DNA from: Dehalococcoidia bacterium
GTDB taxonomy: Bacteria; Chloroflexota; Dehalococcoidia; DSTF01; WHTK01
Direction: 5' to 3'
Assembly: GCA_035574915.1 (NCBI GenBank)
Contig: DATLYJ010000139.1
Coordinates: 1 to 33,362 of the forward strand
Length of the DNA: 33,362 nucleotides
Below are positions 1 through 33,362 of the stretch, piece by piece. Below the pieces are notes generated by a model, which was not told the origin of the DNA, made no database searches, and saw only the letters and a list, made by a program, of their open reading frames with translations. Positions within the stretch are counted from its first letter, which is position 1; every line of letters starts with the position of its first letter. Position numbers and translations under genes: made by a program.

Positions 1-816
1 TCCCCGCGTCCCTATGCCATCGCTCCCCTCATGAGGGACGAAGACCGCCTTACGTTCATTGGCGACCCGCAGATCTGCGACTTCATGGACTTCGTGGTCG
101 AGCAGGACAGGGCGGCGGAGGCCTACCGTGACCTCTGGCGCAAGCTGGAGGCAGAGGAGTGGTCGCGGCTAGACCTCTGGGGCCTCAGCGAGACGTCCGC
201 TACCCGTCCGGCGATCGCCGAACTGGCGCGCGCCGCCGGCTACGAGGTCTGGGAGGAGCAAGAGGCCGTCTCGCCTCGAGTAGACCTGCCGCCGACCTGG
301 GACGACTACCTCGCTACGCTGTCAAAGAAGGACCGCCACGAACTGCGCCGCAAGCTCCGCCGGCTGCACGATGGCGCCGGGGAAGTCACCCTGGAGGTGC
401 ATGCTGACCAGGCGTCCGTCAACGCGGCCATGGAGGACTTCCTGCACCTGCACACCATCAGCCGCCAGGACAAGGCGGACTTCATGACCGGCGCGATGCC
501 CTCCTTCTTCCGCCGCATGGCCTCGGCCATGGCCCGCGAGGGTCTCGTGAGGCTGTTTACGCTCCGTGTCGGCGGCAAGGCGGCGGCCTCCGTCTTCTGC
601 TTTGATGCCGGCTGCTGCCTCTACATGTACAACTCCGGCTACGATCCGGAATATGCCGGCCTCTCCGTGGGGCTGCTTTCGAAGGCCATGGTGCTTCAGT
701 GGGCGATCGAGAACGGCAAGGAGTCGCTCGACTTCCTCCGTGGCAACGAGCCCTACAAGTACGACCTCGGCGCGCGCGACCGCGGCGTCTATCAGCTGAC
801 CGTGAGGCGCACCTGA
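1..816 (+). CDS. FemAB/GNAT-type acyltransferase (5' partial)
   Basis: The frame is open from base 1, so the gene begins outside the window; the first ATG (31) is probably internal because the preceding codons read like the same domain (SPRPYAIAPL). The 271 visible codons match the GNAT-fold Acetyltransf_6 (BioF2/FemAB-like) family. Supporting features are a basic SKKDRHELRRKLRR helix, a core strand reading AAASVFCFD, and a typical C-terminal DFLRGNEPYKYDLG block. Such proteins transfer acyl or aminoacyl groups to sugar or peptide precursors, often for the cell envelope. The TGA overlaps the ATG of the next glycosyltransferase by one base (TGATG), indicating translational coupling. The substrate cannot be read from sequence. 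Confidence 0.8.
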   Translation, partial: SPRPYAIAPLMRDEDRLTFIGDPQICDFMDFVVEQDRAAEAYRDLWRKLEAEEWSRLDLWGLSETSATRPAIAELARAAGYEVWEEQEAVSPRVDLPPTWDDYLATLSKKDRHELRRKLRRLHDGAGEVTLEVHADQASVNAAMEDFLHLHTISRQDKADFMTGAMPSFFRRMASAMAREGLVRLFTLRVGGKAAASVFCFDAGCCLYMYNSGYDPEYAGLSVGLLSKAMVLQWAIENGKESLDFLRGNEPYKYDLGARDRGVYQLTVRRT

Positions 817-2048
817 TGGCCGGCCGCGTCGCAGTCTTGATGATGCACACGTCGCCCGCCGCCCGGCCAGGCGGGGCGAAGGCCGGCGGCATGAACGTGT
901 ATGTCACGGAGCTTTCCAAAGAGATGGCGCGCGCGGGCTGGGAAGTAGACATCTTCAGCCGAAAGACCAGCGCCGCCACTCCGCACGTCGCCGAGATCGA
1001 GCCACGGCTTCGCGTCGTCCACGTGGACGCTGGCCCGCCGGAGCCGCTGCCGCCCGAGGCGCTGCGCGACTATGTGGACGACTTCGCCGACGCCGTCGAG
1101 GCATTCGCCGCTGCCGAGGGCGCGCGCTACGACCTCGTACACAGCCACTACTGGCTTGCCGGATTGGCCGGCCTGCGGCTCCAGGAGCGCTGGTCCGTAC
1201 CCCACGCGACCATGTTCCACACGCTCGGCGAGGTGAAGAATCGGGCCAGTCTGTCCGAGAACGAGCCCCTGATGCGGATCTCGGCCGAGGCCGAGATCGT
1301 TGGCGGGGCTGACCGGATTGTCTGCGCGACCGAGCTCGAGAAGTCCCAGCTCGTGCACCTGTACGGCGCCGAGCCTGACCGCGTCGAGGTTGTCCCCCTC
1401 GGCGTCGATATCGAGCGCTTCCGCCCGCTCGACAAGGAGCAGGCGCGGCGCGAGCTTGGCTTCGAGGACGAGAGAATCATCCTTTTCGTCGGCCGGCTGG
1501 AGCCCCTGAAGGGCGTCGACATCCTGATAAACGCCGCCGCGATGCTCGAGAGCGACGTCGAATGCAGCGTGCTGATCGTTGGTGGCGACGAGAGCTCGAC
1601 GGCTCAGATGACCCAGCTCAAGGGCCTCGCGAGTGACCTGGGAATAGGGCACAGGGTCGCCTTCATCGGCGCCGTTGACCATGAGAAGCTGCCTCTCTTC
1701 TACAACGCCGCCGATGTCTGTGTGGTGCCCTCTCACTATGAGAGCTTCGGCCTGGTGGCTGTCGAGGCGATGGCCTGCGGCGTGCCGGTGGTCGCGTCCC
1801 GCGTAGGAGGGCTTACGGGCACCGTCAAGGACGGAGAGACCGGCTACCTGGTGCCGTGGCTCTGTCCCGAACCTTTCGCCGAGCGCATTGAAATGCTGCT
1901 CGAGAACGAGTCGTTGCGCCGCAACCTCGGAGAAGCCGCACGCGAGGCTGTCGCCCGCTTCCGCTGGGGGAACGTGGCGGCGCGCATCCTTCAGGTCTAC
2001 GACGCCCTCCTCCAGGAGGGTACGCCGGCCCCGGTCTCGACGGCCTAG
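816..2048 (+). CDS. MshA-like family 4 glycosyltransferase
   Basis: A 410-residue GT-B retaining glycosyltransferase. The frame extends upstream to 699, but ATG 816 overlaps the previous stop and gives the normal N-terminus (VAVLMMHTSP, then AGGMNVYV, the nucleotide-sugar glycine loop). Other landmarks are HSHYWLAGLAG, GVDIERFRP, FVGRLEPLKG at the start of the C-terminal domain, and the EX7E element ESFGLVAVE followed by ACGVPVVAS. The closest named relatives are MshA (D-inositol 3-phosphate glycosyltransferase) and sucrose-phosphate-synthase-like enzymes. The adjacent PIG-L deacetylase resembles the MshA/MshB pairing of mycothiol synthesis, but no MshC is visible, so the product is left open. 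Confidence 0.88.
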   Translation: MAGRVAVLMMHTSPAARPGGAKAGGMNVYVTELSKEMARAGWEVDIFSRKTSAATPHVAEIEPRLRVVHVDAGPPEPLPPEALRDYVDDFADAVEAFAAAEGARYDLVHSHYWLAGLAGLRLQERWSVPHATMFHTLGEVKNRASLSENEPLMRISAEAEIVGGADRIVCATELEKSQLVHLYGAEPDRVEVVPLGVDIERFRPLDKEQARRELGFEDERIILFVGRLEPLKGVDILINAAAMLESDVECSVLIVGGDESSTAQMTQLKGLASDLGIGHRVAFIGAVDHEKLPLFYNAADVCVVPSHYESFGLVAVEAMACGVPVVASRVGGLTGTVKDGETGYLVPWLCPEPFAERIEMLLENESLRRNLGEAAREAVARFRWGNVAARILQVYDALLQEGTPAPVSTA

Positions 2049-2054
2049 ACGGCA

Positions 2055-2876
2055 ATGCAACTCAGCCTGCCATCGCTCCTCAGACGAGACGGCGCCACGG
2101 CCGCGGGCCGGGGCGGCCGGCTGCCGCCGCTGGAAGGCCCGAAGACCCTCATGGCCATCATGGCCCACCCGGACGACATCGACTTCACTTCGGCCGGGAC
2201 GATCGCGAAGTTCTGCTCAGAGGGTTGGACCGTGTACTACGTGCTCGCCACCAGCGGTGACAAGGGCACGCACGAGAACCTCACGCGGCAAGAGCTGGCG
2301 GCGATGCGAGAGCAGGAGCAGCGCGAGGCGGCTGCCGTCCTCGGCGTCAAGGACGTCATCTTCCTGGGCTATCCAGATGGCTTCGTCTATCCGACGGCCG
2401 AGTTGCGCGGCCAGATCGTGCGCCTCCTGAAGAAGTACGAGGTCGATGTGGTCCTGACCTGGGACGGATTCCGGACGGGCTTCAACCATATCGACCACCG
2501 GAACATCGGCATCGCTGTCCGCGACGCCCTTTATCCGGCGGTGAGGGACCATCTGTACTACGAGGAGCACCTGGCGGAGGGCCTGAAAGCGCGGCCCGTG
2601 AACGAACTGCTCCTTGCCGGCAGCGATAGCCCGGACTACTTCGTCGACATAACGCCCTTCATCGAGAAGAAAGTAGACGCTATCCTGTGTCACAGGAGCC
2701 AGGTCTCGACCCGCGATCGCGAGGAGATGCTGAAGCGCTATCGCTCGCAGGGCCGGCGAAGGGGACGAAGCGGCAGCTTCGAGAGCTTCAAACGCGTGCG
2801 TATCGGCCGGCAGAGGCCGGCGTCGCAGGAAGCGCCCGCCGCAGTGCACCAGGAGCCTGCTCCGGCAGGGGCGTGA
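2055..2876 (+). CDS. PIG-L / LmbE family deacetylase
   Basis: A 273-residue zinc-dependent N-acetylglucosaminyl-type deacetylase. The first metal motif is AHPDDIDF near residue 36 (usual form AHPDDE, so the last acid is displaced). A second His motif, FNHIDHRNIG, supplies the third ligand. The tail after about residue 230 is basic and low-complexity. Family members remove N-acetyl groups from glycoconjugates (MshB, PIG-L, BshB). The ATG lies 6 bases after the glycosyltransferase stop. The stop overlaps the GTG of ccsA (GTGA), so the genes are probably one transcript. It may act on the neighbour's product, by analogy with MshA/MshB. Confidence 0.88.
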   Translation: MQLSLPSLLRRDGATAAGRGGRLPPLEGPKTLMAIMAHPDDIDFTSAGTIAKFCSEGWTVYYVLATSGDKGTHENLTRQELAAMREQEQREAAAVLGVKDVIFLGYPDGFVYPTAELRGQIVRLLKKYEVDVVLTWDGFRTGFNHIDHRNIGIAVRDALYPAVRDHLYYEEHLAEGLKARPVNELLLAGSDSPDYFVDITPFIEKKVDAILCHRSQVSTRDREEMLKRYRSQGRRRGRSGSFESFKRVRIGRQRPASQEAPAAVHQEPAPAGA

Positions 2877-3766
2877 CAATCGAGCAGCTAGCCTACTACA
2901 GCTTCCTGGCCGGCTTCGCCTGCGCTGTGACCTCGGCGCTTGCCTATGTCGTCGTAGCTGTCGGCTCCTGGACTGCTTACCGCCAGGCGGCCACCGGCGC
3001 CATGACCGTGCCCGTGGCCGTGCGCGTCGCGGTGCCGGCCTCCATCGGCGGCTTCGCGACCGGTGCCGCTGCCGCCGCGCTCGCTCTGCTCACCGTCTCG
3101 GTCGGCGCGCGGGCCGTCGCCACCGACCGGCCGCCCTTGGGGAACCTCTGGGAGTACACGGTCGCGCTTGGCTGGGGCGTGACGCTGTTCACCGTCGCCT
3201 TCGAGGCCGCCTTCCGCGAGCGCGCCATCGGCGCAGTGATGATGACCGTCGCCGCCTCTCTGATGGGCGTTGCCCTCGCCTTCTTCCCTTCGGAGGTCAC
3301 GCCGCTCGTGCCGGCGTTGCAGGCAAATCGGATACTCGGGCTTCATGTCAGCACCATGGCCCTCGCCTACAGCGCCCTCTCCATCTCGTTCGGGGCCGCC
3401 GTGCTGTACCTTCTCCAGGGCGGCTCCGCGGAACGGCGTTTCGCGCGCCTGCCGTCCTCCGAAACGCTGGAGGACATTGCCTACTGGTCCGTGCTCGTGG
3501 GCTTCCCTCTGCTGACCCTCGGCATCGCGCTCGGGGCCTACTGGGCCAACTCGGCCTGGGGGCGTTACTGGGGCTGGGACCCGAAGGAGACGTCGGCGCT
3601 ACTGACCTGGTTCATCTACGCCGGCTACCTGCACGCCCGCGTGCTACGCGGCTGGGAGGGAAGGCGCTCGGCCCTCCTCCTCATCCTCGGCTTTGTCGCT
3701 GTCCTCTTCACCTACTTCGCCGTCAACTTCCTGATCTCGGGGTTGCACAGCTACGCCGGCGTTTAG
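2873..3766 (+). CDS. ccsA: cytochrome c biogenesis protein CcsA/ResC
   Basis: A 297-residue polytopic membrane protein. The GTG start at 2873 overlaps the previous TGA and gives an N-terminus (MTIEQLAYYSFLAGF) that enters the first helix directly. About eight hydrophobic segments are seen. The WWD-type heme-handling motif is clear (WGRYWGWDPKET), followed by LLTWFIYAGYLH. Flanking His residues occur in LGLHVSTMALAY and near the C-terminus (GLHSYAG). With CcsB/ResB this family delivers heme to apocytochrome c in system II. No ccsB partner is visible. Its tie to the preceding sugar genes seems to be shared transcription only. Confidence 0.9.
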   Translation: MTIEQLAYYSFLAGFACAVTSALAYVVVAVGSWTAYRQAATGAMTVPVAVRVAVPASIGGFATGAAAAALALLTVSVGARAVATDRPPLGNLWEYTVALGWGVTLFTVAFEAAFRERAIGAVMMTVAASLMGVALAFFPSEVTPLVPALQANRILGLHVSTMALAYSALSISFGAAVLYLLQGGSAERRFARLPSSETLEDIAYWSVLVGFPLLTLGIALGAYWANSAWGRYWGWDPKETSALLTWFIYAGYLHARVLRGWEGRRSALLLILGFVAVLFTYFAVNFLISGLHSYAGV

Positions 3767-3782
3767 CGTCCTCCTGCGGCTC

Positions 3783-4289
3783 TTGAAATACGGCCTCGCT
3801 GCCGGTGCCGTTGCGGCGGTGCTCCTTCTCGCGTTCACCTGCGAAAGCGTGGGCGAGGAGACCGGCTGCTCGATCCCCCAGGAGGACTCGATCCAGGGGA
3901 AGATCCTGGCCGAGGGCCGGCGCGAGGCCGCCTTCGACTTCCTGTATCCCTGCCGCCTGCCGAACAGCCAACGCCTGACGAATATCTCCGTGGTCGGCGC
4001 CAGTGGCAGGCAGAGCGTGACCCTGACGTTCGAGGGGCCCTTCGAGATCAACATCTACCAGTCTCAGACAATCCCCGTGGCCAGCGCTGACCCCGCCGGA
4101 GCCTCGCACATTGTCCTGCGCAACCTGTTTCCCGGGATCGACGCCGACCTCATCGAAATCAACGAGGGTGCGCGCAAGGCGCAGTACCGGCTCGTCTGGC
4201 GCCAGGGCGGCATGTACTACGAGATCGCCGCTGCGGGCCCGCCCCTGCAGCGCCGCACGATTCTCGAGATCGCCCGCAGCCTACAGTAG
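3783..4289 (+). CDS. exported hypothetical protein (DUF4367-like C-terminus)
   Basis: A 168-residue protein read from a TTG start; no ATG or GTG lies upstream in frame before the ccsA stop. The N-terminus is a short signal sequence (MKYGLAAG, then AVLLLAFTC); the Cys could be lipidated, but the -1 to -3 residues are not a good lipobox. The C-terminal half (YRLVWRQGGMYYEI, then TILEIARSL) resembles DUF4367-type domains found in exported proteins. It begins 16 bases after ccsA and probably shares its transcript. Its 3' end overlaps the convergent permease gene by 9 bases. The function is unknown. Confidence 0.65.
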   Translation: MKYGLAAGAVAAVLLLAFTCESVGEETGCSIPQEDSIQGKILAEGRREAAFDFLYPCRLPNSQRLTNISVVGASGRQSVTLTFEGPFEINIYQSQTIPVASADPAGASHIVLRNLFPGIDADLIEINEGARKAQYRLVWRQGGMYYEIAAAGPPLQRRTILEIARSLQ

Positions 4290-5162
4290 CGCGCCGAACA
4301 CCAGGCGCAGACCCACGAGGCCGAGGGCGCCACTTAGTAGCCGCATAACGACCAGCTGTCTGGCCTGTAGACGCATGGAGACGAGCGCGCCCAGTTGCGC
4401 GCCCAGGAGGACCCCGGCCGCAAGGCTCAGTTCCTCGCCCAGCACGCCGGAGAAGTCGCCGGCGATGACATGGACCAACGCTCCCGCTCCCGAAGTGAAC
4501 ATGAGCGTGAACGTCGATGTCGCCGTCGCGATGTACGAGGGGAAGCGCATGAGCAGGACCATCGCCGGGACGTAGATGATCCCTCCACCTACACCGAAAA
4601 GGCTCGAAATGAAGCCAATCGCAAGCCCCAGCCCGACCCCGAGGTAGGGGTCGAACGAATACACGTAGGTGTCGCCACGCGCGTCCGTAAGCTGGCGCCG
4701 GCGGTAGCGCGCGGGCGGCTGCGTGACGATCACGCGGGCGCTGCGAGGCAGCGCAAGCCAGCCCGCGACGAGGAGCAGGAGGACGCCAAAGGCGGCTTCG
4801 AAGGCGTCCCGCGGGAACTCTGCCGTAAGGACGGCGCCCCCGACCGCTCCCGGCAGCGTCGCTGCCGCGAACATCAGGGCCGATGGGTAGTCGATGCGCC
4901 TCTGGCGGCCGTAGGCCACCGATCCGGAGGCCGCGTTGAAGAAGACCACGCCCAGCGAGATCGAAGTTATGACCTCAGGCCGGTGGTCCGGGTACAGCAG
5001 GAGGAGAGCAGGGGTCAGCACAAAGCCGCCGCCGGCACCGATCAGGGTGCCGTAGGCGCCGACCGCGATCCCGAGGAGGACCAGTGCGGGCCATTGCAGA
5101 ACGTCCGGCAAAGAGCGCGACTCCGCTCGCATCTTGGCATTGTTGACTGCTTCGCTCAACAA
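4281..5162 (-). CDS. TauE/SafE family permease (sulfite exporter-like)
   Basis: An integral membrane protein of 293 residues from TTG 5162, or 283 from ATG 5130-5132; neither start has a strong ribosome binding site. Two homologous halves, each starting with a glycine-rich helix (GTLIGAGGGFVLTPALLLL and SSLFGVGGGIIYVPAMVLL), are the signature of the TauE/SafE (DUF81) family. The halves are joined by a hydrophilic loop. Members export sulfite, sulfoacetate or other organic anions; the substrate cannot be predicted. The gene is divergent from the amidohydrolase with only 25 bases between them, so their promoters must overlap. Confidence 0.88.
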   Translation of the reverse strand: MLSEAVNNAKMRAESRSLPDVLQWPALVLLGIAVGAYGTLIGAGGGFVLTPALLLLYPDHRPEVITSISLGVVFFNAASGSVAYGRQRRIDYPSALMFAAATLPGAVGGAVLTAEFPRDAFEAAFGVLLLLVAGWLALPRSARVIVTQPPARYRRRQLTDARGDTYVYSFDPYLGVGLGLAIGFISSLFGVGGGIIYVPAMVLLMRFPSYIATATSTFTLMFTSGAGALVHVIAGDFSGVLGEELSLAAGVLLGAQLGALVSMRLQARQLVVMRLLSGALGLVGLRLVFGALL

Positions 5163-5175
5163 TCGCAGACGGTCC

Positions 5176-5181
5176 TAAGAT
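5176..5181 (+). promoter_or_regulatory. -10 box TAAGAT, probable leaderless promoter
   Basis: TAAGAT lies 6 bases before the GTG of the amidohydrolase, placing the expected transcription start on the start codon. There is no ribosome binding site. No good -35 is seen at 17 bases. Confidence 0.5.
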
Positions 5182-5187
5182 CGAAGC

Positions 5188-6009
5188 GTGATCGTGGACT
5201 TCCACACCCACATCTTCCCGCCGGAGATGATCGCTTCCCGCGAGGCGCTGGCCGCGCGCGACGTCACATTCGCCGAAATGTATCGCGATCGCCGGGCTCG
5301 CATGGCGACAGCTCAGGACCTGCTCCGGAGCATGGACGCCGCGGGCATCGACGTCTCCGTTGCCCTGGGTTTCGCCTGGTCGGACATGGAAGATTGCCGG
5401 CGCCACAATGACTACCTCCTGGAGGAGGCGGCGCGCAGCCGCGGCCGCATCCTCGCGTTTTGCTGCCTGGCCCCGGAGGCGGACGGGCCGACAGTCGCGG
5501 CCGAGGTTAGGCGCGTCGCCGCGGGAGGCGCTCGCGGTCTCGGCGAGTTGCGCTCGACGTGTGGGCTCAGGTCGCCTGAAGGCGCCGATGCCCTGGGTAG
5601 CACCGGGCTGGTGCCGCTCTTCCATGTCTCGGAGCCGGTTGGACACCACTATCCCGGCAAGTCAGGGGTCCCCCTCGACGCCATGGTAGAGGCCGCCTCT
5701 TCGTTGCCGGCTCCGCTGGTGGCAGCGCATTGGGGTGGTGGCCTGCCCTTCTTCACCCTCATGCCGGAGGTGCGCGTTGCCCTCGAGGGGGCGTACTTCG
5801 ACACGGCAGCTTCTCGCTTCCTCTATGCGGCGGATGTGTACAGGCGGGTCATCGACCTCGTCGGCGCCGACAGAGTGCTATTCGGCAGCGACTTCCCGCT
5901 GGTGGCGCAGGAGGCCGCGCGCCGCGAAGCGGAGTCGGCCGGCCTCCCGGCATCCGGTCTCGCACTCGTGCTCGGCGGCAATGCGGCAAGGCTTCTGGGG
6001 CTGACATGA
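5188..6009 (+). CDS. amidohydrolase family 2 metal-dependent hydrolase
   Basis: A 273-residue TIM-barrel hydrolase of the amidohydrolase_2 (ACMSD-like) family. The metal site is complete: DFHTHIF at the N-terminus, FHVSEP on a middle strand, AHWGGG, and the catalytic Asp in FGSDFP near residue 232. Members hydrolyse or decarboxylate cyclic or aromatic substrates; the specific reaction is not predictable. Start GTG 5188 directly follows a -10 hexamer and has no Shine-Dalgarno. The stop overlaps the ATG of thpR (ATGA), so both are on one transcript. Confidence 0.87.
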   Translation: MIVDFHTHIFPPEMIASREALAARDVTFAEMYRDRRARMATAQDLLRSMDAAGIDVSVALGFAWSDMEDCRRHNDYLLEEAARSRGRILAFCCLAPEADGPTVAAEVRRVAAGGARGLGELRSTCGLRSPEGADALGSTGLVPLFHVSEPVGHHYPGKSGVPLDAMVEAASSLPAPLVAAHWGGGLPFFTLMPEVRVALEGAYFDTAASRFLYAADVYRRVIDLVGADRVLFGSDFPLVAQEAARREAESAGLPASGLALVLGGNAARLLGLT

Positions 6010-6617
6010 CGGCGAGGGGAGAAGCCGGACTGCGCCTCTTCGTGGCCCTGGAGCTGTCGCCGGCCTGGCTGCAGGAGCTGGAGCGCGCCCAGAACGCCCT
6101 GCGAGCCGCGCTCGAGGGGCGCGGAGTGAGGCCGCTTCGCTGGGTGCGCCCGGAGGGCATTCATCTCACGCTGAAGTTCCTCGGCTCCGTGCCGGAGAGC
6201 AGGCTCGAGGCGGTGCGCGGCGCTATCCGCAGCGCCTCCAGCGATTTCGCGCCCATTAGCCTCGTCCTGGCCGAGCGGCTCAACGCCTTCGGCGACCGCC
6301 GCGGCCCGCGTGTCATCTGGGCGGGGCTGGACGGCGCCAGCGCCGCCGAGCGGGGGCGGCTCTACCGCCTTGTAGAGGACCTGGAGACGAGCTTCGCGGC
6401 TGCTGGCTTCCCGCGCGAAGGCCGCTTTCAGCCGCACCTGACCCTCGCCCGGGTCCCGGAGGACTTCAGCCGCGCCGAGCGCGCCGCCGTCGCGGCCGCG
6501 AGCGAGGAGGTCCGCCTCGCCGCGACTCCGCCGCTCGTCTCCGAGGCTATCAGCCTGATGCGTAGCCACATCGGGCCGGGCGGCGCCCGCTACGAGCGCC
6601 TGCAACGCTTCCCCTGA
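6006..6617 (+). CDS. thpR: RNA 2',3'-cyclic phosphodiesterase (2H family)
   Basis: A 203-residue member of the 2H phosphoesterase (LigT/ThpR) family, which opens 2',3'-cyclic phosphate RNA ends. Both signature HxTx motifs are present: HLTL at residues 53-56 and HLTL at 144-147. The frame extends far upstream, but ATG 6006 overlaps the amidohydrolase stop and yields the standard N-terminus (LRLFVALELSP). Length is normal for the family. No RNA-repair partner is adjacent; co-transcription with the amidohydrolase looks incidental. Confidence 0.9.
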   Translation: MTARGEAGLRLFVALELSPAWLQELERAQNALRAALEGRGVRPLRWVRPEGIHLTLKFLGSVPESRLEAVRGAIRSASSDFAPISLVLAERLNAFGDRRGPRVIWAGLDGASAAERGRLYRLVEDLETSFAAAGFPREGRFQPHLTLARVPEDFSRAERAAVAAASEEVRLAATPPLVSEAISLMRSHIGPGGARYERLQRFP

Positions 6618-6656
6618 GGCTTGTCCGGCAGGATGCCTTCGCAGCTCTGCGACCCG

Positions 6657-6677
6657 GCCCGCCCCGGGCTTGCGGGC
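6657..6677 (+). terminator. possible hairpin terminator after thpR
   Basis: GCCCGC at 6657-6662 pairs with GCGGGC at 6672-6677 around a 9-base loop, 40 bases after the thpR stop. There is no T run, so it is a weak call. Confidence 0.3.
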
Positions 6678-6714
6678 GGAGTCTCAGAGAATCTATAAGC
6701 CTAGCGGTTTTCCT

Positions 6715-6743
6715 TTACAGCGCTCGGTGTACGCGACTATAAT
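6715..6743 (+). promoter_or_regulatory. sigma70-type promoter of greA
   Basis: TTTACA at 6715-6720 and TATAAT at 6738-6743 are separated by 17 bases, close to the vegetative consensus. Transcription should start near 6750, giving a greA leader of about 90 bases. This is one of the strongest promoter matches in the window. Confidence 0.8.
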
Positions 6744-6768
6744 TTCGGCGACGCGGGAGGAAGGTTCG

Positions 6769-6808
6769 CGCTGACTGAGGGCTGCCCTCAGTTTTTGTTT
6801 TGTCAGCG
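6769..6808 (+). terminator. intrinsic terminator inside the greA leader
   Basis: CTGAGGG (6775-6781) pairs with CCCTCAG (6785-6791) around a 3-base loop, followed by TTTTTGTTTT: a textbook rho-independent terminator. It lies downstream of the greA promoter and about 40 bases before the greA ATG. An outer pairing, CGCTGAC (6769-6775) with GTCAGCG (6802-6808), encloses the hairpin and its T run and shares one base with the inner stem. This could be an attenuator producing a short leader RNA of about 50 bases. It could also stop read-through from thpR. Confidence 0.7.
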
Positions 6809-6840
6809 GCCCGAGTTGCCGCAGTAGCAGGAACAGCACT

Positions 6841-7311
6841 ATGGCCGAGAAGGCAACACCACTGACTCGCGAAGGCCTCGAGCGGCTGGAAAAGGAGCTC
6901 GAGTACCTGCGCAACGTGCGCCGGCCGGAGGTGGCCGCGCGCATCCATGCCGCGAAGGAGTTGGCCAGCGCCCAGAACAACGCCGAGTACGAGGAGGCGA
7001 AGAACGAGCAGGCCTTCGTCGAGGGGCGCATCATGACCCTCGAGCACCTGCTGCAGAACGCCACGGTAATCGACGAGGAAGCTGCCCATCACGCCACCCG
7101 CGTCCAGCTCGGCTCCAAGGTGTCCGTGAAGGCGGATGGTAAGGAGATGGAGTACACCATCGTCGGGCCCGCGGAGGCGCGGCCGTCCGAAGGCCTGATC
7201 AGCAATGAATCGCCGGTTGGGCGCGCGCTCCTCGGCAAGCGGGTGGGTGACGAGGTCCAGGTGCAGGTGCCGCGCGGCCTGCTCCGCCTTACAATCACCG
7301 GCATAAGCTGA
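6841..7311 (+). CDS. greA: transcription factor GreA with non-acidic tip
   Basis: A 156-residue protein with normal GreA length and architecture: an N-terminal coiled coil (to about residue 78), then a C-terminal FKBP-like domain. GreA enters the secondary channel of RNA polymerase and stimulates cleavage of backtracked RNA. The family block NAEYEEAKNEQAFVEGRI is intact. In the tip loop, however, residues 43 and 46 are Ser and Asn (ELASAQNNAEY), where E. coli GreA has the metal-coordinating Asp41 and Glu44. Cleavage stimulation may therefore be weak or absent, although the protein could still bind polymerase. Upstream AGGA 9 bases before ATG is the likely ribosome binding site. lysS follows 60 bases downstream. 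Confidence 0.92.
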   Translation: MAEKATPLTREGLERLEKELEYLRNVRRPEVAARIHAAKELASAQNNAEYEEAKNEQAFVEGRIMTLEHLLQNATVIDEEAAHHATRVQLGSKVSVKADGKEMEYTIVGPAEARPSEGLISNESPVGRALLGKRVGDEVQVQVPRGLLRLTITGIS

Positions 7312-7334
7312 GGCCGGCGCGAGTAACCAAGGGG

Positions 7335-7354
7335 ACGGGCCGATGCAGGCCCGT
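7335..7354 (+). other. hairpin between greA and lysS
   Basis: ACGGGCC (7335-7341) and GGCCCGT (7348-7354) form a 7-bp stem with a 6-base loop, 17 bases before the lysS ATG. There is no T tract, so it more likely affects processing or translation than termination. Confidence 0.4.
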
Positions 7355-7371
7355 TCTTCGTGTGAGCGAGG

Positions 7372-8865
7372 ATGGCGAGCAAGGAAGAGGAGATCTATCA
7401 GCAGCGGCTGCTCAAGCTGCAGCGTCTGCGCGCCCGCGGCCTGGACCCTTATCCGCCCCGCTACCACCGCACGCACCCGAACGCCGAAGCGCTGAACGCC
7501 TTCGAAGCCTGGGAGGCGCAGCCGGACGGCGAGCCCCCTTTCGTGCGCCTGGGAGGTCGCGTCACGGCGTTGCGCCGGATGGGCAAGGCGGCATTCCTCG
7601 ACATCCGCGATGGCTCCGCGCGCATCCAGGTCTCGGCGAGGCTCGACCGGCTGGGCGAGGCGGGCTTCGAGACGCTGAAGGATGTGGACCTGGGTGACAT
7701 TGTCGGCGCGGAGGGCCCGCTCTTCCGCACCAAGACCGGCGAGATCACCGTCGACGCCGTCGCGCTCACCATGCTGGCGAAGTCGCTGCAGGCGCCGCCG
7801 GAGAAGTGGCACGGCCTGACGGACGTCGAGCAGCGCTACCGGCAGCGCTATCGCGACCTCATCGCCAACGCGGAGGTGCGCGAGCTGTTCCAGGTCCGCA
7901 GCCAGGTGGTCGCGTCCATCCGGCGCTTCCTCGACCGCCGCGGCTTCATCGAGGTCGAGACCCCTATCCTCGTGGAGCACTGGGGCGGGGCCGCCGCTAG
8001 GCCCTTCGTCACCCACCACAACGAGCTCGACCGCGACCTCTACATGCGTGTGGCCACGGAGCTCTACCTGAAGCGCCTGGTCGTCGGCGGCTACGACAAG
8101 GTATACGAGATCGGCCGCATCTTCCGGAACGAAGGCGTCGGCTTCAAATGGAACCCGGAGTTCACCATGCTGGAGAGCTACGAGGCCTACGCCGACTACA
8201 ACGACGTGATGGCGATGTGCGAGGAGATGATCGCACACGCGGCCGTCGAGGCGACCGGCTCGACCCGCGTGAAGCTGGTCCGCGGCGACAGCACAGTGGA
8301 GGTGGACCTGACGCCGCCGTGGCGCCGGCTCACTTACCGCCAGGCGCTGATCGAATACGCCGGCCTGGACCCGGAGCAGTACCCTGGCATCGAAAGCCTC
8401 CAAATCCGCATGAAGGAGATGGGGCTGGAGCCGGAGAAGGGGGCGGGCTGGGGTAAGCTCCTGGACCAGGTGAAGGACGAACTGGTGGAGCCGAAGCTCA
8501 TCGAGCCCACCTTCCTCATCGACTATCCCGTCGAGCTCTCGCCGTTGGCCAAGCGAAAGCCGGATGACCCTCGCTACGTGGAGCGCTTCGAGTTCTACGC
8601 CGACGGGTTCGAGATTGGAAACGCCTACACGGAACTGAACGACCCCCTCGAGCAGCGCGAACGTTTCGAGCTGCAGGCGCGCCTGCGCGCGGCCGGAGAC
8701 GAGGAGGCGGAACTCATCGACGAGGACTTCCTGAACGCGCTCGAGCACGGCATGCCGCCGACGGGCGGCCTCGGCGTTGGCATCGACAGGCTCGTAATGC
8801 TGCTGTCTGGCAAGCGCTCGATCCGAGAGGTAATCCTCTTCCCGGTCCTGAGGGAGCGTAAGTAG
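7372..8865 (+). CDS. lysS: lysyl-tRNA synthetase, class II
   Basis: A 497-residue class II aminoacyl-tRNA synthetase that charges tRNA-Lys. An N-terminal OB-fold anticodon-binding domain (about residues 55-150, LGGRVTALRRMGKAAFLDIRDG) precedes the catalytic core. Motif 1 (FLDRRGFIEVETPIL), motif 2 (EIGRIFRNEG then NPEFTMLE) and motif 3 (GLGVGIDRLVMLL) are all present. Motif 2 reads GVGFKWNPEF, where most LysRS have a His before NPEF, and GGAAARPF is preceded by HW rather than the common residues; these look like lineage variation. The gene is probably co-transcribed with greA. Confidence 0.95.
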   Translation: MASKEEEIYQQRLLKLQRLRARGLDPYPPRYHRTHPNAEALNAFEAWEAQPDGEPPFVRLGGRVTALRRMGKAAFLDIRDGSARIQVSARLDRLGEAGFETLKDVDLGDIVGAEGPLFRTKTGEITVDAVALTMLAKSLQAPPEKWHGLTDVEQRYRQRYRDLIANAEVRELFQVRSQVVASIRRFLDRRGFIEVETPILVEHWGGAAARPFVTHHNELDRDLYMRVATELYLKRLVVGGYDKVYEIGRIFRNEGVGFKWNPEFTMLESYEAYADYNDVMAMCEEMIAHAAVEATGSTRVKLVRGDSTVEVDLTPPWRRLTYRQALIEYAGLDPEQYPGIESLQIRMKEMGLEPEKGAGWGKLLDQVKDELVEPKLIEPTFLIDYPVELSPLAKRKPDDPRYVERFEFYADGFEIGNAYTELNDPLEQRERFELQARLRAAGDEEAELIDEDFLNALEHGMPPTGGLGVGIDRLVMLLSGKRSIREVILFPVLRERK

Positions 8866-8868
8866 GAA

Positions 8869-8953
8869 TTGGACTTTAGATTCGGGAGTCTGGGATACGG
8901 CTTGCGCCGCGGACCGTCTCCGGCGGAAGTCCAATGTCCAGGGTCGAAAGTCC
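8869..8953. repeat. short GGACTTT/AAAGTCC-rich intergenic repeat
   Basis: TTGGACTT (8869-8876) is inverted as AAGTCCAA (8927-8934), and AAAGTCC recurs at 8947-8953. The interval also contains GAGTCTGG. The block spans the lysS-HAD gap and the first codons assigned to the HAD gene. Confidence 0.4.
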
Positions 8954-9626
8954 ATCTCCCTTGACCCGATACAGGGCCGTTGTCTTCGACATGGACGGCG
9001 TCCTTGCCGATAGCGAGCCAATCTACGCGGAGGCCATGGACGCGGTCCTGGCCGGCCTTGGCAAGAAGGTGACGCCGGAGCTGCACCTCAAGATCATGGG
9101 CACGGGCGTCGAAGAGACGTGGTCTATCCTGGTCCGCGAGCTCGGCCTCCCGGGGAGGATAGAGGACTATATCCCGGCTTACGACCGCGAGCTCGTCGAG
9201 CGTCTGGCGAAGCTGAAACAGCCGCTACCCGGAGTCGTGGACCTGGTGCGCACCTTGCGCAGGGAGGGCGTGCCGATCGCTGTCGCCTCGTCCTCCTGGA
9301 TGGGCTGGATCGACGCGCTACTGCGCGGCATTGGCCTGCGGGACGCTTTCGACGCGCTGGCTTCGGCGACGGAGGTCGAGCACCCGAAGCCGGCGCCGGA
9401 CCTCTACCTCCTCGCCGCTTCGAAGCTCGACGTGCCGCCCGAGGCCTGCATCGCCGTCGAGGACACGCCGACGGGCCTGCGGGCGGCCAAGGCGGCCGGC
9501 ATGTACGCCGTCCAGGTGCGCGCCAGCAGCACCGCCTTCCCGCCGCTGCCGATGGCCGATGCCGTGATCGACACGCTCGAAGACTTCGACCTTGGCCTGT
9601 TGGGCCTCAAGAGCAATGAGTCCTGA
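8934..9626 (+). CDS. HAD-superfamily phosphatase, beta-phosphoglucomutase-like
   Basis: A 230-residue HAD hydrolase. Motif I is FDMDGVLADS (nucleophile Asp19, acid/base Asp21). Motif II lies in AVASSS, motif III Lys in HPKPAPD, and motif IV is AVEDTPTG. The helical cap follows motif I, as in the beta-phosphoglucomutase / phosphoglycolate phosphatase group. The substrate is not predictable. The first nine codons fall in the AAAGTCC-rich repeat and ATG 8934 lacks a ribosome binding site, so TTG 8960, just before the conserved strand, is an alternative start. Confidence 0.85.
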   Translation: MSRVESPSPLTRYRAVVFDMDGVLADSEPIYAEAMDAVLAGLGKKVTPELHLKIMGTGVEETWSILVRELGLPGRIEDYIPAYDRELVERLAKLKQPLPGVVDLVRTLRREGVPIAVASSSWMGWIDALLRGIGLRDAFDALASATEVEHPKPAPDLYLLAASKLDVPPEACIAVEDTPTGLRAAKAAGMYAVQVRASSTAFPPLPMADAVIDTLEDFDLGLLGLKSNES

Positions 9627-9751
9627 AGTGCGGACATGTTGCGAAGGCACAGCAGGAGAGCGAAGTGACCCAGCGGCGCCCGCTCTTCCGCGGCAGGCGG
9701 CAGGCTTGTCGGGCGCCTCGAGGCCAACTCCGGCATCGCGCAGCCATCCCC

Positions 9752-9757
9752 TACAAT
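9752..9757 (+). promoter_or_regulatory. -10 box TACAAT, probable leaderless promoter
   Basis: TACAAT ends 7 bases before ATG 9765 of the NUDIX gene. Transcription would begin on that ATG, favouring it over the in-frame ATG 9756, which lies within the hexamer. Confidence 0.5.
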
Positions 9758-9764
9758 GACAGGC

Positions 9765-10316
9765 ATGGACCGGCATCTCACGGTTACCGGCTTCGTCGTC
9801 CACAAGGGGCGCACGGCGCTGCACTGGCACCGCAAGGTCCAGTCGTGGCTGCCCGCCGGCGGCCACATCGAGCCGGGTGAGGACCCCGTGCAGGCGGTGC
9901 TGCGCGAGGTGCGAGAGGAGTTCGGCCTGGACGCCGAGGTCGTCCCCCTGGCGCCCAGGGTGTCGTACGCCGGCGGGCCCGAGCAGCTCGAACCGCCGTA
10001 TACCATCCTCGTCTGCCCGGTCGAGCCCGGGCATGAGCACATTGACCTGGTCTACTTCCTGCGCGTCACGGGAGGCTATCCCGGCCGCTCGCACGACCCG
10101 GAGAACCCGATCCGCTGGGTGGACGAGCGCACGCTGCGCGAAGACGATGGCCTCTTCCTTGCCGGTGAATGCGGCCCCGAGATACCGTTCGCCCCCGATG
10201 TCCGCGCCCTCGGCCTCGAAGCCATACGCCTCGTCAGCCAGCACGAGGCGTCGCTCGCGCCGGTCACGACTTCAGAAGGCCCCCTCTCCGTTGACGGAGA
10301 CGGGGCCGGGGGGTGA
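9765..10316 (+). CDS. NUDIX hydrolase
   Basis: A 183-residue protein with a complete Nudix box, GHIEPGEDPVQAVLREVREE followed by FGL, matching GX5EX7REUXEEXGU. The family hydrolyses nucleoside diphosphates linked to another moiety, with Mg2+ held by the REUXEE glutamates. The substrate is unknown. I prefer ATG 9765 over ATG 9756 because a -10 hexamer sits just upstream. The C-terminal ~25 residues are weakly conserved in appearance and include a strong hairpin in the DNA. The TGA overlaps the GTG of serS. Confidence 0.85.
   Translation: MDRHLTVTGFVVHKGRTALHWHRKVQSWLPAGGHIEPGEDPVQAVLREVREEFGLDAEVVPLAPRVSYAGGPEQLEPPYTILVCPVEPGHEHIDLVYFLRVTGGYPGRSHDPENPIRWVDERTLREDDGLFLAGECGPEIPFAPDVRALGLEAIRLVSQHEASLAPVTTSEGPLSVDGDGAGG
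10278..10307 (+). promoter_or_regulatory. strong hairpin just upstream of serS start
   Basis: GGCCCC (10278-10283) pairs with GGGGCC (10302-10307), and TCTCCG (10285-10290) with CGGAGA (10295-10300), with one C-C mismatch and a TTGA loop. It ends 5 bases before the serS GTG, leaving GGGGG as the only Shine-Dalgarno-like sequence. It could modulate serS translation or coupling from the NUDIX gene. Confidence 0.45.
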
Positions 10317-11599
10317 GGTTGCTAGCCCTCCAGTTCATCCGTGAGAACCCCGACCTCGTCCGTAAAGCCGTCTCCGACCGCAACACCACGGCTCCCGTCG
10401 ACCGCATTCTCGAACTGGACGAACGCCGTCGCGCGTTGCAGCAACAGGCCGACGACCTCAAGGCGCAGCGCAATGCGATCGGCCGGCAGATGGGCAGGGC
10501 GTCGCCCGAGGAGCGGGCCCAGCTTCAGGCCCGGGGCAAGCTGCTCAGCGAGCAGATCGACGCGCTCGACGGGACGCTGTCGGAGGTCGAGAGAGAGCTC
10601 GACGCGCTGCTCCTCGAGGTGCCGAACGTCCCGCAGCCGGACGTCCCGGTCGGCCCGGACGAGGCGCACAACGTCGTGCGCGAGACCGTCGGTACGCCGC
10701 GCGAGTTCGACTTCGAGCCGAAGCCGCACTGGGACCTCGGCGAGCAGCTCGGCATCATCGACTTCGAGCGCGGCGTCCGTCTCGCGGGCTCGCGCTTCTA
10801 CGTCCTGCGCGACGCCGGGGCCAGGCTGCAGCGCGCCCTCATCGCCTTCATGCTGGACCTGCACACCCGCAAACACGGCTACACCGAGCTCTACCTGCCG
10901 GCGGTGATCCGCGAGGAGAACCTGTACAAGTCCGGCCACCTGCCGAAGTTCCGCGACACCATGTACCACGACGCCGAGGACGACTTCTGGTGGATCCCGA
11001 CGGCGGAGGCGCAGCTGGCGAACTTTCACGCCGGCGAGATCCTGGAGCCGGATGTCCTGCCGCTGAAGTACGTCGCCTATACGCCCTGCTTCCGGCGGGA
11101 GCGCATGAGCGCCGGCCGCGATGTGCGCGGCATCAAGCGCGGCCACCAGTTCGACAAGGTAGAGCTTTTCCGCTACGTCTTGCCCGAAGACTCGGACAAG
11201 GCGCTGGAGGAGATGGTCGCGGATGCGGCCGAGGTGCTGAGCACCCTTCGCATCCCCTATCGCCTGGTCCAGCTCTGCACCGGCGACCTCGACTTCAAGT
11301 CGGCGAAGAGCTTCGACCTGGAGGCCTGGGCGCCGGGCTGCGGCGAATGGCTCGAGGTGTCGAGCGCCTCGAACTGCACGGACTTCCAGGCGCGGCGCGC
11401 GAACATCCGCTTCCGTCGCGAGCGCGGCGGCCGCCCGGAGTACCCGCATATGCTCAACGCCTCGGGATTGGCGCTGCCGCGGGTGATGATCGCCGTCCTG
11501 GAGAACTACCAGCGCGCTGACGGCTCGGTCGAGGTGCCGGACGTGCTGCTGCCGTACATGGGCGGCGAAGGCGTGATCAGGCCGAGGGAGTCCGCCTAA
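10313..11599 (+). CDS. serS: seryl-tRNA synthetase
   Basis: A 428-residue class II synthetase that charges tRNA-Ser and tRNA-Sec. The N-terminal tRNA-binding coiled coil covers about residues 1-110 (FIRENPDLVRKA, LELDERRRALQQQADDLK). Motif 2 is CFRRERMSAGRDVRG then HQFDKVELF, and motif 3 is NASGLALPRVMIAVLENYQ. The usual TAEVPL is TAEAQL here and the usual NGSGLAVGR is NASGLALPR, so the active site is slightly divergent though the fold is complete. GTG 10313 overlaps the NUDIX stop; TTG 10319 is an alternative. Confidence 0.95.
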   Translation: MRLLALQFIRENPDLVRKAVSDRNTTAPVDRILELDERRRALQQQADDLKAQRNAIGRQMGRASPEERAQLQARGKLLSEQIDALDGTLSEVERELDALLLEVPNVPQPDVPVGPDEAHNVVRETVGTPREFDFEPKPHWDLGEQLGIIDFERGVRLAGSRFYVLRDAGARLQRALIAFMLDLHTRKHGYTELYLPAVIREENLYKSGHLPKFRDTMYHDAEDDFWWIPTAEAQLANFHAGEILEPDVLPLKYVAYTPCFRRERMSAGRDVRGIKRGHQFDKVELFRYVLPEDSDKALEEMVADAAEVLSTLRIPYRLVQLCTGDLDFKSAKSFDLEAWAPGCGEWLEVSSASNCTDFQARRANIRFRRERGGRPEYPHMLNASGLALPRVMIAVLENYQRADGSVEVPDVLLPYMGGEGVIRPRESA

Positions 11600-11694
11600 G
11601 CCTGGCGCCTGCCGTCAGCCAACACCGAAGTCCCGATGAGGCGGACGTCGGGACTGTGCCCCGCGCGGTAGACTAGCGGCCCGGGAGGGACGAC

Positions 11695-12477
11695 ATGGAG
11701 ACGGTCAGGTCGAAGGACGGGACGGCCATCGCATTCGAGCGCAGCGGCAGCGGGCCGCCGCTGGTGCTGGTGCATGGGACGACGGCGGACCACACGCGCT
11801 GGGCGCCGGTGCTGCCGGAGCTCGAGAGGCACTTCACGGTGCTGGCGATGGACCGGCGCGGCCGCGGCGGCAGCGGCGACAGCGAGACGTACGACATCGA
11901 GCGGGAGTACGAGGACGTCGCGGCGGTTGTGGATGCGGCCGGGCCGGGCACGAGCCTGCTCGGCCACTCGTACGGCGCACTGTGCTCGCTGGAGGCCGCG
12001 CTGCGGACGCCGAACCTGCGCAAGCTGGTGCTCTATGAGCCGCCGTTTCCGGTCGACGGGATCGAGATATATGCTCCGGGACTGGAGGCAAGGCTGCAGG
12101 CACTGCTGGACGCCGGCGACAGGGAGGCGATGCTGACCACGTTCTTCCGGGAAGCGGCCGGGGCCTCGGAGCAGGAGATGGCCGCGCTGAAGGCGGCACC
12201 GTCCTGGCAGGCGAGGCTGGCGGCGGCGCACACGGCGCTGCGCGAGTTCGCGGACGCCGAATACGTCTTCGACGCCGGGCGTATCGCCAACCTGAAGGTG
12301 CCGACGCTACTCCTTGTCGGCGGGGCCAGCCCGCCCTCGCTCACCCGGCCCTCGGCGATGCTGGCCGCGGCGCTGCCGGAAGCTCGCGTCGCGGTCATGC
12401 CGGGACAGGGCCATACGGCCATGAATACGGCCCCTGACCTCTTTGTCCGGGAAGTGCTGTCCTTCCTGACCGCGTAG
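11695..12477 (+). CDS. alpha/beta hydrolase
   Basis: A 260-residue alpha/beta-hydrolase. The oxyanion region is VLVHGTTADH, the nucleophile elbow is GHSYG (Ser92), and the catalytic His lies in MPGQGHTAMN. The strand that usually carries the acid reads LLLVGGASPPS; relatives commonly have an Asp at the Ala, so the triad acid is either elsewhere or missing. It is probably an esterase, lactonase or haloperoxidase-like enzyme. GGGAGG about 7 bases before ATG is a good ribosome binding site, and TAGACT upstream may be the -10. The gene is convergent with the oligopeptide-binding protein. Confidence 0.85.
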   Translation: METVRSKDGTAIAFERSGSGPPLVLVHGTTADHTRWAPVLPELERHFTVLAMDRRGRGGSGDSETYDIEREYEDVAAVVDAAGPGTSLLGHSYGALCSLEAALRTPNLRKLVLYEPPFPVDGIEIYAPGLEARLQALLDAGDREAMLTTFFREAAGASEQEMAALKAAPSWQARLAAAHTALREFADAEYVFDAGRIANLKVPTLLLVGGASPPSLTRPSAMLAAALPEARVAVMPGQGHTAMNTAPDLFVREVLSFLTA

Positions 12478-12493
12478 CCGCGCCCCGAGCGAA

Positions 12494-12519
12494 GGGCCCC
12501 GGTAGGCGGACCGGGGCCC
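12494..12519. terminator. bidirectional hairpin between convergent genes
   Basis: GGGCCCCGGT (12494-12503) and ACCGGGGCCC (12510-12519) form a perfect 10-bp stem with a 6-base loop, midway between two convergent stops. No T tract follows on either strand. Confidence 0.6.
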
Positions 12520-12544
12520 TCGATGAAGTGTCCGTGCCTGCCGC

Positions 12545-14407
12545 CTACCCCGGCCCCAGAGGCGGCTTCGTGGTGTCGATCCAGAGGTGGAGGCCCGTCT
12601 CCGCGGCCGTGTTGCTGCCGGCGAAGCCGACATAGGCGCCGAGGTTGCTGACGCACGGCCAGTAGAGGCTGAATCCCGGCGTCCCGACGGGGAACTGGAC
12701 CGGGATGTAGTAGGCCTTGCCGGCCATGTACCTCAGCAGGTCATGCACGAGCGCCTGCTGCTTCTCCAGGTCGAACTCGTTCCGGATCTTCTCGACGTCA
12801 GCGTTGACCTTGGGGTCGCCCTGCTGGGCGTTGTTGCCCGTCGGCGTCATGCCGACAAAGCGGGGGCCATCCTTGTGGAGCGTCGCGAAGAGCTGCGAGG
12901 CCACCGTCGGGTAGGTGCGCTCGGCCATCCACTTGACGCCGGTGAAGCCCTTGTTGCCGGCAGCGTAGCCGTAGTAGAAGTTGGGCAGCCAGTCGTTCTG
13001 GTACTCGCGCGGGTCTGACTTGGTCTTCAGGCCGCCGTCGTTGAACATGCCGGCCAGGGCTTCGCCGACCTGGAGATACTGCGTGCCGTACTGCTGGCCC
13101 TGGTTGTAGTACAACGCGACTTCTGAGCCGGTGTAGCCGGCAGCCGCCATCAGCTTTTTCGCCTCGGGGACGTCGTACTTGTAGTACTTCGAGTTTGCCC
13201 CGAACTTCTTCTCGTCCTGGGGGTCGATCCAGTACCCCTCCCAGCCCGGGCCGATCGTGGCCATGTAGCGCACCGGGATCGGCAGGCCCTGGGACTCGAA
13301 TGCCGGACGGTTCGACGTGATGTCGATGATGGTCTCTTTGTCGAAGATCAGTGACACCGCCTGGCGCATGCGCTCGTCCTTGAAGGGCGAGTTGCCCTCG
13401 TAGCCGAAGGAGAGGAACCACGGCGTTTTTGGGAAGTCGGCGCCCTGGAGCAGGTTGAGGACCGGGAGGTCCTTCTTCGTGGGCAGGATGTCCTCCTGCC
13501 GGTGCACCGGCGTCCAGACGTTGCCGGCTTTGAACTGCGACAGGCGCGTCGCGTACTCCGGCACGATGGGCAGCGAGATCTTGTCCATGAAGGGCCGATT
13601 CTTGACGTAATAGTTCGGGGATTTCGCCCAGAGGAACTGCGTCGAGGGGCGGTAGTCCTCGAGGACGTAGGGGCCGTAGCCTCTTACCGTCCCCTTCGGG
13701 TCGAACCCGCCGTCGGACTCCTTCGGCATGTTGTAGAAAAGCACGGACGTCGCGAAGAGCTGCACTATCGAAGCGTCAGGATGGTGCAGCTTGAAGACAA
13801 CCGTGCGGCTGTCCGGCGCCGAAACGGACTCGACCGGGGCCGAGGGGTTGCTGGAGCTGTAGACGAAGTCGCCGCGCAGGGGGCTGACCTGGGCGTACTT
13901 GTTCCAGCTGAAGACCACGTCGCTGGAGTCGATCTCGCGGCCGTTAGTCGGCGCGCGCGAGTCCCAGCGCATGCCGGGCCGGACCTTGAAGGTGAGGGTC
14001 AGGTGGTCGGCGCTGAGCTCGTACGACTCCGCCAGCTGGCCCTCGACCTCGCCTTTGCTCAGCTTGGGGTACTTGCTGAGCGAGAACTGCAGCATCTTCG
14101 GATATGTAAAGGCGGCGACGATGTCCAGGGTGTTGAAGGTCGCCGCGGACAGCGGGTCCAGGGTGACCACGTCCGTGGCGAGGACGGAGTTGTAGGTGCC
14201 GCCCGGCTTCGCCTTGTCCGTGGTGTCGACGCGCGTGTACAACAGGCTGCTTCCTTGCTCGCCGCCGCCCCCGTCACCTCCTCCACCCCCGCACCCCACG
14301 ACGCTGAGAGCAGCCGCGCCGGCGCCGAGTGTGGCTGCGCCGCTGATTGCCCTCCTCCGACTGAGACGCGCCGTGCGGATCGATTCCCAATAGCCGTGCT
14401 TACTCAA
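12545..14407 (-). CDS. oligopeptide-type ABC transporter substrate-binding lipoprotein
   Basis: A 620-residue SBP_bac_5 (DppA/OppA/NikA-like) protein. TTG 14407 is chosen because AGGGAG lies 4 bases upstream and it gives a short N-terminus; the frame itself stays open to 14506. Residues about 15-40 form a twin-arginine signal (LSRRRAISGAATLGAG) ending in a lipobox (SVVGC), then a Gly-rich linker. The mature part shows the family start (GGTYNSVLATDVVTLDP), LAESYELSADHLTLTFKVRP and DVVFSWNKYA. It should bind peptides or similar ligands on the outer membrane face. No permease or ATPase genes are adjacent, so it is an orphan receptor here. Confidence 0.9.
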   Translation of the reverse strand: MSKHGYWESIRTARLSRRRAISGAATLGAGAAALSVVGCGGGGGDGGGGEQGSSLLYTRVDTTDKAKPGGTYNSVLATDVVTLDPLSAATFNTLDIVAAFTYPKMLQFSLSKYPKLSKGEVEGQLAESYELSADHLTLTFKVRPGMRWDSRAPTNGREIDSSDVVFSWNKYAQVSPLRGDFVYSSSNPSAPVESVSAPDSRTVVFKLHHPDASIVQLFATSVLFYNMPKESDGGFDPKGTVRGYGPYVLEDYRPSTQFLWAKSPNYYVKNRPFMDKISLPIVPEYATRLSQFKAGNVWTPVHRQEDILPTKKDLPVLNLLQGADFPKTPWFLSFGYEGNSPFKDERMRQAVSLIFDKETIIDITSNRPAFESQGLPIPVRYMATIGPGWEGYWIDPQDEKKFGANSKYYKYDVPEAKKLMAAAGYTGSEVALYYNQGQQYGTQYLQVGEALAGMFNDGGLKTKSDPREYQNDWLPNFYYGYAAGNKGFTGVKWMAERTYPTVASQLFATLHKDGPRFVGMTPTGNNAQQGDPKVNADVEKIRNEFDLEKQQALVHDLLRYMAGKAYYIPVQFPVGTPGFSLYWPCVSNLGAYVGFAGSNTAAETGLHLWIDTTKPPLGPG

Positions 14408-14468
14408 GGTGCTCCCTACCTTTCGTCTGCGGCCGTCTGCGGCCTGGCGGCCAACCTGGGTTGCTGCG

Positions 14469-14497
14469 CTTATACGGCGACCGATAGCGCTTGTCAA
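14469..14497 (-). promoter_or_regulatory. promoter of the substrate-binding protein gene
   Basis: On the minus strand, a perfect TTGACA (14492-14497) is followed after 17 bases by TATAAG (14469-14474). Transcription would start near 14462, giving a leader of about 55 bases before TTG 14407. Confidence 0.8.
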
Positions 14498-14509
14498 TGC
14501 AAGCATTCG

Positions 14510-15004
14510 AAATTTGCGCCAGCACCAGGCCGCGCGAACGATTTGACGGGACAGCTAGCCAGAAGCGACTGGACGGCAGTGATGGTGGCCGGCGTTGCGA
14601 CTAACGCACTGCTAGGTAAGGCCCCCGGCGTCCAACATGGCGGGTGCCCACGGCGCGTATGCTACTTCGAAGTGTTGGTGGGCGGAGTCGACGATGAGGT
14701 CAGCGCGGCTCGCCGAAATCCACGATGACTGGGGTCCACACAGTGCCATGTGGCGGAATTGCGCCGTCCCTGCCCAGAAGTGCAGCGCCCAATGGGATCA
14801 GTTATGCTTCGCTCGTTCGTGCAGCGGCCTTCCTTCGAAGTGAACCTCGAGATAGCGGCTTTGGCCTTAGCGTCCGAAGGTGCTATCAGCGTCCGTGAGC
14901 CCGGCCTCCTACTGCCAATTGCCTTGGTTGGCCGCCTGCATGAGGCCGCGTTGGTCGTAGGATTGAAACTAGCCCAAACCTTCCCCGCTCGAGGTGCCGG
15001 CTAG
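14510..15004 (+). other. gene-poor gap; possible short decayed ORF 14750-15004
   Basis: About 500 bases lie between the substrate-binding gene's promoter and the membrane glycosyltransferase. The best frame is an 84-codon GTG-started frame at 14750-15004, whose second half is hydrophobic (REPGLLLPIALVGRLHEAAL). Its stop abuts the next GTG directly. I recognise no family and see no ribosome binding site. It may be a remnant left when the glycosylation cassette was acquired. No RNA gene or insertion sequence was found. Confidence 0.3.
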
Positions 15005-17221
15005 GTGGGCCTCTGGAAGGCGGCGGCGCTCCGTTTCAGAGATGGATGGCACCTTCAACGGGCTGCGGATGTCTTCGTTGCGGTGCTCTGTCTTATCGTG
15101 CCAACCGCATACGCCGTCGCACAAGGTCAGGACACGAACTGGGACCAGAGAAATTACCATTACTACGGCGCCTATGCGTTCTTAAACGGGCTTAGCTCCT
15201 TCAATATTCTTCCCAGCCAAATCCAGACATTCCTAAACCCATTACTATTCGTTCCGTCGTACCTGCTTATCTCGAACCTATCTCCAGTACTCGCAAGTGC
15301 CGTACTTGCCTCCTTGCACGGGCTTAATTTCCTGTTGGTCTTCTCGCTAAGTAGAACAATATTCCGGTCGATTCCTTCTCTATCGACCTCGGCTCTGCTC
15401 TCAAAGTATCTATTGCCGATCATAGCGACCATCATCGGGGGCTCTGCGCCGATCTTTGTCAGCGGAGTTGGGACGACATTTGGTGACAACCTGACGAGCG
15501 TTCTTGTCCTACTCGGCTTGTTGCTAATTGCCACACATTTGAGATCGTCGTCGTCCTTCCGGGTAGCTGGTGCTGGCCTGGCGTTCGGTGCTGCCACAGG
15601 ACTGAAATTGACGAATATGACCTTTCTCATCGGAGCCGTCGCATCGTTCTGGTGGATTTCGCGAAGTATTCCTGACGTTCTGTCACGTCTGACGATATTC
15701 GGGTTCGGCGCACTGGCCGGCTTGCTGATCACGCACGGCTATTGGAGCTACTATCTGACCCAGGAGTTCGAGAGTCCGCTCTTTCCTTTCTATAACGCTA
15801 TATTCAGGTCGCCATTTTACGATCCCATCAACTGGCGAGATGCCCGCTACATCCCGGACTCGCTGTGGGAGGGCTTGGGCTATCCATTTCAGTGGGCAGA
15901 AGGGAAGCATCCCACTTCTGAACTGCCGTTCAGGGACCTTCGTTTCGCGATCATAAGTATCCTCGCGCCGGTCTCGTTCTTGGTACTGGCCGTTCGCGGC
16001 CGCCGGTGGATCGCCATACCGAGCGCGGTCGGCTCCCCAGGCGTCGTCGTGCTGCTGTTCTTCTTGTCCAGCTTCGTCGTGTGGTTGTTCACGTTTGCAG
16101 TGTCTCGGTACGTCGTTGCGTTGGAGCTCCTTACAGGACTTGTGATGGTAATGCTGATCGTCTGGATCGTGCAGAACAGGCAAGTGGCCGTTACCCTCGT
16201 GATAATCGCCGCTGCCGTGACCGTGCTGACTACGGAGCCTTCGGATTGGGGACGCGCGTCATGGAGCGGCGATTGGTACGCCGTGGACGTACCCGCTCAG
16301 CTCAAGCGGCAGGACCAAATGTTCATAATGTTGGGCGACGAGCCTACTTCCTACGTCATTCCATTCCTTCCGAAGGACGCTCGCTTCATCCGAATTGAAA
16401 GCAATTTGTACGTCCGTCCCGAAACCAAGCTGTTCCAACTGCAGCGAGATGCGATTGCGCAGCATGAGGGACCGATCATGACCCTCGGCGTCCGCGTACC
16501 GTCGGGGATTCCAAGCCTGCAGAGCTTGAGCCGTTACGGGCTCCGCCTGTCTGGTGGAGGGACGGCTGTGGACGCTGAACAAGTGCTTTCGCGCTCTCTG
16601 CAGGGAAACGAGGATTTGACCTGGACGCTCGGTCCTGGAGATGAGTACGTCGTCCGGCTCTACGACACGTCAAACGGCGGGCGGACTCTTCTCGCAGGAG
16701 TTCTGGTTGTGGCCGCCGGGCAAGGAAGATCCGGAACGATCACTGCCTCGCCGAATCCATGCTCAGGCTCGCGGTGCACCACGACAGTCACCTGGACTTC
16801 TCAGGGCGTCTCCTCTGCGCAGGTAACGGTCGAGGCCGGAGGGATGGGGGAGTCGCCGTTTGCGGGCGGCGCGTCCGGCAGTAGCGAGGCACCGTGGATA
16901 TTAGCCGGTCAGGAGTATATTTTTCGCCTCCACGGGACTGGCATTGGGGATTCGTCCGCCTTGCTAGCGGGCGTCCTGGTGACCGGAGTGAACAAGTCAT
17001 CATCGGGGAGGGTCACCGCCTCGCCGAATCCTTGTCGGCCTACGGAGGCTTCTCAGTGTTCGATCAAGATCGAGTGGACCACCGAGGGGGCGGCCTCGGC
17101 GGAGGTGACGGTCCAGGCAGTTCGCCGGACGGAACCCAGCGCGACAGGTTGCGTCCGGTTCCGCTCCAAGGTGAACCGCTTTGTTAGCTGTCCCCTCGAG
17201 CGGACGGAGTCTCCTCCGTAA
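15005..17221 (+). CDS. polytopic GT-C-like membrane protein with C-terminal Ig-like modules
   Basis: A 738-residue protein. Roughly the first 420 residues hold ten or more membrane helices. The first external loop carries DTNWDQRNYHYY (Asp43, Asp47), where GT-C polyprenyl-phosphate-sugar transferases place the catalytic acid. A soluble region follows. After about residue 520, two related beta-rich modules appear: YVVRLYDTS / LLAGVLVV / TITASPNPC / TTTVTW, and YIFRLHGTG / LLAGVLVT / RVTASPNPC / SIKIEW. These look like extracellular Ig-type repeats. With the downstream GT2 and GtrA it fits the polytopic transferase slot of a three-part Gtr system. The gene is only about 45-47% GC near its 5' end. 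The last 40 residues may be out of frame. Confidence 0.75.
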   Translation: MGLWKAAALRFRDGWHLQRAADVFVAVLCLIVPTAYAVAQGQDTNWDQRNYHYYGAYAFLNGLSSFNILPSQIQTFLNPLLFVPSYLLISNLSPVLASAVLASLHGLNFLLVFSLSRTIFRSIPSLSTSALLSKYLLPIIATIIGGSAPIFVSGVGTTFGDNLTSVLVLLGLLLIATHLRSSSSFRVAGAGLAFGAATGLKLTNMTFLIGAVASFWWISRSIPDVLSRLTIFGFGALAGLLITHGYWSYYLTQEFESPLFPFYNAIFRSPFYDPINWRDARYIPDSLWEGLGYPFQWAEGKHPTSELPFRDLRFAIISILAPVSFLVLAVRGRRWIAIPSAVGSPGVVVLLFFLSSFVVWLFTFAVSRYVVALELLTGLVMVMLIVWIVQNRQVAVTLVIIAAAVTVLTTEPSDWGRASWSGDWYAVDVPAQLKRQDQMFIMLGDEPTSYVIPFLPKDARFIRIESNLYVRPETKLFQLQRDAIAQHEGPIMTLGVRVPSGIPSLQSLSRYGLRLSGGGTAVDAEQVLSRSLQGNEDLTWTLGPGDEYVVRLYDTSNGGRTLLAGVLVVAAGQGRSGTITASPNPCSGSRCTTTVTWTSQGVSSAQVTVEAGGMGESPFAGGASGSSEAPWILAGQEYIFRLHGTGIGDSSALLAGVLVTGVNKSSSGRVTASPNPCRPTEASQCSIKIEWTTEGAASAEVTVQAVRRTEPSATGCVRFRSKVNRFVSCPLERTESPP

Positions 17222-17232
17222 GGAGTAATCGT

Positions 17233-18264
17233 ATGGGAGCGAGACATGGGGATGGGGCCACGGGGCGGCACCTGGAAGGGTCGAGCCGAGTCCGGGTGCG
17301 AGGGGCATTGCCGAAAGTGGCGGTCCTTATACCGTGCTACAACGAAGCCATGTCCGTGCAGAAGGTCGTGAGTGACTTCAAAGAAGTCCTTCCGGGCGCG
17401 TCCGTCTACGTCTATGACAACAATTCGACCGACGCAACGGCGGACCTTGCGGTGGCAGCGGGGGCGAATTTGCGACATGAGCCGCTGCAGGGCAAGGGCA
17501 ACGTGGTACGACGAATGTTCGCGGACATCGAAGCCGACGTTTACGTGCTTGTGGATGGCGACGACACGTATGACGCTTCTACTGCGCCAAAAATGATCCA
17601 CATGCTGGCCGCGAACGACCTCGACATGGTCACAGGCGTTCGAGTTACTGACTCACCATCGGCATATCGTCCCGGGCACACTTTTGGGAAGAATCTCTTT
17701 GCCTTTTTGCTCGCAAGGATATTTGACAGGGCGGTGAAGGATGTCTTCTCCGGTTATCGCGTCTTCTCTAGGCGCTTCGTCAAGTCCTTTCCCGCGCTCT
17801 CGAGTGGCTTCGAGATTGAGACAGAGCTAACGCTGCACGCCCTCGAACTTGGCATGAAGTTCGCGGAGATCGAAACTCCCTACCGGCCGCGACCACCTGG
17901 CTCTACGAGCAAGCTGCGGACGTTCAGAGATGGCTTCCGGGTCTTCAGGACGCTGGCCTTGTTCTTCAAGGAGGAGCGGCCTCTGCTCTTCTTCGGTACG
18001 ATTTCTTTCTGCCTTGCGGCCCTGTCGGTACTGCTAGCGATCCCCGTGGTCAAGGACTACCTTGAGACCGGACTCGTGCCGCGGTTGCCGAGCGCAGTGC
18101 TGGCCAGCGCGATCATGCTTGTCGCGTTCTTGAGCCTCACGGCGGGCATCATCCTCGATACGGTGACGCGCGGGCGTCACGAATTGAAGCGCCTCTTCTA
18201 TCTGAGTCTCCCGACGCTCTCAGCACACGCCGACGACGAGCAAGGCGGCGGGGGGCGGACATAG
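17233..18264 (+). CDS. family 2 glycosyltransferase, GtrB/DPM1-like
   Basis: A 343-residue enzyme. AAGGAG 8-9 bases before ATG 17233 supports the start, although conserved sequence begins only at about residue 27 (VAVLIPCYNE). The catalytic domain shows VYDNNSTD, the DXD element VDGDDTYD and FSGYRVFSRR. Two C-terminal membrane helices (about 245-265 and 280-305) are typical of GtrB-like enzymes. Such enzymes load a sugar from a nucleotide donor onto polyprenyl phosphate at the inner membrane face. It lies 11 bases after the GT-C protein and 8 bases before gtrA, so the three form one operon. Confidence 0.88.
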   Translation: MGARHGDGATGRHLEGSSRVRVRGALPKVAVLIPCYNEAMSVQKVVSDFKEVLPGASVYVYDNNSTDATADLAVAAGANLRHEPLQGKGNVVRRMFADIEADVYVLVDGDDTYDASTAPKMIHMLAANDLDMVTGVRVTDSPSAYRPGHTFGKNLFAFLLARIFDRAVKDVFSGYRVFSRRFVKSFPALSSGFEIETELTLHALELGMKFAEIETPYRPRPPGSTSKLRTFRDGFRVFRTLALFFKEERPLLFFGTISFCLAALSVLLAIPVVKDYLETGLVPRLPSAVLASAIMLVAFLSLTAGIILDTVTRGRHELKRLFYLSLPTLSAHADDEQGGGGRT

Positions 18265-18272
18265 GTGCACCG

Positions 18273-18740
18273 ATGAGTCAGGCGGAGGCCGGAGCCTTCA
18301 AGGGCGCAGGCCTGTTCAGCCTCCCGGTTGCCCGCTTCGCTGTTGTCGGAGTCGCCGGCTTTGTAGTGGACGGCGCCCTCCTGACCGCGCTCGTGAACTT
18401 AGCACACGTAGACACGCTTCTTGCGCGCGGCGTCTCGTTCCCGATGGCCGTTACGCTGACCTGGTTCTTGAATCGCCGCTGGACCTTTTTCTCGCAGAGA
18501 CACATTGACGAAGCGATCGCATCGCAGTACCTGCGTTACGTCGGGGTGCAAATTTCCGGCGCAGGGCTCAACGTTGCGGTGTTCCTGGCTCTGCTGGTGC
18601 TTTTCCCAGGCCTTTCTCGCGAGCCTTTGCTGGCGCTTGCTCCTGCTGCCTTGGGCGCCGCCGCCTACAACTATGTGCTGTCACGACAGTTCGCTTTCCG
18701 GTATGGCGCTGCTCTCAGCCGGCCTTCGCAGTTAGGGTGA
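18273..18740 (+). CDS. GtrA family membrane protein (putative lipid-sugar flippase)
   Basis: A 155-residue protein with four hydrophobic segments and the GtrA pattern: FAVVGVAGFVVDGALLTAL in the first helix, TWFLNRRWTF after the second, QYLRYVGVQISGAGLNVAVF in the third, and NYVLSRQFAFR at the end. GtrA proteins are thought to flip polyprenyl-phosphate sugars made by a GtrB partner, which fits the GT2 directly upstream. The methyltransferase ATG is 2 bases after the stop. Confidence 0.9.
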   Translation: MSQAEAGAFKGAGLFSLPVARFAVVGVAGFVVDGALLTALVNLAHVDTLLARGVSFPMAVTLTWFLNRRWTFFSQRHIDEAIASQYLRYVGVQISGAGLNVAVFLALLVLFPGLSREPLLALAPAALGAAAYNYVLSRQFAFRYGAALSRPSQLG

Positions 18741-18742
18741 GT

Positions 18743-19424
18743 ATGGATGCTTACTCCGGACTCGCGAATCTAGAGGTTATGGCCCAGGCGGCACGCTATA
18801 ACCGCTTCCTTCTGGACATGGTTCGCGCGCCCGGGTGATTTCATCATCGACTTTGGGGCCGGGACCGGGCGATTCGCGATGGCAGTCGCCGAGCGCGGCT
18901 TTCGCGTTACGTGCATCGAACCGGATAGCGCCCTAGCAAACCAGATAACAGCTCGGGGGCTCGAGGTGCTCCCCGATATCTCCCAGATCGCAAGCGGAGA
19001 GGTGGACAACATCTTTAGCCTTAATGTCCTCGAACACATCGCCGACGATAAGGCGGCGGCGAAAGCCTGGGCAGAGAAGCTGAAGCCGGGTGGTCGTCTC
19101 CTGGTCTATGTGCCCGCTTTCCCGTGGCTCTTCACCAGCATGGACCGTAAGGTGGGCCACCTTCGTCGCTATACACGTAGGGTGCTTGTCGATCTCCTCA
19201 CGGCGGCGCAGTTTCAGGTGGTCAGCGCCCGCTACGCCGACAGCCTTGGCGTGATTGCCACATTGGCCTACCGCCTCCTCGACCCGGGTACCGGGGAGAT
19301 CAACGAGCAGTTGCTACGGGCTTATGACAGGCTTGTCTTCCCTGTCAGCAGGGTCCTCGACAACGTATTCGCTCATTACCTGGGGAAGAACCTAATTGTC
19401 ACCGCCGTTCGTTCTGGTCGGTAA
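18743..19424 (+). pseudogene. SAM-dependent methyltransferase split by a one-base frameshift
   Basis: From ATG 18743 the frame reads a typical N-terminus (LEVMAQAARYNRFLLDMV) but stops at TGA 18836-18838. The continuation starts one base out of register, at GGT 18834. It carries SAM motif I (FIIDFGAGTGRFA), the acidic motif CIEPD, motif IV-like NIFSLNVLEHI and a normal C-terminus to 19424. The break lies in CCCGGGTGA, so one extra G, a +1 frameshift at GGG-UGA, or a sequencing error could explain it. Joined, the product would be about 226 residues. The longest intact frame begins at 18879 and lacks motif I. As last gene of the Gtr-like operon it may have modified the transferred sugar. Confidence 0.75.
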
Positions 19425-19468
19425 CCACGGCGATGCGGTCAGGCGGGGCATGAAACTGAGTCCTGCTG

Positions 19469-19891
19469 CTACGCCAGGCCGCCGCCCAGCGCCGCCTGCA
19501 TCTGCTGCTCCAGCTTGCCTTCCTCGGCGGTCACGATGAGGTTCAGGGTGAACTCGTAGTACTGGATCGCCTCACCGAAGCCGAGGTGCTGGCGGTCGAA
19601 GACGATCTCGGGCTCAGGGCCCTCCAGGTGGAGCTTCGCGGCCATACGCGGCCACATCAGCGGCGCGAAGCGGATCATCTCTCGCTCGAGGCCGGCCTTG
19701 ACGCGCGGCGTTTCGATGACGCGCTTCAGGCCCTGCATCACGGCCTCGTTCTTCTTCAGGAGGAGCAGGTAGGCATCGGCGCAGAGGCGGACGCAGTCGT
19801 AGTTCTTACCTTCGTCGAGCGCGGTCGAGGCCCTGGCCATGAGGTCGCGTAGCTCGCCGTCCTTGATCTGTTCGACCTGGTCGCTCGGCAT
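19469..19891 (-). CDS. hypothetical protein, helical, 140 residues
   Basis: Not recognised. It is a soluble protein with no signal or membrane segment, predicted mostly helical (LRDLMARASTALDEGKNYDC, VRLCADAYLLLLKK) with an amphipathic C-terminus (EQQMQAALGGGLA). The start has a good ribosome binding site (GGGAGG 8 bases before ATG). It lies 82 bases downstream of the LLM oxidoreductase on the same strand and probably shares its promoter, so a role linked to that enzyme is possible but unproven. Confidence 0.7.
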   Translation of the reverse strand: MPSDQVEQIKDGELRDLMARASTALDEGKNYDCVRLCADAYLLLLKKNEAVMQGLKRVIETPRVKAGLEREMIRFAPLMWPRMAAKLHLEGPEPEIVFDRQHLGFGEAIQYYEFTLNLIVTAEEGKLEQQMQAALGGGLA

Positions 19892-19924
19892 TGGTGTATT
19901 GCCTCCCAGGAGATTGGCAAATAG

Positions 19925-19967
19925 TGGTCGGTGGTCGGACCGGACCTCCGGCCACCGGTCACGACCA
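19925..19967 (-). other. hairpin-rich spacer between LLM gene and small gene
   Basis: TGGTCG (19925-19930) pairs with CGACCA (19962-19967), enclosing a CCGG-rich inner repeat (19940-19951) and tandem GGTCGGT units. It may stabilise or process the upstream mRNA; there is no T tract. Confidence 0.4.
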
Positions 19968-19973
19968 TCGTCC

Positions 19974-21242
19974 CTAGATCGATGAGTTCACCGGGTACTT
20001 GAAGTTGTCCAGCTGCTGTTCCCGCCACTTCTTGTGCACTGTCTCGTGGCGCTCTTTGAAGTCGGGGAGGACCTTGCGGCCGAAGAGGTCGATGCTCGCC
20101 ATGATGTCCTCGTGCCTGCGGCTGCCAGCCTGGGCGATGAACAGCATCACGTCCTGGTGGCCCTCTTCGTACTTGGAGAGGTAGGCGCGGAGCGTGTCAG
20201 GCGTGCCGATGGCGGCGCGGGCGCGGGCGGCGCGCCAGAGCGCGCGGGCGTTTTCGTCCTCCGGTTCCTTCTCAGTCAGCGCCTGCTCCGTGCGGATGAG
20301 CTGCGAGAGTTGGTCCTGGCTGCGCGCCTGCAGGCGGGCCATGCGCTCCTCGGGGGGCGTGTCCGTGAACTCACGGAACAGGTTCGTGCGGGCGTGGTTG
20401 TGGTATGGGCCGGTGAGGGGGCTGTAAAAGTGGTTGAGGGCGAAGCTGAAGAACTGGCCTCCGTCACCGGCGCGCCGCTGCGCTTCCTCCTCCGTCTCGG
20501 CGCATGCGAACTGGCTGAGGACGATGAGGCCAGGGTTGACCGCCTTGCCGATCGGGCGGCACTCCTCGCGCATGAGCCGCCAGTAGGTCTGGACGCGCTC
20601 GTCGGCTTCGGCCGGCGTCTCGAAGCCGAAGCCGAGGCTGCCCATGCCCAGGCGGGCGGCTGTGAGGACCGTCTCGCGCCGGCCGCCGGCTACCCACACC
20701 GGCGGGTGCGGCTTTTGAAGGGGCTTGGGGATGACGTTGCGCGGCGGGAAGGTCACGTACGCGCCCTCGTAACCGGGGAACGGCTCCTCGGACATCATTC
20801 GCAGGGCGACTCGCGTGCCCTCCTCCCACATCGCCTTCTTCTGGTCCCAGGGGACATGGTAGGCCTCGAGCTCGTTCGCCGACGAGGACTCGCCCGTGCC
20901 GAATTCGACGCGCCCGTCGCTCACGAGATCGAGGGCGGAGATGCGCTCGGCGACGCGGCCCGGGTGGTTGTAGGGCGGCGGAGTCAAGACGATGCCGTGG
21001 CCCAGGCGGATGTTCCTGGTGCGCTGGCTGGCAGCGGCGAGGACGATCTCCGGCGCCGATGAGTGCGCGTACTCCTCGAGGTGATGGTGCTCGACCTCGA
21101 AGACGTAGTCGAAGCCCAGCTTGTCGGCCAGTTCGATCTGCTCCAACGCTTCCTTGTAGATGCGGTGCTCGGCGTCCGGGTCCCAGGTGTCACTGTCGTA
21201 GGGTTTGGGAAGTTGGAGCTCATAGAAAAGGCCGAACTTCAT
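19974..21242 (-). CDS. LLM-class flavin-dependent oxidoreductase
   Basis: A 422-residue bacterial-luciferase-like TIM-barrel enzyme using FMN or F420. The family N-terminus (MKFGLFYELQLPKP), the EVEHHHLEEYAHSSAPE segment, RLGHGIVLTPP, and RVEFGTGESSSANELEAY are all present. Members monooxygenate or reduce varied organic substrates; the substrate is not predictable. AAGGAG upstream of ATG supports the start. A TTGACA-16-GATAAT promoter lies 40 bases upstream. The gene is divergent from the TolB-like lipoprotein. Confidence 0.9.
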   Translation of the reverse strand: MKFGLFYELQLPKPYDSDTWDPDAEHRIYKEALEQIELADKLGFDYVFEVEHHHLEEYAHSSAPEIVLAAASQRTRNIRLGHGIVLTPPPYNHPGRVAERISALDLVSDGRVEFGTGESSSANELEAYHVPWDQKKAMWEEGTRVALRMMSEEPFPGYEGAYVTFPPRNVIPKPLQKPHPPVWVAGGRRETVLTAARLGMGSLGFGFETPAEADERVQTYWRLMREECRPIGKAVNPGLIVLSQFACAETEEEAQRRAGDGGQFFSFALNHFYSPLTGPYHNHARTNLFREFTDTPPEERMARLQARSQDQLSQLIRTEQALTEKEPEDENARALWRAARARAAIGTPDTLRAYLSKYEEGHQDVMLFIAQAGSRRHEDIMASIDLFGRKVLPDFKERHETVHKKWREQQLDNFKYPVNSSI

Positions 21243-21281
21243 CTGGACTCCTTCACGGGTGGCTACCGGGATTTGAGCGCT

Positions 21282-21309
21282 ATTATCTGACGCTTACGCA
21301 AGCTGTCAA
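21282..21309 (-). promoter_or_regulatory. promoter of the LLM oxidoreductase
   Basis: On the minus strand TTGACA (21304-21309) is followed after 16 bases by GATAAT (21282-21287). The spacer contains GCTT-N4-AAGC, a possible small operator. Confidence 0.75.
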
Positions 21310-21371
21310 GGAAGCCAAATGCCACCCGCAGGCTGAGACCTCGGTCACAGACCTGCTTCGGACGGCGTCAG

Positions 21372-21377
21372 TACACT
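21372..21377 (+). promoter_or_regulatory. -10 box TACACT, probable leaderless promoter
   Basis: TACACT ends exactly 6 bases before ATG 21384, with no ribosome binding site between. No good -35 element was found. Confidence 0.5.
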
Positions 21378-21383
21378 CGAGAC

Positions 21384-22466
21384 ATGACCCCGAAGAGACC
21401 GGCGCTCGCGCTCATCGCCGTCCTGGCGCTCATCGCCATGGGCTGCTCCGACGACGGCAGGGAGGGCAGCACGCCTACGGCGACGCCTCCGGGAGCGGCG
21501 GAGACGCCGCAGCCGGAGGCCTGCAGCGGGACGCTCGTCGTGAATTCGAACAGCAACACGGGCGAGGCGAGGCTCTTGACCTTCCGCGACGGCCGGGCCT
21601 CGCTGTCCGAGCCGATTGGGACCGGGATGATCCACCCCGTCGTCTCCCCCGAAGGACGCCGGGTCGCGTATTACGATATCCGCCCCTCGCCGGCGCTATG
21701 GGTGGCGGACTCCGACGGAAGAAACGCGCGCCGCCTTGCCGACATTCTTCAGCTCCACGACCACAACCCCCCGGTCTGGTCACCCAGGGGCGACAGAATT
21801 GCCTTCGAGTCGGCCCGAAGCTCGAGCGAGGGCGCCCGCTCGAACGTATGGGTCGTGAACGCGGACGGCACTGGCCTGGCGAACCTGACGGCGACGATGT
21901 TCTCTGCGGACACACCCACGTGGTCGCCGGACGGCTCGCGGATAGCCTTCATGGGCCGTGAGATCGAGAGCACGAACGTCTACGTAGTCAACTCAGACGG
22001 CTCAGGGCTAAGGCGCGTCACGAACTACGACCAGGGCAGCTTTGCGTTCTCAGGCTCGTGGTCGCCAGACGGGAGCCTCATCGCGTATCTTTCGAACACG
22101 ACCGGGAACGTCGACATCTTCACGGTTCGTCCCGATGGCACCGGCGTCACGAACCTTACGCGCAGCCCGACGCCCGAGTTCGTCGCGCCTGTCGGACACC
22201 TGCCGATCGAGTTCTCGCCCGATGGCAAGCGTCTTGCCTTCCTCTCGGAAGCCACGGGCAGCGTCGAGCTCTACACGATCGCCACGGACGGTTCCGGACT
22301 GCGCCGCGTGACAGACCTGGCTGGATCGGAGTTCCGCCAGAGGTGGACTCGCGACGGCCGCTGCCTGACCTTCTACGTCTCGCGCCCGTCGCCCCAGGGG
22401 GGCATACCCGTATACGTCGTCCGCGAGGACGGGACCGGCCTCATCGAGCTTACGACGTTGCGCTGA
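21384..22466 (+). CDS. TolB-like beta-propeller lipoprotein
   Basis: A 360-residue secreted protein. The signal peptide (MTPKRPALALIAVLALIAMGC) ends in a lipobox at Cys21, followed by a Thr/Pro-rich linker. The rest is a beta-propeller of PD40 (WD40-like) repeats, seen as recurring NADGTGL, WSPDGSRIAF, NSDGSGLRRVT, WSPDGSLIAY, FSPDGKRLAF and ATDGSGLRRVT. Such proteins usually act in binding or scaffolding outside the membrane. No tol/pal genes are nearby, so it need not be true TolB. Its 3' end overlaps the convergent P450 gene by 17 bases. Confidence 0.88.
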   Translation: MTPKRPALALIAVLALIAMGCSDDGREGSTPTATPPGAAETPQPEACSGTLVVNSNSNTGEARLLTFRDGRASLSEPIGTGMIHPVVSPEGRRVAYYDIRPSPALWVADSDGRNARRLADILQLHDHNPPVWSPRGDRIAFESARSSSEGARSNVWVVNADGTGLANLTATMFSADTPTWSPDGSRIAFMGREIESTNVYVVNSDGSGLRRVTNYDQGSFAFSGSWSPDGSLIAYLSNTTGNVDIFTVRPDGTGVTNLTRSPTPEFVAPVGHLPIEFSPDGKRLAFLSEATGSVELYTIATDGSGLRRVTDLAGSEFRQRWTRDGRCLTFYVSRPSPQGGIPVYVVREDGTGLIELTTLR

Positions 22467-23859
22467 CGGCGCCGCTGGTAGCGGACGAGACACCGGCCCG
22501 GCCCGGCCGCCGCCGCTCGAGGCGCATCACCATGCCGTGCTTCGGCCTCAGGGTCACCAGCGGGTCCACCTCGACAGGATGTCCTGGCGAGAGGCGCAGC
22601 CGGTAGCGCTGGGCCACCGCCGCCAGGGTGAGTTGCGCTTCGATCATTGCAAAGTCGGCGCCTATGCAGTAACGCGGGCCGCCACCAAAAGGGAAGTAAG
22701 CGAAACGAGGCCGTCCCGCGGAGCGCTCGGGGGTGAATCGCTCGGGGTCGAACTCGTCGGGACGCTCCCAGAACGCGGGGTGGCGGTGCGTAACGTACTG
22801 GCTCATCACGATCTGGGAGCCCGCCGGCAGATCGTAACCGCCAACCGTGTCGGGCCCGACCGCGAAGCGGCCGACGGCCCATGCCGGCGGGTAGAGGCGC
22901 ATCGATTCCTCGAGGATCATGCGGGTGTAAGGGAGCGATGCGAGGTCGTCGTACACGGGTGGGCGGCCGTCGAGGACGGTGTCGACCTCCCGGTGCAAGC
23001 GCGCCTCGGCCTCAGGGTGCTGCGACAGCAGGTACCAGGTCCAGGTGAGCGCCGTAGCTGTGGTCTCATGGCCGGCGAGGAAGATGGTCATCACCTCGTC
23101 CCGCAACTGGCGGTCGCTCATGCCCTCGCCCGATTCCTGGTCTCGCGCCGCGAGGAGCATGGAGAGCAGGTCGTCGCCGCCCGGGCCGGCCGCGCGGTGC
23201 TGATCGATGATGCGGAAGACGATGGCGTCGAGGAGCGCCAGCCAGCGGTGGAAGCGGCGGTTGCGTGGCGTGGGGTACTTCTCGGGCAGGCTGAAGAGGT
23301 GCGTGGCGCGATAGTTGACGTGTGCCTGCAGCTCTCGCACTGCCTGGCCCACCTGGTCCGCCTCCGGACCGAGCCTCACGCCGAGAAGAGTACGGCTCAC
23401 GATCTCGAGCGTCAGGCGGATCATCTCTGGCAGGACATCGACCGGCGCCTCGGGGTCAAGGCGCGAGTCCCAGCGGGCGAGCATGGCCTCTATGCTCTCC
23501 GACATGAGGCCGGAGATGCGGGCGATGCGGGCGCGGTGGAACGCGGGCTGCGCCAGGCGGCGCTGCCGCAGCCAGGACTCGCCTTCGTTCGTAAGCAAGC
23601 CCTGGCCGAGGACGGGCTTGAGCACCTCGTAGGAGAACCCCTTGCGGTAGTTCTGGTTGTTGTCCTGGAGCACATGCTTGATGTCGTCCGGGTGCGACAC
23701 GAGGTAGGCGTACCAGATGCCGCCGCGGTAGCGGACGACGTCGCCGTAGCGCTCACGGTCGCGCAGAAAGGTGCCGAGGGGGTCTCGCTGGAGAGCAGGC
23801 AGGTTCCCGAATGGTGAGAAGCTACGCGGGCCGGGCGGCACCCGGCGTGAAGACATCAC
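22450..23859 (-). CDS. cytochrome P450
   Basis: A 469-residue heme-thiolate monooxygenase. The I-helix oxygen-activation motif is AGHETTA, the K-helix EXXR is EESMR, and the heme loop is FPFGGGPRYCIG with Cys398 as the axial ligand. No membrane anchor or fused reductase is seen, so it needs separate redox partners, none of which lie nearby. Its general pattern resembles CYP102/CYP4-like fatty-acid or alkane hydroxylases, but the substrate is unknown. Start GTG 23859 is followed at once by ATG; a -10 hexamer 6 bases before the GTG favours it. The C-terminal 20 residues are Ser/Ala/Gly-rich and overlap the TolB-like gene. Confidence 0.93.
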   Translation of the reverse strand: MMSSRRVPPGPRSFSPFGNLPALQRDPLGTFLRDRERYGDVVRYRGGIWYAYLVSHPDDIKHVLQDNNQNYRKGFSYEVLKPVLGQGLLTNEGESWLRQRRLAQPAFHRARIARISGLMSESIEAMLARWDSRLDPEAPVDVLPEMIRLTLEIVSRTLLGVRLGPEADQVGQAVRELQAHVNYRATHLFSLPEKYPTPRNRRFHRWLALLDAIVFRIIDQHRAAGPGGDDLLSMLLAARDQESGEGMSDRQLRDEVMTIFLAGHETTATALTWTWYLLSQHPEAEARLHREVDTVLDGRPPVYDDLASLPYTRMILEESMRLYPPAWAVGRFAVGPDTVGGYDLPAGSQIVMSQYVTHRHPAFWERPDEFDPERFTPERSAGRPRFAYFPFGGGPRYCIGADFAMIEAQLTLAAVAQRYRLRLSPGHPVEVDPLVTLRPKHGMVMRLERRRPGRAGVSSATSGAVSATS

Positions 23860-23865
23860 GCATCG

Positions 23866-23871
23866 ATCCTA
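23866..23871 (-). promoter_or_regulatory. extended -10 TGATAGGAT, probable leaderless promoter of P450
   Basis: On the minus strand TAGGAT, with an upstream TGA extension (extended -10 TGN), ends 6 bases before GTG 23859 in the malQ-P450 gap. Confidence 0.5.
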
Positions 23872-23914
23872 TCAGGCGGGAGCCGTGAAGCCTTCGGCGA
23901 GCGACGCGCCGGCG

Positions 23915-25900
23915 CTATCGGCCCCTCCGGGCTTGGTCCAGCACTCCGAGCGTCCCGCGGATCGATGGATCCGACTCGATTTCCTCGAGAGACAAGCGGG
24001 TCTTGCGGCGCCAGTTCGGCTCCTCGTTGAGGCCGGGTACGTTCTGGCGCTGGGTCTCCAGCCAGAGGTCTTCGAGCGTGGCCAACACGATGCGCGCGTC
24101 ACTCCGGCCCAGATAGGCAAGCAGGGCGTCGCGCACGGCTGCCGGGTGATCGCCGCCCTCGGGCAGCAGTCCTTCGCGGGCAAGGAGACGCTTGAGCGCG
24201 CCGTGGGCCCAGGATGACGCCTGCCACCAGGCGGCAAAGGGCGGGAGGTCGTGTGTGTTCAGGGTCGCGGCCTCGTCGCGGCGCGGCGGGCGCAGAGGCG
24301 GGTCGGACTCCGGGCCCACCTCGAAGGGCACGACGTATGTGCCGGTAATCCCGTGACGGCGGAGGGCGGCGTTCACGTACGCGGGCACGGTGCCGAGGTT
24401 CTCGCCCACCAGTTCGGTGCGGTTCAGATGCGACTCCAGGCTGAGGATCGCGTAGAGCTCTTCCGCCGGGTAGCGGACGTAGACGCCATCGCGCGCCTCG
24501 AAGCCGCGAGGGATCACGAACAGGCGGTGCAGGCCCATGACGTGGTCGATCCGCAGCCGCGTGGCGTAGATCATAGACTGGCGCATGTAGGCGATAACGT
24601 ACTGGTAGCGCTCCTCCCGGATGCCGATTGGGTGGGGTGGCGGAAACCCCCAGTCCTGGCCGGCGACTGCCAATGGGTCGGGCGGGGCCCCGGTGTTCGC
24701 TGCTTGCACGAAGCACCCGGGCCAGCGCCAGACGTCGTAGCCGGCGCGATGGACACCGAGGGGCAGGTCAAGATAGAGACCGGCGGCCTCGCGTTGATAA
24801 GCGGCGCCCACGAGCTGCTGAGAGGCGGCGAACTGGCAGTAAGCGTGATAGGCCTCGACATCGCGGTCGAAGGCGGGCTCTCCCGAGGGCCAATCATGCC
24901 AGGGGCCATTGGCCGCGGTGCGGGCGCGAAAACGCGCGTACGCAGCGACCTCTGGCCTGCTTTTCAGCATGGCCTGGAGGTCCCGCCGTCTTGTGCCCGT
25001 TACCGCCGCCGATAGCTCGCGCAGCACGAGCGCCTTCAGGGCCGCCGCGCGTGAGTAGTCGACGAGGGGCGTCGAACGCAGTCGGGCGAGCTCGCGCCGG
25101 AAGTCGGGTGAGGCGACGATCTCGCGGGCGCGCTCGCACCGTTGCATTTCCGGCAACGCTTCGACGTCAAGGAAGGCCTCGTTCCACATGAGGCGGCTTG
25201 CCGGCGAGTAAGGGCTGGGGTCGAAGACGCCTTCGCGCTCGTCGAGGAAGGCGGCAAAGAGCGGCAGCACCGCTACTTCGCCGGCGCCGAGCCCTCCGGC
25301 CCAGCGCGCGAATCGTGAGAGGTCACTGAAGTCGCCGATGCCCCAGGAGCGCGCGGAATGGAGCGCGTACAGGGGGACGAAGACGCCCCAGGCGCGGTCA
25401 TCGGGCCCGGCGTAGGCCCGCCGCGGCGCTGCGATGACCATGACGGACGTCCGGCGCGCGCGGCGGCCTGGGTAGCGGACAGTAAGGTGCAGCGTATGGT
25501 AACCAGCGTCCAGCGCCGGCAAGGGCAGGAGAAGGTGCCCGCGGCGCGCGTCCAGAGTCAGGCCGCGCGACGCGACGCGCCACTCGCGCGCGCCGTTGGA
25601 CCCGTCGAGCGCGCACTCGATGCTGGCAGCGCCAACGGCGCCGGCGCTCAGCGGCATGGCCGCGGGGCCGGGCAGCCAGACGGTGGCGATGGGCCCGGCG
25701 AGGCGGTCGGCGCGCTCCCGCTGGAGCCGCTCCAGGACCGCGGCCGCGTCGCGGACGGGTTCACCCAGCAGCGCCTCGATGGTCGCCGCGATGGCCTCCG
25801 CCGGCGGTCGCCGGAGGGTCCGGGTGGCGTCCCGGTAGGAGCGCTGGACGCCGAGGAAGGAGGCCAGGCCGGCGAGGCCCTCGCGAGAGGCGGCGGTCAT
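23915..25900 (-). CDS. malQ: 4-alpha-glucanotransferase (amylomaltase)
   Basis: A 661-residue GH77 enzyme that transfers alpha-1,4-glucan segments between maltodextrins. The catalytic nucleophile is Asp452 in RIDHVMGLHR, the acid/base is Glu500 in VGENLGTVP, and the transition-state Asp551 is in NTHDLPP. An N-terminal beta-rich extension of about 165 residues precedes the barrel (WGVFVPLYALHSARSWGIGD), as in plant DPE2 and E. coli MalQ-type enzymes rather than the short Thermus form. ATG 25900 sits 6 bases after a TACGAT box. P450 follows 55 bases downstream with its own promoter. Confidence 0.93.
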   Translation of the reverse strand: MTAASREGLAGLASFLGVQRSYRDATRTLRRPPAEAIAATIEALLGEPVRDAAAVLERLQRERADRLAGPIATVWLPGPAAMPLSAGAVGAASIECALDGSNGAREWRVASRGLTLDARRGHLLLPLPALDAGYHTLHLTVRYPGRRARRTSVMVIAAPRRAYAGPDDRAWGVFVPLYALHSARSWGIGDFSDLSRFARWAGGLGAGEVAVLPLFAAFLDEREGVFDPSPYSPASRLMWNEAFLDVEALPEMQRCERAREIVASPDFRRELARLRSTPLVDYSRAAALKALVLRELSAAVTGTRRRDLQAMLKSRPEVAAYARFRARTAANGPWHDWPSGEPAFDRDVEAYHAYCQFAASQQLVGAAYQREAAGLYLDLPLGVHRAGYDVWRWPGCFVQAANTGAPPDPLAVAGQDWGFPPPHPIGIREERYQYVIAYMRQSMIYATRLRIDHVMGLHRLFVIPRGFEARDGVYVRYPAEELYAILSLESHLNRTELVGENLGTVPAYVNAALRRHGITGTYVVPFEVGPESDPPLRPPRRDEAATLNTHDLPPFAAWWQASSWAHGALKRLLAREGLLPEGGDHPAAVRDALLAYLGRSDARIVLATLEDLWLETQRQNVPGLNEEPNWRRKTRLSLEEIESDPSIRGTLGVLDQARRGR

Positions 25901-25906
25901 GGGGCC

Positions 25907-25912
25907 ATCGTA
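25907..25912 (-). promoter_or_regulatory. -10 box TACGAT, probable leaderless promoter of malQ
   Basis: On the minus strand TACGAT, then GGCCCC, then the malQ ATG: a 6-base gap and no ribosome binding site. The site is back to back with the ssrA promoter. Confidence 0.5.
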
Positions 25913-25944
25913 TGCGAAGGCGCCTTTCGAGTCTGGAGGCCTGC

Positions 25945-25950
25945 TATAAT
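25945..25950 (+). promoter_or_regulatory. -10 of ssrA promoter (TGCTATAAT)
   Basis: A perfect TATAAT with an extended TGC lies 9 bases before the mature tmRNA 5' end. The -35 region is weak. Confidence 0.65.
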
Positions 25951-25959
25951 CAAGTACGC

Positions 25960-26314
25960 GGGGACGACAGGTTTCGACAGGGAACGCCGGACCCGGATTG
26001 CAGGCCGAGGGTGCCGTCAGCCTCGTTAATCACGGTGGCAAAAAGTAACTGGCGAACGTGAACTCGCCCTCGCCGCTTAATTAAGCGGTGACGTCGGCCT
26101 CCGCCTCACCCCGATGGGCGGAGAACCGGCGACGCAATGTCGGGGTGCTGCGCCGGCGACGTCGATAGCTGGCGCCGAAGACCATCGACAAGGCCGCGTT
26201 CTGAGCCCGCCGGCCGGCGTGGGCGCGGCGAGACCAAAAGGCCGGACAAGCCTGTAGCAGATCCCGGACGGTCTTCCTCTGGACGGGGGGTTCGATTCCC
26301 CCCCGTCTCCACCA
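25960..26314 (+). ncRNA. ssrA: transfer-messenger RNA (tmRNA), one-piece
   Basis: A 355-base tmRNA that rescues stalled ribosomes. The 5' end GGGGACG (25960-25966) pairs with CGTCTCC (26304-26310) as the acceptor stem, followed by A and an encoded CCA (26312-26314). The D-like loop (ACAGGTTTCGACAGGG) and T arm (TTCGATT at 26291-26297 between G and C runs) are standard. The tag frame starts at GGC 26051 and encodes GERELALAA, ending at TAA 26078-26080 with a further TAA at 26082-26084. The resume codon is Gly, not the common Ala. The 3' end is the attachment point of the downstream mobile island, and the island's recombinase frame reads antisense through it. Confidence 0.96.
26051..26077 (+). 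other. tmRNA proteolysis tag coding segment
   Basis: Nine codons from GGC to GCT encode GERELALAA, ending in the ALAA degron recognised by ClpXP-type proteases. Adjacent frames are interrupted or lack the ALAA end. Dehalococcoides, from memory, has GERELVLAG. Confidence 0.85.
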
Positions 26315-27766
26315 TCTCCAAACGTCTCCACGGGCCTGTTCTTCGGGGCTCACCAGGTAGACGCACGAGCCGCTTCTCCTGACTGCTACCGATAGCAGCG
26401 CGCGAAAAGCTGGCGTGGGCACGATAGCGCCGATCAGCTTGGAGTCGAGGTCAAGGTAGGCCCGCTCAATCAGCGGCGCCAAGAGCCTACGACGTTCCTC
26501 CTCGGTTGCCTCCTTCCACAGTTGGTCCAGGTTTGCAAGCAGGTTGGCCGCGACCGTCGAGTCCACGGAGGTGCTGCCGCTGGCCTCGAGGATCTGGGCA
26601 TCGATTCGAGCGAGTCTTGCTTGGTAGGTGCGTTCGGGTATCTCGAGATTCACATAAGCGGCGGCCAGGCGGCGACGCTGCTCTCGCAGGTCGTCTAAGT
26701 TCGCACCACTCGGCACACGGCATGCGCCTTGGGCGATGAGCTCGCGCCAGTTTGGGGGAAGTTCGAGGGACGTGACGATCCGTTGAATTTGAGAGTCGAA
26801 TGAGTGGGCCATGGCCGAGCGGCCGTTGGTCGGGCAATCGTTGGCATGGCGCTCGCGGTACATAGGGGCGCCAAAGCGGTGGCGGTCGGACTGCAAGGCT
26901 TGACCGCAGTGACCGCAGGCCGCGATGCCTTGAAGCAGGCCCGCCGGCCCGGAAGTGCGCCTGGGAACAGGCAGGCGCCTGCGTGCTTGGACGGCGTCGA
27001 AGAGCTCCTGAGAAACGATGGGCTGGTGGTTACCCTCCAGTACCCTGCCCTTGTAGCGAAAGCTGCCGACGTAAAAGGGATTGGCGAGGAGGTCCTTGAG
27101 GGCGTGGGCGGTGAAGTTCCTGCGCTCGCGGGTGCGGAAACCCTGGGCGTTGAGGCGACGAGCGATTTCCCCGTAACTGGCGCCGGCCGCGCGGGCCTCG
27201 AAGGCCTCATGCATAGCCCGCGCCTCCTCCGGGACGGGGACCGGCGTCGCGCCGGGCTCAGGCGCGCGGTAGGCCCAAGGCAGCGGGCCAGGCGCGCGGC
27301 CCTGCTCAGCCTGGAAGCGCTTTACCTTGCTGACGTGGAAGCCCAACTGCTCGGAGAAGTACTGGGCGAAGGCACCCATCAAGGTCAGAAGGAGCCGGCC
27401 TTGAGGGGTGGTGAAGTCGGCGTACTCCTCCTGACAGCTCACGAACCCGAGATCGGACTTCCCGAGTATCTGGAGGGCCTGACACTGGGTCAGGATGTTG
27501 CGCGCCCAGCGGTCGACGCTGTGCACGACGACAACGTCGAACTTCCCTCGGGGAGCGTCGTCGAGCAGGCGCCGCAGTTCTGGCCTCTTCTCGATTTTGT
27601 CTGAGCGCGCACTCCTTCCCGGTTCGACATACACCTCGACAAGGTCGTAATCGCGCTTGCGACATAGGGCCCGAATCCCGGCTTCCTGCGCTTCGAGTGA
27701 GGCGCCTTCGACCTGCTTCTTGCCGGAAACACGGACGTAGCCAACGGCACGAAGTCTAGGAGCCAT
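26081..27766 (-). CDS. large serine recombinase (integrase), 3' end antisense to ssrA
   Basis: A 561-codon serine recombinase. The N-terminal resolvase domain starts YVRVSGKKQ with catalytic Ser14 and Arg12, and continues with VVVHSVDRWARN and LLLTLMGAFAQ. The Recombinase domain (about 165-270) shows ANPFYVGSFRYKGR. Next comes a reduced zinc ribbon (CGHCGQAL, then DCP) and a coiled-coil stretch (about 345-440). The normal end of the family is near residue 470. From about residue 484 the frame enters the ssrA 3' end and runs antisense to it, giving a basic tail (YRRRRRSTPTLRRR) before the stop at 26081. Its ATG overlaps the stop of the 51-residue upstream gene. It is presumably the island's integrase. 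Confidence 0.92.
   Translation of the reverse strand: MAPRLRAVGYVRVSGKKQVEGASLEAQEAGIRALCRKRDYDLVEVYVEPGRSARSDKIEKRPELRRLLDDAPRGKFDVVVVHSVDRWARNILTQCQALQILGKSDLGFVSCQEEYADFTTPQGRLLLTLMGAFAQYFSEQLGFHVSKVKRFQAEQGRAPGPLPWAYRAPEPGATPVPVPEEARAMHEAFEARAAGASYGEIARRLNAQGFRTRERRNFTAHALKDLLANPFYVGSFRYKGRVLEGNHQPIVSQELFDAVQARRRLPVPRRTSGPAGLLQGIAACGHCGQALQSDRHRFGAPMYRERHANDCPTNGRSAMAHSFDSQIQRIVTSLELPPNWRELIAQGACRVPSGANLDDLREQRRRLAAAYVNLEIPERTYQARLARIDAQILEASGSTSVDSTVAANLLANLDQLWKEATEEERRRLLAPLIERAYLDLDSKLIGAIVPTPAFRALLSVAVRRSGSCVYLVSPEEQARGDVWRWWRRGGIEPPVQRKTVRDLLQACPAFWSRRAHAGRRAQNAALSMVFGASYRRRRRSTPTLRRRFSAHRGEAEADVTA
26304..26330. repeat. candidate attachment junction with three TCTCCA copies
   Basis: TCTCCA occurs at 26306-26311 (ssrA end), 26315-26320 and 26325-26330, 9 and 10 bases apart. 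The first and third are part of CGTCTCCAC (26304-26312 and 26323-26331), so nine bases of the ssrA 3' end are repeated inside the element. This is the probable chromosome-island boundary. The other end is outside the window. Confidence 0.5.
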
Positions 27767-27911
27767 TCGACCGCCTCAGGAGGATCGCCCTCACGACCTC
27801 GGCCCAGGTGGTGAGCAGGTACTCGACCTCGGGTCCCTTGAGGGCGACTTGCCCTTGGTCCTTACCATTGCGGACCAATACACGCTCTCTCACGGCCCGG
27901 GAGTCAACCAT
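27756..27911 (-). CDS. small protein of 51 residues, overlapping both neighbours
   Basis: Not recognised. ATG 27911 lies inside the last codons of the XRE gene (8-base overlap), and its TAG lies inside the first codons of the recombinase (11-base overlap). The product begins MVDSRAVRERVLVRNGKDQG and ends ILLRRSNGS: a charged N-terminal half and a hydrophobic-amphipathic helix (EYLLTTWAEVVRAILLRR). Exact nesting between two real genes argues that it is translated and couples their expression. It might be a recombination directionality factor or a regulator, but there is no motif evidence. Confidence 0.6.
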   Translation of the reverse strand: MVDSRAVRERVLVRNGKDQGQVALKGPEVEYLLTTWAEVVRAILLRRSNGS

Positions 27912-28140
27912 CGAGCTCGATCTCCTCGAAGAGCTTGTCGAAGTCATCGCGCGGGAAGGCGGCTGTTATTCGTGCGCGAGTCTTGGGGCCGGCGTTGCGC
28001 TTGCCGGAGAGGAGCTGGGACATGAAGCCGGAGGAGATACCGCAGCGCCGTGCCAGGTCGTTCTGGGAGACGTTTCTTCGGGCCATCCACCTCAGAAACG
28101 CCTGGCGGCGCACGCGGAACTGGTAAAATGTCCTAGCCAT
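27904..28140 (-). CDS. XRE-family HTH regulator, 78 residues
   Basis: A compact Cro/C1-type helix-turn-helix protein: FLRWMARRNVSQNDLARRCG is the first part of the HTH, and SSGFMSQLLSGKRNAGPKTR is the recognition helix and turn. There is no extra domain. It is first in an overlapping three-gene minus-strand unit ending in the serine recombinase, so it probably controls that unit or the lysogeny-like state of the island. A TATACT -10 (28162-28167) lies upstream. It is divergent from a second XRE gene. Confidence 0.85.
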   Translation of the reverse strand: MARTFYQFRVRRQAFLRWMARRNVSQNDLARRCGISSGFMSQLLSGKRNAGPKTRARITAAFPRDDFDKLFEEIELDG

Positions 28141-28161
28141 TGAACGCCCAGTCTCGTCGAA

Positions 28162-28236
28162 AGTATAGGGCCGCTAGCTGCAGGTTGCATAGCCCGCTTG
28201 CAAACGCTTGCTACGACAGCACTGAGGTGTTACGCT
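28162..28236. promoter_or_regulatory. divergent promoter-operator of the two XRE genes
   Basis: Minus strand: TATACT (28162-28167) for the 78-residue regulator. Plus strand: extended -10 TGTTACGCT (hexamer 28231-28236) and TTGCTA (28208-28213) 17 bases upstream; the start codon 28243 is 6 bases after the hexamer. CGCTTGC occurs at 28195-28201 and 28205-28211, one helical turn apart and overlapping the plus-strand -35; ACGCTT recurs at 28232-28237. These are candidate operators. Confidence 0.55.
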
Positions 28237-28242
28237 TCAGTC

Positions 28243-28641
28243 ATGACTAAGGTGCCCCAGCTGGCTCAACTCCTCACCGACCTGCGCACGCGTGCCGGCC
28301 TGAGCCTGCGCGAGGTGGAGCAGAGGACCGGAGGTGTGGTGTCTAACGTCTACCTCTCGCAACTGGAGCACGGGCGCCGGACCGAGCCCAATCCGCGGAT
28401 ACTTGTCGCCCTCGCCCGCGTGTACGGACGGCCGGTAGGCGAACTCTTCGAGGCAGCCGGCTACGTAGACGCGCCTTCAGCGACCGAGGTGGACGTTGCG
28501 TTCGAACAGGTGATCGCGGACCCCAAGTTCCAGTTCGGCACGCGGTTCAAAGGCGAACTCGACCAGGCCAGCAAACGCGCGATCATCGAGCTCTACGAGA
28601 GCGCGACCAACAAAAGGCTGTTGAAAGGTGAGGGCGAGTAA
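28243..28641 (+). CDS. XRE-family HTH regulator (ImmR-like)
   Basis: A 132-residue repressor from ATG 28243. The HTH covers about residues 8-62 (LLTDLRTRAGLSLREVEQRT, then NVYLSQLEHGRR). A 60-residue C-terminal region continues with FEQVIADPKFQFGTRFKGEL. The frame is open to 28198, but the promoter hexamer lies downstream of that point, so the ATG at 28243 is preferred, probably on a leaderless message. The stop overlaps the next gene's GTG by 14 bases. This is the usual arrangement of an XRE repressor with its ImmA/IrrE-type partner in integrative elements. Confidence 0.85.
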   Translation: MTKVPQLAQLLTDLRTRAGLSLREVEQRTGGVVSNVYLSQLEHGRRTEPNPRILVALARVYGRPVGELFEAAGYVDAPSATEVDVAFEQVIADPKFQFGTRFKGELDQASKRAIIELYESATNKRLLKGEGE

Positions 28642-29770
28642 CTCGCTCTTCGCCCTCGAGGACTTCGCCCGGAACTACATCCGGCCTTACAGCCACCACT
28701 CAGAGATTCGAACTGAACACCTGGTTGAGACGTTCCGGCAGTTCTACGGACTGCCGCCGTTTCCAGACGCCTCTGACCTCCGCCAGGTGTGCGCAAGGCT
28801 GGGGATCACGATCACCGCGCTCCCGGAGGCGCCTGAAGGTCTCATTGCCGTAAACACCTGGCACGACGAGTCGCCAACCATTCATGTCCGGCCCGACGCC
28901 AGCATGAAGCAGTGGGAGACGACAATCCCTCACGAGATACGCGAAGTCCTGGAGAACGCGTTCAAGCGGGCGAAACCCAAGGGCTATGCGGGCCTGGACA
29001 CCCATGACAACCGCGCCATGAACGGCAAGTCCGACCGCTTCGCCGGTCACCTTCTCATGCAGAGCGAAGCAACGCATGAGCGCCTGTGGGAGCTTGGATT
29101 CGACCTGCCGCGTTTCGCCTCGGAGAGGGGCCGGTCGTTGTCGTCCGTAGTCGTGCGCCTGCAGGAGCTGTATTCCAAGAGTTCCTCGTCCGCGGGCCCG
29201 GTGGGCGGTGTCTGGCTCTTCGAGGCCCCGTGGCGGCTCGTGGCCAGGGGGCGGGCAAGCGCGTCAGACCTCGTTATCCGCCAACGAGCCCACATCAAGG
29301 GCTTCTCGCTTAGTAAGAGAGGACCCCATGCCCTCTTCCTCGAGCACGGACTACTTCCTCGCAGAGAGTTGAGCGCGGCGCAGTATGCCCTGACGGAGGC
29401 CGCAATCGAGGTAGGCCGCCCAGTCATGATCGAAATCGACCGTGGCGCACTATTCGACGGCGAGAATTACTTCGTCATCGCGGAGCCGTTCTTCGTTCGC
29501 TGGGTCCCATGGCGGGTCTTGGTATTCGCCGTCCGCGACGACTCGCTCTGGATTCTCGCCCCGTGGATTGACCGGCTGGGCGTGGAGGTGACCGATCGGT
29601 TTGTCCAGTTCGAGGATTGGCTAAATTCTCGACCAGGGTTCATAGTCGCTCGCACGCCGCGTCAGTTCGAACGCCGTCTCCGGCAGCGGCCCGAGGTTCA
29701 AACGCAGTACTACCCAGCGCCCCTACGCGAATCGTCCGTCCCCGGGACTGCGGCCCCAGTCCGAACCTGA
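28628..29770 (+). CDS. ImmA/IrrE-like protein with degenerate metal motif
   Basis: A 380-residue protein starting at GTG 28628, inside the end of the XRE gene. Residues about 20-180 resemble ImmA/IrrE (DUF955) proteases. The candidate metal helix is TIPHEIREVLENAF, where the family has HEXXH, so the second His is Glu. The later family element usually reading EANxFAAxLLMP appears as KSDRFAGHLLMQ, losing the usual acidic ligand. The remaining ~200 residues form a beta-rich domain (GVWLFEAPWRLVARG, VLVFAVRDDSLWILAPW) that I do not recognise. ImmA proteins cleave the adjacent repressor on DNA damage. Here activity is uncertain; the protein may sense or bind instead. The gene converges on the tyrosine recombinase, 4 bases away. 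Confidence 0.7.
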   Translation: MRASNSLFALEDFARNYIRPYSHHSEIRTEHLVETFRQFYGLPPFPDASDLRQVCARLGITITALPEAPEGLIAVNTWHDESPTIHVRPDASMKQWETTIPHEIREVLENAFKRAKPKGYAGLDTHDNRAMNGKSDRFAGHLLMQSEATHERLWELGFDLPRFASERGRSLSSVVVRLQELYSKSSSSAGPVGGVWLFEAPWRLVARGRASASDLVIRQRAHIKGFSLSKRGPHALFLEHGLLPRRELSAAQYALTEAAIEVGRPVMIEIDRGALFDGENYFVIAEPFFVRWVPWRVLVFAVRDDSLWILAPWIDRLGVEVTDRFVQFEDWLNSRPGFIVARTPRQFERRLRQRPEVQTQYYPAPLRESSVPGTAAPVRT

Positions 29771-29774
29771 CAGG

Positions 29775-30701
29775 TCAGATTCCAAGGGCCTCCGCCACCT
29801 TCGCCCAGCCCCGGTCCTCCTGTCCCTCCAGCCGGCGCAGGTAAGTGGTCGTGACGGCCAGGCTCGAATGGTCGAGGAACCGGCTCACCTCCTCGACGGA
29901 CTCGCCCGCGTCCCGGCGCAGCTTGGCCGCCGAGTGGCGGAAGATGTGCACGCCGGCTTGCGGCAGGCCAGCCTTCTGCAGGTAGCGGCGCAGGTTGGCG
30001 TAGAAGGTGCCGCCCGTGATGCCGCGCCCGTCCGCGAGAGACGGCCACAAAGAGTCGCCCGGCGCCATCGTCGCGAGGTCGCGCCCAGACGCCGCCAGCC
30101 AGGCCCGCAGCGCCTCCAGCGCCGGCTGCGGCAGCTCTCGCCGCCCGGTCTTGCCGCCCTTGCCGCGGTAGGCGTAGTAGCAGGTCGCGCCCTCGAAGCT
30201 CAGGTCGCCGGCCGTCAGGCCCAGGACCTCGGAGCGGCGCCGGCCGGTGAAGGTGAGGAACAGGATGATCGCCCGGTCCCGCAGCCCGACGGGCGTCTCC
30301 GGGACAACGGCGAGCAGGCGGCGGATGTCGTCCGCTGTCAGGCCCCTGGGGTTCGAGGGTGAGACGCGCGGGCGCTCGATGGCGTCGCAGGGGTTTGAGG
30401 CGACGACCTTCATCCTGATGAGGAAGCGGTAGTAGCTGCTCAGGCAGGCCAACCGGGCGGCGATGGTGATCGAGGAGGGCTGCTTGCCGGAGAGGCCGCT
30501 GCCATAGGCCCAGGCGAAGGCGTCGGCACTGGTGACCTGGTCAGGCGTCTTCGCGGCGCGGCCGAAGAACTCGTTCAGCATGCGCGAGTAGGCCTGGACG
30601 GTGCGCAGCGAGCCGGAGCGGCGCTGCTTCTCGGCCAGGAAGGCGTAGAGGGTGCGGTCCCAGCCGGAGGCGGATTCGTCGAGGTAGGCGATGGCGGTCA
30701 T
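29775..30701 (-). CDS. tyrosine recombinase/integrase, XerC/D-like
   Basis: A 308-residue recombinase. ATG 30699-30701 is chosen over GTG 30705-30707 because AAAGGAG (30710-30716) is 8 bases from the ATG but only 2 from the GTG. The N-terminal SAM-like core-binding domain spans about 15-105. All catalytic residues are present: Arg155 (TGRRRSE), Lys181 (RGKGGK), His252 and Arg255 (HIFRH), His278 (FLDHSS) and the nucleophile Tyr287 (TTTYL). The lack of an arm-binding domain suggests a Xer-like or transposon-type enzyme. It is the second recombinase class in the island, so the region may be composite. Confidence 0.92.
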   Translation of the reverse strand: MTAIAYLDESASGWDRTLYAFLAEKQRRSGSLRTVQAYSRMLNEFFGRAAKTPDQVTSADAFAWAYGSGLSGKQPSSITIAARLACLSSYYRFLIRMKVVASNPCDAIERPRVSPSNPRGLTADDIRRLLAVVPETPVGLRDRAIILFLTFTGRRRSEVLGLTAGDLSFEGATCYYAYRGKGGKTGRRELPQPALEALRAWLAASGRDLATMAPGDSLWPSLADGRGITGGTFYANLRRYLQKAGLPQAGVHIFRHSAAKLRRDAGESVEEVSRFLDHSSLAVTTTYLRRLEGQEDRGWAKVAEALGI

Positions 30702-30769
30702 GAGCACGACTCCTTTCTTGAGGTCGTGCTATACACGCGTAGTCTCACTAACGAGTCAAGCCTTGCAAG

Positions 30770-30970
30770 CTACTGGTTGAAGTTCGTCCCCTCGAGTGGG
30801 CGCTCACACCCCTCACGCCTGACTCCTTCGTCCCCGAAGACCACCCCATCCGCGCCCAGCGCCGCCTCGCCGACGCGGCGCTGGCCAGACTCTCGCCCAC
30901 CTTCAGGACGATGTACGCGGCCCTTTTCATTCGTGGTCGCGGCGAAACGCCATGGTCAAACTGCTGCTAG
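30770..30970 (+). pseudogene. transposase N-terminal remnant (IS1182/IS5-like)
   Basis: Reading from about 30770, the frame gives LTPDSFVPEDHPIRAQRRL, then ADAALARLSPTFRTMYA, which matches the conserved N-terminal block of IS1182/IS5-group DDE transposases. The match ends near 30920, and the frame stops at TAG 30968-30970. No catalytic domain, start codon or terminal inverted repeats are seen. It is an old fragment, typical of a site with repeated insertions. Confidence 0.6.
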
Positions 30971-31340
30971 GGCAGCGCCGACCCGGACAGACCCTCGCGC
31001 GCGTTTTCTAATCTGAGGCCGGCGCCAAGGCCCGGTGGGCCTCTACCGATATAATGACCGCCGACTGAAAGCAGCGAGGGCCACGTTTCGTGAGGCTTGT
31101 CTGGGAATGACTCAACCTTGGCCAGTCCAGAAGCATGAGTTCTACCGCCTTCCATCAGCTCACGAGAAGTCGATGAGGCAATGGCTGGTGGCATGAGCGT
31201 TTTCGTGGGCCGAGGCGTGCTCGGCGTGAACCCCGTCTCTCATGGACCTCGGCACACCAATCCAGTTTGTCCTGTACGATCTGATGATTTCGGCGCCGGC
31301 AGTGGCCGGCCACCCCGCACGGGAGCCGGATCCCAGAGTT
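30971..31340. other. gene-poor gap upstream of the methyltransferase
   Basis: No convincing coding sequence. Features seen are a small hairpin (AGGCCC/GGGCCT, 31028-31042) and a lone TATAAT (31050-31055) with no -35. An in-frame ATG at 31242 belongs to the methyltransferase frame but has no ribosome binding site. Likely debris of earlier insertions. Confidence 0.5.
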
Positions 31341-31355
31341 GGAGGTGCTCTTCCC

Positions 31356-33362
31356 ATGCCAGGCATCAGTAAGTCCCAGACAAACAAGCGCCCGATCGAA
31401 TCCTACGAGCACCGGGACAAGCAGCGCCTCAACAACCCGCCCGTCGGACTGGTGACGCCCCAAACCGACCCCGACGCCGGGCAGAAGAAAAAGCGCTACG
31501 CCTACGACCCCCACCTCGACCCCCAGCTCGTCTGGGCCGGCAAGGCCGAGCACACCTCCTTCGAGGTGCCCACGGTCTCGCTGCATGTGCACGAGCGCAT
31601 CGACCCGCGCACCATCATCGAGGCCGTGCGGAAGCGGAACGCCAACAGCCAGCCGCTACAGCTCGGCCTCTTCGAGGCCGAGCGCCGGGAGCCGCTCCGC
31701 CAGGCCATCGAGTTCTACCAGCACAAGCACGGCTGGTCGAACCGCCTGATCGCCGGCGACTCGCTGCTGGTGATGAACTCGCTGCTGGAGAAGGAGGGCA
31801 TGGCCGGCAAGGTGCAGATGATCTACATCGACCCGCCCTACGGCATCCGCTACGGCTCCAACTTCCAGCCCTTCGTCAACAAGCGCGACGTGAGGGACGG
31901 CAGGGACGAGGACCTGACCGCCGAGCCGGAGCAGATCAAGGCCTTCCGCGACACCTGGGAACTGGGCATCCACTCCTATCTCACCTACCTGCGCGACCGG
32001 CTGCTGCTGGCAAAAGAACTGCTCACCGAGAGCGGAAGCGTGTTTGTGCAGATCAGCGATGAGAACGTGCACCACGTGCGCGAATTGATGGATGAGGTGT
32101 TTGGGGCGGAGAATTTTGCAAGACTGATCACATTCGCCAAGACCGGCAGCATGGTTTCCAATGAGTTGGGCCGGACGAGTGATTATCTAGTTTGGTATGC
32201 GAGAGAGAAGGAACACCTGAAATATCGCCAGTTGTATTCTGACAAGTTGCCCGATGCCTTCTACAGCAACGTAGAGCTACCCGATGGCGCCGTGCGAAAG
32301 ATCACGCGGGCCGAAATGATCGATCCGTCACTTTTGCCATCGGGGGCGAGAGTTTTCCGGCTCGTAAGCTTGGAGAGTTCGGGGCCGCCGGGTGAAGATA
32401 CACCCCTTGTATTCGAGGGAGAAACCTTCAGGCCCAACAAGAACAGTCATTGGAAACTGGCGTACCCCGATGGCATGGAGGCGTTGAAACGAACGGGGCG
32501 GATGGTCAAGGATGGGAACAAGCTGCGTTGGAAATACTACATCAGCGACTATCCACTCAAGGTCTTGTCCGAAGTTTGGGACGACACGGCCGGCTTCAAT
32601 CCCGACCAAGAATATGTGGTCGAGACGCGCACCAAAGTCATCGAGCGCTGCCTCCTCATGACCACCGACCCCGGCGACCTGGTCTTCGACCCGACCTGCG
32701 GCAGCGGCACCACGGCTTTCGTCGCCGAGCAGTGGGGCCGTCGCTGGATCACCTGCGACACCTCGCGCGTGGCGCTCACGCTCGCCAAACAACGCCTGAT
32801 GACCGCCGTGTTCGATTACTACGAGCTGGCGCATCCAGAAGAGGGCGTGGGCAGCGGCTTCAAGTACAAGACCGTGCCGCATGTGACGCTCAAGTCCATC
32901 GCCAACAACCCGGAGATCGACGGCATCCACGCCCGCTGGCAGCCGCGCCTCGAACCTCTGCGCAAGCAGTTGAACGCCCTGCTCGGGCAATCGCGGGAGG
33001 AATGGCAAATCCCGCGCGAGCCCGAGGGCGCGTGGTCGGAGGAGGCGAAGCGGCTCTTGGCCGAGTGGTGGCAGTTGCGGCGCAAGCGCCAGGAGGAGAT
33101 CGACGCCGCCATCGCCCGCCACGCGCCCCAGGAGACGCTCTACGACCAGCCCTTCGTGGACAAGAAGAAGACGCGCGTCAGCGGTCCGTTCACGGTGGAG
33201 GCCGTGCCCGCCCCGGCGGTCAAGTCGGTGGACGAGCTACTCGAAGGCGCGCCACAACCGGCGGACGCATCCATCGCCCGCTCCGGCGAGACCCTGCGCC
33301 AGGCCGAATGGCGCGATGAGCTCCTGCGGGCCGGTATCCGAGGCAAGGCCGGGCAGTACATC
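31356..33362 (+). CDS. type III-like adenine-specific DNA methyltransferase (Mod), 3' partial
   Basis: 669 codons are visible and the frame runs off the window. ATG 31356 has GGAGG (31341-31345) 10 bases upstream; ATG 31242 is in frame but less likely. Motif IV DPPYG (Asp159) precedes motif I DPTCGSGTT (Asp445), the beta-class order of type III Mod enzymes that make N6-methyladenine. Between them, at about residues 245-420, lies the target-recognition region. Its DNA (about 32090-32620) is roughly 47-48% GC in the lines I counted, against more than 60% on either side, suggesting a swapped specificity domain. The N-terminal block (NKRPIESYEH, NNPPVGLVTP, LVWAGKAEHTSF) belongs to a long variant. 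A restriction subunit would be expected past 33362. Confidence 0.9.
   Translation, partial: MPGISKSQTNKRPIESYEHRDKQRLNNPPVGLVTPQTDPDAGQKKKRYAYDPHLDPQLVWAGKAEHTSFEVPTVSLHVHERIDPRTIIEAVRKRNANSQPLQLGLFEAERREPLRQAIEFYQHKHGWSNRLIAGDSLLVMNSLLEKEGMAGKVQMIYIDPPYGIRYGSNFQPFVNKRDVRDGRDEDLTAEPEQIKAFRDTWELGIHSYLTYLRDRLLLAKELLTESGSVFVQISDENVHHVRELMDEVFGAENFARLITFAKTGSMVSNELGRTSDYLVWYAREKEHLKYRQLYSDKLPDAFYSNVELPDGAVRKITRAEMIDPSLLPSGARVFRLVSLESSGPPGEDTPLVFEGETFRPNKNSHWKLAYPDGMEALKRTGRMVKDGNKLRWKYYISDYPLKVLSEVWDDTAGFNPDQEYVVETRTKVIERCLLMTTDPGDLVFDPTCGSGTTAFVAEQWGRRWITCDTSRVALTLAKQRLMTAVFDYYELAHPEEGVGSGFKYKTVPHVTLKSIANNPEIDGIHARWQPRLEPLRKQLNALLGQSREEWQIPREPEGAWSEEAKRLLAEWWQLRRKRQEEIDAAIARHAPQETLYDQPFVDKKKTRVSGPFTVEAVPAPAVKSVDELLEGAPQPADASIARSGETLRQAEWRDELLRAGIRGKAGQYI

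Follow-up and report, generated by a model that had tools for sequence, protein, structure and literature searches.

The closest described systems are the DsiB islands of Dehalococcoides, in which the 3′ end of dsiB always overlaps attL, so that the gene stops beyond the island boundary, even inside ssrA (McMurdie et al. 2011, PMC3146451). A function of the antisense-encoded part was considered unlikely there on account of its divergence, and it was proposed that dsiB may be fully functional on the circle only (PMC3146451). A comparable arrangement is that of phage Mx8, in which integration changes the C-terminus and the specificity of the integrase (Tojo 1996; Magrini 1999, both as cited in PMC6070905). 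According to the Islander paper (PMC4383910), no serine recombinase was known to use tRNA-type genes as targets, and no later statement of serine integrases at tRNA genes was found in the open-licence papers searched.

The window, that is, the whole stretch of 33,362 nucleotides analyzed here, is the entire contig C139 of a 183-contig Dehalococcoidia assembly, and the island that it carries continues past the right end of the contig (Table 1). Like the DsiB islands, it has a minus-strand serine integrase gene beside ssrA whose 3′ end runs past attL into antisense ssrA with no earlier stop, and it probably shares with them direct repeats of the ssrA 3′ end, tandem islands and insertion into the T-arm (PMC3146451). 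The recombinase departs from DsiB in sequence, with about 35% identity to the enzymes of the Dehalococcoides type, and its tail comprises 77 codons versus 22-26 for DsiB. The gene content differs as well: the visible module consists of HTH, ImmA-like, XerD-like and type III methyltransferase genes, and the visible 7 kb of the window island do not show the DsiB six-gene module (dsiB, dsiA, recF-like, parB, mom, RNAP-like), with no dsiA, recF-like, parB or mom gene among them. ARAGORN detected no tRNA in the window island either, whereas DsiB islands carry an embedded tRNA-Gly-like locus. The likeness to Mx8 lies in an attP within the integrase gene and a new C-terminus on integration; Mx8, however, encodes a tyrosine integrase with a specificity change shown by experiment (PMC6070905), whereas the window encodes a putative serine integrase. 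With the integrases of A118, TP901-1 and SPbeta it shares domain order and fold, with sequence matches to 4kis, 3bvp and 9dxh, but these matches stop about 45 residues before the core, and the overrun tail has no counterpart in them.

Table 1. Features of the recombinase–ssrA junction and of the visible part of the island (window coordinates)
Feature	Positions	Strand	Basis
Large serine recombinase ORF, 561 aa, integrated (attL) form	26081..27766	-	Pfam PF00239 6e-31 (Resolvase), PF07508 7e-21 (Recombinase)
Conserved recombinase body (codons 1-484), reaching the end of ssrA	26315..27766	-	alignments; AlphaFold2
Recombinase ORF tail read antisense to tmRNA (77 codons and TAA), unconserved and predicted to be disordered	26081..26314	-	
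ssrA (tmRNA) gene, complete after integration	25960..26314	+	ARAGORN; Rfam RF00023 153 bits
tmRNA tag reading frame, GERELALAA and stop	26051..26080	+	ARAGORN
29-bp att repeat (ssrA 3′ end), identical at C150:535-563	26286..26314	+	
Predicted crossover, at the midpoint of the attP dyad, T-arm of tmRNA	26298..26299	.	dyad analysis, rebuilt attP junctions
Right-arm half of the attP inverted repeat, CTCCAAAC, in recombinase codons; also in L119, L120	26316..26323	+	
Small Cro/C1-type HTH protein, adjoins recombinase	27904..28140	-	Pfam HTH_26 1.6e-5
HTH repressor-like protein (ImmR-like position)	28198..28641	+	Pfam HTH_31 3.6e-12
IrrE/ImmA-like peptidase candidate	28628..29770	+	Pfam Peptidase_M78 1.8e-4, just under family cut-off
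XerC/D-like tyrosine recombinase	29775..30707	-	Pfam PF00589 1.1e-20
Type III-like DNA methyltransferase, runs off contig, island cargo	31242..33362	+	PF01555 9.5e-31; PADLOC MTase_III 1.6e-172

The recombinase is read from an ATG-initiated ORF of the listing that converges with ssrA, the latter being placed at the same coordinates by both ARAGORN and Rfam RF00023 (153 bits; gathering score 47). The first-pass annotation had claimed that this frame continues opposite ssrA for about 78 codons and ends just past the tag stop codon, and the ORF listing, ARAGORN and Rfam confirm the overrun: the overlap of 234 nt holds 77 codons and a TAA at 26081-26083, directly beside the tag stop (26078-26080), and leaves the tag frame itself uncovered. 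The island edge that it had set at about 26314 stands as the end of the repeat but not as the likely crossover, which the attP dyad places 16 nt further inside. Overlap with the target RNA gene recurs in 41 of the 41 non-redundant, nearly full-length relatives sited at an RNA gene, and the overlap as such is therefore not due to chance.

The ORF carries an N-terminal Resolvase domain followed by a Recombinase domain, both above the Pfam cut-offs, and is thus a large serine recombinase. The catalytic serine S14 in an RVS motif is nearly invariant in the recombinase alignment, and the zinc-binding cysteines C284, C287 and C311 are invariant. The C-terminal structure of A118 (4kis) aligned over profile positions 145-439, including the coiled-coil region, for which the AlphaFold2 model gives helices at 357-372 and 378-395; alignment to the solved serine integrases A118 and SPbeta reaches only about profile position 440. 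The model is confident to about residue 472, with a pLDDT of 83 at 461-470, 53 at 481-490 and under 50 across nearly all of 487-561, the low confidence in the tail stemming partly from a lack of aligned relatives. The predicted recombinase fold is thus complete before the attachment site, ending near residue 472 in the model, and the enzyme, presumed active, would recombine attP with attB.

Queried with the ssrA 3′ end, the same genome yielded a 29-bp identical copy on contig C150 and an 87% match on contig C64. The left flanks of these two copies share 88.5% identity across 563 bp, and therefore represent the same kind of element end. C139 and C150 are not joined, the far-end ssrA 3′ repeat being seen on a separate contig. 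We infer that C150 carries the far end of the window's island, although its junction may instead belong to the right end of a second ssrA island at this locus. The ssrA loci of the same family and the same order showed no downstream synteny with C150, and an empty site was not demonstrated among them. When the circle junction was built as C150 arm, core and window, the predicted ORF encoded 520 aa with a different, 36-aa tail ending in WWRRGGIEPPQLQTGPVVLPHRVQQHWGAFAVAWAA, versus the 77-aa antisense-tmRNA tail. Provided that C150 is the far end, attP would lie inside the integrase frame and the C-terminus would be changed by integration, and the earlier proposal that integrated and excised forms encode different C-termini holds on the same condition (561 versus 520 aa). 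The C64 junction (17400-17975), attP-like with both arms, was considered as a natural attP and rejected: the junction adjoins a relic of a recombinase end and a D5_N-type primase gene, and the core is one base shorter, so that its frame is not comparable and the likeness of the C64 and C150 tails is no coding evidence. It probably belongs to a decayed related element.

The rebuilt junction contains an inverted repeat, GTTTGGAG/CTCCAAAC, centred 16.0 nt inside the ssrA 3′ end (between 26298 and 26299), whose right half is spelled by the last codons ahead of the core, GDVWRWWRRGG. Junctions rebuilt from G145 (twice), G200, G211 and G013 possess CGTGTTTC/GAAACACG-type repeats with the identical centre, and the dyad centre falls within 1 nt for G049 and for a tRNA-Asp element of G045. 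No such inverted repeat was found at a few other junctions, namely the second repeats of G200 and G013, and G189. Shuffled sequences matched the 8-bp repeat of the window in 14 of 500 cases; the agreement in centre across divergent elements is the stronger argument for the predicted dyad, and suggests a crossover at about this position in the T-arm.

Relatives were collected from 294 genomes of the class and from 80 loci of a genome-contig collection, the named ones belonging mostly to Dehalococcoidia and other Chloroflexota. The 41 counted members overrun antisense 20 tmRNA, 10 tRNA-Asp, 7 tRNA-Ser, 2 tRNA-Arg, 1 tRNA-Gly and 1 tRNA-Pro genes, and among the relatives found, all that lie within 1 kb of an RNA gene overrun it. 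Several further recombinases terminate in a partial copy of the ssrA 3′ end, in line with what tandem arrays would give, and the viral contig collection yielded one distant relative, which overruns a tRNA-Ala. In Chloroflexota, loci L012, L036-L044 and L141-L165 carry serine recombinases at tRNA-Asp, -Ser, -Arg, -Gly and -Pro genes. The same genome contains, on contig C4 (L049), a second serine recombinase (14944-16710) about 32-35% identical to that of the window, which runs antisense through a tRNA-Asp (15003-15079).

The tails of these enzymes have little in common. Their median length is 20 codons, with the 77 of the window as the maximum, and each of the three frames, labelled WWRRGG, VETGE and GDGGE, occurs at tmRNA. 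A tree of 82 recombinases requires at least six frame changes among the 20 tmRNA members, and even the sister pair L019/L023 (SH-aLRT 100) differs in frame. The tails rebuilt for the excised forms of other elements range from 11 to 76 aa, and no tail peptide is common to the 41 integrated forms or to the rebuilt excised ones. Among the 41, the shortest available frame is used in 18, the middle one in 18 and the longest in 5; the loci being related, this is a trend and not a test. Selection for a long tail was accordingly rejected, the longest frame being used in only 5/41.

Nor does the tail of the window stand out against its own tmRNA. All three antisense frames through the gene are open (77, 69 and 79 codons), so that any entry frame would give a long tail, and the used frame stays open in 27% of trials when bases are shuffled with the 29-nt core fixed; its length is therefore not beyond chance. 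The codon score of the tail is -0.15 versus +0.13 for the body, of which no full 77-codon segment scores as poorly. The length and the basic character of the tail stem from this GC-rich tmRNA and not from the recombinase, and the tail itself appears to be neutral.

These data are best accounted for by an ssrA-integrated island whose attP is embedded at the very 3′ end of the integrase gene, the overrun being passive and the tail an unconstrained passenger, a reading we hold to be highly probable. The last recombinase codons before the core would encode the right half-site of attP, and integration would join the gene to whatever sequence lies past the crossover: antisense ssrA in the chromosome, the other end of the element in the circle, or a neighbouring island where elements stand in tandem. 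Read antisense, the 3′ ends of tRNA-like genes present no stop in any frame over the core, so that the ORF would overrun to the first chance stop, and an overrun becomes all but unavoidable. As the overrun would run merely to that stop and the enzyme would be complete ahead of the tail, the tail would be a passenger. Against this reading, the frame is open through at least 20 variable codons ahead of the core in every member, so that the proper end of the protein may lie beyond the core.

The first-pass annotation had proposed that the overrun may act as a switch linking excision state, integrase activity and ribosome rescue. This proposal is not supported, given a tail unconserved in frame, length and sequence in either state, a fold complete before the att site, and codon statistics worse than those of all full body pieces; the overrun looks passive rather than a switch. 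A narrower form, in which the 36-aa circle tail and the 77-aa tail would alter activity or directionality in the manner of Mx8, is unlikely. It draws on two forms predicted to differ, on the Mx8 precedent, where a new int 3′ end changes specificity without inactivation (PMC6070905), and on the circle-only proposal of McMurdie et al. (PMC3146451), but neither the rebuilt junctions nor the 41 integrated elements show a conserved tail, with frame, length and residues differing throughout. Moreover, in the G013 tandem array further recombinase copies stand behind another island and keep a circle-type tail although integrated, and the tail therefore would not reliably report integration state. A related version, to which we give slightly less credence still, holds that the exchange is used: the short circle tail would favour integration, and a chromosomal tail of any kind would reduce or redirect the activity. 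If this were true, the attachment site would report the integration state to the enzyme without conserved tail sequence, and would do so across the clade of tRNA- and tmRNA-targeting serine integrases.

Antisense regulation, with recombinase mRNA pairing with tmRNA and lowering rescue, or tmRNA transcription silencing the integrase, is very improbable. The 234-nt convergent overlap is real, and translation to 26081 would need an mRNA covering this stretch, but the promoter scan revealed no promoter-like site, and the two weak minus-strand terminator-like sites inside ssrA are no more than occur in shuffles. The layout follows mechanically from the position of attP and recurs in the same way at tRNA-Asp, -Ser, -Arg, -Gly and -Pro genes, a finding that speaks against a circuit specific to tmRNA. 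It is hardly conceivable that the XerD-like tyrosine recombinase of the island (29775-30707) is its integrase and the serine recombinase overlaps ssrA by coincidence, even though tmRNA sites are usually used by tyrosine integrases (PMC4383910): members of the same clade lie antisense in this position at 20 distinct tmRNA loci and at 21 further loci with tRNA genes, the attP dyad matches, and the XerD-like gene is internal to the island, with a degraded copy on C150.

That degraded copy lies behind the ssrA repeat (L047 1599-2057) and is 90.6% identical, and G070 encodes a XerD-like recombinase, 68.5% identical, near an ssrA-linked serine recombinase. At 28198-29770 of the window, an HTH repressor followed by an IrrE/ImmA-like peptidase has the layout of an ImmR/ImmA pair; such pairs control excision in some integrative elements. 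On C150, the stretch to the right of the ssrA repeat encodes an Hma-type defence system (HmaA, HmaB and the start of HmaC; L047 2634-10667). Taken together with the type III methyltransferase of the window island, this system makes the ssrA locus of the genome look like a hot spot for defence genes.

The overrun phenomenon and the speculation about a circle-only function have been known for dsiB since 2011 (PMC3146451), and what is new here is the reconstruction of attP and the finding that the phenomenon extends to serine integrases located at tRNA genes. The data close the switch idea, in that an attP in the end of the integrase gene and a stop-free antisense target yield the overrun. Such overruns mislead gene prediction by adding false C-terminal extensions to recombinases. 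The side result is the weightier one: in Chloroflexota, serine integrases of this clade use tmRNA genes as well as those of tRNA-Asp, -Ser, -Arg, -Gly and -Pro.
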